Source of the DNA: an uncultured Pseudomonadota bacterium
GTDB taxonomy: Bacteria; Pseudomonadota; Gammaproteobacteria; Ga0077536
Direction: 5' to 3'
Assembly: GCA_902551695.1 (NCBI GenBank)
Contig: CACDEI010000007.1
Location: 1 to 50,749 of the forward strand
DNA: 50,749 nt
The notes under the pieces were generated by a model that searched no databases, was not told the origin of the DNA, and saw only the letters and a program-made list of their open reading frames with translations. The position numbers and the translations under genes are program-made. Within the stretch, counting starts at the first letter, position 1, and every line of letters starts with the position of its first letter. Positions 1 through 50,749 of this stretch are shown piece after piece.

Positions 1-558
1 GCAGATGACAAGAGTAGAGAGTTGGCCTCACTTCCTAATGTTGAAATTGAGTGGCTGCCTTATACTCTTAAAATAGGAAAGTTTCTTGGAGAGGCGGAAC
101 TTAACAGCCGCGGTGAAGATATAAAAAAAACCCGAAATGATCATCAATGGCGAAGGGTGCGGTACTCTTATTTTGATTGCAGGAGAGAAGCTAAAAGAAG
201 AGGGATGACCATTCTTGGCCCCCAAAAGATTTTTGATAGTTCTTTAGCGCACATCGTTTATTTATGGTCAAGGAATAGTGCCAATGGCCAGAAACTTCAT
301 GAACAAATTTATGAACGATTTTGGCGCCGCGAATTGAACATCGAGGACTGTGAAAGTTTGACCTCATTAATGGGGGAAATCGGCGTAGAAGTGAAAGGTT
401 TCAAGGAATACTTAAAGAGAGAAGGAAGGGATTTGCATAATAAAATACAAGAGGACGCGGAGGCAAAGGGTGTGTTTGGCGTGCCGTCCTGGCTCGCGGA
501 CGGGGAGCTTTTTTGGGGGTTGGAGCGAATGGACCGAGTGAAGGAGTTGTTAGGATGA
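1..558 (+). CDS. DsbA-family / 2-hydroxychromene-2-carboxylate isomerase-like protein (5' end cut off)
   Basis: The frame is open from base 1, so the true start lies outside the window; 185 residues are visible, and the first in-frame alternative start, TTG at 22, is probably internal. The C-terminal pattern (GVPSWLADGELFWG followed by a short helix) is the cis-proline and substrate loop typical of the thioredoxin-like DsbA / HCCA-isomerase / GST-kappa family. The missing N-terminus would carry the active-site Cys or Ser, so the chemistry (disulfide oxidoreductase versus glutathione-dependent isomerase) cannot be decided here. The next gene starts within the stop codon (ATGA overlap at 555-558), so the two are probably translationally coupled. 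Family membership is fairly sure; the substrate is unknown. Confidence 0.75.
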   Translation, partial: ADDKSRELASLPNVEIEWLPYTLKIGKFLGEAELNSRGEDIKKTRNDHQWRRVRYSYFDCRREAKRRGMTILGPQKIFDSSLAHIVYLWSRNSANGQKLHEQIYERFWRRELNIEDCESLTSLMGEIGVEVKGFKEYLKREGRDLHNKIQEDAEAKGVFGVPSWLADGELFWGLERMDRVKELLG

Positions 559-1235
559 GGGCATTCGATGTATCAGGTCTCGATCCGAAGGATTGCGTGT
601 CTGTTACTCCAGAGATAAATTTTGAGGCTGAACAGGTTCAGAATTTTGCTCGCCAACATTGTAAGGGTGAAAGCGAAGTCGAAAAAAGTGTCTCTCTCTA
701 CTATGCTGTGCGCGATCTCATCAAGTATGACCCCTATGGTATCGACCTCTCGATAGATGGGTTAAAAGCTAGCAAAGCTATACAGATTGAGAGTGGCTGG
801 TGTGTCAGCAAAGCGATTCTCCTTGCAGCCTTGCTACGCTCGGAGGGTATACCAGCTGCACTAGGATTTGCTGATGTTAAGAATCACTTGTCCACACAAA
901 AACTACGAGAAGCGATGGGTACAGACATATTTATGTGGCACGGATATACATCCATTTGGTTAGATGGTGCTTGGGTAAAAGCGACTCCTGCTTTCAACAT
1001 AGAGCTTTGCGAAAAGTTTAGAATATTGCCTTTAGAGTTTAATGGTAGAGAAGATTCAATTTATCACCCGTACGATAAAGATGGTAGGGAACATATGGAG
1101 TACCTCAGATACCGTGGCGAGTATCGTTCTACTCCCTTAGAGGAAATGAGAATAGATTTTGAAAAGTATTACCCAAAGCTTGGAGCCCTCATAGAAGGAG
1201 CGGATTTTGCTAACGAAGCTGCTGACGAGAATTGA
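555..1235 (+). CDS. Transglutaminase-like domain protein
   Basis: The protein has 226 residues when started at ATG 555, which overlaps the upstream stop in an ATGA arrangement; an earlier in-frame TTG at 513 lies well inside the upstream gene and is less likely. A papain-like transglutaminase core is recognisable: Cys83 in GWCVSKA at the start of a helix, then His129 in MWHGYTS, then the strand WVKATPAFN. The usual third residue, Asp, is not obvious; Asn148 lies near that position. Bacterial proteins of this group are generally uncharacterised and may be cysteine proteases or amidases. There is no signal peptide, so it is probably cytoplasmic. The overlap suggests co-expression with the DsbA-like protein upstream. 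The domain call is good; no substrate can be proposed. Confidence 0.75.
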   Translation: MRAFDVSGLDPKDCVSVTPEINFEAEQVQNFARQHCKGESEVEKSVSLYYAVRDLIKYDPYGIDLSIDGLKASKAIQIESGWCVSKAILLAALLRSEGIPAALGFADVKNHLSTQKLREAMGTDIFMWHGYTSIWLDGAWVKATPAFNIELCEKFRILPLEFNGREDSIYHPYDKDGREHMEYLRYRGEYRSTPLEEMRIDFEKYYPKLGALIEGADFANEAADEN

Positions 1236-1260
1236 TACTAGTAGTTGGTAAAAATATATT

Positions 1261-2004
1261 TTGGACGCAAGTAAAATATTTGAAGGTTCCGACCGAAAAG
1301 TGGTTTGTCTAGTGGGTGCAGGCGGTAAGAAGACTACTATGTATGCTCTTTCACAAAGCCTACAGGGAACAGTTGCCTTGTCTTCAACGACTCATATGTA
1401 TCACTATGATTCCAAATATGTGAACAGGTTGATTTCCGTAAAAAATCAGGACTATCTTGCGTTTGAAAAGGAGATTGGCAAAGTGCACGCTTTTTTTGGA
1501 GAAAAAATCCACAAAGAAAGAGTGTCTGGTTTGAATGAAGAAGTGCTAAGAAATATTTGGAATTCGGGTAATTATGACACCATGATAATAAAAGCAGATG
1601 GGGCCAGAGCGCGACTTATCAAAGCGCCGGGGGTGGAGGAGCCGCTCATTCCATCATTTGCCGATTACGTCATTCCCATCTTTTCTATTAAGGTTGTGGG
1701 GAGGAAATTAGATTCTTCGATAGCCCACAGAATTGATCAACTGTCTCAAGTTATGAAAATAGAGCCGGGAGAGGTCATTCAGGATAAACATGTGATAAGT
1801 CTTATGACATCTGAGGCTGGTTTCTTAAAGCATGCAGAGGGAAAGCAAATTATACCAATTATCAATATGGTTGATTCAGAAGCAGACGAACAAGTGGCCC
1901 TTCGCATCGCAGAAAAGGCATTAGCTCTAACAGACAGATTTCACTCGATCATACTCGGAGCTATGAATAAAGGATTAATCAAAAAAGTGATTTTAAGGAA
2001 ATGA
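1261..2004 (+). CDS. yqeC: YqeC-family P-loop protein (putative selenium-dependent hydroxylase accessory protein)
   Basis: The protein has 247 residues from TTG 1261. An in-frame TAA at 1249-1251 rules out a longer form with a common start, although no good Shine-Dalgarno sequence precedes it. Near the N-terminus VCLVGAGGKKTTM is a Walker A-like nucleotide-binding loop, followed by the SSTTHMY motif and later KADGARARLIKAP, the signature pattern of the YqeC family. In the family's best-known context YqeC helps mature selenium-dependent molybdenum hydroxylases, but here no molybdenum hydroxylase, selenophosphate synthase or MocA/MobA-like gene is adjacent. The gene converges on the aminotransferase with a single base between the two stop codons. 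The family assignment is good; its biochemical role is not established. Confidence 0.75.
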   Translation: MDASKIFEGSDRKVVCLVGAGGKKTTMYALSQSLQGTVALSSTTHMYHYDSKYVNRLISVKNQDYLAFEKEIGKVHAFFGEKIHKERVSGLNEEVLRNIWNSGNYDTMIIKADGARARLIKAPGVEEPLIPSFADYVIPIFSIKVVGRKLDSSIAHRIDQLSQVMKIEPGEVIQDKHVISLMTSEAGFLKHAEGKQIIPIINMVDSEADEQVALRIAEKALALTDRFHSIILGAMNKGLIKKVILRK

Positions 2005-2005
2005 C

Positions 2006-3199
2006 CTAGCTCTTTATAACCCGGGCTAACGATTCAATAAAATGCTCCAGATTCGAGTCGTTAATGCCCGCAACGTTTATACGGCTAGAGTCAACCATAT
2101 AAACGCCAAAGTCTTTTTTTAATTCATTAATTTCTGTTTCATTGATTCCAAGAAAAGAGAACATCCCTCTTTGTTTTTTAATAAAGGTGAAGTCTTGATC
2201 AGTTTCTTTCGAGAGATGATTTGATAGGGACTCGCGAAGATTATTTATCCTGTTCCTCATTGCAGATAGTTCAGTATCCCAACTTTTATAAAGAGTCGTA
2301 TCTCCTAGTATCAGCTCTACAATGGCCGCTCCATGAGCCGGGGGCATTGAGTAAATTCCTCTCACGGTTGAACCTAGCTGGGCTTGGGTGATTTGGGCGG
2401 TTTGAGCATTCTCGGCGATGATTTGAAGAGCACCTACACGTTCCCTATAGAGACCAAAGTTTTTTGAATATGATGTGGCTATTATCATTTCGGAGGTTTG
2501 CGCAGCTAAAAATCGTAAGCCGGCAGCGTCTTCGGCAAGGCCCAATCCAAGTCCTTGATAGGCCAAGTCTACGAATGGGATAAAGCCTTGCTTTTCAGCA
2601 AGGTCCGCGATCTCTTTCCAATCTTCCAACCCTAAGTCAACCCCACAAGGGTTGTGGCAACATCCGTGTAACAAGACAATATCGTTAGCAGGAACCTTCT
2701 GGAGTACATCTAGCATTTCCTTTCTACGCAGGCTTTGATTCTTAGGAGAATAGTAAGGATATTCGCGTATTTTTAGCCCGGTATTGCCGAGCAATGGTAT
2801 ATGATTAGCCCAAGTGGGTTCGCTAACCCAAATCGTACACGTGGGGTTAGTGCGCTTTATCAATTCCGCGCCCACCCTAAGGGCACCACAACCGCCCGGA
2901 GTTTGTACGCTCGCAAGCCGATTATCTTTGATGGCTGGATGGTCTTCGCCTAATGTCAGTTCTCTAGTTAACAGATTGAATGACTCTGAACCCGCCGGGC
3001 CGATGTATGCTTTCGTAATTTCTGTTTCGATACGTTTTCTTTCGGCTTCCGCGACGCTTTTCATAATAGGCGTATTACCCTTTTGGTCTCGATAAATGCC
3101 TACGCCGAGGTCGATTTTTTGTTCGCGAGGGTCGTTGCGAAATTCTGCCATCAGTCCGAGAATCGGATCGGCATTAAGGGCTTTTAAGGTCTCAAACAT
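2006..3199 (-). CDS. Aspartate/aromatic amino acid aminotransferase (class I, PLP-dependent)
   Basis: This 397-residue protein matches the usual length of AspC/TyrB enzymes, which exchange an amino group between aspartate or aromatic amino acids and 2-oxoglutarate using pyridoxal phosphate. The opening (MFETLKALNADPILGL), the segment IDLGVGIYRD and the PLP-lysine segment SYSKNFGLYRERVG are typical of this subfamily; the lysine of SKNFG should form the Schiff base. HGCCHNPCG supplies the conserved asparagine that contacts the cofactor. The start at ATG 3199 gives the canonical N-terminus. The gene is transcribed divergently from dnaE2 across 180 bases that hold a strong hairpin and an SOS promoter. 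Sequence alone does not separate aspartate from aromatic preference, so no symbol is given. Confidence 0.92.
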   Translation of the reverse strand: MFETLKALNADPILGLMAEFRNDPREQKIDLGVGIYRDQKGNTPIMKSVAEAERKRIETEITKAYIGPAGSESFNLLTRELTLGEDHPAIKDNRLASVQTPGGCGALRVGAELIKRTNPTCTIWVSEPTWANHIPLLGNTGLKIREYPYYSPKNQSLRRKEMLDVLQKVPANDIVLLHGCCHNPCGVDLGLEDWKEIADLAEKQGFIPFVDLAYQGLGLGLAEDAAGLRFLAAQTSEMIIATSYSKNFGLYRERVGALQIIAENAQTAQITQAQLGSTVRGIYSMPPAHGAAIVELILGDTTLYKSWDTELSAMRNRINNLRESLSNHLSKETDQDFTFIKKQRGMFSFLGINETEINELKKDFGVYMVDSSRINVAGINDSNLEHFIESLARVIKS

Positions 3200-3221
3200 T
3201 TCTGATACTTTTTAATTAACA

Positions 3222-3248
3222 CGGATAGATTGTAAACGAATCTGTCCG
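3222..3248. repeat. Inverted repeat (10-bp stem, 7-base loop) upstream of the aminotransferase gene
   Basis: The arms are 3222-3231 and 3239-3248, pairing CGGATAGATT with AATCTGTCCG. Nine positions are Watson-Crick and one is a G-T wobble, around a 7-base loop. It lies 23 bases upstream of the aminotransferase start and about 90 bases from the dnaE2 promoter. It is not followed by a T-run on either strand, so it looks more like an operator or 5'-UTR hairpin than a terminator. Function is unknown. Confidence 0.5.
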
Positions 3249-3313
3249 ATAGTGATATTAGGTAGGGTACATCGGTTCAAATAAAAATGAGGGATTGAAG
3301 GTTCGGAAGGTAG

Positions 3314-3357
3314 TTGTCTCAGTTTGAAAATACAATATACTGTATAAATAAACAGTA
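3314..3357 (+). promoter_or_regulatory. LexA-repressed (SOS) promoter of dnaE2
   Basis: A near-ideal LexA box, CTGT-ATAAATAA-ACAG (3340-3355, within the 20-base palindromic core 3338-3357), matches the gammaproteobacterial CTGT-N8-ACAG consensus. A sigma70-like promoter overlaps it: -35 TTGTCT at 3314-3319, a 16-base spacer, and -10 TATACT at 3336-3341. LexA bound here would cover the -10 element and the expected transcription start. This is direct sequence evidence for DNA-damage induction of the polymerase downstream. Confidence 0.85.
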
Positions 3358-3379
3358 TTTTATTTGAGAGGTTTTTAGT

Positions 3380-6300
3380 GTGCTTTATGCTGAGCTCAAT
3401 AGTCTGAGCAATTTTTCATTCCTAAAAGCGGCATCCCATCCAGAGGAACTAATTCAAGCCGCTGCATTAAATAACTACTATGCAATCGCTCTTACTGACG
3501 AGTGCAGTTTTAGCGGACTTATTCGTGCCTACGAAGAAGCAAAAAAACATCAAATTAAACTTATAGCAGGGACATTAATCACTGTTGATGAAGGAAGTAC
3601 TTTAATTTTGTTAGCCAATAATTTGAGAGCATATCAGGAGATTTCTAAATTAATTACCTTGGGTAGAAGGCGCGGATTGAAAGGTGGCTACTCGCTTTTT
3701 TTAGAGGATTTAGGCGTTCTGCAAGAATCCTTGGTAATTCTAAAAGCAACAGCTTTTGAAATTGATAAAACGAATCTATGTTGGTTTAAGGATAAATTTA
3801 AAAATCGCTTCTGGTTAGGATTTGGAAACTTTTATGAAGCATCCGATCAAGATTTATTGAATAAGTTATGTGTTGCGGCAGATAATTTCAACATTCCCAT
3901 AACAGCAATCGGCGATGTTCGGATGCACACATATTCTCGAAGATTTTTGTTGGATACAGTGACTGCGATTAGACTTAAAACCAAAGTAGATGCGATTGGA
4001 AATAGGAAATTCAGCAATGCTGAACGTTATTTAAGGCCTTTAAGTAGGCTTAAAGTACTGTACACACGAGAAATGCTCGCTGAAACGATAAAAATTGCTG
4101 ACAGATGTAATTTTGCTATTGAAGAGATTCGTTGTGAGTACTCCTTAAAGATGATTCCTGAAAATCACAGCGCAGCATCTTATTTGCGAGAGCTTACTGA
4201 GAAGGGAATGAAAAAACGCTGGCCATCCGGTGTTCCGGAAAAGGTAGAAAAATTGATAGACCATGAATTAAGCCTCATTAGTGAGTTAAATTATGAAGGC
4301 TTTTTTCTGACTGTCGAAAATATTGTGTCTTTCGCTAAATCAAAAAACATACTTTGCCAGGGTAGGGGATCCGCAGCTAATTCCGCCGTTTGTTATTGTT
4401 TGGGGATTACCGAAGTAGATCCATCTAAAATGGATATGCTTTTTGAAAGATTCATCTCTAAAGAACGCGATGAACCACCGGATATAGATGTCGACTTTGA
4501 GCATGAAAGGCGAGAGGAAGTCATTCAATATGTTTATTCCTATTATGGTCGCAAGTGTGCCGCATTAGCGGCGACTGTTATTAGATATAAAACAAAAAGT
4601 GCTGTAAGAGATGTTGGCAAAGCCTTTGGCTATGCAACGCACGAGATTAAGATGCTACTTAAAAATGAGAAGGAAATTAAATCGGACATTTCCGAAAAAC
4701 CATTAAAGCCGATAGATATAACCCGTACCAAATTTTCAAGAATTGACATGTTCCATTTGATGGTTAGGGAGATAACTGGTTTTCCTCGACATCTTTCTCA
4801 GCATGTTGGAGGGTTCCTGATTTCTGATGGTGCGATTTCAAATATGGTTCCAATAGAAAATGCCTCTATGGTTGGGCGAACGGTTATCCAATGGGATAAG
4901 AACGATTTGGAGGTGCTTGGAATATTAAAATTTGATTGTTTGGCGTTAGGTATGCTTACAGCTATTAGAAAAAGCTTTGATTTATTAGAAGAATTTGAGG
5001 GTAAAAAATATATAATTTCAGATGTCCCGCCAGAGGATAAAGAAACTTATTCTATGATCCAAAAGGCTGATACTTTAGGAGTTTTTCAAATAGAATCCAG
5101 AGCGCAAATGGCTATGTTGCCTAGATTAAAGCCAGCGTGTTTTTATGATTTAGTAATTGAAATTGCAATTATCAGACCGGGACCTATACAAGGAGACATG
5201 GTTCATCCGTATCTGAGGAGACGCAAAGGAGAGGAAGAGGTTTCTTATCCAAATGAGGAGGTAAAGAGAGTTCTGAAAAGAACATTAGGTATTCCGCTTT
5301 TTCAAGAACAAGTAATAAAGTTAGCAGTTGTCGCGGCAGGGTTCTCGCCTGGAGAGGCAGAAGTATTGCGCCGCTCGATTACATCATGGAACCAAGATAA
5401 TGTAATAGAGAATTTTAGTACAAAGCTGATCGACGGGATGATTGGAAAAGGCTATGAGAAGGATTTTGCAGAAGGTGTTTTTAACCAAATAAAGGGTTTT
5501 GGAGAATATGGATTTCCGGAGTCTCATGCCGCTAGTTTTGCCTTGCTGGCTTATATCTCTTGCTGGCTCAAGTGTCATAAGCAAGCAGCATTTACAGTGG
5601 CATTGTTGAATAGCCAACCAATGGGGTTTTACTCTCCTTCTCAATTAATAAGAGATGCTATAGCTCATAATGTAGAGGTTCGCCCTTTCGACATTACAAA
5701 AAGTGATTGGGATTCAAAATTGGAAGCGACCACAGAAGGTCAAGCAGCTATTCGTTTGGGGTTGCGTTTAATAAAAGGCGTAGAAAAAAAATACGTTAAG
5801 CAAATAGTTAAGGCAAGAAGTAAAAAACAATTTAAAAACATGCGTGAATTTAAGGGGCTTCCGTTCAATAGTGCAGATAGGGTAAGTACTTTAGCTTACG
5901 CTGGAGCATTTAATAATTTGGTTACTGGCAATCGATTTCATGCTGTTTGGGAGGCTATATTGCCTAGTAAGGGAATTATGTTTGATGGAGATATGAACGG
6001 AGAAGACGCAATTCCGATGCTACGTCCTCCAACTGAATCCGAAGGCGTATTAATAGACTATAAGACTTCTGGTTTTAGCTTAGGAAGTCATCCAGTTAAG
6101 TTCGTTAGAGACAGGCTTTCGTCCAAGTCTTATAAAACTGCCCGTCAGTTGAAAAAAGTGTCTAATGGTTCAATTGTTGAAGTGGTTGGCTTAGTGATTA
6201 GTCGCCAACGCCCTCAAACTGCAGCAGGAATTATATTCGTGACGCTAGAAGATGAATCCGGTTTAGTTAATTTGATTGTTTGGCCTAGCGTGACTGATGT

Positions 6301-6451
6301 TTTTGAAGGTGTTTTAAATAATGCAAAAATTTTGTCAGTTATAGGAAAAGTTCAAAAAGAAGGGATTGTTGTTAATCTTATCGCACAAAAATTGTTCGAT
6401 TATACAGCTGAAATTGGAGAACTTGATGCCTCTTCCCGAGATTTCAAGTGA
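3380..6451 (+). CDS. dnaE2: Error-prone DNA polymerase III alpha subunit DnaE2 (ImuC)
   Basis: The protein has 1023 residues from GTG 3380, preceded by GAGAGG at 3366-3371; the size is usual for DnaE2. The N-terminal PHP domain opens with YAELNSLSNFSFL, the DnaE2 signature, but with Asn7 where a His is usual. The polymerase core has PPDIDVDFEHERREE, giving Asp370 and Asp372, and FDCLALGML, giving Asp519, which together form the presumed catalytic triad. LGVFQIESRAQM and the C-terminal OB-fold region (IVEVVGLVISRQRP onward) are also typical. Family members perform damage-induced translesion synthesis, usually together with ImuA and ImuB, neither of which is adjacent here. The LexA box upstream supports SOS control. 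The coding sequence looks more A+T-rich than the following serC-serA genes. Identification is firm. Confidence 0.95.
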   Translation: MLYAELNSLSNFSFLKAASHPEELIQAAALNNYYAIALTDECSFSGLIRAYEEAKKHQIKLIAGTLITVDEGSTLILLANNLRAYQEISKLITLGRRRGLKGGYSLFLEDLGVLQESLVILKATAFEIDKTNLCWFKDKFKNRFWLGFGNFYEASDQDLLNKLCVAADNFNIPITAIGDVRMHTYSRRFLLDTVTAIRLKTKVDAIGNRKFSNAERYLRPLSRLKVLYTREMLAETIKIADRCNFAIEEIRCEYSLKMIPENHSAASYLRELTEKGMKKRWPSGVPEKVEKLIDHELSLISELNYEGFFLTVENIVSFAKSKNILCQGRGSAANSAVCYCLGITEVDPSKMDMLFERFISKERDEPPDIDVDFEHERREEVIQYVYSYYGRKCAALAATVIRYKTKSAVRDVGKAFGYATHEIKMLLKNEKEIKSDISEKPLKPIDITRTKFSRIDMFHLMVREITGFPRHLSQHVGGFLISDGAISNMVPIENASMVGRTVIQWDKNDLEVLGILKFDCLALGMLTAIRKSFDLLEEFEGKKYIISDVPPEDKETYSMIQKADTLGVFQIESRAQMAMLPRLKPACFYDLVIEIAIIRPGPIQGDMVHPYLRRRKGEEEVSYPNEEVKRVLKRTLGIPLFQEQVIKLAVVAAGFSPGEAEVLRRSITSWNQDNVIENFSTKLIDGMIGKGYEKDFAEGVFNQIKGFGEYGFPESHAASFALLAYISCWLKCHKQAAFTVALLNSQPMGFYSPSQLIRDAIAHNVEVRPFDITKSDWDSKLEATTEGQAAIRLGLRLIKGVEKKYVKQIVKARSKKQFKNMREFKGLPFNSADRVSTLAYAGAFNNLVTGNRFHAVWEAILPSKGIMFDGDMNGEDAIPMLRPPTESEGVLIDYKTSGFSLGSHPVKFVRDRLSSKSYKTARQLKKVSNGSIVEVVGLVISRQRPQTAAGIIFVTLEDESGLVNLIVWPSVTDVFEGVLNNAKILSVIGKVQKEGIVVNLIAQKLFDYTAEIGELDASSRDFK

Positions 6452-6476
6452 AGTTACGAGAACCTGAATAAAGGAC

Positions 6477-6506
6477 TTTGCAATACTTTCCTCATGGACG
6501 TAAAAT
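6477..6506 (+). promoter_or_regulatory. Possible sigma70 promoter for serC-serA
   Basis: TTTGCA at 6477-6482 and TAAAAT at 6501-6506 are separated by 18 bases, in the gap between the dnaE2 stop (6451) and the serC start (6548). The match is 4 of 6 at -35 and 5 of 6 at -10. It is plausible by position but not proven. Confidence 0.4.
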
Positions 6507-6547
6507 AAGCATCTTTGTTGCACTGCGATACCCTCGAAAGGTTCTCA

Positions 6548-7711
6548 ATGAATACTAAGCCTAAAAATAAGCCGGTTAACCCGTCCTTTTCCTCTGGGCC
6601 TTGCCCTAAATATCCTGGCTGGAATGTGACTGATTTGCAAAGCGCCCTTGTGGGACGTTCTCATCGTTCTGTCGCAGGAAAAGAGAAGCTACGTTACGCT
6701 ATAGAGCTCACAAAAAAGATTCTGCAAATACCCGATGAATATCTTGTGGGGATCGTGCCTGCTTCAGATACAGGAGCGGTAGAAATGGCCTTGTGGAACC
6801 TTCTCGGTTCGAGGCCAGTGGAAGTCCTAGCTTGGGAAAGTTTCGGTAGCGAGTGGGTGCAAGATGTGGTCAGCGCTCTTAAGATAGAAAATGCTCGCAC
6901 CACAATAGCTGACTATGGAAAATTGCCGGCATTGGACGATATTTGCTTTGAGTCTGACCTAGTGTTCGTTTGGAATGGTACTACTTCCGGCGTCAGATTG
7001 CCGGATGGCGATTGGATCTCGTCGGAGCGCACTGGCCTTACTATATGTGATGCTACTTCTGCCGCTTTTGCTATGCGATTGCCCTGGGAAAAGCTTGATG
7101 TGACCACTTTTTCTTGGCAGAAAGTTCTGGGTGGTGAGGCTGCCCACGGCGTGTTAGTAATGTCTCCTCGTGCTATCGATCGATTGGAAAATTACGAACC
7201 ACCATGGCCTTTACCGAAGATTTTTCGGCTTAGTAAATCGGGTGAAGTCAATAAATCTTTGTTCGAGGGGGCGACTATTAACACTCCATCGCTTCTTTGT
7301 GTGGAGGATTATTTGATGGCATTGGAGTGGGCAGAGCAAATTGGTGGTTTGAAGGCTTTGTGCGCGCGAGCGGATAATAACTTGGAAGTTGTTGCAACTT
7401 GGGTTGAATCAACCTCTTGGATTGACTTTTTGGCCGAAAGATTGGAATGTCGCTCTAATACTTCGATATGTCTAAAAATAACTGCGGATTGGTTTTCCGA
7501 TGAATCACCTGATCGGCAGAGAGAAATCACTAAATATATGGTTGGTTTGTTGGAGGAAGAGCGTGTGGCTTTAGATATTGAATCATACAGAAGCGCTCCT
7601 TCCGGGTTGAGAATTTGGGGCGGTGCTACAGTGGAATCTGAAGATATTCAGCTTTTACTACCTTGGCTGGAATGGGCGTATTTAGAGGCTCGGAATAGGT
7701 TTTCCGGGTGA
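6548..7711 (+). CDS. serC: Phosphoserine aminotransferase
   Basis: The protein has 387 residues from ATG 6548, with GAAAGG at 6536-6541 as the ribosome-binding site; a longer TTG start at 6515 lacks one. The enzyme converts 3-phosphohydroxypyruvate and glutamate to phosphoserine and 2-oxoglutarate with PLP. SSGPCPKYPGW at the N-terminus, LVGRSHRS, and the PLP-lysine segment TFSWQKVLGGEAAHG place it in the PSAT subfamily common in alphaproteobacteria and archaea rather than the E. coli SerC form. The gene sits 39 bases upstream of serA, which makes its substrate, so the pair is almost certainly an operon. The function is secure from sequence plus context. Confidence 0.92.
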   Translation: MNTKPKNKPVNPSFSSGPCPKYPGWNVTDLQSALVGRSHRSVAGKEKLRYAIELTKKILQIPDEYLVGIVPASDTGAVEMALWNLLGSRPVEVLAWESFGSEWVQDVVSALKIENARTTIADYGKLPALDDICFESDLVFVWNGTTSGVRLPDGDWISSERTGLTICDATSAAFAMRLPWEKLDVTTFSWQKVLGGEAAHGVLVMSPRAIDRLENYEPPWPLPKIFRLSKSGEVNKSLFEGATINTPSLLCVEDYLMALEWAEQIGGLKALCARADNNLEVVATWVESTSWIDFLAERLECRSNTSICLKITADWFSDESPDRQREITKYMVGLLEEERVALDIESYRSAPSGLRIWGGATVESEDIQLLLPWLEWAYLEARNRFSG

Positions 7712-7750
7712 AAATTAGTATGTTAGTAATTTATAGGATTGTTAAGTCAA

Positions 7751-9334
7751 ATGCATAAAGTTTTTGTTGCGGACAAACTGGCTCCCGAAGGCATAGATGC
7801 CTTAAAGGAATATCCAGAGCTCAATGTGGTGTTTAAGCCAGGGCTATCGGTAGAGGAGGCAAAGGTCGAGGTTGAAAATGCTGACGCAGTGATTGTGCGG
7901 AGTGCTACTAAATTGAAGGGTGAACTTTTGAATTCAGCTAAAAGTTTAAAGGTTATTGGTAGAGCTGGAATAGGAGTCGACAATATAGATGTTGACAGGG
8001 CTACTGAGAAGGGGGTTGTCGTTCTGAATACCCCAGATGCTAATGCTACTACCACTGCTGAACTGGCTATCGCTCATATCTTTTCTCTGAGTAGAAATTT
8101 ACCAGAGGCAGATAGATCAGTCCGAGCGGGGAAATGGGAGCGGAATAAATTTCTGGGTGTAGAACTTTCTGGAAAAACTGTTGGTGTGATCGGTTTTGGT
8201 ACTATAGGGAGACTGGTTGCTGAGAGATGTGCAGGCTTGAAAATGCGCGTTTTAGGATTTGATCCGTTTGTCACGGAAGACACGTTTAAAGAGCATATGG
8301 TAGAAAAGAAGGAACTAGAGGACCTCCTGGAAAACTCAGACTATGTGACCCTCCATTGTCCCGTTACCGATGGGACTCGGCAGATGTTTAATAGTGAGTT
8401 ATTCTCAAAAATGCGAAAAGGCGCTTTTTTGATTAATTGTGCTCGAGGGGAACTGGTTAATGAGGTTGCGTTAGCTGAGGCATTAACATCGGGTGTTTTA
8501 GCAGGCGCTGCAATCGATGTGTTTAATCAGGAGCCACCAACAGAGTGTCCTCTATTAAGCTTGGATAATGTGTATTTTACTCCGCATCTCGGTGCTTCCA
8601 CCCACGAGGCCCAAAGTGCCGTAGGCGTAGAAATTGCTCACAGTATCGCATCCTACCTTATTAGGGGCGAAGTCAGAAATGCGGTAAATGTGCCAAACCT
8701 GGAAACTGATAAACTACAGCGAACCCAACCTTATACAGAGTTGGGGGAGAAACTAGGCCGGTTGATTGGCAGTATGGCAAAAGGCTCAATATCTAGTCTC
8801 GAGGTAGCCATGTTCGGCGATGCGGCTAAATTGGATGCTCAGCAGATTAGCAGTTCTGTTATTATCGGGTTACTCAAGGAGCACCATTCGGTACCCGTAA
8901 ACCAAATAAATGCCCTCTATTTGGCAAGAAGACAAGGTATGCAGGTTAGTGAAATTAGTTCCCTAGATTCAAAAGATTATGTTTCGGTTCTGAGGGTTAC
9001 CGTGACTACGGAGACCGAACAGCTTGTGTTGGAGGGTACTATTTTTGATGGGTTACATCCAAGACTGGTGCGGGTGGGCGATTACGAGATAGAGTCACCG
9101 TTGAAAGGGCATCTCTTATTTAGCTGGCATGCAGATCAGCCTGGGGTAATAGGATCTCTCGGAGAAATTCTTGGAAAATTAGGAATAAATATCTCTAGGA
9201 TGCAAGTAGGAGTGTCCGACAACATGCAACTCGCTATCGCTATTCTGGGCATATCAAAGGGGTTGAGCAAAGACACAATTGAGACCATAGAAAAATTAGA
9301 TGCAGTATCCCGAGCTCTTCAAGTCGAGGTGTAG
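7751..9334 (+). CDS. serA: D-3-phosphoglycerate dehydrogenase
   Basis: The protein has 527 residues from ATG 7751; an in-frame TTG at 7739 abuts the AGGA at 7735-7738 and is unlikely. The enzyme oxidises 3-phosphoglycerate with NAD+ as the first committed step of serine synthesis. It is the long type: a 2-hydroxyacid dehydrogenase body with the Rossmann motif VGVIGFGTIGRLVA, LINCARGELVNE with its conserved Arg, and FTPHLGASTHEAQ with the catalytic His. An intervening domain and a C-terminal ACT domain (LLFSWHADQPGVIGSLGEIL onward) follow, which in related enzymes mediates serine feedback. It lies just downstream of serC and converges on the carboxyltransferase gene with six bases between stop codons. 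Confidence 0.95.
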   Translation: MHKVFVADKLAPEGIDALKEYPELNVVFKPGLSVEEAKVEVENADAVIVRSATKLKGELLNSAKSLKVIGRAGIGVDNIDVDRATEKGVVVLNTPDANATTTAELAIAHIFSLSRNLPEADRSVRAGKWERNKFLGVELSGKTVGVIGFGTIGRLVAERCAGLKMRVLGFDPFVTEDTFKEHMVEKKELEDLLENSDYVTLHCPVTDGTRQMFNSELFSKMRKGAFLINCARGELVNEVALAEALTSGVLAGAAIDVFNQEPPTECPLLSLDNVYFTPHLGASTHEAQSAVGVEIAHSIASYLIRGEVRNAVNVPNLETDKLQRTQPYTELGEKLGRLIGSMAKGSISSLEVAMFGDAAKLDAQQISSSVIIGLLKEHHSVPVNQINALYLARRQGMQVSEISSLDSKDYVSVLRVTVTTETEQLVLEGTIFDGLHPRLVRVGDYEIESPLKGHLLFSWHADQPGVIGSLGEILGKLGINISRMQVGVSDNMQLAIAILGISKGLSKDTIETIEKLDAVSRALQVEV

Positions 9335-9340
9335 ATTTTT

Positions 9341-10948
9341 TTAAAGCCTAAAGACACCATAACCTTGGTTTATGAAAGGCGCATTCATGGAAGCAGATAT
9401 TGATACGCCCAACGCGTTCCTGGTGTCTATCGGATCTATTATGCCATCGTCCCACAACTGCGAAGTTGCGTAGTAAGCGGACATTTGGTGTTGGTAAGCT
9501 TCTAGGGTGTCTGCATACACCTTTTCTAAAACTTTTGCGTCGATTTTTGCATTCTGTTTCTTAAGTTGCTTCTCTTTTACCTCTACCAACGTTTTAGCTG
9601 CTTGTTCACCGCCCATTATGCCTATCTGGTGGTTTGGCCAGGAAAACAAAAAGCGACTATCATAAGCTCTTCCACACATCCCATAATTTCCCGCACCAAA
9701 AGAGCCTGCACACATTACAGTGAACTTCGGCACGTGAGAACCGACTTGCGCCATTAACATCTTCGCGCCATCTTTAGTGATTCCATTAGCTTCATAGTCT
9801 TTGCCAACCATAAAACCAGTTATATTTTGGAGGAAAATCATGGGGGTTTCATTTTGATTGCATAGCTCCATAAAATGCGCGGCTTTCAAAGTACTGTCAT
9901 TAAAGAGTACGCCATTATTTGCGAGTATCCCCACTTCATAACCCCATAGCCTGGCATACCCGCAAATTATAGTTTTACCATAGTCAGGTTGATACTCGTG
10001 AAAATCGCTCCTATCTACTAGACGCGCTATGACCTCTTTCATGTCAAACTGTCGTTTAATATCGTCTGGAATTATTCCGTATAGTTCGTCAGTATCGTAG
10101 TACGGCACTTCTGGTTCTGCCACTGGCTCTTTATACTTTGGTGTCTTAGTCCAATGGGAGACGATTTCACGTCCTATCCTGATAGCGTCCTCTTCAGAAT
10201 CCGCGGCATAATCACAAGTTCCACTTACTTGTGTATGTAAATTGGCACCGCCTAGTTCATCGGCTGTAACAACTTCGCCCGTCGCGGCTTTAACCAATGG
10301 GGGGCCCGCTAAGAATACAGCACCAGTACCTCGAACTATGACAGAGTAGTCTGAAAGAGCAGGGACATAGGCCCCACCAGCTGTACAATGCCCAAAAACT
10401 AGGGCTAATTGTTTAACATTCATTTTAGAAAGTACACACTGATTTCGGAACATTCTACCGGCCATATACTTGTCCGGAAAAAGTTCTGATTGCAGCGGCA
10501 GGAAACCCCCAGCACTGTCGCAAAGATGAATGACTGGGAGCCTATTTTCTATGGCGATATCGAGGCAGCGTACTATTTTTTTTACGGTTAGAGGGTACCA
10601 AGCTCCGCCTTTTACACTCGAATCGTTGGCATGGATGATGACTTCCTGTCCTTGTACCACCCCTATTCCGGTAATACAGCTAGCGGACGGTGAATCTCCA
10701 TCGTAATCCATATTAGCGGCTAAAGTTGAAAATTCTAAAAACGGTGTCCCCGGGTCTAAAAGGAGTTCAAGCCTTTGCCTCGGGAGCATTTTGTTCTGAC
10801 TAGCCAACCGCTGCCGATCTTTTTCTGGCCTTTGGTACCTTGCTTCATCCTGTTTCTCTTTAAGTTCTTTAACTAGTGTTTGATTGTGTTTATAAAAGCG
10901 TTTGAAATCTGCAGAGTTCGTTTTTAGGTTAGAACTTATTATAGCCAA
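9341..10948 (-). CDS. Acyl-CoA carboxylase, carboxyltransferase (beta) subunit, MccB-like
   Basis: The protein has 535 residues when started at TTG 10948, which follows GGAGGAG at about the right distance and lies one base after the stop of the biotin-carrier gene; this equals the usual MCC beta length. The two crotonase-like halves are clear. HCTAGGAYVPALSDYS contributes to the N-terminal acyl-CoA pocket, and FLQNITGFMVGKDYE together with AGSFGAGNYGMCGRAY marks the C-terminal half. These motifs favour methylcrotonyl- or geranyl-CoA carboxylase-type enzymes over propionyl-CoA carboxylase. It would transfer carboxyl from biotin on the neighbouring carrier to an acyl-CoA. No leucine-degradation genes (isovaleryl-CoA dehydrogenase, HMG-CoA lyase) are next to it, so the acyl-CoA substrate is undetermined. 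Confidence 0.88.
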   Translation of the reverse strand: MAIISSNLKTNSADFKRFYKHNQTLVKELKEKQDEARYQRPEKDRQRLASQNKMLPRQRLELLLDPGTPFLEFSTLAANMDYDGDSPSASCITGIGVVQGQEVIIHANDSSVKGGAWYPLTVKKIVRCLDIAIENRLPVIHLCDSAGGFLPLQSELFPDKYMAGRMFRNQCVLSKMNVKQLALVFGHCTAGGAYVPALSDYSVIVRGTGAVFLAGPPLVKAATGEVVTADELGGANLHTQVSGTCDYAADSEEDAIRIGREIVSHWTKTPKYKEPVAEPEVPYYDTDELYGIIPDDIKRQFDMKEVIARLVDRSDFHEYQPDYGKTIICGYARLWGYEVGILANNGVLFNDSTLKAAHFMELCNQNETPMIFLQNITGFMVGKDYEANGITKDGAKMLMAQVGSHVPKFTVMCAGSFGAGNYGMCGRAYDSRFLFSWPNHQIGIMGGEQAAKTLVEVKEKQLKKQNAKIDAKVLEKVYADTLEAYQHQMSAYYATSQLWDDGIIDPIDTRNALGVSISASMNAPFINQGYGVFRL

Positions 10949-10949
10949 C

Positions 10950-11441
10950 TTACATCTCCTCCAAAGAGGCCAGTACCGCCCCTTTTTCAAAAGTCTCGTT
11001 CTTTTTAAAATAAATTTTTCCAATAACGGCATCCCTTGGAGCGATTATGTTTGTTTGCATTTTCATGGATTCAGTGGAGAGAATTACGTCTCCCTCCTTG
11101 ACTTTATCCCCTTCCTTAACGATGACTTCTATCACTATACCGGGCATCGATGCGTTGATATTATTTGCAGACTGGTCTTCTTTCGATTGCGCCGTGTCAT
11201 TTTTCTTTTTTTCCAAATGATAGGTCTCAGATTCCACCTTCAGGTATACATCCTTCTTTGTGTCAGCGGAAAACGTCTTATAGACTTTATTGTTTATTTT
11301 TAAAGTAGTGGAAGCATCGGTCGTTGTTCGGCTTATTATATAGCGGGTCCCATTCACCATCATGACCATCTCATTCTTCAAAGATAAGATTTCGACAGTG
11401 TATACATCCTCATCAATTAGGAATTCTTTACGAAAGGCCAT
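10950..11441 (-). CDS. Biotin carrier protein of acyl-CoA carboxylase, stand-alone BT + BCCP domains
   Basis: The protein has 163 residues from ATG 11441, which has GGAGA eight bases upstream and sits one base after the biotin carboxylase stop. Residues 1-80 form a beta-rich region like the BT domain that joins biotin carboxylase to carrier in MCC/PCC alpha subunits. Residues 81-95 are a short polar linker and 96-163 are the biotinyl domain, with the modification site ESMKMQT (Lys127); Ser replaces the commoner Ala of AMKM. The protein therefore looks like the C-terminal third of a classical alpha subunit encoded as its own gene. It ends one base before the carboxyltransferase start, so stoichiometric co-translation is likely. 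Confidence 0.88.
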   Translation of the reverse strand: MAFRKEFLIDEDVYTVEILSLKNEMVMMVNGTRYIISRTTTDASTTLKINNKVYKTFSADTKKDVYLKVESETYHLEKKKNDTAQSKEDQSANNINASMPGIVIEVIVKEGDKVKEGDVILSTESMKMQTNIIAPRDAVIGKIYFKKNETFEKGAVLASLEEM

Positions 11442-11442
11442 G

Positions 11443-12915
11443 CTAATTTCTCCATGAACCAATAGAACGATGTAAGTTTGATGAATTTTTCATAAAATGT
11501 CTTACCTCAGGATCTTCCATAGTAGCCACAATTGCTGCTATATCTTTATTTTCTTCGTAAATAGAAGAATTGGTTAAAGCGTCTTGGTTTTCGCTAATAA
11601 AGCCGGTGTGTAGTAAGCCTTCAGAAAAAGCCTCACTGCGAAAAATAGCTAGTAAGAAATTTAGATTAGTATCGATTCCAAGGATATGCATCTTTCCAGC
11701 GGATTCAATGCTTTTTTGAATTGCGGCGTTCCGGTCTGTGCCATAACAAATCAATTTGCCAATCATCGAATCAAAATCAGAGGTAATTTCTTGCCCTTCG
11801 GAAAACCCGATATCGTATCGAGTGTTTTCAATTGACGGTAGGTGGCAGCTCTGGACTTTTCCAGTCGCCGGGGCGAAATTGTTATTTGGATCTTCGCAAC
11901 ATATTCGACTCTCAATCGCGTGCCCTCTTTGGATAATCTCATTTTGAGAATGAGACAATTTTCCGTTCGCGGCAATCAGGAGCTGTTCTCTCACGAGGTC
12001 TAGGTCGCAGACTAGTTCAGTTACAGGGTGCTCAACTTGAAGTCGAGTATTCATTTCAAGAAAGTAATATTGATTATCTTCTGAAACGATGAATTCAACG
12101 GTTCCAGCATTTCTATAATTCAGGCTTTTTGCTAGTTCACAAGCGGATACACATATTTTTTCTCTAAGGCTTGTATCCAGGTTAGGTGCAGGGCTTTCTT
12201 CGATTATTTTCTGAAATCGTCGTTGGATAGAGCATTCTCTTTCAAATAAATGTATGACATCTCCATTGCCATCGCCCAAGATTTGCACCTCAATGTGTCG
12301 AGGTTTTGAAATATAAGTCTCAGCATAAATTCTATTATCACCAAAATAACGTTCAGCCTCTCCGCGAGAAAGCTGAATCTTTTCCCCAAGTTCTCCAGGG
12401 CTGTTTACGATTTGCATGCCTTTTCCTCCACCTCCTGCTGATGCTTTCAACAAAAGTGGGTATCCTATTTTTCTACATTCTTCAACAAACGCTTGCTCGT
12501 CGTCTAAATACTCGGCGCTGGCGGACACAGGCACATCGGCTTTTATAGCTACTTCTCGAGAACGAATCTTGTCTCCCAAAAGTGTCATTGAAGCACCGGT
12601 AGGTCCAATAAAGTTAATACCCTCTTCTTCGACGCGTTGCGCAAAAATATGGTTTTCGGAGAGAAATCCATAGCCCGGGTGTATGGACTCTATTTCAGCG
12701 TTTTTTGCGATCTTTAATATCTGATCTATATCAAGGTAGGCGGCTACCGGAACCTCGGACTCTACTTCATGGCAAAGATCAGCTAAGGCTACATGGGGAG
12801 CATTCCTGTCAGCATGATGAAAAATGGCGTGGGTTTCTATCCCCATATCTTGAGCTGTTCTAATTATACGGCAGGCAATTTCACCACGATTTGCGACTAG
12901 AATATTTTTGAACAT
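11443..12915 (-). CDS. Acyl-CoA carboxylase, biotin carboxylase subunit (AccC-like)
   Basis: This 490-residue ATP-grasp enzyme carboxylates biotin using bicarbonate and ATP. FKNILVANRGEIACRIIRTA at the start, KASAGGGGKGM (ATP-binding glycine loop), HIEVQILGD, FLEMNTRLQVEHPVTE and the catalytic-site pattern RGHAIESRI are all present. It is longer than housekeeping AccC (about 450) but stops before any carrier domain, which the next gene supplies after a one-base gap. Upstream, 45 bases separate it from the VWA-protein gene; that gap contains TATAAT on the minus strand (12947-12952) without a convincing -35, so a minor internal promoter is possible. The enzymatic role is sure; the acyl-CoA substrate is not. 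Confidence 0.9.
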   Translation of the reverse strand: MFKNILVANRGEIACRIIRTAQDMGIETHAIFHHADRNAPHVALADLCHEVESEVPVAAYLDIDQILKIAKNAEIESIHPGYGFLSENHIFAQRVEEEGINFIGPTGASMTLLGDKIRSREVAIKADVPVSASAEYLDDEQAFVEECRKIGYPLLLKASAGGGGKGMQIVNSPGELGEKIQLSRGEAERYFGDNRIYAETYISKPRHIEVQILGDGNGDVIHLFERECSIQRRFQKIIEESPAPNLDTSLREKICVSACELAKSLNYRNAGTVEFIVSEDNQYYFLEMNTRLQVEHPVTELVCDLDLVREQLLIAANGKLSHSQNEIIQRGHAIESRICCEDPNNNFAPATGKVQSCHLPSIENTRYDIGFSEGQEITSDFDSMIGKLICYGTDRNAAIQKSIESAGKMHILGIDTNLNFLLAIFRSEAFSEGLLHTGFISENQDALTNSSIYEENKDIAAIVATMEDPEVRHFMKNSSNLHRSIGSWRN

Positions 12916-12960
12916 TGTTTCTTTTTTGGTGTATTTTTAAGCGACCATTATATATCAAAT

Positions 12961-15141
12961 CTATGTAGTGAGTCTTCGATAGATGTCGGCCACTTTATAA
13001 GGAAGCTTTGGTACTTCATCAATTACCGCATAATTTACTTTACCATACATATAAGGGAGGTAGTCTTGTGCCTCGTTGTCAATGGTGATGCAGAAAGGGT
13101 GAATCCCAGCTTGCTTAATTTCTAGTAACGCGTGTCTAGTGTCCTCGATCCCATACTTTCCTTTGTAGCCACCATAATCTTCTGGTCGTCCATCAGATAA
13201 TGTTATAAGGAGTTTGGTTCTAGCTTGTGTCTGATTAAGGAGATGACCAAGGTGGCGAATTGCTACCCCCATCCTAGTATAGGCTTTTGGTCTTATGCCG
13301 CTTATTCTTTGTTTAACCTCATCAGAATATTTCTGTCCGAACTCTTTAATTTTATACACCTCACACCTTTTGTTGGTTCTTCCCGAGAAGCCGTAGATTG
13401 CGTATCGGTCTCCCAATAACTCCAGTGCCTCGCATAAGAGAACCAAGGATTCTCGCTCCGCGTCATTAACCCAGCCTAGAGTGGAACCACTCATATCTAT
13501 CATAAACATAACAGCTATGTTTCGCTCTTTGTTTCGATATCGAGTATATAAGTATTCGCTGGTTTCATTACCGCTGACCAAATCTGCGAATGAATCGATC
13601 ACTGCGTCCAAGTCAATACCATCGCCATCTAGCTGTCTCCGCTGCAGTCGGTTTTCTCCCAAGATTGCTTCGAAAGTACGTTTGATGGATTTCAATATAC
13701 CTTTATATTTTATCAGAGTTTCATCAACGAACTCGCTTTCAGCTAATGGGATACTAAGTTCTCTTAAAGAGCAAAACCTCTGTCGGAAACGTTGCCTAGT
13801 GCAATCCCACTCATCATACCTGAATATTTCCCCATCCTCACCGTCACTGGCAACATCGTTTTCGTCTGTTTCAGTCTGTTCTGTTAGTTTGTCGGAATAC
13901 TCACCATTTTCGTTTGGCTCCATATAATCTTCAGGGATTTCGCCCAAATCTTGCATGATAGAGCCGAGGAGGTCTTGCAAGTGCTCCGGTATGTTAATAA
14001 TTTCACCGTCCAAGCTCATTTGGAATTTTGTGTCTCCTGCTCCGCCGTCCTCATCTTCAATCAACTCTAGTTCTATTTTTTTTGATGCATCTTCAGTTCC
14101 TTCTGTAAGAGAGTTCTCGTCATCTATTAAGTCCTGCAGAGCACTTTGGAACTCTTCCTTTTCTCTTTCAATTCGCTCGGACAAGATCTCATAGACCCTG
14201 TTTACGTGCATCTCGCCTTGATAGGGCTGTAGGGGAGGAAGAACAATATCTTCTGCAAATTCATCTACTAGTTCGAGGCTGTCTAAGGCTTTGGCTCCAG
14301 GTCTTTGTAGCCTTGCAGCCCGGCTCTTCCAATCGTCCCATATTTTTTTCCCTTCAGTTTCTTCACTATCCATCGCGCGAAACTGTCGATAGAGTCCCGG
14401 CAGATCTCGCTCTATTTGAGCCTCCAATCGAATGCACTCAAGGCGATTAAACTTTGCCAAGCGTTGGTTCGTATCTGACGTTTTTAAAATTTTTTCTACA
14501 ACCTTGCTTCGCCAAGTTCCGTACCAGGTTTGCGCCCACAAATGGGTGGCAGTTAGCTTGTATAGCGAGAAATTTTTGTCCGCCACGGGAAATAGGTCGA
14601 AAGAGTCTGGCAGATAAAGGGATTCTGTATCGGTGAAGCTCTCTGAGTCCACGGCTAGTTTTAATTCTCGACCTCCTAATCCAGTGACAAAGTTCCGGAT
14701 AAAGGTACTCGCTTCGTCGAAGTCGCATCGAATACCACGGTTGGAGTATTCTTCAGCGTACTGTTCGACTTGCTCGATAATTTCAACAGCAGAACCAAGG
14801 CCTTTGTTGTCATACATAGTTATTGCGTTATCCACCCATTGCTGTACACCCTTACTTGCCATCAGTGAAAAGGCTTTTGGCGCTTGTGTCACAAAGCTTT
14901 TTAGTAATTCATCGTTCGTCTCAGACAATGAGCGACATTGCTCGAAAAGGAACTGTTGATCTTCAGGGGTGAGCTCCGCTATCTCTGACACCAAGGTATC
15001 TATGTTTGTTAAATTGACAGCAGACTCTCCAGAAGCACCCTCGAGATCTTTCTGAACTCGGACGCGGTTTAGAAAATTCTGTTTGGAATTGTCAATCACT
15101 TTTTTGAAACAATGGTAGTTATTATTATTTTTAGTGTTCAA
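12961..15141 (-). CDS. VWA-domain protein of the NorD/CbbO family (partner of a MoxR AAA+ ATPase)
   Basis: The protein has 726 residues from TTG 15141, overlapping the upstream ATPase stop in TTGA. The N-terminal 300 residues are helical. Residues about 325-440 are strongly acidic, and the C-terminal third is a von Willebrand factor A domain with an intact MIDAS (D549-M-S551-G-S553). DGRPEDYGGYKGKYGIEDT near the C-terminus is diagnostic of NorD/CbbO proteins. In characterised systems such proteins pair with CbbQ or NorQ ATPases to activate Rubisco or insert metal into nitric oxide reductase. Neither target is encoded here; the gene instead leads into a biotin-dependent carboxylase. I infer a chaperone or activase adaptor whose client may be that carboxylase. 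Confidence 0.85.
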   Translation of the reverse strand: MNTKNNNNYHCFKKVIDNSKQNFLNRVRVQKDLEGASGESAVNLTNIDTLVSEIAELTPEDQQFLFEQCRSLSETNDELLKSFVTQAPKAFSLMASKGVQQWVDNAITMYDNKGLGSAVEIIEQVEQYAEEYSNRGIRCDFDEASTFIRNFVTGLGGRELKLAVDSESFTDTESLYLPDSFDLFPVADKNFSLYKLTATHLWAQTWYGTWRSKVVEKILKTSDTNQRLAKFNRLECIRLEAQIERDLPGLYRQFRAMDSEETEGKKIWDDWKSRAARLQRPGAKALDSLELVDEFAEDIVLPPLQPYQGEMHVNRVYEILSERIEREKEEFQSALQDLIDDENSLTEGTEDASKKIELELIEDEDGGAGDTKFQMSLDGEIINIPEHLQDLLGSIMQDLGEIPEDYMEPNENGEYSDKLTEQTETDENDVASDGEDGEIFRYDEWDCTRQRFRQRFCSLRELSIPLAESEFVDETLIKYKGILKSIKRTFEAILGENRLQRRQLDGDGIDLDAVIDSFADLVSGNETSEYLYTRYRNKERNIAVMFMIDMSGSTLGWVNDAERESLVLLCEALELLGDRYAIYGFSGRTNKRCEVYKIKEFGQKYSDEVKQRISGIRPKAYTRMGVAIRHLGHLLNQTQARTKLLITLSDGRPEDYGGYKGKYGIEDTRHALLEIKQAGIHPFCITIDNEAQDYLPYMYGKVNYAVIDEVPKLPYKVADIYRRLTT

Positions 15142-15953
15142 AAAATTGAACGACTTAACTCGTGGACGGCTTGTAACATATCCGGATCGTCCGTAAGAGC
15201 ATGGGCAATAGCCGTGTCGGTTGCAACTACAGGTTTTATCCCGTCTTGGATAAGCTTGCCGGCGTTCACCAGAAGCCTTGTGCTGGCTCCTTCATCTAAT
15301 CCGCTACCTTTCAAATTCCTGGTCATCCTGCCGAATTTGACGATTTTTTCGCCCAGCTTTTTATCTACCTGACTCTCCTGCAAAATTATTTTTAGCTCTG
15401 TGTCGGAGTCGGGGTAAGTAAATTCGATCGCTACAAAACGTTGGCGGGTGCTTTGCTTGAGGTCTTTCAGAACGCTCTGGTATCCTGGGTTGTATGAAAT
15501 AGCTAGGCAAAACTCGGGTGGGGCTTGCATTAATTCCCCTAGCTTTTCAATTGGCAAAATTCTTCGGTCGTCACAAAGGGGGTGTATCACTACAGAGGTG
15601 TCTTTTCTAGCTTCGACTACTTCGTCTAGATAGCAGATACTTCCATTTCTAACCGCGTCTGTCAGAGGCCCATCAACCCAAACCGTCTGTCCGCCTTTAA
15701 CCAAATATCTGCCAATCAAATCTGAAGCGGTTAAATCATCATGACAGGCTACGGTTACCATAGGGCGTTGCAGTTTCCACGCCATATACTCAATAAAACG
15801 GGTTTTACCGCAACCAGTTGGGCCTTTCAGCAGTATTGGCAGGTGGTTGTTATAGGCTGCTGAAAAGACATCTACCTCGTCGTTAATAGCTTCATAATAT
15901 GGTTCTTTTTCAACAAAGTGCTGGCTCGTTTTTATGGTTTCTTCCACCGGCAT
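15138..15953 (-). CDS. MoxR-family AAA+ ATPase, CbbQ/NirQ/NorQ type
   Basis: The protein has 271 residues from ATG 15953, preceded by AGGAG. Walker A is GPTGCGKT (residues 44-51) and Walker B is ICYLDEV with Asp110 and Glu111. CHDDLTASDLIGRY and AISYNPGYQS are characteristic of the CbbQ/NorQ branch, and the conserved arginine-rich STRQRF follows. These ATPases form hexameric rings that remodel a client through a VWA partner, here the directly overlapping downstream gene. It lies 50 bases downstream of an SDR gene on the same strand. The family is secure. The client is unknown: no Rubisco or NO reductase gene is in the window. Confidence 0.9.
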   Translation of the reverse strand: MPVEETIKTSQHFVEKEPYYEAINDEVDVFSAAYNNHLPILLKGPTGCGKTRFIEYMAWKLQRPMVTVACHDDLTASDLIGRYLVKGGQTVWVDGPLTDAVRNGSICYLDEVVEARKDTSVVIHPLCDDRRILPIEKLGELMQAPPEFCLAISYNPGYQSVLKDLKQSTRQRFVAIEFTYPDSDTELKIILQESQVDKKLGEKIVKFGRMTRNLKGSGLDEGASTRLLVNAGKLIQDGIKPVVATDTAIAHALTDDPDMLQAVHELSRSIF

Positions 15954-16003
15954 TATTTTCTCCTAAATTTCTAATTACAGGTAGTAATTTTCTACTTTAT
16001 CGT

Positions 16004-16765
16004 CTATTGCGCGATCCAACCTCCGTCAACTGGTAGAGCAACTCCCGTGACGTAAGAAGATCTCTCGGATAGGAGCCATGCTACCGCGTCGGCAATTTCC
16101 GAAGGTTTTGCTACTCTTTTCATGGGGACCATTTTTATAAGTTGCTCTCTAATTTTAATGCTGGCATCCGTTACTCTTTCAAGCATAGGAGTCTCGATAA
16201 ACCCTGGACAAACGGCGTTGACTCGGATGTTTTGCGAGGCATACTCAAGCGCTATTGTCTTGCTTAGTCCTATAACCCCATGTTTCGCGCTATTGTAACC
16301 GCTTGCCCCGGGGATTCCTATTAATCCCGCTGCTGAGCTCGTACTTACTATGCTTCCTCCGCCCGCTTGTTTTTGCATTTCATCGATTTGACATTTAATA
16401 CAGTTATATACCCCAGTTAAATTTACATCTAGAACCTTTTTCCAGTCCAAATTCTCATAGTCCGATATTTTAGCGGTTGGTCCCTCAATGCCGGCATTAT
16501 TGAAAGCACCGTCCAGCCTGCCATGCCGAGAGGATACTTCTTCGGTTACTTTCTTAACCGATTCAAAATCGGTCACGTCCATTCTTAAATAGCTTGCTTG
16601 GTGACCGTTTTTAACAATCTCACTTGCTGTTTCGTTTCCCTCTTTATCTTGAATATCACCAATGACTACAACCGCACCCTCTGTCGCAACTAATTGAGCC
16701 GTGCTTTTCCCAATACCGGAGCTTCCTCCGGTTATGAGTATTACTTTATCTTTTAGTATTCCCAC
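16004..16765 (-). CDS. SDR-family NAD(P)-dependent oxidoreductase
   Basis: This 253-residue classical short-chain dehydrogenase starts at GTG 16765, preceded by GAGGAT. TGGSSGIG near residue 13 binds the cofactor, NNAGIEG stabilises the central sheet, and the catalytic Ser of VSTSSAAG and the YNSAK motif (Tyr, Lys) are all present. An acidic residue after the second strand (GDIQDKEG) suggests NAD+ preference. FIETPMLERV and PVDGGWIAQ are the usual C-terminal elements. It is first in a six-gene co-directional run leading to the ATPase, VWA protein and carboxylase. The substrate cannot be inferred; membership in that operon rests only on strand and the 50-base gap. Confidence 0.88.
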   Translation of the reverse strand: MGILKDKVILITGGSSGIGKSTAQLVATEGAVVVIGDIQDKEGNETASEIVKNGHQASYLRMDVTDFESVKKVTEEVSSRHGRLDGAFNNAGIEGPTAKISDYENLDWKKVLDVNLTGVYNCIKCQIDEMQKQAGGGSIVSTSSAAGLIGIPGASGYNSAKHGVIGLSKTIALEYASQNIRVNAVCPGFIETPMLERVTDASIKIREQLIKMVPMKRVAKPSEIADAVAWLLSERSSYVTGVALPVDGGWIAQ

Positions 16766-16983
16766 TTAACTATCCTCTAACAAAAAAATGCCCCTATTCC
16801 AAATAATTTTGTTCAAATGAATCTATCAGCATTAGATTAATTCGGCCAAGTTCTTCGCTGCCGGCTATTCTCGTATTTCTGCTGTAGAGGTGGAATAATC
16901 TATCCTGTAAAGGAACTTATGTATAGTGGGAAACTCAGCACTATGAGGAACTGATAAAAATTTTCGCAGTATGGAGGTAGAAA

Positions 16984-17373
16984 ATGACTCTGGAACGAAT
17001 AAACCCTGACAGCATAATAGAGCCATTCAATGGGGCCTATAGTCACGCAGTTGTGATACCGCCGGGAAGTAGGGTGGCACATATTTCCGGTCAGGTTGGT
17101 TTACAAAAGGATGGAACGGTATCAGATGATTTGAGAGAACAAGTAGAACAGACGTGGTTAAACTTGATAGCGTGTGTAAAGGGCGTTGAAATGGACGTCC
17201 AGGATATAGTGAAAATTACCGCCTATCTTGTCAACCTTGATGATTATCCTGTTTTTGCAGAGGTGAGGGCAAAGTATTTAGGGGAACCCAGACCCGCAGC
17301 GACGACAATTTTAGTTAAATCATTAGTGCTGCCAGAATGGAGAATAGAGATCGAGGCTGTGGCAGCGAAATAG
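16984..17373 (+). CDS. RidA/YjgF/Rid-family protein
   Basis: This 129-residue protein has the Rid fold. AHISGQVGLQKDG, LIACVKGVEMDVQDIVKITAYLVNLDDYP, and RPAATTILVKSLVLPEWRIEIEAVA cover the family's trimer-interface and ligand-pocket motifs. RidA itself hydrolyses reactive enamine/imine intermediates of amino acid metabolism. The glutamate near the C-terminus (IEIEAVA) is conserved, but the position of the RidA arginine is occupied by Pro-Ala (RPAATT), so this may be one of the other Rid subfamilies. A GGAGG (16973-16977) precedes the ATG. It is divergent from the SDR gene across 218 bases and is followed, after 155 bases, by a luciferase-like oxidoreductase. The family call is firm; the substrate is unknown. 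Confidence 0.87.
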   Translation: MTLERINPDSIIEPFNGAYSHAVVIPPGSRVAHISGQVGLQKDGTVSDDLREQVEQTWLNLIACVKGVEMDVQDIVKITAYLVNLDDYPVFAEVRAKYLGEPRPAATTILVKSLVLPEWRIEIEAVAAK

Positions 17374-17528
17374 AGGCTTTGTTGCCTAGCCGCATAATTT
17401 GTTGGCTATTTGGGGCTGGTATAGCGAATGCGGTCGTAGTAGTCTATTAGGAAGTCAATAATGGATTCACTTTAATCTGTTCGCTGGTTAACTGAAAGAG
17501 TGCCGAACGAATAGTTAGGAGGATAAAA

Positions 17529-18761
17529 ATGGAAGTTGGGTTGTTTTATCTCCCGTCTGTTGGGAGAAAAGAAGACATCGAGCAAGGGATGGCAGGAAAA
17601 CGAACTGATCTCTATCAGATGATGCTGAAAGAGATTACCGAACAACTCCAATATGCTGATGAATTTGGATACTACGGTTGCGGAACGACCGAGCACCACT
17701 TTCACATCGAAGGTGAGGAAGTTTCTACCAATCCGGTAATGCTCAATACTTACTTTGGTAGTAAAACCAAAAACATGAAGTTCGGCCAATTAGGAAACGT
17801 GCTGCCCTCTAGGAACCCTGTAAATTTGGCAGAAGATATAGCTATGATGAGCCAGATGAACGAGGGGAGAGCATTCGCCGGGTTCGCCCGTGGATACCAA
17901 CCTCGCTGGGTAAATGTTTTGGGACAAAAAGCTGGTCTAGGTTCTCCCGGTCAGGGAGAGGAGTATGAGGAGCTAAAAAGAGAGCTTTTTGAAGAACACT
18001 TCGAAATAATAATGAAGGCATGGACTAATGATGTTTTTGAACATAAGGGAAAGCATTGGCAGATTCCAACTGAAAATATTAATTGGCCAGCTAAAGACGT
18101 AGCTCACGAATTTGGAAAAGGATGCGACGAGAACGGCATTATAAAACAAATCGGTATTGCCCCTGGACTGTATAACGATAAAATGCTGGATATGTTTATG
18201 CCCTTCGCCACGTCCGAGCGTTCTATACGCTGGGCAATGGAGAGGAATGTTGTACCGATTACAATAATCACTCACCCTGATATCTGTGTTCCTCACTTTC
18301 ATGCTGGGCAAGAGGCTGCAGCTGAAGCTGGAAGGAATCTTGCTTTTGGTGAAGGGATGGCGATCACAAGAGAATTGATAGTAGCTGATACAGATGAGGA
18401 AGCTGAGCGACTCGCTCGTGATGCCGGTTCTTTTATTTGGAACAAGTTCTTTGTACCCTTCGGTTTTGGGGCCGCTGTGGCAGATCCAGGTCAAAGCCCT
18501 TTCGACAAGCCGGCTACTTTTGAGACTCTTTCGGACGCGGGACTATGCATACACGGTAGCCCATCTACTGTTTGCCGAAAGATTGAAGAACAATTGAAGC
18601 ATTATCCGGTTGAGTATTTTTGGCACTTCATTTACAACCACATGCCACATGACGCGCTAATGAGATGTCTTGAATTGCTAACTGAGGAGGTATGGCCTCA
18701 TTTTACTGATAAAATCAAACCATCCAATACATCTCGAGTGGGTAGCGCCTCAGCTGGATAG
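17529..18761 (+). CDS. LLM-class (luciferase-like) flavin-dependent oxidoreductase
   Basis: The protein has 410 residues from ATG 17529, with an AGGAGG-type ribosome-binding site directly upstream. The TIM-barrel opening MEVGLFYLPS, YADEFGYYGCGTTEHHF, GNVLPSRNPVNLAEDIAMM and GRAFAGFARGYQPRW match the bacterial-luciferase-like superfamily, whose members use reduced FMN or F420. The EHHF motif and length resemble flavin monooxygenases rather than F420 reductases. The C-terminal part includes CIHGSPSTVCRKIEEQ, a typical helix of these enzymes. It is followed by a second, shorter LLM protein after 65 bases, so the two may act in one pathway. The substrate is unknown. Confidence 0.87.
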   Translation: MEVGLFYLPSVGRKEDIEQGMAGKRTDLYQMMLKEITEQLQYADEFGYYGCGTTEHHFHIEGEEVSTNPVMLNTYFGSKTKNMKFGQLGNVLPSRNPVNLAEDIAMMSQMNEGRAFAGFARGYQPRWVNVLGQKAGLGSPGQGEEYEELKRELFEEHFEIIMKAWTNDVFEHKGKHWQIPTENINWPAKDVAHEFGKGCDENGIIKQIGIAPGLYNDKMLDMFMPFATSERSIRWAMERNVVPITIITHPDICVPHFHAGQEAAAEAGRNLAFGEGMAITRELIVADTDEEAERLARDAGSFIWNKFFVPFGFGAAVADPGQSPFDKPATFETLSDAGLCIHGSPSTVCRKIEEQLKHYPVEYFWHFIYNHMPHDALMRCLELLTEEVWPHFTDKIKPSNTSRVGSASAG

Positions 18762-18826
18762 ACAACAAGCGAGAAGTTGTTGTAGGTGTGCTGACTATTA
18801 TCCCCTTAGGGAAAGGAGATTAGTCA

Positions 18827-19681
18827 ATGAAGCAAGCTATCTATGTCCCCAATTTCGGGGACTGGGGTAATGCAGACAAATTAATTGAGCTCACCAGAAG
18901 GACCGAGGATGCAGGTTTTGATGGCCTGTTTCTGTGGGACCACATAAATATCACGGGAGCCGACGGCTTCGATACCATAGATCCAACAGTAGCTCTCACA
19001 CTTATCGCAAGTGAAAGTTCTCACCTGAAATTTGGACCGATCATTACTCCGCTTGCTAGGAGGCGTCCTTGGAAGTTGGCTAGAGAATTAATATCTCTAG
19101 ACCAATTGAGTGGTGGCAGATTGGTTTTCGGAGCCGGTTTAGGCGAGCCAGAGGACTTAGAATTTGCAGCCTTTGGAGAGGAGGCGTCTGGAAAGGTAAG
19201 AGCAAAAAAGCTTGATGAGGGGCTAGAGGTGCTTGATAGCCTTGCAAGAGGGTTTTTAACGAACTACTCAGGACAATACTACAATTTAACGAATGTGCAT
19301 TTCAGGCCTCGACCTGTACAGACGCCCCGGTTTCCAGTGTGGATTGCAGCTACTTTACCCTATAAATCAGGAGTTAAACGGTCTCTTAAATGGGATGGAT
19401 TATTTCCAGTGGTGATGCCGAAAGCTGATCCGTTAGTTTGGGCGAATTGGTTTCCCACTCTGGAGGATTTTCGAGCGGCTGTTGGTGAGGTACAAAATAG
19501 CTTATCTGAAGACAAGGGTTTCGACTTTGTAGCCAGTGGAAACCTTGGAGACAAAAGTACTAAGGGGCACTCGTTAGAAGACTATAAAAACGCAGGCGCT
19601 ACGTGGTGGTTCCACTGGGTAGACGAGTCTCCAGATACCTTCCGAGAAACGATAAAAAAAGTGTCTGCAGGACCACTCTAA
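18827..19681 (+). CDS. LLM-class flavin-dependent oxidoreductase, short form
   Basis: The protein has 284 residues from ATG 18827, with AAAGGAG upstream. FGDWGNADKLIELTRRTEDAGFDGLFLWDHI, LARRRPWKLARELISLDQLSGGRLVFGAGLG and RPRPVQTPRFPVWIAA are standard LLM motifs, and the overall size is close to F420- or FMN-dependent members of about 280 residues. The C-terminus (GATWWFHWVDESPDTFRE) is characteristic of a subgroup often annotated only as LLM oxidoreductase. It is unrelated in sequence detail to the preceding 410-residue homologue, so it is not a recent duplicate. A response-regulator gene begins only 35 bases downstream on the same strand, so read-through into the two-component system is plausible. 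Confidence 0.85.
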   Translation: MKQAIYVPNFGDWGNADKLIELTRRTEDAGFDGLFLWDHINITGADGFDTIDPTVALTLIASESSHLKFGPIITPLARRRPWKLARELISLDQLSGGRLVFGAGLGEPEDLEFAAFGEEASGKVRAKKLDEGLEVLDSLARGFLTNYSGQYYNLTNVHFRPRPVQTPRFPVWIAATLPYKSGVKRSLKWDGLFPVVMPKADPLVWANWFPTLEDFRAAVGEVQNSLSEDKGFDFVASGNLGDKSTKGHSLEDYKNAGATWWFHWVDESPDTFRETIKKVSAGPL

Positions 19682-19716
19682 AAACATTTTTAACTAACTT
19701 TTCTCGAGTTAAAGTT

Positions 19717-20406
19717 TTGACATCTGAAATACTATTGATAGAAGATCACAAGGACATAGCAGCAATGGTCTCTAAGCATTTAGAAGCCGAAGGCTTTGTA
19801 ATTGATTACGCAGATAATGGATTGTTAGGCTTAAAGCTGGGCCTTTCAAATGAGTATGATGCGATCGTACTGGATTTGACGCTCCCCGGCTTAGACGGAA
19901 TCGAGGTTTGTGAAAAATTAAGAGTTGAAAACAAAATAGATACGCCGATACTAATGCTGACAGCCAGAGATACACTTGAGGATAAACTCCAAGGGTTTGA
20001 TTCAGGTGCAGATGATTACCTACTTAAGCCTTTCGAATTGGAGGAACTCTCGGCACGTCTTCGCGCATTACTTCGAAGAAACACCGGCATTTCGTCTCAA
20101 AGTGATTTAAAAGTTGCTGATTTGATTTTGTGCAGGCAAACAGAAGTGGTGACGCGAAGGGGGATTGAATTGAATCTGACGCCCACTGGAAAAAAAATAC
20201 TGGCTCTACTAATGAAGGAAGCACCGAATGTCGTTAGTAGAAAGCGATTAGAAAAAGAAATTTGGGGGGACATGCCGCCCGATAGTGATGCTTTACGCAG
20301 CCATTTGTATACGCTGCGCAAAATTGTTGATAAGCCGTTCGAACATGCACTTATCCATACCGTTCAAAGCTCTGGCTTTCGTATGAGCGTGAATGATGAT
20401 CACTAG
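19717..20406 (+). CDS. OmpR/PhoB-type two-component response regulator
   Basis: I place the start at TTG 19717, giving 229 residues; the longer frame from 19603 overlaps the preceding gene and adds a tail unlike receivers. The receiver domain starts EILLIEDHKD, with phospho-acceptor Asp53 in VLDLTLPGLD, the switch Thr in MLTARD and the Lys of LLKPFE. Residues about 130-225 form a winged-helix DNA-binding domain (LNLTPTGKKILALLM, then SDALRSHLYTLRKIV and HTVQSSGFRM). It overlaps the histidine kinase gene by 14 bases, marking a cognate pair, and htpX follows. By analogy with Cpx-like systems it may control envelope-stress genes, but that is inference. Confidence 0.88.
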   Translation: MTSEILLIEDHKDIAAMVSKHLEAEGFVIDYADNGLLGLKLGLSNEYDAIVLDLTLPGLDGIEVCEKLRVENKIDTPILMLTARDTLEDKLQGFDSGADDYLLKPFELEELSARLRALLRRNTGISSQSDLKVADLILCRQTEVVTRRGIELNLTPTGKKILALLMKEAPNVVSRKRLEKEIWGDMPPDSDALRSHLYTLRKIVDKPFEHALIHTVQSSGFRMSVNDDH

Positions 20407-21700
20407 GGGACGCAGAGGACGATTGAACAATAGTCTCTTCAAGGCTTTCGTCCTACAGTTCCTATTGATAAGTTTTGTCGCAGCAACTGGGGTTTTTCTG
20501 GCTGACTTTGCCATAAGAGAGGTCCTGATTGTGTCAGCTCTTAAACGTGAGGCAGAGTATTTTTGGGCGAGACACAATATAGACAGGGAAACACCGGCAC
20601 CAAACACAAATACTTTGATTGGTTATAGATTCAAAAGGAATAGTCCAGAGATTCCGTCTGAATTCAAGGATCTAGGCGAAGGGATTCATGATTTTGTCTC
20701 TCCGGCTAACAGAGGCGTTGTTTTGGTCACGCAAGAAGCGGATGATCAACTCTTTCTGGTCTTCGATGCTGATAATGTAGGTAAGTTAGCTACTTATTTT
20801 GGTATTCTCCCTTTGGCCTTATTGTTGGCAATTTTGTATTTTTCAGCATGGGTGTCTTACGTTCTGATCCATCGGGCAGTGTCTCCAGTTATTCAATTAG
20901 CTCGCAGCGTGCAAAATATCGATTTGGAGAGGCCCCGTGTAGAACAATTTCTTAACGAATTTAAACAGCAAAGATTAGATTCCGAAATAGAGTCACTAGC
21001 CAGTGCCTTAACTGAGCTCTTAGAGAAAGTAGAACAATCAATAGAGAGAGAACGAACTTTCACCAGAGAAGCCAGTCACGAGTTGCGAAGCCCTCTCACA
21101 GTAATAAAAATGGCGTCTTCCACGTTGAAAAAACAGGAGAGCCTAGATTCGGAAACTCAGGTCTATGTGGAAAGAATCAGTCGTGCCGCAAGTGATATGG
21201 AAGAGCTCACAGAGGTGCTTTTACATCTAGCTAGAGAATATGAAGGCGCTATGATCAAAGAGATGGTAGATGTAAATCAAGTTGTAAAAGAAGAAATGTC
21301 CTCTTGTCGCTTGATTTTTGAGGACAAGGGCTTAGATTTACGTTACCAAGAGCACGCTTCCTTAAGAGTATTCAGTTCGACTAAAATAGTATCAATAGTG
21401 ATTGGTAATTTAATGCGCAATGCTTGCGCGTACACTGATCGGGGGTTGGTATCTATCGAGGTGGATGAAAAAACGGTAGTCATCCAAGATAGTGGGAAAG
21501 GGATGACCCAACAGCGTCTTGATGATGTCTTAAGGCCACAGTTCAACCCAAGGCACGCTCAAGGGAATGGAATAGGATTGAATTTAGTGAGGCGAATTAC
21601 TGATAGGTTTGGATGGTTTATTGAATTTGATAGCTCGCCGGAGACTGGTACCAGAGTAGAAGTATCGATGCCAGTTTCTGAAAAGAGGAGTGTCGGATAA
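20393..21700 (+). CDS. Sensor histidine kinase
   Basis: This 435-residue membrane kinase has a first transmembrane helix at about residues 18-42 and a second at about 134-160. The periplasmic loop between them is roughly 90 residues. HAMP-like linker and coiled-coil helices follow, then a HisKA domain with phospho-acceptor His229 (REASHELRSP). The ATPase domain has the N-box GNLMRNACAYT and the G-boxes VVIQDSGKGM and QGNGIGLNLV. The start at ATG 20393 overlaps the end of the regulator gene. The two genes form a cognate pair and sit 45 bases upstream of htpX. The signal is unknown; linkage to a membrane protease suggests envelope or membrane-protein stress. Confidence 0.9.
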   Translation: MMITRGRRGRLNNSLFKAFVLQFLLISFVAATGVFLADFAIREVLIVSALKREAEYFWARHNIDRETPAPNTNTLIGYRFKRNSPEIPSEFKDLGEGIHDFVSPANRGVVLVTQEADDQLFLVFDADNVGKLATYFGILPLALLLAILYFSAWVSYVLIHRAVSPVIQLARSVQNIDLERPRVEQFLNEFKQQRLDSEIESLASALTELLEKVEQSIERERTFTREASHELRSPLTVIKMASSTLKKQESLDSETQVYVERISRAASDMEELTEVLLHLAREYEGAMIKEMVDVNQVVKEEMSSCRLIFEDKGLDLRYQEHASLRVFSSTKIVSIVIGNLMRNACAYTDRGLVSIEVDEKTVVIQDSGKGMTQQRLDDVLRPQFNPRHAQGNGIGLNLVRRITDRFGWFIEFDSSPETGTRVEVSMPVSEKRSVG

Positions 21701-21745
21701 AATAACGAGCAATCGATACTTAATTAGTATAAGGAGCGTGAGTAG

Positions 21746-22576
21746 ATGAGAATAGGATTATTTCTGCTGACTAATGCTGGCGTTGTGTTGGTATTGTCAA
21801 TGGTGCTCAATGTCCTTGGCATTGGGCAGGGCGGCGATATGTTGGGTTTGGTTTTGATAACTTCGCTTTTCGGAATGGGTGGCGCGTTCATTTCGCTGAT
21901 GATGTCCAAATCGATGGCCTTGCGGAGTGTTGGAGCCTCGGTAATCACTAAACCTAAAAATGAAGTTGAGCGCTGGTTAATAGAAATGGTTGAAAAGCAG
22001 GCTCGCAAAGCAGGAATAGGGATGCCAGATGTGGCTATTTTTGAATCCGCTAGCCCAAACGCTTTTGCTACCGGGGCTAATAAGAATAGCTCTCTAGTAG
22101 CCGTTAGTACAGGTCTCTTAAATCATATGGAGGCTAACGAAGTTGAAGCTGTCATGGCCCATGAAATAAGTCACGTGGCAAATGGAGATATGGTGACGCT
22201 TACTCTTCTTCAAGGCGTGATGAACACATTTGTTATGATTTTTGCCCATATACTGGCCGCAGCACTGGATAAGGGTAGACGCGGAATGGGTTACTTCATA
22301 GGGTACTATATTGCTCAATCAGTTTTAGGATTTCTAGCTGCTATGGTAGTGATGTGGTTTAGCCGGTATCGGGAATTTAGGGCTGATTCTGGAGGCGGCA
22401 AGTTAGCTGGTGTGGATAACATGATATCAGCTCTGGAGAAATTAAAAGTGTCTCCTGTACACGAGTCTTTGCCTGATAGTGTCGATGCCTTCGGGATCGC
22501 CGGAGGCATTGGACAGTTGCTCTCCAGCCATCCGCCTCTAGACAAACGAATTCAACGCCTAAGGGAACAGTTGTAA
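21746..22576 (+). CDS. htpX: Membrane zinc metalloprotease HtpX
   Basis: The protein has 276 residues from ATG 21746, with AAGGAG upstream. Two N-terminal hydrophobic helices (about 4-24 and 32-53) precede the cytoplasmic catalytic segment HEISH (His139, Glu140, His143), and REFRADSGG supplies the third zinc ligand. A second pair of hydrophobic helices spans about 153-205. HtpX degrades damaged inner-membrane proteins alongside FtsH. In E. coli it is induced by heat and by CpxAR. Here it lies 45 bases behind a two-component pair on the same strand, suggesting direct co-expression. It is slightly shorter than E. coli HtpX (293) but complete in motifs, and it converges on a GST gene with six bases between stops. 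Confidence 0.93.
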   Translation: MRIGLFLLTNAGVVLVLSMVLNVLGIGQGGDMLGLVLITSLFGMGGAFISLMMSKSMALRSVGASVITKPKNEVERWLIEMVEKQARKAGIGMPDVAIFESASPNAFATGANKNSSLVAVSTGLLNHMEANEVEAVMAHEISHVANGDMVTLTLLQGVMNTFVMIFAHILAAALDKGRRGMGYFIGYYIAQSVLGFLAAMVVMWFSRYREFRADSGGGKLAGVDNMISALEKLKVSPVHESLPDSVDAFGIAGGIGQLLSSHPPLDKRIQRLREQL

Positions 22577-22582
22577 TTCTTT

Positions 22583-23263
22583 TTATTGGGTAACCAATCC
22601 TCTTACAGCGCTGTCATTGTTTGTGAGGTCTCTCTCAAGTTCTGAGAAATCTATCTCGTGCGGAACGCAAACACCTTTTTTACAAGCGGGTTTTTGTTCC
22701 ATTCGGTTAATCCACCCAAGAAGATTGTCTAGCGACGAAATGTCACTTCCTCCCCACTGGTGGATTCTCACCCAGCACCAGTTTGCTATGTCCGCAATCG
22801 AGTATTCCCCGCATAAATAATCACGATTCTCTAATTGTCTGTCTAACACTTCAAAAAGTCTTCGGCATTCATTTTGGTATCGTTGAATGACGGCCGGAAG
22901 TTTCTCTGGAAAATATCTGAAAAACACGTTGGATTGACCCATCATCGGCCCAATCCCACCCATTTGAAACATTAACCATTGAACAACTTGGGATTTTGCA
23001 CGGCTTTCTTGCGGTAAAAGCTTTCCGGTTTTTTCGCCTAAATACAATAGTATTGCACCCGACTCAAAAATCGCCAGATCGTTATTTTCTGTATCAATTA
23101 TTGCCGGAATTCTGCCGTTGGGACATATTTTTAGAAACCACTCCTCCTTCTGATCTCCCTTCAATATATCCACATGTTTGCATTGGTATTTTAGTTCAAT
23201 TTCTTCGAGCATTACTGAGACTTTCCAACCATTGGGTGTAGAGTCGGTATAAAGTTCAATCAC
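22583..23263 (-). CDS. Glutathione S-transferase family protein (YfcG/Ure2-like)
   Basis: The protein has 226 residues from GTG 23263, preceded by AGGAG at good spacing. The thioredoxin-fold N-terminal half carries TPNGWKVSVMLEE, where the Asn is the hydrogen-bonding residue typical of the YfcG/YghU/Ure2p nu-class enzymes. NGRIPAIID (cis-Pro loop) and FESGAILLYL (glutathione-binding Glu-Ser) follow. The C-terminal helical domain includes LCGEYSIADIANW, the conserved N-capping box. Nu-class members act as disulfide-bond reductases or peroxidases with glutathione. It is divergent from the hydantoinase-B-like gene. The family is confident; the exact activity is not known. Confidence 0.88.
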   Translation of the reverse strand: MIELYTDSTPNGWKVSVMLEEIELKYQCKHVDILKGDQKEEWFLKICPNGRIPAIIDTENNDLAIFESGAILLYLGEKTGKLLPQESRAKSQVVQWLMFQMGGIGPMMGQSNVFFRYFPEKLPAVIQRYQNECRRLFEVLDRQLENRDYLCGEYSIADIANWCWVRIHQWGGSDISSLDNLLGWINRMEQKPACKKGVCVPHEIDFSELERDLTNNDSAVRGLVTQ

Positions 23264-23328
23264 CAGAATAATCTCCTTTTTTACAAATATTTAGTTAATT
23301 TACCACCCTTGTTAAAGGTTTTCTGAAA

Positions 23329-23368
23329 TTTTGTTAGAGTGTCTAAACTTGAAGAAAATCTAACAAAA
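23329..23368. repeat. 10-bp perfect inverted repeat immediately upstream of the hydantoinase-B-like gene
   Basis: The arms TTTTGTTAGA (23329-23338) and TCTAACAAAA (23359-23368) are exact reverse complements separated by 20 bases. The right arm ends 15 bases before the ATG at 23384, so the element lies in the promoter or 5'-UTR. The 30-base centre-to-centre spacing (about three helical turns) would suit a dimeric repressor or paired sites. It could equally form a leader hairpin. No cognate regulator is nearby. Confidence 0.5.
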
Positions 23369-23383
23369 AAGAGAGACTAACCA

Positions 23384-25186
23384 ATGTCGTCAACAGAGAG
23401 CAAAAAATATCTTTACGAAACAGATCCTGTCTTGATGGCGGTTCTGGGAAATAGGCTTAATGCAATAGTTGGTGAAATGACCAACACATTACTGAGAACT
23501 GCTAGATCTGCTGTGCTAGCAGTGGTCCGAGATTTTTCTTGTTCTATAGTGACGGCGGATAACCGGTTGTTGGCTCCTGGTGAAGGTGTACCGGTTCATA
23601 TTTTTGGAAGTAGTTTGCAGACCCAATCAATGTGCGACACACATAAAAATTTAGCACCAGGGGACGCGTTCCTACATAACGATCCCTATATGGGTAATAC
23701 GCATTCCGCAGACCATATGTATCTCGTTCCAGTATTCATAGATGGTGAACATCTTTTTACAGCTTGCGCGAAAGCCCACCAAGCAGATTGTGGTAATTCC
23801 ATTCCTAGTACTTATCATGCTTATGCCAAGGATGTGTACGAGGAGGGGGCTTTAGTGTTTCCTTGTGTGCGAGTACAAAAAGACTATCAAGACGTGGATG
23901 ATATTATTCGGATGTGCCGAAGAAGAATAAGGGTGCCGGAACAATGGTATGGTGATTATCTAGCGACTGTGGGAGCTGCCAGAATCGGAGAAAGACGCCT
24001 CGTCGGGCTAGTAGAGAGATACGGTAAAGATACGATTAAACAATTTATCGAAGATTGGTTTGCTTATTCAGAGAGAAGAATGATAGAGGCTATAAAAGAG
24101 TTGCCAGCGGGTAAGGTTACGAATACTACAACATATGACCCGATGGAGCCAACATTGCCTAATGGCTTGCCCATTAAAGTAAGTGTGGAGGTCGATCCAG
24201 AAGAGGCGACAATCGAAGTCGACCTGACTGAAAACGAAGATAACAAGCCTTTTGGCCTTAATGAGTCGGTTGCCTGTGCAATAAGCAATGCGATGTGCGG
24301 GGTTTTTAATTGTATTGATTCTGAAGTGCCTCATAACGCAGGTAGCTTCGCTCGGGTTAACGTTAAACTCAGGGAAGGATGTGTCACTGGAATTCCAGAA
24401 TTCCCGTTAAGCTGTTCTATGGCGACCACTAACATAGGAGATAGAATTGTAAATGCGACTCAAACTGCCTTTGCTCAGTTCGGAAAAGGATATGGACTGG
24501 CAGAAGGGGCAATGGGGATGGGTGTAGGCGCAGCGGTGATTTCGGGAAATGATAAAAGGTTCGGCGGTTCGCCCTACATTAATCAGGAGTGGGTTTTGGT
24601 GAACGGTGGGCCAGGAACACCAACGAGCGATGGATGGCTAAATTACGGGCTGCCCGTAGCTGCTGGACTAATGTATCGAGGTTCGGTGGAAGTGGAGGAA
24701 TCAAAGCATCCAATATTGATTAAGCACTTAAGGGTCGTCGAAGGAGGGGGAGGCGCGGGCGAGTTTCGTGGAGCCCCTGGCGGGGACGTAATGTATGGGC
24801 CACGGTTTGATCCTATGACTGTGGTCACCATGTGCGATGCACATGTGAATCCACCTCAAGGCGTGCAGGGTGGTCATGCGGGTCCTCCTGCGCAAACTTA
24901 CAAAGTTTCCGCAGATGGCACTAAGGAAAAATTACCAGGAGTGGTGGAGTGTCAGTTACAGCCTGGTGAGTGGGTCCAAGGTATTGACGCTGGGGGAGGA
25001 GGATATGGTAATCCGCTGACCCGTGATCCTGAAAGGGTATTGAGAGATGTGCATGAAAGGTGGGAAACAAAGGAGAGGGCAAAGGCAGTCTATGGGGTAG
25101 TGCTTTCAGAGAGTGGGAAGAACCAGGATTTAAAGTTAGATATTGATGCGACAGCAGCGTTAAGAGAAAAGATGGCTGGGACGTAA
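23384..25186 (+). CDS. Hydantoinase B / oxoprolinase family protein (HyuB-like)
   Basis: This 600-residue protein matches the usual size of the HyuB subunit of ATP-dependent hydantoinase/oxoprolinase-type enzymes, related to acetone carboxylase alpha. Motifs are VRDFSCSIVTADNRLLAPGEGVPVH, DAFLHNDPYMGNTHSADHM, HQADCGNS and the glycine-rich VEGGGGAGEFRGAPGG and GIDAGGGGYGNPLTRDPERV. The ATP-hydrolysing HyuA partner normally sits next to HyuB, but none is present in the window, so this copy is either an orphan or works with a distant subunit. The ATG at 23384 lacks a strong ribosome-binding site and follows a 10-bp inverted repeat. The substrate (a cyclic amide or related compound) is unknown. 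Confidence 0.87.
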   Translation: MSSTESKKYLYETDPVLMAVLGNRLNAIVGEMTNTLLRTARSAVLAVVRDFSCSIVTADNRLLAPGEGVPVHIFGSSLQTQSMCDTHKNLAPGDAFLHNDPYMGNTHSADHMYLVPVFIDGEHLFTACAKAHQADCGNSIPSTYHAYAKDVYEEGALVFPCVRVQKDYQDVDDIIRMCRRRIRVPEQWYGDYLATVGAARIGERRLVGLVERYGKDTIKQFIEDWFAYSERRMIEAIKELPAGKVTNTTTYDPMEPTLPNGLPIKVSVEVDPEEATIEVDLTENEDNKPFGLNESVACAISNAMCGVFNCIDSEVPHNAGSFARVNVKLREGCVTGIPEFPLSCSMATTNIGDRIVNATQTAFAQFGKGYGLAEGAMGMGVGAAVISGNDKRFGGSPYINQEWVLVNGGPGTPTSDGWLNYGLPVAAGLMYRGSVEVEESKHPILIKHLRVVEGGGGAGEFRGAPGGDVMYGPRFDPMTVVTMCDAHVNPPQGVQGGHAGPPAQTYKVSADGTKEKLPGVVECQLQPGEWVQGIDAGGGGYGNPLTRDPERVLRDVHERWETKERAKAVYGVVLSESGKNQDLKLDIDATAALREKMAGT

Positions 25187-25226
25187 GGTCTGCATAGTAT
25201 CAAAGTAGTTAAACATAAAAATCCTA

Positions 25227-25255
25227 CTTGTTTTTTTCTTTTCCGAACCTATATA
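25227..25255 (+). promoter_or_regulatory. Possible heat-shock (sigma32-like) promoter of the small heat-shock gene
   Basis: CTTGTTT (25227-25233), a 14-base spacer and CCTATATA (25248-25255) resemble the sigma32 pattern CTTGAAA-N13-17-CCCCATNT. They lie about 30 bases before the hsp20 start. The -10 match is partial, so this is tentative and leans on the identity of the downstream gene. Confidence 0.4.
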
Positions 25256-25286
25256 CGGGATAGAAGATAATTAATGGAGAATAACA

Positions 25287-25715
25287 ATGTACTTAACTAT
25301 AAGAGATCCCTTTCAGGGTTTTGATCGACTAAACGATAGTATTTTTGGACCCAGTTATAGAAGAAATGGTTCAGAACAGGCCAACGATTGGCTCCCAGGT
25401 GTCGATATAGTAGAGCAGAAAGATAGGTTCAAGATTCAGTTAGAGTTACCCGGTGTGGATCCTAAATCTGTAAATGCTGAGGTCAAAGGAGATATGCTAA
25501 CGGTCTCAGGAGAAAAGCGGAACACGGATCTCCATGAGGCAGGTGAAAGTGTTCGTTTAGCTGAAAATTCTTACGGAAAATTTCAAAGAAGTTTCCGGCT
25601 AAAGTCAGTCGATAACGGAAAAATCACTGCGGTAAGTAAGTTTGGAGTCTTGTGTCTTGAGGTGCCTAAGAAAGCCGAAAGCTTAGCGAGAACTATAAAA
25701 ATTGATGTTGACTGA
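25287..25715 (+). CDS. Small heat-shock protein (Hsp20/alpha-crystallin family)
   Basis: This 142-residue protein has an alpha-crystallin domain at about residues 35-135. The clear motifs are WLPGVDIVEQKDRFKIQLELPGVDPKSV, YGKFQRSFRLKS and FGVLCLEVPKK; the last takes the place of the usual G-x-L conserved strand. The short N-terminal arm (DPFQGFDRLNDSIFG) is also typical. Such proteins form oligomers that hold unfolding proteins soluble until ATP-dependent chaperones act. TGGAG precedes the ATG, and a sigma32-like element lies upstream. It stands between the hydantoinase-B-like and hydrolase genes with gaps of 100 and 144 bases, so it is probably its own transcription unit. Confidence 0.92.
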   Translation: MYLTIRDPFQGFDRLNDSIFGPSYRRNGSEQANDWLPGVDIVEQKDRFKIQLELPGVDPKSVNAEVKGDMLTVSGEKRNTDLHEAGESVRLAENSYGKFQRSFRLKSVDNGKITAVSKFGVLCLEVPKKAESLARTIKIDVD

Positions 25716-25859
25716 AAATTCCTGCAATCCGACTTTTTGCTGTCTATGGCCTCACTCGTTTCTTTGTCTTTTTAATAATAGGTGAGGCATTTTGGGGTTT
25801 TTGTATTAACATAAAACACGAATTCGTGGCGGATATGAGCGGTAGAGCAGGGGGGAACA

Positions 25860-26684
25860 TTGGTAGAATACAAAATTAATGGGGGTGGTGGTTTAACCCT
25901 ACAGGTAGAAGAGTGGGGAAACCTTGAAGGACAACCCATCTTATTCATACACGGCTGGTCCCAGTCTCACTTGTGTTGGCACAAACAGTACCAGGATCAA
26001 AAGCTCCAAAGGTTCCGCATGGTGGCTTTTGACCTGCGGGGCCATGGAGGCTCTGAGATGCCTACGGGTGATGCCTTTTATAACGACTATTCCCTGTGGG
26101 CTGATGATGTACATTCAGTTATTGATGAACTTGCTTTGATAAAACCAGTTCTAGTCGGATGGTCCTATGGGGGCATCGTTATCACTGATTACGTTAAGAA
26201 GTATGGGGATGAGAACTTAGGCGGCGTTAATTTTGTTTGCGCTGCAACCAATTTGACCGAGCCGGCGATGGGCACATTCCTAGGTTCAGGCATCCTGGAT
26301 CATTTTGAGGCAGCAACTTCAGAAGATGAGTCAATCCACGCCAGTGCAATCGAAAAGTTTTTGAGGGGGTGCTTTTATAAGTCGATTTCAGAATCTGACT
26401 TTCAAGGTGCGCTTAGTTATAATCGTGAGGTAAGACCAGATGTAAGGTTGGCTTTAGTAAGTCGAGACATCGATAATTCCCCGGTCCTAAGACAAATGAG
26501 TTGTCCGATTCTAATTTCGCAAGGGAGAGAGGACACCATTGTTCTTCCTGCCATGGCAGAGGTTATATCCTCTAACTCAAAAAACGCTTCTCTCTCGTGG
26601 TTTAATGGCGTGGGTCATGCCCCTTTCGTGGAGGATGTTGAGCGCTTTAACAAGGAACTGGAAACTTTTGTAGATGGTTTATAA
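25860..26684 (+). CDS. Alpha/beta hydrolase
   Basis: The protein has 274 residues from TTG 25860, directly behind GGGGGAA. HGWSQSHLCW forms the oxyanion-hole loop and FDLRGHGGSEMP follows strand 4. GWSYGG holds the nucleophilic Ser, GREDTIV the acid and GVGHAPF the catalytic His. The Ser-type elbow and length resemble esterases, haloperoxidase-like enzymes and C-C hydrolases, which cannot be distinguished by reading alone. A rhodanese-type sulfurtransferase follows after 18 bases, so the two are probably co-transcribed. The fold and triad are sure; the substrate is unknown. Confidence 0.85.
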   Translation: MVEYKINGGGGLTLQVEEWGNLEGQPILFIHGWSQSHLCWHKQYQDQKLQRFRMVAFDLRGHGGSEMPTGDAFYNDYSLWADDVHSVIDELALIKPVLVGWSYGGIVITDYVKKYGDENLGGVNFVCAATNLTEPAMGTFLGSGILDHFEAATSEDESIHASAIEKFLRGCFYKSISESDFQGALSYNREVRPDVRLALVSRDIDNSPVLRQMSCPILISQGREDTIVLPAMAEVISSNSKNASLSWFNGVGHAPFVEDVERFNKELETFVDGL

Positions 26685-26702
26685 ATTACTAATTTCTTAA
26701 AA

Positions 26703-27581
26703 ATGAGTATTTTCCTCAAAAGGCCTCTGGTTTCGACCGAATGGTTGGAAAACAATTTGGAGGCTGACGACCTTCGTGTATTTGACACCTCAGTGACTCT
26801 CAGTTCGAATCCAAACGGATACGGTTATGAAGCATTAAGCGGTTTAGAATACTGGAAGGACAATCACATTCCCGGTGCCGGTTATTTGGATTTACTGAAT
26901 GACTTATCTAAAAAAAAATGCGAGACAAGCTTTATGATGCCGTCAACAGGTACGTTGGTGGTCAATCTTGAACAAAGTGGAATCGACGATTCATCTACAG
27001 TGGTCTTGTATAATGTCGGATCGCCTATGTGGTCAACTCGAGTCTGGTGGATGCTACGTTCAATAGGTTTAACCAATGTAGCTGTGTTGGATGGAGGTTG
27101 GGACAAATGGAAAATAGAGGGTCGTGCGACGAGTTCTAGCCAATGTGAGTATCCCAAAGGACGCATTACTGGTGAGTTTAATAAAAGGATGTGGGTTGGA
27201 AAGAAAGCTATGTTTCGAGCGGTGCAAAAGGGTGAGCCCTTGACGCTGAATGCACTGTCGCCTGCCGTCTATTCCGGAGAGAAGAATCAATATGGCAGAG
27301 CAGGCCATCTCCCCGGCAGTTGGAACGTGTATTATGCGGATGTCCTGGATAGTAGAACAGGAGTGTTCAGAAAGAGACAGGAGTTGGCTGAGAAGTTTGA
27401 GCCCTCCGGAGCACTTAAAGCTGATAGAGTCATAACCTATTGCGGCGGTGGGATTTCTGCTACTGTCTTATGTCTAGCTTTAAATCTCTGTGGACAAAAT
27501 TCAGTGGCAGTTTATGATGGCTCCATGAGCGAATGGGTGCGTGACGAAGCACTTCCACTAAAATCCGGTATGCTTCCTTAG
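26703..27581 (+). CDS. Sulfurtransferase with two rhodanese domains (thiosulfate / 3-mercaptopyruvate type)
   Basis: This 292-residue protein has two rhodanese domains. The N-terminal, non-catalytic one includes FDTSVTL, HIPGAGYLDL and VAVLDGGWDKW. The C-terminal one includes RAGHLPGSWNVYY and the active-site loop YCGGGISA with Cys247. CGGGISA is closer to mercaptopyruvate sulfurtransferase loops (CGSGVTA) than to CRKGVT-type rhodaneses, but it is not a standard form of either. No Shine-Dalgarno is evident before ATG 26703. The stop codon overlaps the stop of the convergent CMD-family gene by four bases. The family is secure; the sulfur donor is uncertain. Confidence 0.87.
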   Translation: MSIFLKRPLVSTEWLENNLEADDLRVFDTSVTLSSNPNGYGYEALSGLEYWKDNHIPGAGYLDLLNDLSKKKCETSFMMPSTGTLVVNLEQSGIDDSSTVVLYNVGSPMWSTRVWWMLRSIGLTNVAVLDGGWDKWKIEGRATSSSQCEYPKGRITGEFNKRMWVGKKAMFRAVQKGEPLTLNALSPAVYSGEKNQYGRAGHLPGSWNVYYADVLDSRTGVFRKRQELAEKFEPSGALKADRVITYCGGGISATVLCLALNLCGQNSVAVYDGSMSEWVRDEALPLKSGMLP

Positions 27582-27934
27582 CTTTCCTCGGGCCAAACCT
27601 GATTTAGAGTTCTAATCGCACCTACGGCGGTGGGCCAACCGGAGTAATGTGCACAGTGGACTGCAATTTCAAGTAACTTTTCGCGCGGGATTCCCAGGCG
27701 TTTGGCGGCTGCAAAATGAAAGGCTTGCTCTTTCTCTCTTCCAAGTGCTGTTAATATCGCGCAGGTTACTAAGGAGCGTTCTTCCAAGGCGAGATCATCG
27801 TTTTGCCAAACGTCTCCGAATAAATGCTCTAGAGTGTATTCTCTAAAACGCTCCGGCATGCCGTTTAGCGCGTCCTTGTTCCCGCAAAGTTTTTCTACTA
27901 GTTCCATGCCACGTTCTTTTTTTTCTTTACTCAC
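27578..27934 (-). CDS. Carboxymuconolactone decarboxylase (CMD)-family protein
   Basis: I choose GTG 27934, behind GAGGG, giving 118 residues; a longer frame from ATG 27964 overlaps the nitroreductase gene. PERFREYTLEHLFGDVW, LALEERSLVTCAILTALGRE, the helix with His-Phe-Ala (QAFHFAAAKRLGIPREKLLEIAVHCAHYSG) and PTAVGAIRTL are the PcaC/CMD pattern. The CxxxHxxx redox motif of AhpD-type members is absent, so a peroxidase role is less likely than a decarboxylase-like or binding one. No protocatechuate genes are adjacent. It lies 11 bases after the nitroreductase stop and converges with the sulfurtransferase gene, overlapping it by four bases. Confidence 0.8.
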   Translation of the reverse strand: MSKEKKERGMELVEKLCGNKDALNGMPERFREYTLEHLFGDVWQNDDLALEERSLVTCAILTALGREKEQAFHFAAAKRLGIPREKLLEIAVHCAHYSGWPTAVGAIRTLNQVWPEES

Positions 27935-27945
27935 AATAAGGCCCT

Positions 27946-28590
27946 CTATTTGGTGAAGCCCCATTTTCCATAATGGGTTTTTTTAGATATTGGTTCTCTG
28001 GTTACAGGCCCGAAATTTCCTGTCGGGAAGCCAACCGGAATCACTGATACTATTCCATAAGCCTTTGGGATTTCATAGTAGTCATGAATTTCTTCTTCGA
28101 ACATTTGATGCATAGTTGTTAGGCTGGCGCCAAGTCCAAGAGCTCTACACGCTATCAAGATATTTTGTACGCAAGGATAGACTGAGCCATAAGACGGAGG
28201 AGCAAGCCCTACTCGCTCATCCTTAGGTACCTTAAATGGCCAATCTCTAAGCCCCATCACCATTAGAAGAACTGGCGCGGTGTGCATATTCTCTGCAAGG
28301 TGCACCGCAGCGTCTATGCTTCTGCCTTCCTTGTTGTCCGCTGTTTTTTTTAAGCGTTCTCCAAATCTTTCTTTAAGCCAATAATTATATCTCTCTCCAA
28401 AGAAATTTTTACCTTCTTCATCCTCAATAACAAGGAACGCCCAAGGTTGAGTATTTTGACCACTAGGTGCCCTAATGCCAGCATCCAAAATTTTGTTGAT
28501 CATTTCCCTGGGAACAGGATCTTTTTTTAATTTACGCATAGCCCTCATAGTGTGTAATATTTCGAATACGTCTGTGTCGACTGTCATCAC
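27946..28590 (-). CDS. Nitroreductase-family FMN oxidoreductase
   Basis: This 214-residue protein belongs to the FMN-binding nitroreductase fold. MRAMRKLKKDPVP, DAGIRAPSGQNTQPWAFLVI (FMN phosphate site) and YPCVQNILIACRALGLGASLTT are the standard motifs, and VIPVGFPTGNFGPVTREP closes the family. GAGGAG precedes either GTG 28590 or the adjacent ATG 28587. Members reduce nitro groups, quinones or enones, or act in flavin chemistry such as BluB; the substrate cannot be read here. It is divergent from the epoxide hydrolase gene and upstream of the CMD gene, probably as a two-gene operon. Confidence 0.88.
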   Translation of the reverse strand: MMTVDTDVFEILHTMRAMRKLKKDPVPREMINKILDAGIRAPSGQNTQPWAFLVIEDEEGKNFFGERYNYWLKERFGERLKKTADNKEGRSIDAAVHLAENMHTAPVLLMVMGLRDWPFKVPKDERVGLAPPSYGSVYPCVQNILIACRALGLGASLTTMHQMFEEEIHDYYEIPKAYGIVSVIPVGFPTGNFGPVTREPISKKTHYGKWGFTK

Positions 28591-28608
28591 GGTTACTCCT
28601 CGATTAAT

Positions 28609-28636
28609 TTGTTTGCTATCAGAGTCCAGCTATAAT
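28609..28636 (+). promoter_or_regulatory. Possible sigma70 promoter of the epoxide hydrolase gene
   Basis: A perfect TATAAT lies at 28631-28636. TTGTTT at 28609-28614 is 16 bases upstream. The predicted start would fall near 28643, about 24 bases before the ATG, leaving a short leader with no clear ribosome-binding site. The -35 match is weak (3 of 6). Confidence 0.42.
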
Positions 28637-28666
28637 GTCTATATAGAATAATTATGGTCGCCAAAT

Positions 28667-29809
28667 ATGTCAGTACGCGCATTCAGTATAGACGTTTCAG
28701 ATGAAACATTAAAAGATTTAAAATCACGTCTTCAGAGCTCTCGATTTTCTCCCCAATTAAATGATGTTGGCTGGAACAATGGAACGAGCAGTTCGTACAT
28801 GCGGGAGTTCTTAGCTTATTGGCTAGAGGAATATGATTGGAGGGCACAAGAAAAATATTTGAATAAGCTTATGCCACAGTATATTGCTAGCATAGAGGGG
28901 GTCGATCTACATTTTGTACACAAAAAAAGCCTCAATCCAAACGCACTGACTTTAGTGATGACCCACGGGTGGCCGGGCTCTTTTTTTGAGTTCCACAAAG
29001 TCCTTGAACCTCTGGTGCATCCCGAGAAGTTTGGGGGTCAAATTTCTGAAGCTTTTGATGTGCTCTGCCCCTCACTAGCGGGTTATGCTTGGTCAAAACC
29101 TGTTTACGATCAACCTTGTGATGTAGTAAAAATTGCGGAAAGACAGCTTCAATTGTTACAGTTGCTCGAAATCAAACATTTCGGATTGCAAGGAGGGGAT
29201 TGGGGCGGTTTAGTCAGCCCGTACATGGCACTTCAAAGTGACTCGGCGGTAGGGTTGCATCTTAATAGCTGCACCACCAGGTCGACCGATGATCCCGCAG
29301 AGGCGAAATTGCAAGGAGTAGTCACTGGACGGTCCGCTGTTTCGATAGAATATTATCGAGAACAGAAAGGTTACGCGGTAATTCAATCCTTAAAGCCTGA
29401 CCAGCTGGCTTTTGGATTGAATGATTCGCCGCTCGGACTGGCTGCCTGGATTATTCAGTGTTTTTATATGTGGAGCGATCATGAGGGGGATTTAGAGACA
29501 CGTTTCACTAAAGATGAACTTATCACAAACATTATGATTTATTGGGTGACCCAATCAATGCCGACAGCTATAAGGTTATACCGGGAATCTCTGTTAGCTG
29601 GAACCTTCGGTCCGCCGAAAGAGTATATCAGAACCCCGACAGGCGTTGCTCTCTTTAAAGATATTCCTATACCCAAGAAGGAATGGGCAGAAGAACATTA
29701 TAATATCTGCCATTGGAATGAGATGAGCTCTGGCGGTCATTTTGCTGCTTTGGAAGAGCCGGAACAACTTATAAAAGATATTAGAGCATTTTTTGGACAA
29801 TTAACTTAG
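28667..29809 (+). CDS. Epoxide hydrolase (alpha/beta-hydrolase fold, EHN domain)
   Basis: This 380-residue protein has the N-terminal epoxide hydrolase domain (DETLKDLKSRLQSSRF, then WRAQEKYLNK). The catalytic core shows HGWPGS (100-105) at the oxyanion site, the nucleophile Asp178 in GLQGGDWGG, and SGGHFAALEEP with the catalytic His. The Asp rather than Ser nucleophile separates it from the esterases elsewhere in the window. Family members open epoxides to diols, and relatives act on juvenile hormone or bacterial aromatic epoxides. ATG 28667 lacks a Shine-Dalgarno; a TATAAT lies about 30 bases upstream. A PPOX-fold flavoprotein gene follows after 46 bases. Confidence 0.9.
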   Translation: MSVRAFSIDVSDETLKDLKSRLQSSRFSPQLNDVGWNNGTSSSYMREFLAYWLEEYDWRAQEKYLNKLMPQYIASIEGVDLHFVHKKSLNPNALTLVMTHGWPGSFFEFHKVLEPLVHPEKFGGQISEAFDVLCPSLAGYAWSKPVYDQPCDVVKIAERQLQLLQLLEIKHFGLQGGDWGGLVSPYMALQSDSAVGLHLNSCTTRSTDDPAEAKLQGVVTGRSAVSIEYYREQKGYAVIQSLKPDQLAFGLNDSPLGLAAWIIQCFYMWSDHEGDLETRFTKDELITNIMIYWVTQSMPTAIRLYRESLLAGTFGPPKEYIRTPTGVALFKDIPIPKKEWAEEHYNICHWNEMSSGGHFAALEEPEQLIKDIRAFFGQLT

Positions 29810-29855
29810 AGGCCTAGATTGAAGACCAGTGTTTATATAGGGGAGGACTTAGACC

Positions 29856-30503
29856 ATGTATAGCCAAGAACAGAGAAAATTACAAAGCGACTTTGGCACT
29901 GAAAAACTTGCCGATAAGTTAGTTAATATGATTGTAAAGTCTACTCTCGAAGAACGCGATCGAGCGTTTCTAGAATCCAGAGAGATGTTTTTTCTTTCCA
30001 CCGTGGATAAGGAAGGGCGACCAACGGTTTCTTTCAAGGGAGGCGCAGCCGGTTTTCTAAAAGCGATTGATGAAAAGACCGTTGTTTTTCCTAGCTATGA
30101 TGGAAATGGAATGTTCCTGTCGATGGGTAATATTTCTGCGACTAATCAAGTGGGCTTGCTACTGATAGATTTTGAGACCCCACATAGAATGCGTATTCAA
30201 GGGAAAGCTACAGTAAATCAAAGTGATCCTCTTCTGGAGGAGTTTCCTGGTGCTAACCTGATTGTTAGAGTCGCAATTGAAAAGACCTGGATTAACTGTC
30301 CTCGTTATATACCGACATATAAAAAGATCGCTTCTTCAAAATATATACCAAGGACGGATGGTAGAGCTCCAATAGCCGCGTGGAAGAAGATTGAAGAGCT
30401 GAAAGAGGTATTAACACCATCGGATAGAAAAATGGTTGAATCTTCAGGTGAGACTTTGACTATGGAAGAATATGCCAAAAAAGTTTCAGACGGGGAGGCT
30501 TAA
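29856..30503 (+). CDS. Pyridoxamine 5'-phosphate oxidase-fold flavoprotein
   Basis: The protein has 215 residues from ATG 29856, with GGAGG upstream. The split-barrel FMN-binding fold shows as MFFLSTVDKEGRPTVSFKGG, VVFPSYDGNGMFLSMGNISATNQVGLLLIDF and RMRIQGKATVN, followed by a C-terminal extension with YIPTYKK. Members include true PNP oxidases, heme-degrading proteins and F420- or FMN-dependent reductases. Here the DKEGRP and GNIS elements mark it only as a general stress/PPOX type. It is not pdxH. Its TAA stop interlocks with the TAA of the convergent Rieske oxygenase gene within TTAA at 30500-30503. Confidence 0.82.
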   Translation: MYSQEQRKLQSDFGTEKLADKLVNMIVKSTLEERDRAFLESREMFFLSTVDKEGRPTVSFKGGAAGFLKAIDEKTVVFPSYDGNGMFLSMGNISATNQVGLLLIDFETPHRMRIQGKATVNQSDPLLEEFPGANLIVRVAIEKTWINCPRYIPTYKKIASSKYIPRTDGRAPIAAWKKIEELKEVLTPSDRKMVESSGETLTMEEYAKKVSDGEA

Positions 30504-31657
30504 TCAGCGGCTTTGGGTAAACCTAATGCTGCGGTAATGCTGTTGTGGAAATAAGACAGCGCCGGCTCGCTGGTTCCGAAAGATAAATAGTCTTGTGCTT
30601 GGCTGCTGAACCCGCTTTGGATGCCCTCACCGAGAGGAAAATCTTCGTTTTCGACAACATGCATAACCAAGTCAAGGTTTTTCTCCCAATGTTCTTTCTC
30701 CTGTTTAGATCTGACGGGCTCAGGAGTAAAAAACGACATTTGTGCCACCGACTCACCCGGCGTGTTCACAGACGGATAGATTTCCCATAATTCAAGATGG
30801 TCTAACTGCCAGATTACAAAGCTATTCGGAAAAAGAAAATAGATTCCTACAATATGAGGTAAAAGATCGAGTGAAGCTGGACTTGAGTTTTTTAATTCGC
30901 CGATGGTTTTGCGAGGGGAGACCAGTCGAAAATTGAGACCATATTTATCAAAAGTTTGGCTTCGATAGAAAATGGGGTTTATGGAGTTTTTGTGTAGGAC
31001 GCTAAAATGATAAGACTCTAAAAAAGTGTCAATAGACAGTTTCCAATTAATCTTAGGCCGTAAAACTCGAGTTTCATAATGATGAAAATTCTCGAAGTTA
31101 TAGGAGGATAGCTCGTTTCCCAGAGCACCTAATGGTTCCTCTAAATCAATAAGGGACTCCGTCGGATCTGGAATTATCCATAACAGACCGTCTCTTTCTA
31201 CAGAAGGTAAGGTTCTTAGGGAAGCGGCATTTTTTTTGCTTTTTGAGAAACACTCTTCCTCGGGCCTGGAGATTAGCTTTCCATTCATCCCATATGTCCA
31301 GGCGTGATAGGGACATATAAAGCTGTTTCGCTTTCCACTACCTTCTGCAACTCTTGCCCCTCTGTGTCGGCAAACGTTTAGAAAAGCCTGAAATTTTCCC
31401 TGCTCATTGCGAGTCAAAATAATCGGTTTTCCTGTTAGGTCGTGAGTAACGTAGGAGTTCGATTCCTTGATGATAGGACTGGCTCCAACACATAAAGGTT
31501 TCGATCGGAAAAATAGTGTTTTTTCTAGTTGGGCAATTTCAGGACAGGTATATTCAAGAACTGGTTGCTTGTAAGGCGACGAAGCAAGGTCTGTAGTCCC
31601 CTTATCAATGTGTCTCAGTAATTTTTCCGTTAGAGCTGATTGCTCCCTCATTTCCAT
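30500..31657 (-). CDS. Rieske aromatic ring-hydroxylating oxygenase, alpha subunit
   Basis: This 385-residue terminal oxygenase has an N-terminal Rieske [2Fe-2S] domain with the ligands CRHR and CPYHAW in NVCRHRGARVAEG and SFICPYHAWTYG. The catalytic domain has the mononuclear iron motif in DTFLESYHFSVLHKN (two His, with a downstream Asp or Glu). Such enzymes insert oxygen into aromatic or alicyclic substrates, or demethylate, using electrons from a separate reductase. No reductase, ferredoxin or beta subunit is adjacent. It is divergent from a cupin resembling 2,4'-dihydroxyacetophenone dioxygenase. The size and motifs suit a homotrimeric alpha-only enzyme. The substrate is unknown. Confidence 0.88.
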   Translation of the reverse strand: MEMREQSALTEKLLRHIDKGTTDLASSPYKQPVLEYTCPEIAQLEKTLFFRSKPLCVGASPIIKESNSYVTHDLTGKPIILTRNEQGKFQAFLNVCRHRGARVAEGSGKRNSFICPYHAWTYGMNGKLISRPEEECFSKSKKNAASLRTLPSVERDGLLWIIPDPTESLIDLEEPLGALGNELSSYNFENFHHYETRVLRPKINWKLSIDTFLESYHFSVLHKNSINPIFYRSQTFDKYGLNFRLVSPRKTIGELKNSSPASLDLLPHIVGIYFLFPNSFVIWQLDHLELWEIYPSVNTPGESVAQMSFFTPEPVRSKQEKEHWEKNLDLVMHVVENEDFPLGEGIQSGFSSQAQDYLSFGTSEPALSYFHNSITAALGLPKAAD

Positions 31658-31825
31658 CTAATTACCCCTGTCTGCGACATGCTTTTTATTTTGCCGTAAT
31701 ACATTCTCTAAGATCAACCTCTCTTGAATTTAGGGCAGAAAAAATTTTTTTTTGGCTAAATTTTGTCTATATTCTATGTTAAATTTGATTCTTCTATAAT
31801 TCCAAAATGCAGTTGGAGGGAGATT

Positions 31826-32320
31826 ATGGCGGTTAACCCGATAAATATAGCTATTCCAGCGATTCCTGAGGCCCATCACAGAGGGGCAGAAGAACTTCCT
31901 TGGGCTAAGTTCGCCGATGGCATTAAGTTTCAACTACTACAGATTGATATAGAAGGAGGACTCTGGGTGGTTCGGACGATATTTGACCATGGTGTGACCG
32001 TTCCTCAGCATAAGCATACTGGAGAGGTATATGCTGTTACTTTTAGTGGAGCATGGAAATATTTAGAGTATCCGAATACGGTCAATCGCGCTTTTTCTTA
32101 TTTGTATGAGCCGGCTGGTTCTATCCATACCCTAACAACGGACGTGACCGACTCCAGTGGTCCTACCGATATTTGGTTTGCGATCCGAGGCGCTAACTTG
32201 AACCTGGATAGAGAAGGGGAGGTCGAAAGCATCGTCGATGCTTCGAGTATTTTATCCCTGTACCAAAAAGAGTGCGAAGAGGCAGGTTGCCCGGTACCGG
32301 ATGTTATAGGTGCAAGATAA
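31826..32320 (+). CDS. Cupin dioxygenase-like protein (2,4'-dihydroxyacetophenone dioxygenase family)
   Basis: ATG 31826, with GGAGG upstream, gives 164 residues; an in-frame start at 31763 has no ribosome-binding site. The cupin metal-binding motif is VPQHKHTGEVYAVTFSGAWKYLEY, with two His and a Glu, followed by EPAGSIHTL in the second motif. In the characterised family this fold cleaves the C-C bond of 2,4'-dihydroxyacetophenone with Fe(II), giving 4-hydroxybenzoate and formate; most homologues are untested. It is divergent from the Rieske oxygenase across 168 bases that include TATAAT at 31795-31800. The two genes may share regulation. Confidence 0.78.
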   Translation: MAVNPINIAIPAIPEAHHRGAEELPWAKFADGIKFQLLQIDIEGGLWVVRTIFDHGVTVPQHKHTGEVYAVTFSGAWKYLEYPNTVNRAFSYLYEPAGSIHTLTTDVTDSSGPTDIWFAIRGANLNLDREGEVESIVDASSILSLYQKECEEAGCPVPDVIGAR

Positions 32321-32326
32321 ACGGAG

Positions 32327-32971
32327 TTAGTACAGTTTGTTCCTGTAGTCATCCTCTACCCAATTGTCTACCTCTGCGATGGTTTCTGGTTCTATTTGTC
32401 TACCATCTGAAGTTTGTTCAAGAATCATTTTCCCAATAGAGGGCAACTGTTTCCGGTCGTGCTGACTCTCCGGTTCCCACAACTTTGAACGTCTAATTGC
32501 CTTTGCGCAATGGAGCATGGCCCCTTCAACCTCAATCAGTATACCAAGTTGGGGAATCTTTTCGTTTACAGCACATTGCTCTAGTAGTCTCTGGTCTCTT
32601 ATAACCTTGGCTTTCCCATTTACTCGGAGACAATCATCAAAACCCGGAACGAGAAAGAGTAGCCCTACGCTTGGGTTTTCAATTAAATTTGAAAGAGTGT
32701 CAACTCGTTTATTTCCGGGTCTCTCAGGTATAAAAAGGGTGTTCTCATCAATCACATGAACAAAGCCAGCAGCGTCCCCTCTAGGAGATACGTCGGTTTT
32801 GCCGTCTTTTGAGGCGGTTCCTACCAAAACGAAGGGGCTGCGGTGTATGAAAGCCAGACAGTATTTATCTAGGTGGTCTATTGCTTTTGCAACCGCTAAA
32901 TCAGCAGGCGAGCCGACGAAAGCACGTAATTGATCCTCATTTTGAAAAATATTGTCCGCGTGTATTTCCAT
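32327..32971 (-). CDS. PPOX-fold FMN flavoprotein (MSMEG_1061-like)
   Basis: ATG 32971 gives 214 residues; a TTG at 32992 would add seven. The FMN split barrel is seen in FVLVGTASKDGKTDVSPRGDAAGFV, FIPERPGNKRVDTLSNLIENPSVGLLFLVPG and LRVNGKAKVIRD. The C-terminal SKLWEPESQHDRKQLPS marks the subfamily related to mycobacterial MSMEG_1061. It differs clearly from the other PPOX-type protein at 29856. Function is unknown; related folds reduce or oxidise small aromatic molecules. It converges on the cupin gene with six bases between stops and is divergent from pntA. Confidence 0.8.
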   Translation of the reverse strand: MEIHADNIFQNEDQLRAFVGSPADLAVAKAIDHLDKYCLAFIHRSPFVLVGTASKDGKTDVSPRGDAAGFVHVIDENTLFIPERPGNKRVDTLSNLIENPSVGLLFLVPGFDDCLRVNGKAKVIRDQRLLEQCAVNEKIPQLGILIEVEGAMLHCAKAIRRSKLWEPESQHDRKQLPSIGKMILEQTSDGRQIEPETIAEVDNWVEDDYRNKLY

Positions 32972-33028
32972 AGCAAAAGGCCCCTTTTTCAATTGCTCAA
33001 TACTTTGATGTAGGGTAAGGATAGGATA

Positions 33029-33072
33029 ATATTACGCTAATTGAAACCTACAGCATTTTTCCCGCGTAATAT
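33029..33072. repeat. 9-bp perfect inverted repeat in the pntA upstream region
   Basis: ATATTACGC (33029-33037) and GCGTAATAT (33064-33072) are exact reverse complements with 26 bases between them. They lie in the 203-base divergent region between the PPOX-fold gene and pntA, about 100 bases before pntA. No T-run follows on either strand. It may be an operator pair or a leader hairpin. Confidence 0.45.
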
Positions 33073-33074
33073 CT

Positions 33075-33084
33075 ACTTGCAAGT
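33075..33084. promoter_or_regulatory. 10-bp palindrome (possible operator) upstream of pntA
   Basis: ACTTGCAAGT is a perfect 10-base palindrome three bases beyond the right arm of the inverted repeat at 33029-33072. The two elements together look like a regulatory region for pntAB or the divergent flavoprotein gene. No regulator is identified. Confidence 0.3.
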
Positions 33085-33174
33085 GAAAATATGCATCCTA
33101 AAAAGAGTTTGGAAAAGTTGTGAAACCGCTTTTTTTCGAACAATTCAAGAACCTTATCCTGGAAGAGGTCTAAT

Positions 33175-34722
33175 ATGAGAATTTTTGTCCCTAGGGAGTC
33201 GTACGAAGGTGAAAACAGGGTAGCTACTACTCCTAGTGTCGTACGCGAGCTCAAGAAACTTGGTTATGAAATATCTATTGAGGAAGAGGCTGGTAAAGCG
33301 GCAAATTTCAGCGATATTTCATTTATTGATGCAGGTGCTTCAATAGTTCCTACCAGTGTTTCTTCTTGGCAGGAAGCTGATGTCATATTAAAAGTTAGGG
33401 GACCCGGTTTCAACAGCGCTTTAAATAGAGAGGAAATAGAGCTTCTCAGTGAGGGTCAAACGCTCATTTCGTTTCTCTGGCCAGCTCAGAATGGGGACAT
33501 GTTAAAAGTTGCCGAAGTTAGAAAGATTAATTTGATTGCCATGGATTGCGTACCGAGAATATCCAGGGCTCAGAAAATGGATGCTTTGAGTTCAATGGCG
33601 AATATCGGGGGTTATCGAGCCATAGTAGAAGCGGCCGGGCAATTCGGTCGGTTTTTTACTGGTCAAATTACAGCAGCTGGGAAGATACCTCCTGCGAAAG
33701 TCTTGATAATAGGAGCTGGAGTGGCTGGTTTGGCAGCTATCGGAGCCGCGAAAAGCATGGGCGCTATAGTACGGGCGTTCGATACTCGTCCAGAAGTGAA
33801 GGAACAAGTTGAAAGCATGGACGCAGAATTTTTGATGCTCGATTTCGAGGAGGAGGGTGGCGGTGCTGGCGGTTATGCGAAGGTGATGAGTGAAGAATTT
33901 ATAAAAGCAGAAATGGAACTTTTTGCTGAGCAGGCAAGAGACGTAGATATCATTGTAACGACGGCCTTAATTCCGGGTAAACCAGCTCCCAAGCTGATAA
34001 CAGAGGAAATGGTTCATTCGATGAGAGACGGTAGTGTTATTGTTGATTTAGCGGCCGAGCAAGGTGGTAATTGTGAATTGACCAAACCCGGTGAGATCTG
34101 CAAATCGAAGGGGGTGACAATTATCGGTTTTACGGATTTACCTAGTCGGTTAGCAACCCAGTCCAGTCAGCTTTTTGCTACTAACCTGAGGCATTTGATT
34201 TCAGATATGACACCGGAAAAAGAAGGTCAGCTTCAATTTAATTTCGAAGATGAAGTGGTGCGCGGGTCTACCGTCGTCCACAAGGGAGAAATTATCTGGC
34301 CAGCTCCTCCGCCAAAGTTATCTGCAGCCCCAAAGAAAAAAATTGAAGCCCCTGTAGTGGTGCCGAAAGAGCAGCCTCGTAATCCTTGGGCGCAGCTAAT
34401 CATACTTTTTTTAGGGGCGCTCGCATTATGGGTTATAGGAAGAGTGGCGCCAGAGGCCTTTATGTCTCATCTTACTGTTTTCGTGTTGGCGTGCTTTGTT
34501 GGATATCAAGTGATTTGGAATGTTACCCCAGCATTACATACCCCACTGATGAGTGTCACCAATGCGATATCAGGGATCATAATAATTGGAGCAATTTTGC
34601 AGATTTCCTCTAGCTCCACCATAACCATTATCTTAGCCTCAGTATCGGTTCTGATTGCTACAATAAATATCGCTGGCGGCTTTTTGGTCACCCGCCGTAT
34701 GCTCGAAATGTTCAGAAAGTAA
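33175..34722 (+). CDS. pntA: NAD(P) transhydrogenase subunit alpha
   Basis: This 515-residue protein has the E. coli-type fused architecture. The NAD(H)-binding domain I covers about residues 1-380, with [18 protein letters not shown] as the Rossmann loop followed by [10 protein letters not shown] linker rich in Pro, Ala and Lys follows, then about four membrane helices after residue 400. With PntB it uses the proton-motive force to reduce NADP+ by NADH in the inner membrane. ATG 33175 has AGAGG upstream. pntB begins 13 bases downstream, so the two are co-translated. The upstream region contains inverted repeats that may serve regulation. Identification is firm. Confidence 0.95.
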
Positions 34723-34735
34723 AAAGGATAAACGT

Positions 34736-36118
34736 ATGGGTTCAGGTATTCTTACAGCGAGTTACATAATTGCAGCTATTTTTTTCATTTTGAGTTTGTC
34801 TGGCCTCAGTCATCCCGAAACCTCTCGCCGAGGAAATTTTTACGGAATTATAGGAATGACAGTAGCAATAATAGCGACTGTAGCGAGCGGCGAAGTGACA
34901 GCTTACGGTTTATTAATTGTCGTTATGTTGATAGGTGGCGGTATAGGAACTTTCCTAGCTAGACGAGTCCAAATGACTGAAATGCCAGAATTGGTGGCGA
35001 TTTTGCACAGTTTTGTCGGCCTAGCAGCAGTCTTTATTGGCTTCGCGAGTTATCTTGAGGGGGTTGACTTTACTGGCGTGGAGAAAACGATACATGATGT
35101 TGAGATTTACCTCGGCGTTTTGATCGGTGGTGTCACCTTCACCGGCTCTGTGGTCGCCTTTGGAAAGCTTAAAGGCGTAATAGATGGTAAGCCGGTCCTG
35201 ATTCCAGGGAGGCATTGGTGTAACCTTGTTCTTGGTGTGCTTTGCGTAATTTTAGGTGGGTACTTTATTGATGCTACCAATGTCGACAACGGGACCATAC
35301 TTCTGATAGTGATGACCCTTATCGCCTTTCTCTTCGGAGTGCATATGGTAATGGCTATTGGAGGCGCAGATATGCCAGTGGTCGTGTCCATGTTAAATAG
35401 CTATTCGGGTTGGGCAGCCGCCGCCACAGGGTTTATGTTGTCTAACGATCTTCTGATTGTGACGGGAGCCTTGGTCGGTTCGAGTGGAGCTATTCTAAGT
35501 TATATCATGTGTAAAGCTATGAATAGAAAATTTTTGGCGGTGATCGCAGGGGGCTTTGGAACAGGCTCTGCTGGTGGAGCGGCCATTTATGAGGGAGAAG
35601 CTATAGGGCAGTCAGCGACGGATACCGCTGAATCTCTCAAAAATGCTGATAGCGTGATTATTGTGCCAGGGTATGGAATGGCAGTAGCTCAAGCGCAAAG
35701 TGTGGTCAATGAGATTACAAAGCGACTGAGGGACTCTAATAAAAATGTTCGATTTGCAATTCATCCCGTTGCGGGACGGATGCCGGGCCATATGAATGTG
35801 TTATTGGCCGAATCTAGGGTGCCCTACGATATTGTTCTGGAAATGGATGAAATTAATGAAGACTTTTCCAATACCGATGTTGTGTTGGTGATAGGAGCGA
35901 ATGACATCGTAAACCCTTCGGCGCAAACAGAGCCCGATAGCCCCATTGCAGGTATGCCAGTTTTGGAAGTATGGAAAGCAACTAATGTTGTGGTTCTGAA
36001 AAGAAGCATGGCCAGTGGATATGCTGGCGTGGATAACCCACTTTTTTTCAAGGACAACACTAGGATGTTGTTTGGTGATGCAAAGGAAAGTTTAGGCGAG
36101 GTATTAAGGGCGTTATAA
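34736..36118 (+). CDS. pntB: NAD(P) transhydrogenase subunit beta
   Basis: This 460-residue membrane protein matches PntB length. The first 250 residues contain about eight hydrophobic helices. The C-terminal NADP(H)-binding domain III has [34 protein letters not shown] and [16 protein letters not shown], the standard signatures. It completes the proton-translocating transhydrogenase with the alpha subunit just upstream, and AAAGGA precedes ATG 34736. It supplies NADPH for biosynthesis and for the many reductases in this region, though that link is only general. It converges on a CoA-transferase gene with 16 bases between stops. Confidence 0.96.
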
Positions 36119-36134
36119 ATGGAATTTTCATCGC

Positions 36135-36860
36135 CTAGGACCAAATTTTCTTGGCGAACTCCGGATAAATTTCAGAGATTTCCTCGGAAACCTCTGTTCT
36201 CAAAATCTCTAAGACCGCGTCCGATGGACCCCTAGTGATAGCCGGATTAGGAGAGTACCTAAAATTAAAGCCAGTATTGTCCAATACTTCTTCCAGAGAG
36301 TGTTTGGGATGGATACTCCGTAAATAAAACTGCTTTTCTTCCCTGTTAAAGTCGAAGACACATAAATTTGTGACTAGATGAGTAGGCCCTCCGGTTCTAT
36401 AGGTATCTTTAGGGCTAGAGCCTGGTGCACTTATGAAATCAACCGATTCAACTAAAACTTCGCGGTTATGTTTTTCTCTAAATAGGATTACTTGAGGGAT
36501 TAAAAAGTATAAGTAAGCTGAACCGAACGCCCCAGACCATCTGGTATGTTGTTTTGGATATGGTCCAATACCTGTCAGATTAATATTGGCGATACCATCA
36601 ATTTGGCCTCCACTTAAAAAAAAGCTATCTATCCGACCTTGTCCCGCAAGGTCAAAAATTTCTACTCCGTGATTTGTTTTAAATTTAGGATTACTACTTC
36701 CTAGGATGAAGACTTTTTTTTTTGTTTGCTTGGACAACTGTTGGGACAATAAAGCAGCAGAGCCAGGGATTGGAGACAAAACACCAACCGCTATAGTATT
36801 CGAAGGTTGTATGAGTGTAGCAATGGTATGGATTAAAAATTCTTGGCTATTGAATTTCAT
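36135..36860 (-). CDS. CoA-transferase family I, beta-type subunit
   Basis: This 241-residue protein is the partner of the alpha-type subunit 21 bases upstream. The segments GVLSPIPGSAALLSQQL, FFLSGGQIDGIANINLTGIG and TNLCVFDFNREEKQFYLRSIHP match beta subunits of the glutaconate CoA-transferase/IpdB group. The catalytic Glu usually found just after the first strand-helix unit (in a Ser-Glu-Gly/Asn-Gly context) is not evident: that stretch reads FILGSSNPKFKT. Family relatives without it, such as the steroid ring hydrolase IpdAB, are not transferases, so a non-transferase reaction is possible. A run of ten A residues (36714-36723 on the complement) encodes Lys-Lys-Lys. It is last in the eight-gene cluster. 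Confidence 0.78.
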   Translation of the reverse strand: MKFNSQEFLIHTIATLIQPSNTIAVGVLSPIPGSAALLSQQLSKQTKKKVFILGSSNPKFKTNHGVEIFDLAGQGRIDSFFLSGGQIDGIANINLTGIGPYPKQHTRWSGAFGSAYLYFLIPQVILFREKHNREVLVESVDFISAPGSSPKDTYRTGGPTHLVTNLCVFDFNREEKQFYLRSIHPKHSLEEVLDNTGFNFRYSPNPAITRGPSDAVLEILRTEVSEEISEIYPEFAKKIWS

Positions 36861-36881
36861 AATAGGGAGGCGCTCTCATTT

Positions 36882-37694
36882 TCAGTTCGCATCATTATTC
36901 TCTATTAAGTTTTGTGTGATCCATTCAGAAATGCCTTCTTCTGATTTGGCTAGTTTGGCATAGCGGGCGATTTGCTGAAAATCGCTATCGTAGTGATGGG
37001 GTAGGTTTAGAGGTTTTGCTCCTCCTTTGGCGACGGCGACACCTCCAATGTAAAAAGCGGGAATGGTTCCTGGTGCTAATTTAGGATCTGATAGGAGGTT
37101 CAAGTTAGTCACTTCCTCTACTGTGACCAAAGTATTAGCCGAGGCGTGCGCTAAAAGTCTTAGCTCCTGGCGAATACCCACATAAATATTACCATCTCGA
37201 TCTGCTAGAGGTGCGTGAAAAATAGCAAAGTCTGGTTTTATGGTGGGGAGGCAGACTATTTTTTCTTTGGGTAAAAAAGGGTTGTCTATTTCTTTAATGT
37301 CATTTCGATGTGTTAGGATATCCGAGCCTAATAGACCTCGAAGGGGCATAAAGGGATTTCCCTTTTCGCTAGCCTGTAATCCAGCGTATATGGCAGGACA
37401 AGTGGAATCCTTTATCGTAATTGAACCATTTTTTATAGCCTCAGTGAAACAAGGGGCAGGTCCGGCCTCTCCAAGGGATACACCTGAAGTTTCAACTGAG
37501 GTTACACACCCACTTCCTATAAGTAAGTCTACGAGTAGGCCCCCAGTTGGAACAGTTACGATCTCAAGATCGGTTATCCCAGATTTAATCATGTTTAATC
37601 CTAGGGTCATTGGAACTGATGAATCTTTGAAGATAGCTATTTTAGAACCACTAGGGATTTCTTTCGCTAGTTCGTAACTAGTTTCTTTAATCAT
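36882..37694 (-). CDS. CoA-transferase family I, alpha-type subunit
   Basis: This 270-residue protein shows the alpha-subunit fold. IAIFKDSSVPMTLGLNMIKSGI, IVTVPTGGLLVDLLIGSGCVTSVETSGVSLGEAGPAPCF, LRGLLGSDIL and FAIFHAPLADRDGNIYVG are typical of the glutaconate CoA-transferase/IpdA group. It pairs with the beta-type subunit gene just downstream. Substrates of related enzymes include glutaconate, 3-oxoacids and ring-opened steroid CoA esters, and sequence cannot choose among them. ATG 37694 has only a weak ribosome-binding site. It is part of a minus-strand cluster with a ligase and a thiolase, supporting a role in carbon degradation. Confidence 0.8.
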   Translation of the reverse strand: MIKETSYELAKEIPSGSKIAIFKDSSVPMTLGLNMIKSGITDLEIVTVPTGGLLVDLLIGSGCVTSVETSGVSLGEAGPAPCFTEAIKNGSITIKDSTCPAIYAGLQASEKGNPFMPLRGLLGSDILTHRNDIKEIDNPFLPKEKIVCLPTIKPDFAIFHAPLADRDGNIYVGIRQELRLLAHASANTLVTVEEVTNLNLLSDPKLAPGTIPAFYIGGVAVAKGGAKPLNLPHHYDSDFQQIARYAKLAKSEEGISEWITQNLIENNDAN

Positions 37695-37723
37695 GAATCG
37701 TTCTAATCAAAATTTTTAGGAAG

Positions 37724-39571
37724 TTATTTCGGACCGTATGCAAGAAACACATTTCCTGGCATCCCGAATAAACCGTAGCCAGAGGAGAAATAGACCCATC
37801 CACCAACGACAGTAGGACCAGCACCCTTAATTGAGCCTCCATGCGCTTTCACTCCATTTACGGTTTGGTACTCCCCTTTTGTATCAATATCCCAGACAAT
37901 AGCCCCAGACTTTTTATTATAGGCTCGCATGTGGCCATCCATTGAGGCAGAAAGGATCACGTCATCAAGTAGTGTTGCAGCAGCTGGTTGCCCTGCGTTG
38001 CAGCCAGGTATGTCTAAACAATCTGGTGTTGGTGCTGGCGTGTTCCATAATTCCTTGCCGTTGGAAAAATCAACTGCATAAATGCCACCAGCGTGACCGG
38101 GCATACTGGTAGTTTCCCAGACGTCGGATATAGGGACGTAAGCATATTTATCATCTGCGACAAAACCCCATTCGATTCCACCTAGTACACCACCAGGTGA
38201 AAGTCGTTTTTGCCACAGGATTTTCCCGTTGTCATCTGGGTCTAAGGCATGCAAAACGCCTGATTTTTGTCCAGCAAGTAGTACTCTCTTGCCATTTGGT
38301 AGGTCGCGTATGATTGCGCTAGAGCCAAAGTCTACATCAGGACCACATTCCTCGACTGCTACTGGATCGGCATTTGGCGCTGTACATGCGGTAGTGAAAG
38401 CGTCATCTGCGGTTGTTTGCACAAACCATTTGTGTTCTCCCGTTTCTAAATCCATGGCTACAATAGCGTCACTTGTGTCAGCTGCCGGCGCTGAGTAGGA
38501 GTCTCCTGTGGTAGCATAGAGCACGCCTGCTTTAGGATCGATCGTTGGCTGAGACCAGACTGCCGCTCCTGAAGGGCCCCATAATTGCACTCCAGTAGTC
38601 ATCTTTTTAGTTTTCTTGGGTTCTTCCTGAATAATATGGCTTTTCCAGTTTAGTTTTCCTGTTTCTGCTGAATAAGAGACAATACTTCCTCTAAAAGTAC
38701 AGCACTCGTAAGTGGCGGAACCACCGGCGAGTTCCTCAAAAGATGCTAGACCAAAATACAGATTACCTTCGTGTAGGACAGGTGACGAGGTAATGCGTGC
38801 ATAATCGTGATTGTCGGTAAGGGCTTCCCAAATCATTTCCCCGGTTTGGGCATCAAAAGCGTATAGCCAAGCCTCATTATCTCCCGCATAGACTGTCAGT
38901 CGGCCATTTTCTCGGGGCGCTACAATGATCGCCGCTCGAATATAGGCTTTGGTCTCCGCCTTCCAATATGCACATCCGGTTTTACGATTAAACGCGTATA
39001 GGTCTCCGTTTGGAGAGCCAAAGAATATTACCTCTCCAACAACGGCAGGCTGAACGGTTACGGTGATTGCTCCCTCGAAACCAAAAGCCCACTTAAGCTC
39101 CAAGTTGGCCAGATCAGCTTCAGTTAAATGAGAGTGTTCTAGAGGTTGATAACGAGTAGCATCTAAGTCTAAGCCCCAGCCGACCCAACTTGGTTGCTCT
39201 TCCAATGCTGTTGCTGGTAGTGCAAGCTCTCTCTCACAGAATACGACTTTATCTTCTGGTTTTACCTTCTCTACAGTGCCCCATTCCGTATCCGAGAGGT
39301 AAAGCGAGACCGCCCTATGCTCTAAATTGTTAAGTGCCGAAGCCTGAAGCAACATCAAGCCTTCTGTTAGTGCTGAATAAATTTTTTCCGGAGGTAATTT
39401 AGCTAGTTGCTCTCGACTCATGGCTCTCGGGATTGGTGTTTCTCCATGGCAGCTAGCACATGCTTTTTCGAAGGCTTTTTTTCCGATAGATTCATCATCT
39501 TCTGCCCAAACGTCGGTGAGCATCGTAAAACAAATTAATAGAATAATTATTGAAGTTAAATGCTTTGTCAC
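37724..39571 (-). CDS. Secreted PQQ-dependent dehydrogenase with N-terminal cytochrome c (polyvinyl-alcohol dehydrogenase-like)
   Basis: The protein has 615 residues from GTG 39571, with GAGGGGG upstream. Residues 1-23 form a signal peptide ending VWA. CASCH (Cys38, Cys41, His42) is a heme c site, and an eight-bladed PQQ beta-propeller occupies about residues 125-615, with repeated W-motifs such as LYAFNRKTG, LYAFDAQTG and IYAVDFSNG. Adjacent cysteines Cys290-Cys291 in YECCTFRGS are the expected vicinal disulfide near PQQ. In quinohaemoprotein alcohol dehydrogenases the cytochrome is C-terminal. The N-terminal order seen here is like polyvinyl-alcohol dehydrogenases, which oxidise secondary alcohols in the periplasm. 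It sits amid acyl-CoA genes. The substrate is inferred, not shown. Confidence 0.85.
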   Translation of the reverse strand: MTKHLTSIIILLICFTMLTDVWAEDDESIGKKAFEKACASCHGETPIPRAMSREQLAKLPPEKIYSALTEGLMLLQASALNNLEHRAVSLYLSDTEWGTVEKVKPEDKVVFCERELALPATALEEQPSWVGWGLDLDATRYQPLEHSHLTEADLANLELKWAFGFEGAITVTVQPAVVGEVIFFGSPNGDLYAFNRKTGCAYWKAETKAYIRAAIIVAPRENGRLTVYAGDNEAWLYAFDAQTGEMIWEALTDNHDYARITSSPVLHEGNLYFGLASFEELAGGSATYECCTFRGSIVSYSAETGKLNWKSHIIQEEPKKTKKMTTGVQLWGPSGAAVWSQPTIDPKAGVLYATTGDSYSAPAADTSDAIVAMDLETGEHKWFVQTTADDAFTTACTAPNADPVAVEECGPDVDFGSSAIIRDLPNGKRVLLAGQKSGVLHALDPDDNGKILWQKRLSPGGVLGGIEWGFVADDKYAYVPISDVWETTSMPGHAGGIYAVDFSNGKELWNTPAPTPDCLDIPGCNAGQPAAATLLDDVILSASMDGHMRAYNKKSGAIVWDIDTKGEYQTVNGVKAHGGSIKGAGPTVVGGWVYFSSGYGLFGMPGNVFLAYGPK

Positions 39572-39640
39572 TTTTAGCCCCCTCTAGCTGCTTTTGTAAT
39601 CATTCCCCGAGTTTCATCTTAATTCTTAGATATATCAATA

Positions 39641-41236
39641 CTACTGATTTTCAGTGAAAATATTTCCCTTTTTAGCTTCGAAATTCTCCAACAAGAATCG
39701 TTCCTGTGGTTTCTCCGATGCTGTTTTTGGAATTTCCTCCAGCAACTGGAGATAAGTTGGTACAAAATTCGATTCAAGATTATCTCTACATCTTCGAAAA
39801 ACCTCGTCGGGATGGAAATCTTCAAAGGAGACTGGGACAACAGCAGCAACGACATCTTTTTCCCCTGGCACACCATTGGCGCTCGTGACACCGTAGACAA
39901 AAACGTCATCTATTTGCGAGTTCTCTGCTAACTCTTTCTCAACAAAGGCTGGATTAATAAAATCCCCGTTTTTTCTGATGCCTCCACCTTTACGGTATAA
40001 AAAGTAGTACCATCCGTCTGCGTCTTTATATCCGACGTCGCCCATTCTTAGCCACCCTCCGTCTGTTTTCTTTCCAGAGGCTTCAGGATTTTTAAAATAA
40101 CTTACCGGTGGACAAGACCCATCCTCATTCTGGAAAACTATCTCACCGGGACTATTAGGTGGAACCTCATCGTCATTTTCGTCTACTATTTTTCCCACTA
40201 GCGAGACGGGAGGTTTCCCAATGCTGCCTCTAGGTCCGCCGGGGGGATTTAACGTAATCCCTCCTTCGGCTGCGCCGTAAAACTCAAATATTTCACAGTC
40301 AAAACGTTCTTGAAAGCTATTCCAAATATTCTTGGGCATCCCAGCGCTTAATACATATCGAACTGGATTGTTTTTATCGTCTGCTCTCTCTGGCTCGCTG
40401 TAAATTGCGGTAGTCATCCCGCCAAGTAGGTTAAACATAGTGCAGTCATAGTGTCTGGTAATATCCCAGAGCCTTGATTTGGTAAATTTCTGACTGAACA
40501 CCCCATTAAGACCCATAGCTAAAGTAGTACCCAGAGTGATGAGTTGAGCATTTGCATGGGTCAGGGACAATCCTGTGTAAGGCCTATCATCTTTTGTTAG
40601 TCCCAGCGCTTCGCCAAGACTGGCAACAAAGCCGAACCGAGCGTAGGGGGATAGTATTGCTTTTGGGTCTCCTGTGGTTCCAGAGGTATATAACATTTGC
40701 ATGGGTAATTCAGGCTCTGAGACTCGAATGTCAATCTCATTGCAGCCAGACTTAAGGATTTCGGAGAAGTTTTTTTTACGTAGAGAACTCTCATTGTCGA
40801 TGCCGACTATCCAAAGCCACTCTAAACGGGGGCACTCACTAATGATTTCATTCAGATTATCCATCGCGTAGTCTCCAATGACCGCTCCCCTACAATCTGC
40901 ATGGTTCAGCATAAAAGCGAGTTTTTTTCCTTTTGTCCGGGGGTCAATAGGCACGAAGATGGTGCCTATAATGGAGGAGCCAACCATTGTGTCGACGAAC
41001 TCGGGATGATTTTGCATGATGATTGCGAAACTATCCCCTTGTGCCATCTTTTCATCAAGAAGATGATGAGCTACCTTATGACCATTGGTCCAGAGCTCGG
41101 CATAGCTTCGTTTTTCGTCCAGAAAATCACCCCGATCGTTAATTTTGACAAAGGTCAGGACTTTTTGCGAAGCTCTGTCTTGCACTTTCGCATTAATTAT
41201 GTGCGCCAGTATAAGTTCTTTATCTTCTGGGTCCAT
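39641..41236 (-). CDS. Acyl-CoA synthetase (AMP-forming ligase family)
   Basis: This 531-residue adenylate-forming enzyme has the P-loop motif MLYTSGTTGDPKAIL, the segment EIFEFYGAAEGG (acyl-adenylate pocket) and GWLRMGDVGYKDADGWYYFLYRKGGGIRKNGDFINPAFVE. The last includes the hinge and the A8 loop; the usual GR-D/K hinge reads YRKGG. It joins a carboxylic acid to CoA through an acyl-AMP. The closest general type is the crotonobetaine/carnitine-CoA ligase-like (CaiC) group. ATG 41236 lies three bases after the thiolase stop, so the two are probably translationally coupled. The fatty or aromatic acid substrate is not predictable. Confidence 0.88.
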   Translation of the reverse strand: MDPEDKELILAHIINAKVQDRASQKVLTFVKINDRGDFLDEKRSYAELWTNGHKVAHHLLDEKMAQGDSFAIIMQNHPEFVDTMVGSSIIGTIFVPIDPRTKGKKLAFMLNHADCRGAVIGDYAMDNLNEIISECPRLEWLWIVGIDNESSLRKKNFSEILKSGCNEIDIRVSEPELPMQMLYTSGTTGDPKAILSPYARFGFVASLGEALGLTKDDRPYTGLSLTHANAQLITLGTTLAMGLNGVFSQKFTKSRLWDITRHYDCTMFNLLGGMTTAIYSEPERADDKNNPVRYVLSAGMPKNIWNSFQERFDCEIFEFYGAAEGGITLNPPGGPRGSIGKPPVSLVGKIVDENDDEVPPNSPGEIVFQNEDGSCPPVSYFKNPEASGKKTDGGWLRMGDVGYKDADGWYYFLYRKGGGIRKNGDFINPAFVEKELAENSQIDDVFVYGVTSANGVPGEKDVVAAVVPVSFEDFHPDEVFRRCRDNLESNFVPTYLQLLEEIPKTASEKPQERFLLENFEAKKGNIFTENQ

Positions 41237-41239
41237 TTC

Positions 41240-42472
41240 TTAACGTTCTAGAACGGAAATAACCATAGCAGCAGCATCTTTCCCTATGTAGCCACCTCCG
41301 TTTTCAGCGAGGCCTATTTTTGCATTGTCAACCTGTCTCTTGCCTGCTTCCCCTCTTAGCTGGGTAACCAGCTCATGCACCTGAGCTAAACCTGTAGCGC
41401 CTACTGGATGGCCTTTTCGCAATAGACCACCTGATGGATTGACGGGAGTTTTTCCACCTAACTTGCTATGTCCTTCTCTTATGAAAGATGCACCTTCGCC
41501 TTTGGGACATAATCCCAGAGTCTCGTAGTACATGAGCTCGGCGGGTGCAGAGGCATCATGTAGTTCTACTACGTCAAGTTCTTCTGGTCCCACCTCGGCT
41601 AAGTCATAGGCCTGGTTTGCAACTGTTTCAGTAACCCCCGGTTGATTGTCTTCGTAATCCCAACCGGAATTAAGTACTGAGGCCCTTACTTTAACCAGAC
41701 GATTTTTGCTCATGCGCTTTGCAAAATTTTCGGAGACAATCACTGCCGCTGCCGCTCCGTCGCCTATGGGGGAACACATACCTAAGGTAAGAGGGTAGCT
41801 AATTTCACGAGTAGCTAAGACATCCTGGGTGGTTAGGACATCTTGATATTGCGCTTTTGGGTTTAGACTGCCGTGAAATGAAGTTTTTGCGGACACTGCC
41901 GCAAAGTCCTCTCGAGTACTGCCATAGTCTCTCATATGCTCGACAGCCATAGCGGCGTATATATCCATAAACAAAGAGCGTGTGTTGCCAGCACCATCTC
42001 CATCGACATCAATACCAGCGTCTTTGATTCGACCGTAAATTTTTTCCGTAACAGTGTCAAAGCTTTCGAAATCAACAGCACCAGTAAACACTGAAAAGGT
42101 TTTTGCTTTATCCTCGCAATAAAGTTTCTCAAAGCCGACTGCCAGCACTACATCATGCACACCATGAGTGACCATTGTGCACGCTTGTTGAAAAGAAGTC
42201 GCTGCGGAGGCGCACGCGTTTTCGACGTTAACAACCGGAATTCCTCCTATATTCATTTCCCTTAGCGCGGCCTGTCCGGGAACCATGACTTGGCCCACGG
42301 TCACCGCGGTGCCCGCAGTTGCCATATAAGCTGCCTCAAGCTGGTTTGCTGTCATATCGGCATCTTTTAGCGCCTCGTTGATAGCCTCTATGGACAAAGA
42401 TTTCAGAGTACGATCGGCATGTTTAGTGAAATTTGTCATGCCTACCCCGGCAATCCATGCGTTTTGTTTCAT
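41240..42472 (-). CDS. Thiolase / lipid-transfer protein (SCPx-type)
   Basis: ATG 42472, with AGGAG ten bases upstream, gives 410 residues; a start at 42502 lacks one. VENACASAATS holds the nucleophilic Cys87, ELHDASAPAELM replaces the NEAF motif of degradative thiolases, and GHPVGATGLAQVHEL provides the second His and CoA loop. The Cys of the usual C-terminal CxG motif is not seen (LAENGGGYIG). This set marks the SCPx/lipid-transfer group, which cleaves or forms 3-ketoacyl-CoA with branched or sterol side chains. Genes for a CurA-type reductase and an acyl-CoA ligase flank it. The reaction on a specific substrate is inferred from context only. Confidence 0.88.
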   Translation of the reverse strand: MKQNAWIAGVGMTNFTKHADRTLKSLSIEAINEALKDADMTANQLEAAYMATAGTAVTVGQVMVPGQAALREMNIGGIPVVNVENACASAATSFQQACTMVTHGVHDVVLAVGFEKLYCEDKAKTFSVFTGAVDFESFDTVTEKIYGRIKDAGIDVDGDGAGNTRSLFMDIYAAMAVEHMRDYGSTREDFAAVSAKTSFHGSLNPKAQYQDVLTTQDVLATREISYPLTLGMCSPIGDGAAAAVIVSENFAKRMSKNRLVKVRASVLNSGWDYEDNQPGVTETVANQAYDLAEVGPEELDVVELHDASAPAELMYYETLGLCPKGEGASFIREGHSKLGGKTPVNPSGGLLRKGHPVGATGLAQVHELVTQLRGEAGKRQVDNAKIGLAENGGGYIGKDAAAMVISVLER

Positions 42473-42592
42473 AACTTGGCTACTCCTGATTTTTAGTTTC
42501 AATGTAACAACTAGCTAGCGTGTATCATCATATTCTAATTTGGAAAATATCCAAAGTGCAGGTTAATTCGGGTAGAAATTCGCTTTTTTAGA

Positions 42593-43618
42593 TTAGTCTG
42601 GCCGAATATTAACTACCAACGTTCCTCTGTTCTGTCCGGTGAAAAGATCAAGATAGCTCTTAGGCAAATTATCAAAGCCGTCACGGATATCCTCTTTCAG
42701 TGTAAGCATACCTTCTTTTTCCCATTCTCGGAGTTGTTTTATAGCTTCGGGGAATTCGGCAGTGTAATTTCTCGTCAAAAATCCTTCCATACGGATGCTT
42801 CCATATATCAGCCGCATCATGTCCTCTGGTCCCGATGCGGCCTGATCGCTGTCATAGGTTGATATTTGACCGCATAATATTATTCGACCGAATTTAGCCA
42901 TATGATTGACTGCGGTTCGGAGCATTGCACCCCCCACATTATCAAAGTAGACGTCAATCCCATTCGGACATAGGTGATCAAATCCATCGTTCAGTTTATC
43001 GATTTTGTAATCAAGCACCCCGTCTAACCCAATTTCTTCTGATAGCCATGTACATTTTTCTCTGCCTCCTGCTATACCGATTGTTCTGCAACCCAGGATT
43101 TTTGCGACTTGGGCAGCTAGGCTACCCGTAGCTCCAGCAGCAGCGGAGATCACAACAGTCTCACCAGCTTTTGGTAGACCAACTTTGGTCAACCCAAAAT
43201 ATCCAGTAAGACTATTGAGGCCAAATTTACCGATACTTTCCACAGATGATAGCCCCTCTGCGACAAAGTTGACTGGCCTACCGGTGGGATCAATTTGTTC
43301 GTAATCTTGCCAGGAGGATAGAGTCGATACTCGACTTCCTATTGGAAATTGCTTATTGTTCGACTCTACTACCTTGCCGACAGCGGGTGCTAAAATTGGG
43401 GTGCCTATCGAAATAGAGGGATATAGATTTTTTGACGGTGGATCCATCCAGTTACGCATAGTTGGCGCGCATAGAAAGGCTTTATTTTCGATCAAAAAGT
43501 TACCATCGTCTATTTGGTGTGGATCGATCTCGGTTTCATGATAGCCAAAATTATGAGTTGCTACCTGACCCTCTGGTCGCGACTTCAACAGCCATTGTCG
43601 GTTCCTTAGTTTTCTCAA
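42593..43618 (-). CDS. NADP-dependent MDR oxidoreductase (CurA / prostaglandin-reductase-like)
   Basis: The protein has 341 residues from TTG 43618, preceded by AGGAGA. It is a zinc-free medium-chain reductase. RNRQWLLKSRPEGQ at the start, FLCAPTMRNWMD, the cofactor loop VISAAAGATGSLAAQVAKILG, and DVYFDNVGGAMLRTAVNHMAKFGRIILCGQIS are the CurA/leukotriene B4 dehydrogenase pattern. Family members reduce the double bond of enones, for example in curcumin or prostaglandins. It is followed by 120 bases before the thiolase start. In this cluster it could saturate an alpha,beta-unsaturated ketone before thiolytic cleavage. The family is firm; the substrate is unknown. Confidence 0.9.
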   Translation of the reverse strand: MRKLRNRQWLLKSRPEGQVATHNFGYHETEIDPHQIDDGNFLIENKAFLCAPTMRNWMDPPSKNLYPSISIGTPILAPAVGKVVESNNKQFPIGSRVSTLSSWQDYEQIDPTGRPVNFVAEGLSSVESIGKFGLNSLTGYFGLTKVGLPKAGETVVISAAAGATGSLAAQVAKILGCRTIGIAGGREKCTWLSEEIGLDGVLDYKIDKLNDGFDHLCPNGIDVYFDNVGGAMLRTAVNHMAKFGRIILCGQISTYDSDQAASGPEDMMRLIYGSIRMEGFLTRNYTAEFPEAIKQLREWEKEGMLTLKEDIRDGFDNLPKSYLDLFTGQNRGTLVVNIRPD

Positions 43619-43645
43619 TTTAGTAGTTCTCCTGGTTTCTAATTC

Positions 43646-44401
43646 TTAAAAAATGCCCTTGTGCTGCACTCCATCGACCACCACCGTTGAGCCAGATACC
43701 CAACTAGCACGATCAGAAGCTAAAAAGGTAACTACATTTGCGACTTCTTCCGGGGTACCAAGCCGATCAAAAGGAATGTTATTGAGGACTCCCTCGTACA
43801 TTTCAGGATTACCTTCTTTGACTATGTTCCAGAACCCCCCTTCAACCCATATAGACCCGGGTGCAACACAATTGACTCGAATATTCTTTGGAGCCAGTTC
43901 TTGTGCCATAGTTTTAGCGTGATTGACCAATGCTGCTTTTACTGCGGCATATGCCGGTGGACTACCTGCCTCTAGCCCCGAGATGGACGAAATATGGATT
44001 ATATTTCCGCTTCCTGCCGATTCCATCCAAGGGACTACGGTTTGAGTAGCTCTCACACTGGCCATTATGTCGACATTAAAACCCGTTTCCCATCCCTGTT
44101 CATCATCGGTCAATCCGAATCCCGAAGTGTTGTTGATTAAAATGTCTACACCGCCTAGTTGTTCCTGGGACTCCTTAAGAAAACTTTCTAAAGACTGTTT
44201 GTCGCCCACGTCGCAGGTATGGGGATAAACGGTAATACCCTTTGACTCCAGATCTTTTACAGTTTCTTTCAAGGAGTTACTACCTCTCGCGCAGACTGCT
44301 AAATTTGCTCCTTCACCCCCCAAGGTAAGGGCTATGGCTTTGCCAATGCCCTTGCTAGCTCCTGTGATAATCGCTCTTTTCCCGTTTAATCCTAGTTCCA
44401 T
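43646..44401 (-). CDS. SDR-family oxidoreductase
   Basis: The protein has 251 residues from ATG 44401, with AGGAG upstream. TGASKGIGKAIALTL binds the cofactor, and ARGSNSL after the second strand favours NADPH through its Arg. INNTSGFG takes the place of NNAG, SSISGLEAGSPPAYAAVKAAL contains the catalytic Ser-Tyr-Lys set (YAAVK), and VAPGSIWVEGGFW follows. The NNTSG variant sets it apart from the SDR at 16004. The gene is 28 bases after the acetoacetate-decarboxylase-like gene and 27 bases before the CurA-like reductase, so it is part of the cluster. It likely interconverts an alcohol and a ketone; the substrate is unknown. Confidence 0.88.
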   Translation of the reverse strand: MELGLNGKRAIITGASKGIGKAIALTLGGEGANLAVCARGSNSLKETVKDLESKGITVYPHTCDVGDKQSLESFLKESQEQLGGVDILINNTSGFGLTDDEQGWETGFNVDIMASVRATQTVVPWMESAGSGNIIHISSISGLEAGSPPAYAAVKAALVNHAKTMAQELAPKNIRVNCVAPGSIWVEGGFWNIVKEGNPEMYEGVLNNIPFDRLGTPEEVANVVTFLASDRASWVSGSTVVVDGVQHKGIF

Positions 44402-44429
44402 ATGGATGACTCCTCAAATTTTTTCTTTT

Positions 44430-45179
44430 TTACTTTAGATAATCGTGCACTACTTTGCCGTCACCAAGTGTGAATTGGCTTTCATAGAAGAAGCCGCCTT
44501 TTATCTCTAAAATTGGAATATTTGATAACCGGTCGGACGGCGACGAACCGAACTCCAGGGTGGCCGGCCCTTTATGAACTTCTTTGACTGAGATGTTTGA
44601 CAAGGTTGTCAGGGTCAGTTGATTGACTTCATCTGGCATCTTGTTCGAGACTGAAGGTATGATTTTGTGACAAATCCAATCAGGTGTACCTTCCACATCC
44701 TTGGAACTGCCGAATTCCTCTAGCCTCATGGTTGCTGTCACAAGGTTAATGTTACCTCTTTCAACAGTCGCTTTTACCACATCATCACACATTTCAAATG
44801 TAAGGCGACCAATCTTTTTTGGCCAACCCCAAATTTCTCGGCCACCACAAGTCGCGACGTCGTTATCTAAAATGAGGTAATGACTAAAATTGACCAGCTT
44901 TCTTTTAAAGCGAGCGCTAGAGAATAGGTGAGCTTCTAAATATTTTCCGAACCCAGCTCCGAACATTTCCGAGACAAGTAAAAACATGTCATTGCCAGGG
45001 TTTGGGATCACTGGTTCGGGTGTCAATTGTCTTAGTACTTCACTATCAGTGGTGAAGTTGACCAATATCTGCTTTATCTGCCGGTAGTGATAGGGTGGTT
45101 TGGTATAAAGTCCAGATAAGATTGGCATACTGTAGCTGTCGCTCATTACCTTACTTCGAGGTGTCGATTGTCTTTTCAT
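44430..45179 (-). CDS. Acetoacetate decarboxylase family protein
   Basis: This 249-residue protein has the ADC fold. GFGKYLEAHLF contains the conserved Glu82 and GGREIWGWPKKIGRL contains the Lys pair Lys121-Lys122, the first of which forms the Schiff base in true acetoacetate decarboxylases. Their presence suggests an active Schiff-base enzyme, but family members also include decarboxylases for other beta-keto acids and aldolase-dehydratases. The start is ATG 45179, behind GGGGGA; ATG 45146 is an alternative. It is the first gene of the minus-strand cluster and is divergent from an alpha/beta hydrolase gene. It may process a beta-keto product of the dehydrogenases. Confidence 0.85.
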   Translation of the reverse strand: MKRQSTPRSKVMSDSYSMPILSGLYTKPPYHYRQIKQILVNFTTDSEVLRQLTPEPVIPNPGNDMFLLVSEMFGAGFGKYLEAHLFSSARFKRKLVNFSHYLILDNDVATCGGREIWGWPKKIGRLTFEMCDDVVKATVERGNINLVTATMRLEEFGSSKDVEGTPDWICHKIIPSVSNKMPDEVNQLTLTTLSNISVKEVHKGPATLEFGSSPSDRLSNIPILEIKGGFFYESQFTLGDGKVVHDYLK

Positions 45180-45287
45180 CAGCTCATTCCCCCAGATTTT
45201 TGTTTCATGCTAGATTATAACCTTACAATGTATTCAAATTCGCGTTTTGATGTAAAGTAGGTGCTAGACATTCTGGAGGATCGAGAT

Positions 45288-46241
45288 ATGGCTGGTAATC
45301 TAATTGCTTTATTTTTCGTGGGTTTGGTCGCTCTTGCTGCTGTTTATCGTTATTTACCTGGATTGGTTTTCAATTTTTCTATAAAACTCGTTCAGTTAAG
45401 GGCGGGCCTGGCAAAGAAAACTATTTTAGTTAATGAACAACCGATCACTTATTTTATTGGAGGCACGGGAAAGCCTTTGTTACTGTTGCATGGTTTTGGC
45501 GCAGATAAAACCAATTGGTTAACGATAGCGCCACACCTCGTGGAGAAATATCAGTTAATTATCCCCGATTTACCCGGTTTCGGAGAAAGCCCATTTCTTC
45601 CTGCTAAAACATATTCAGTGGCAGAACAAATAGATACTTTGGAGCGCTTTGTTAAGAAGCTCGGCTTGAATGAAATACATTTGGCGGGAAACTCTATGGG
45701 AGGTTATCTCGCCGCGAAATTAGCTGAGCAACTGAGGGGAAATGTTGAGTCTGTTTGGTTGTTAGCTCCCGCAGGTGTGACGACCGATACCCATGCCGAA
45801 GGAATAGCTTTGATAGAGTCTGGAGATAATCCCTTGATTATTGAAACCGAGGCTGCATTTGATCGCTTAGTCGAACTTTGTTTTGAGACGCCTCCTCCAA
45901 CACCGCAAGCTATCAGGACCTATCTTTTTAAGAAAGCCAAAGAGAGAGCTGACATAAATCGTAAATTATTTGCTGGGCTGATAGGTGGTGAAGATATAAC
46001 AGATGAGAATCCTTTGAAATTGGAGGACTGTATTGCGAGGGTTCCATGTAAAGTGCTGGTCGTGTGGGGAGACAAAGATCGTATTTTACACCCAGACGGT
46101 TTAGGCGTGCTTGTTGAAAAACTTAAAGAAACGGGCGGACCTCATGAGGGGATATTGATGTCAGATATGGGCCACATTCCCATGGTCGAAAGGCCCAAAG
46201 AAGCGGCTAGCGACTTTTTGCGATTTGTGTCTGAAAAATAG
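45288..46241 (+). CDS. Membrane-anchored alpha/beta hydrolase
   Basis: ATG 45288, with GGAGG eight bases upstream, gives 317 residues; a GTG at 45261 has no such site. One hydrophobic helix at about residues 3-27 would anchor the protein. LLLHGFGADKTNW is the oxyanion loop, PDLPGFGES follows, GNSMGGYLA holds the nucleophilic Ser, WGDKDRIL the Asp and MGHIPMVERP the His. This matches lipase/esterase-like hydrolases with an N-terminal anchor. It is adjacent and divergent to the catabolic cluster, so it may act on the same compounds. It converges on a metallo-hydrolase gene with ten bases between stops. Confidence 0.85.
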   Translation: MAGNLIALFFVGLVALAAVYRYLPGLVFNFSIKLVQLRAGLAKKTILVNEQPITYFIGGTGKPLLLLHGFGADKTNWLTIAPHLVEKYQLIIPDLPGFGESPFLPAKTYSVAEQIDTLERFVKKLGLNEIHLAGNSMGGYLAAKLAEQLRGNVESVWLLAPAGVTTDTHAEGIALIESGDNPLIIETEAAFDRLVELCFETPPPTPQAIRTYLFKKAKERADINRKLFAGLIGGEDITDENPLKLEDCIARVPCKVLVVWGDKDRILHPDGLGVLVEKLKETGGPHEGILMSDMGHIPMVERPKEAASDFLRFVSEK

Positions 46242-46251
46242 TTAGTTGATT

Positions 46252-47124
46252 TTATTCTTTGTCGTAGATAAATCGAAAAGCATCACCCTTAGCTTTCAGA
46301 GTTCCGGTGGAGGGTAAGGGGAAATGGGCAGTAAGGATCCTGGTTCCGGATTCGTAATGTTGCTGCAGGAAGTTTAATCGTGTTTCAGCTGCAAGCTCTT
46401 TATCGAAATCAAATTTGAAATTCCAATGTGGGAATTGGCATTGAACAGGGCTGTGAATTAAATCTCCGGAGATTACTCCACTCTTGTTTCCATCAAACAA
46501 TCGGACTGCACAGTGTCCGGGGGTATGACCCGGCGTTGGTTCAAGTCGAACGAACTTATCCAATTCAAAGTCATCTTTTACTAGTAACGCCTGGCCAGCT
46601 TCAATAATTGGCAAAACATTCTCTATGAAAGTCGGGTCACCATATTTGTTATAAAGTTTTTCAGCATGGTCACACTCTGTTTTCGAAAATATATATTTCG
46701 CATTCTTAAAGGTAGGGACCCATCTACCATTTGAGAGTTGAGTGTTCCAACCACTATGATCGACATGAAGATGTGTGCAAAAAACGTAGTCTATTTCATC
46801 GGGATGAGTGCCTTCTTGCATCAGTCCTGTCAGGAAATTAGAGTCTTCTTTTTGGTCCCAAGGGGGGAACCACTTTACTGACTTATGATTGCCGACACAG
46901 CTATCTACTAGTATTTTAGCCGTTGGTGTATGCACAACGTAACTTTGAATGGGCATGAGCATCATGTCTGTGCCTACTTCAAGGGCATTAGGCTCTAGCC
47001 AATTTCGATGAGGAGCGAGTAGTTCCTCTGTCGCGTCAGGAAAAAAATCATAGATAGACATGAAGGGCCCGTTGTACTCGACGATCCGGCCTATTTCAAC
47101 ATTGTTAAGTTTTAAGCGTTTCAC
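46252..47124 (-). CDS. Metallo-beta-lactamase-fold hydrolase (lactonase-like)
   Basis: GTG 47124, behind GGAGAG, gives 290 residues; the longer frame to 47250 overlaps the upstream gene by over 100 bases and is unlikely. THLHVDHSGWN is the HxHxDH zinc motif, TPGHTPGHC adds the third metal His, SGDLIHSP the bridging Asp, and TAHFPLP the last His. The pattern resembles AHL lactonase/AttM-like and related MBL enzymes, with a long N-terminal segment before the motif. It starts 20 bases after another MBL gene on the same strand. It may be a quorum-signal lactonase or a hydrolase for a catabolic ester or lactone; sequence alone cannot decide. Confidence 0.82.
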   Translation of the reverse strand: MKRLKLNNVEIGRIVEYNGPFMSIYDFFPDATEELLAPHRNWLEPNALEVGTDMMLMPIQSYVVHTPTAKILVDSCVGNHKSVKWFPPWDQKEDSNFLTGLMQEGTHPDEIDYVFCTHLHVDHSGWNTQLSNGRWVPTFKNAKYIFSKTECDHAEKLYNKYGDPTFIENVLPIIEAGQALLVKDDFELDKFVRLEPTPGHTPGHCAVRLFDGNKSGVISGDLIHSPVQCQFPHWNFKFDFDKELAAETRLNFLQQHYESGTRILTAHFPLPSTGTLKAKGDAFRFIYDKE

Positions 47125-47144
47125 AATATCAGGTCTCTCCCTTG

Positions 47145-48053
47145 TTAAATGTTTTCCTTTTGTCGAAGCTGCCAGTATCCGTTTCTCTCTTGAACAAACT
47201 TTTCTTCCTGAAGCTTTATGAGGTGAGCGTGCAAAGATAAAGATGCCCACTCGTGCAGGCTTGGATCTACGTCATCGTATACAAGGGGAGTCAATTTACT
47301 TATTGTGCTACTCCCACTCGTGCCAAGTTTATCTATTAACTTGGATTCTCTTCCGAGTCTGTGAGCGATCAATCGTTCTATCTCACGCTTGGGTTCTACG
47401 ATGACAGTACCGTGCCCTGGGGCAACATATTTGAACTCGTAGGCGAGAAGCCTTTCCAACGAATGGATATATTTTTTCATGCTTCCAGCTGGCGGCACTA
47501 TCACCACCGTAGAGCCTTCCATCATATGGTCTCCAGTCATGAGTAGTCCGTCTTCTTCTATTAGAAAACAAACGTGATTTGAGACATGGCCAGGGGTTAA
47601 AATTGCCCGTATAACTCTGGTATCAGTTTCGATAGTGTCGTCGTTTAGTAAGGGTGTGGCGTTTTCAAAAGTTGGATCTTGAAAACCATCATTGGCTATC
47701 TCGTTCCCAACCATCTTCGCTCCGGTTTGAGCTACTAATTCTGCGGCAGCTGGGGAGTGATCCCTATGGGTATGGGTCACAATCACCCACTCAATTCGTT
47801 CGCCAAAATTATCTAAGACGCACTTCACGTGTTCGTCTAACAGCGGGCCCGGATCAATCACAGCAATTTTGTGTGTTCCCACAATATAGCAGTTGGTTCC
47901 TGGTCCTGTCATGGGACCGGAATTGTTGGCCGTTATTCTATGAACACCCGGAGTCAGTTGTACGGGTTTTAAATAGGAAATCTCTGAATTAATATCCGTC
48001 ATATCTTTAACTTTCTCTTCATAATTAACTTCAAAAACTTTGGTTTTCAACAT
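47145..48053 (-). CDS. Metallo-beta-lactamase-fold hydrolase with C-terminal winged helix (LACTB2-like)
   Basis: The protein has 302 residues from ATG 48053; ATG 48002 is an alternative with no better ribosome-binding site. VTHTHRDHSPAA is the zinc motif, LTPGHVSNHVCFL, MTGDHMMEGS and APGHGTVI give the remaining ligands, and a winged-helix-like segment (LIAHRLGRESKLIDKL through LIKLQEEKFVQE) follows. This architecture matches human LACTB2 and related bacterial hydrolases, whose relatives act on RNA, thioesters or unknown substrates. It is directly upstream of a second MBL gene in the same orientation, but the two proteins belong to different subfamilies, so this is not a recent duplication. 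Confidence 0.83.
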   Translation of the reverse strand: MLKTKVFEVNYEEKVKDMTDINSEISYLKPVQLTPGVHRITANNSGPMTGPGTNCYIVGTHKIAVIDPGPLLDEHVKCVLDNFGERIEWVIVTHTHRDHSPAAAELVAQTGAKMVGNEIANDGFQDPTFENATPLLNDDTIETDTRVIRAILTPGHVSNHVCFLIEEDGLLMTGDHMMEGSTVVIVPPAGSMKKYIHSLERLLAYEFKYVAPGHGTVIVEPKREIERLIAHRLGRESKLIDKLGTSGSSTISKLTPLVYDDVDPSLHEWASLSLHAHLIKLQEEKFVQERNGYWQLRQKENI

Positions 48054-48231
48054 ATCAATCTTCGTGCATGAGTACCGCTGTTATCCAGAATTATAACTAA
48101 AGATTGAAAAGACTGGTAAATGTGAGCAACAAATCTTATTTTTTGATAAAAATCACCTATAGAACTTTTTACTTTTGATGCGGTTGTGGTAGTTTGCTCG
48201 CTCAAGTGTAATTTTTTAGGAGCATCCAACA

Positions 48232-48678
48232 ATGCAACAGGCAGAAATCGCGAGCAAACCAGAAAACGCACCAATGGTGAAGGTAGCGGAAGGTATGGCA
48301 AGCCAGAAAAATTGGGTCGCCATGGATGAAGAAGAAAACTTTAACATTAAGGTGCTGTCTCTTGATGAAGAGCGTAAGTCTGTTGAAGTGCTATTTAAAA
48401 TTAAGGGTGGATATCGCTCAGGACCGCATAAACATACCTGTGAAACCCATGTTTATGTGATTAAGGGGAAAGTCAAAAATCATGCTATTGACTGCACTTT
48501 TAATGCTGGAGATTATTGCTATCAGCCTATGAATGATGTGCATGATGAGGAGTTCCTGGAAGACACGATAGTATATGCAAGTTATCGTGGGGAAAGTGAT
48601 ACCCTCGTGGAATTTATCGATGAGTCAGGGCAGGTGTGCGGCGAGTTTAAGATGGACGACTTCCGAACTGCAATGTAG
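48232..48678 (+). CDS. Cupin-domain protein
   Basis: This 148-residue single-cupin protein starts at ATG 48232, behind TAGGAG. The first metal motif is SGPHKHTCETHVYVIKGKV, with three His and a Glu in the usual spacing, and the second cupin motif is FNAGDYCYQPMNDVHDEEF. The barrel is followed by a short tail ending DDFRTAM. Many such proteins are dioxygenases, isomerases or small-molecule binders; no specific relative is recognised. It is divergent from the MBL genes and lies nine bases upstream of folD, so it probably shares folD's transcript, an odd pairing with a housekeeping folate enzyme. Confidence 0.8.
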   Translation: MQQAEIASKPENAPMVKVAEGMASQKNWVAMDEEENFNIKVLSLDEERKSVEVLFKIKGGYRSGPHKHTCETHVYVIKGKVKNHAIDCTFNAGDYCYQPMNDVHDEEFLEDTIVYASYRGESDTLVEFIDESGQVCGEFKMDDFRTAM

Positions 48679-48687
48679 AAATCTGTA

Positions 48688-49533
48688 GTGATGAAACCCC
48701 TCATTCTTGATGGTAAAACCCTAGCTTCAGCTAGTGAGGGCGAGATTACCAAACGAGTCAAAAGACTAATCGAGGACTTGGGTGGGAAGAAGCCAGTGCT
48801 GGCAACCATTCTCGTCGGACAAGATCCCGCATCTGCGACATACGTACGCATGAAGGGAAATGCTTGCGGTCGCGTTGGGATGGACTCTAGGCGCATAGAG
48901 TTAGATGGATCGACCACAACTGTAGAATTGCTAGCTGAAATTGATAAGTTAAATAAAGATGAAAGCGTCCAGGGGATTTTGTTACAACATCCAGTTCCCA
49001 ATCAGATTGATGAGAAAGCTTGTTTTGATAGGATATCAGCCGCAAAAGACGTAGATGGGGTTACATCTTTAGGGTTTGGGATGATGGCTATGGGCCTGGA
49101 CGCTTATGGGTCGGCTACACCCGGTGGGATTATGCGTTTATTGACTCACTACAAAGTTGACTGTACGGGAAAGCGAGCCGTCGTGGTGGGACGCAGCGCT
49201 ATTTTGGGAAAACCAATGGCGATGATGCTTCTTAATGCAAATGCGACGGTCACGATTTGTCATTCTAAGAGCAAGAATCTAGCTGAAGAGGTAAGCCGAG
49301 CTGAAATTCTAGTTGGGGCGGTTGGAAGACCAGAGTTTATAAAATCTGATTGGCTAAGTGAGGGAACTGTTGTTGTGGACGCAGGATATCATCCAGGAGG
49401 AACCGGAGATGTAGAAATAGAGCCGGCACTGGATCGAATTAGTGCCTATACTCCTGTTCCTGGCGGCGTTGGCCCAATGACAATAAACACGTTAATCTTG
49501 CAAACATTGGAGGCTGCTGAAAAATCTATTTAA
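48688..49533 (+). CDS. folD: Bifunctional methylenetetrahydrofolate dehydrogenase / methenyltetrahydrofolate cyclohydrolase
   Basis: The protein has 281 residues from GTG 48688 (ATG 48691 is the equal alternative). It interconverts one-carbon units on tetrahydrofolate with NADP+. [27 protein letters not shown] contains the catalytic Tyr and Lys, [13 protein letters not shown] is the second signature, and the cofactor domain has [44 protein letters not shown] near the C-terminus is diagnostic. It lies behind the cupin gene and 59 bases upstream of the CaiB/BaiF gene. The annotation is firm. Confidence 0.95.
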
Positions 49534-49592
49534 AGAGACGAAGACGCAATTAAATAGATGTCTTCCAACAAAAAATATCGAGGGGGATTTTT

Positions 49593-50749
49593 TTGAACAA
49601 AAACGAACATTTGCTGACAGGTATCCGAGTGCTTGATTTTACTCGGGCGTTAGCGGGACCCACATGCACAAGGATGTTTGCGGAAATGGGTGCCGAAGTG
49701 ATAAAAGTCGAATCAGCTCCTAATGGAGAAATGACACGCCAAATTACAAAAATGAGGGCTGATAGAAGCTTCTATTTCATCCAACAAAATTTAAATAAAA
49801 AAAGCTTATGTGTTGATTTATCGCAGAGCGAAGCTATTGAAATTATTAAAGAGATAGTACCTCATTGTGATGTTGTAGTTGAAAATTTTCGACCTGGAGT
49901 GATGGAAGCTATTGGTTTCGGTTACGAGGCCTTGAAGGAGCTGAAAGAAGACATCATTCTCTGCTCTATATCGGCTTTGGGTCAAAAAGGTCCACTTTCG
50001 AAAAAACCTGGCTATGACTATATAGCTCAAGCTTACTCTGGTGTGACTTCCATGATAGGTGAAAAAGATTCGGCACCGTATATTCCGTTAGTTGGACTAG
50101 GCGATATCAGTACGGGGGTTCATGGAGCTTTTGGAATAGCGGCTTCTCTTTTGCACCGCGCGAGAACGGGTGAGGGACAACACTTAGATATTGCTTTGCT
50201 GGACTGCTATTATCACTATCACGAGTTAAATGTTCTTCAATACTCCGGGACTGAAGGTCAAGTTAAACCTACTCGAGGAGGGCGTCATGTGACCTACGTT
50301 TGTCCCGCTGGAGTGTTCGAAGGACCTGGCGGTGGTTATATGGTGCTTATGGGGTTTCTTCATCATTGGGAAGATCTTTGTACTGCTATGGGCCGAGCAG
50401 ATCTTACTGACAAAGAGGGATGGGCGACTGATCCGGAGCGTTTGGAAAGGCAATCAGAAGTGATAGCTTTAATTGAAACTTGGTTGAAAACGTTTGGCTC
50501 TGTCGATGAAGCATTAGCGGTGCTTGAAAAATTCGATGTGCCCTGTGCGCCTGTGCTCAGTGTAGAAGACACGGTTAACCACCCGCACCTGATAGAGCGA
50601 GGTACCGTCAGAACGATCGAGGATCCTATTGCTGGTACCTTCAAAATCCCGGGGCATCCGATAAAGACCTCTGGATATAGTGCCGAAGGTGATTTCGTAG
50701 CACCAACCTTGGGGCAACACAACAGGGAAATTCTCCAAACAATTCTGGG
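49593..50749 (+). CDS. CaiB/BaiF-family CoA-transferase (3' end cut off by the window)
   Basis: The frame opens at TTG 49593, five bases behind AGGGGGA, and is still open at the last base; about 385 residues are visible, so only a few are missing relative to the family's usual length of about 400. RVLDFTRALAGPTCTRMFAEMGAEVIKVE is the N-terminal signature, VVVENFRPGVMEAIGFG is the CoA-binding region, and GLGDISTG contains the catalytic Asp. Family III CoA-transferases exchange CoA between carboxylates such as formate/oxalate, carnitine or bile acids without the covalent Glu used by the family I pair at 36135-37694. The substrate is unknown. Confidence 0.9.
   Translation, partial: MNKNEHLLTGIRVLDFTRALAGPTCTRMFAEMGAEVIKVESAPNGEMTRQITKMRADRSFYFIQQNLNKKSLCVDLSQSEAIEIIKEIVPHCDVVVENFRPGVMEAIGFGYEALKELKEDIILCSISALGQKGPLSKKPGYDYIAQAYSGVTSMIGEKDSAPYIPLVGLGDISTGVHGAFGIAASLLHRARTGEGQHLDIALLDCYYHYHELNVLQYSGTEGQVKPTRGGRHVTYVCPAGVFEGPGGGYMVLMGFLHHWEDLCTAMGRADLTDKEGWATDPERLERQSEVIALIETWLKTFGSVDEALAVLEKFDVPCAPVLSVEDTVNHPHLIERGTVRTIEDPIAGTFKIPGHPIKTSGYSAEGDFVAPTLGQHNREILQTIL

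What the first reader, a model, noticed from the sequence alone, without database searches (positions are those of the whole stretch)
10949..12915. Carboxylase alpha subunit split into two genes with single-base junctions
MCC-like carboxylases normally fuse biotin carboxylase, BT domain and biotin carrier. Here the biotin carboxylase ends before the BT domain, which begins a new 163-residue protein. Stop and start are one base apart at both the BC/BCCP and BCCP/CT borders. The biotin site reads SMKM rather than AMKM. This looks like gene fission, or an ancestral unfused form, kept in strict translational coupling.
Basis: partly seen in the sequence, partly recalled or inferred. Interest (0 to 1): 0.5.

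Follow-up and report, generated by a model that had tools for sequence, protein, structure and literature searches.

The report
Three-piece carboxylase sharing one split domain
A marine bacterium makes as two separate proteins what is usually one large carboxylase chain; the cut falls inside a connector domain, is shared by a broad family of bacteria, and in one close relative the two pieces have been joined again.

Summary
The split is real and no assembly error: 28 of 29 fetched family loci have it, one of the same genus 90% identical. Three corrections. (1) The break is not before the BT domain but inside it: the biotin carboxylase chain keeps BT helix and hook Trp and ends in W-R-N; the 163-residue chain begins with the 8-stranded BT barrel. 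The domain is probably rebuilt between two chains, as in two-subunit pyruvate carboxylase. (2) It is no recently cut MCC: both trees give one separate split clade across Alpha-, Beta- and Gammaproteobacteria and Actinomycetota. Its carboxyltransferases carry Ala or Gly where 27 of 27 canonical MCC-type ones carry Phe. AtuA lies next to the genes in 26 of 41 loci, though not in the window's genus. (3) Coupling is not strict, but the terminal Trp-Arg codons supply the next gene's Shine-Dalgarno sequence. One same-genus genome carries the operon re-fused at the same place. New variant of a known kind; substrate and assembly are untested.

The parts
11443..12915 (-). Biotin carboxylase subunit, 490 aa: ATP-grasp BC domain (about residues 1-445) plus BT helix and hook
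   Evidence: (Pfam Biotin_carb_N/CPSase_L_D2/Biotin_carb_C)
11446..11580 (-). C-terminal tail of BC (residues 446-490): predicted BT helix (454-467) and hook ending IGSWRN; Trp488 codon at 11452-11454
   Evidence: searches (Trp488 invariant in 35 of 35; aligns with BT helix/hook of fused alphas); tail pLDDT only 54-73
11450..11453 (-). GGAG in the last BC codons (TGG-AGA), Shine-Dalgarno-like for the BCCP start
   Evidence: sequence; AGR codon excess in relatives
10950..11441 (-). BT-barrel plus biotin carboxyl carrier subunit, 163 aa
   Evidence: Biotin_lipoyl; 8 strands in residues 3-77, then BCCP
11211..11441 (-). N-terminal 8-stranded BT barrel of the BCCP chain (residues 1-77), without the central helix
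   Evidence: sub-threshold Pfam BT hits start at profile positions 36-44
11061..11063 (-). Codon of the predicted biotinyl lysine (Lys127) in ESMKMQ
9341..10948 (-). Carboxyltransferase subunit, 535 aa, TTG start, MCC/GCC superfamily
10460..10462 (-). Ala163 codon, at the position of MCC Phe191 / GCC Gly162 in the acyl pocket
   Evidence: (PMC4673880 passages)
12961..15953 (-). Upstream neighbours on the same strand: CbbQ/NorQ-type AAA+ ATPase and VWA protein, 45 nt before BC; link to the carboxylase not shown

Best explanation
This is a three-subunit biotin-dependent acyl-CoA carboxylase of the MCC/GCC superfamily. The usual alpha chain is encoded as two proteins whose border lies inside the BC-CT interaction (BT) domain. 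The BC chain ends with the BT helix and hook Trp; the BCCP chain starts with the BT barrel. Shown: gene structure, conservation of the break, one clade, pocket residue, AtuA linkage in relatives, and a re-fused orthologue. Inferred: the BC helix threads the barrel of the other chain, so the BT domain is completed in trans, ties BC and biotin carrier together and docks both on the CT hexamer. BC carboxylates biotin with ATP and bicarbonate; CT passes the carboxyl group to the gamma carbon of a beta-methyl-branched unsaturated acyl-CoA, probably bulkier than 3-methylcrotonyl-CoA (isoprenoid type), since Ala replaces the Phe that narrows the MCC pocket. The BCCP start is probably reached by reinitiation from a Shine-Dalgarno sequence inside the last BC codons.
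For: Conserved split in family and genus. Trp488, 2 residues from the end in the window, is invariant in 35 of 35 split BCs and lies 2-3 residues from the end in all split-clade rows except the frameshifted L083. Aligned with fused alphas, the break follows the hook Trp. Models: the BCCP chain has an 8-strand barrel without helix and spans human MCCA 549-717 and M. smegmatis MCC 498-662; the BC chain spans M. smegmatis MCC 7-500 and P. aeruginosa MCC 48-540. Trees: split clade 100/97 (BC), 97/100 (CT). Pocket Ala in 27 of 27 family split CTs aligned (one locus, L019, dropped as cut short), Ala or Gly in 55 of 55 split-clade CTs, Phe in 27 of 27 CTs of L151-L177. AtuA beside BC in 26 of 41 loci. 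Precedent: in two-subunit pyruvate carboxylase the C-terminal BC helix is wrapped by a barrel of other chains and its loss abolishes assembly (PMC5059739 passages). AGR codon in the terminal Arg 13 of 18 against 3.5 expected where the gap is 6 nt or less.
Against: No complex was modelled or measured; assembly in trans is inference. The helix lies in a low-confidence tail (pLDDT 54-73). No Pfam BT model passes its cut-off, and joining the two chains did not raise the score meaningfully. AtuA is absent from the window's genome (71.6% complete), from G001 and G002, and from G004, G012 and G018, so the isoprenoid reading rests on relatives. The window CT keeps the 3-residue insertion typical of MCC and scores closer to MCC than to GCC. 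An HMG-CoA-lyase-like gene is in the genome, which a leucine route would also need. The trees do not fix ancestral versus derived.
Confidence: 0.65

Rival explanations
1. Ancestral unfused form: the clade keeps the three-subunit state from which fused acyl-CoA carboxylases arose.
For: PMC3199775 (passages) proposes a three-subunit ancestor before BC-BCCP fusion. More distant split enzymes (Thaumarchaeota, Chloroflexota, Latescibacterota) end their BC soon after a Trp in the same alignment column, 5 of 6 rows.
Against: In the BC tree the clade sits among fused acyl-CoA carboxylases, next to the fused L187/L190 pair with weak support (80/51); a single ancient fission is as cheap. The same break could reflect a structural constraint.
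Confidence: 0.35
2. One ancient fission at the base of the clade, followed by spread to several phyla.
For: Clade position among fused XCC enzymes; CT tree close to canonical MCC and GCC-like CTs, whose alphas are fused where seen.
Against: Break position is shared with unrelated split lineages; sister group unresolved.
Confidence: 0.5
3. Recent fission of a canonical MCC alpha gene in this lineage.
For: CT is closest in the PDB to MCC beta chains.
Against: Family member G009 carries both a canonical fused MCC-type enzyme and the split one, far apart in the trees; second CTs at 48-54% identity in many relatives.
Confidence: 0.04
4. Ordinary leucine-pathway MCC that merely has a split alpha.
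For: 3-residue insertion kept; the small-genome genera g1 and g3 have only this CT; HMG-CoA-lyase-like gene in G000 and G002.
Against: Pocket Phe replaced by Ala in the whole family; no over-cut-off HMG-CoA lyase in G001, 90% complete, which keeps the operon; AtuA linkage in relatives.
Confidence: 0.3
5. Assembly error, pseudogene or programmed frameshift giving a fused product.
For: None beyond the single-base junctions.
Against: Stop and start conserved in many genomes; the frame of BCCP relative to BC varies with gaps from -16 to 163 nt, which a programmed frameshift would not allow.
Confidence: 0.02

Closest known systems
3-methylcrotonyl-CoA carboxylase (MCC; human, P. aeruginosa, M. smegmatis)
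   Same: CT sequence class, BC, BT and BCCP folds in the same order, 3-residue insertion in CT
   Different: alpha in two chains; pocket Phe191 is Ala; biotin site SMKM; separate clade in both trees
Geranyl-CoA carboxylase (GCC, AtuC/AtuF)
   Same: small residue in the pocket; AtuA and enoyl-CoA hydratase next door in many relatives
   Different: GCC alpha is fused; Gly and no insertion; GCC-like CTs form another clade; no AtuA in the window's genus
Two-subunit pyruvate carboxylase (M. flagellatus)
   Same: C-terminal helix outside the BC domain completes a BT-like barrel made by other chains (PMC5059739 passages)
   Different: there the barrel comes from two CT-BCCP chains; here all 8 strands are predicted in one BCCP chain
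Archaeal three-subunit acetyl-/propionyl-CoA carboxylase
   Same: BC, BCCP and CT as three proteins (PMC3199775 passages); BC of the archaeal row L101 ends soon after an aligned Trp
   Different: L101 BC far away in the tree

Membership tests
MCC | Phe at the position of residue 191 in the CT pocket | tested here: not met
   Ala in window and in 27 of 27 aligned family split CTs; rule from PMC4673880 passages
MCC | 3-residue insertion before that position | tested here: met
MCC | BC-BT-BCCP in one alpha chain | tested here: not met
MCC | activity on 3-methylcrotonyl-CoA | not testable with these tools
   needs purified enzyme
GCC | Gly at the pocket position and no 3-residue insertion | tested here: not met
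   window Ala with insertion; 10 of 55 split-clade CTs do have Gly without insertion
GCC | atu-type operon with AtuA | tested here: not met
   no PF07287 hit in G000, G001, G002; present in relatives
Split bacterial acetyl-CoA carboxylase (AccB/AccC/AccA/AccD) | AccC-type BC without extra C-terminal helix, CT in two subunits | tested here: not met
   45-residue tail, one CT chain; BC tree separate from own AccC-like rows L001/L002
Three-subunit acyl-CoA carboxylase (BC, BCCP, CT separate) | three adjacent genes, one per function | tested here: met
BT domain completed in trans | BC C-terminal helix inside a barrel of another chain | tested here: inconclusive
   parts predicted on separate chains; no complex modelled
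PCC | CT without the extended N-terminal helix | tested here: not met
   CT aligns with the MCC beta 9tps from residue 3 but with PCC beta chains only from about residue 24 on

The most novel reading that the evidence does not exclude
The BT domain of all fused acyl-CoA carboxylases was born by joining two chains at the hook: the helix came with BC, the barrel with BCCP. This clade keeps the pre-fusion, two-chain domain, and the window's genus shows the fusion step happening again, with a split and a re-fused copy at the same locus.
Probability: 0.25. Interest if true: 0.7.

Novelty: new variant of a known kind. Interest (0 to 1): 0.5.

Why it matters
It gives a natural test of how biotin carboxylases are held together: the same operon, at the same place in one genus, exists with the carrier on a separate chain and with it fused. 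It also marks a widespread clade, labelled only generically in records, whose pocket residue and AtuA neighbours point to isoprenoid-type substrates. A published scheme characterises the acyl-CoA carboxylases including MCC, GCC and PCC by a fused BC-BCCP chain plus a CT chain (PMC3199775 passages); this clade does not fit that definition.

Tried and rejected
Assembly error: rejected by G002 and the other family loci. Split acetyl-CoA carboxylase: rejected by tree and by the single CT chain. Programmed frameshift: rejected, since the relative frames vary.

SMKM as an oddity: it is a marker of the clade, not of this genome. 27 of 28 split family relatives have SMKMQ and 1 SMKLQ; f157 and plasmid members have SMKL; fused class members have AMKM in 22 of 24 (the other two read TMKME and VMKKA, the latter perhaps a misplaced motif hit; one row tagged split with AMKME, L141, is cut at a contig end and was not counted). 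The set was chosen by the pattern [IT]ESMKMQ, so its SMKM says nothing and I did not count it.

Pfam on the joined tail plus BCCP chain did not raise the BT score meaningfully. Promoter/terminator scan was uninformative. HMG-CoA lyase as a marker of the leucine route was undecided. The whole-protein Z values come with rmsd 13-18 A because the two domains are turned against each other. Open-frame lengths mislead for L012 and L019 (BCCP frame open upstream by chance; BC is in another frame). In one search the match list was cut, so I give no count of split genomes per class. The AU test that puts G001 inside the split clade gave p 0.02, and G001 has a long BC branch; I rely also on the CT tree and synteny.

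Papers: PMC3199775, PMC4673880 and PMC5059739 read as found passages only; all others seen only in search listings. In those six searches I saw no description of a split MCC/GCC-type enzyme or of a BT domain split this way; absence there is not absence in print.

Full report
What is there. On the minus strand lie, in order, a biotin carboxylase gene (12915-11443, 490 aa), a gene for a 163-aa biotin carrier protein (11441-10950) and a carboxyltransferase gene (10948-9341, 535 aa, TTG start). Pfam finds the three parts of a biotin carboxylase, a biotinyl domain, and a carboxyl transferase.

Not an error. G002, of the same genus, has the same split with 90% (BCCP) and 97% (CT) identity; the contig of the named record L035 (AG-453-E14) bears the match at the same coordinates and is probably the same genome. 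Of 29 relatives whose loci were fetched, all of one family, 28 have separate genes (L030 ends inside BCCP, so its BC is not seen) and one, G001, is fused.

Where the break lies. MCC and GCC alpha chains have a BT domain made of a helix, a hook with a mostly conserved Trp, and a barrel of up to eight strands (PMC4673880 passages). Aligned with fused alphas, the break falls right after the hook Trp. Trp488 is invariant in 35 of 35 split BCs and lies 2-3 residues from the C-terminus in all split-clade rows except L083, whose BC is frameshifted. AlphaFold2 gives the BCCP chain eight strands in residues 3-77 and no helix (pLDDT 84, pTM 0.46), and the BC chain a helix at 454-467 in a tail of lower confidence. 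In structure comparison the BCCP chain spans residues 549-717 of human MCCA (8j78_C, Z 12.2, rmsd 15.7, 159 aligned) and 498-662 of the M. smegmatis MCC (9yx0_A, Z 11.6, rmsd 16.3, 155 aligned). The BC chain spans 7-500 of the same M. smegmatis chain (Z 52.1, rmsd 2.1, 418 aligned) and 48-540 of P. aeruginosa MCC (3u9t_A, Z 52.6, rmsd 4.6, 467 aligned); ranges give first and last aligned residue only. So the two chains tile one fused alpha, with the joint at the hook. Three BT models of Pfam hit BCCP chains weakly, below cut-off, and start only at profile positions 36-44.

How it probably works. In two-subunit pyruvate carboxylase the C-terminal helix of the BC chain is wrapped by strands of other chains into a BT-like domain, and removing or altering the helix stops assembly (PMC5059739 passages). 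By analogy I infer that the BC helix here completes the barrel of the BCCP chain. This is not shown.

Phylogeny. In the BC tree (77 rows) the split enzymes of this kind form one clade with 36 split rows and the fused G001 row (100/97); six more distant split rows fall elsewhere. In the CT tree (72 rows) the same clade is found (97/100), apart from canonical MCC and from GCC-like CTs. Named members include Ferrovibrio, Tistrella, Sulfitobacter, Rhizobium, Cupriavidus, Conexibacter, Patulibacter, Pseudonocardia and Amycolatopsis. Whether the split is ancestral or one ancient fission is open: the sister branch is weak (80/51). Distant split enzymes break near the same Trp, aligned in 5 of 6 rows.

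Re-fusion. G001, same genus, has a 658-aa open frame across BC and BCCP at the same place: RidA, SDR, MoxR-type ATPase and VWA upstream, CT, SerA and PSAT downstream. It is the sister of the window in both trees (BC 98/98, with a long branch; CT 100/98). Holding the split rows together without it is rejected at p 0.02. At the joint there is no stop and no Met: Trp is followed by Gln-Asn-Cys-Val.

Substrate. The CT is closest to MCC beta chains (E about 1e-171), then GCC (5e-137), then PCC (2e-75 or weaker). At the residue that separates MCC (Phe) from GCC (Gly) the window has Ala; I placed that site by counting in the alignment. Counts: Ala in 27 of 27 aligned family split CTs (L019 dropped as cut short); in split-clade CTs 45 Ala and 10 Gly of 55 (L044 and L083 dropped); Phe in 27 of 27 CTs of L151-L177. 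Of 17 further CTs in the stretches, 6 have Phe (two repeat genomes of L151-L177, one, L185, is distant) and 11, all at 43% identity or less, have Gly, Ser or Tyr. AtuA, named for acyclic terpene use, stands before BC in 26 of 41 split loci with enough upstream sequence; that set was picked by an ESMKMQ pattern and holds near-duplicates. AtuA was not found in G000, G001, G002, G004, G012 and G018. So an isoprenoid-type substrate is likely for the clade, less sure for this genus.

Translation. BC-BCCP spacing in the family runs from -16 to 163 nt, so coupling is not strict; the -16 start (L014) and the 56-nt gaps (L019, L026) may be misplaced starts. Where the gap is 6 nt or less, the terminal Arg after the Trp is AGG/AGA in 13 of 18 genes (17 family loci, window included, and L118) against 3.5 expected from the other Arg codons of the same gene; with longer gaps 2 of 10 against 0.3. 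Relatedness was not corrected for, and L031, without a clear start, was left out. TGG-AGG thus writes both Trp-Arg and a GGAGG ribosome site; the window has TGG-AGA.

Biotin site. Ser before Met-Lys is a clade marker: 28 of 28 split family relatives, found by similarity and not by the motif.

Verdict. It is a new variant of a known kind: a three-subunit MCC/GCC-type carboxylase whose BT domain is divided between chains.

Noticed in passing
12961-15953: A CbbQ/NorQ-type AAA+ ATPase and a VWA protein directly upstream of BC on the same strand; the pair is kept near the carboxylase in five loci (L036, L039, L042, L045, L050) and in G001. Possible activator or chelatase pair.
   Followed up: partly
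L179 4786-10040; L195: In two genomes of class family f157 the split operon carries two tandem CT genes, one with Ala and the 3-residue insertion, one with Gly and without it.
   Followed up: no
L095, L107: Latescibacterota and Chitinivibrionia loci have separate BC and BCCP genes with a CT that keeps the MCC Phe: perhaps a second, unrelated split MCC.
   Followed up: no
L083: Cupriavidus sp. UYMMa02A copy has BC and CT each broken into two frames: decay or sequencing error.
   Followed up: no
L037, L047, L068, L071: Records titled Klebsiella pneumoniae or Bifidobacterium breve MAGs; the two placed in trees (L037, L068) group with other Gammaproteobacteria or Actinomycetota of unrelated kinds, so the titles look wrong.
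   Followed up: no
6515-9334: Serine biosynthesis genes (PSAT, SerA) face the operon in the window; in 6 of the 23 loci (L036, L042, L046, L052, L058, L178) both lie downstream, in three others (L039, L041, L043) only SerA is seen.
   Followed up: partly
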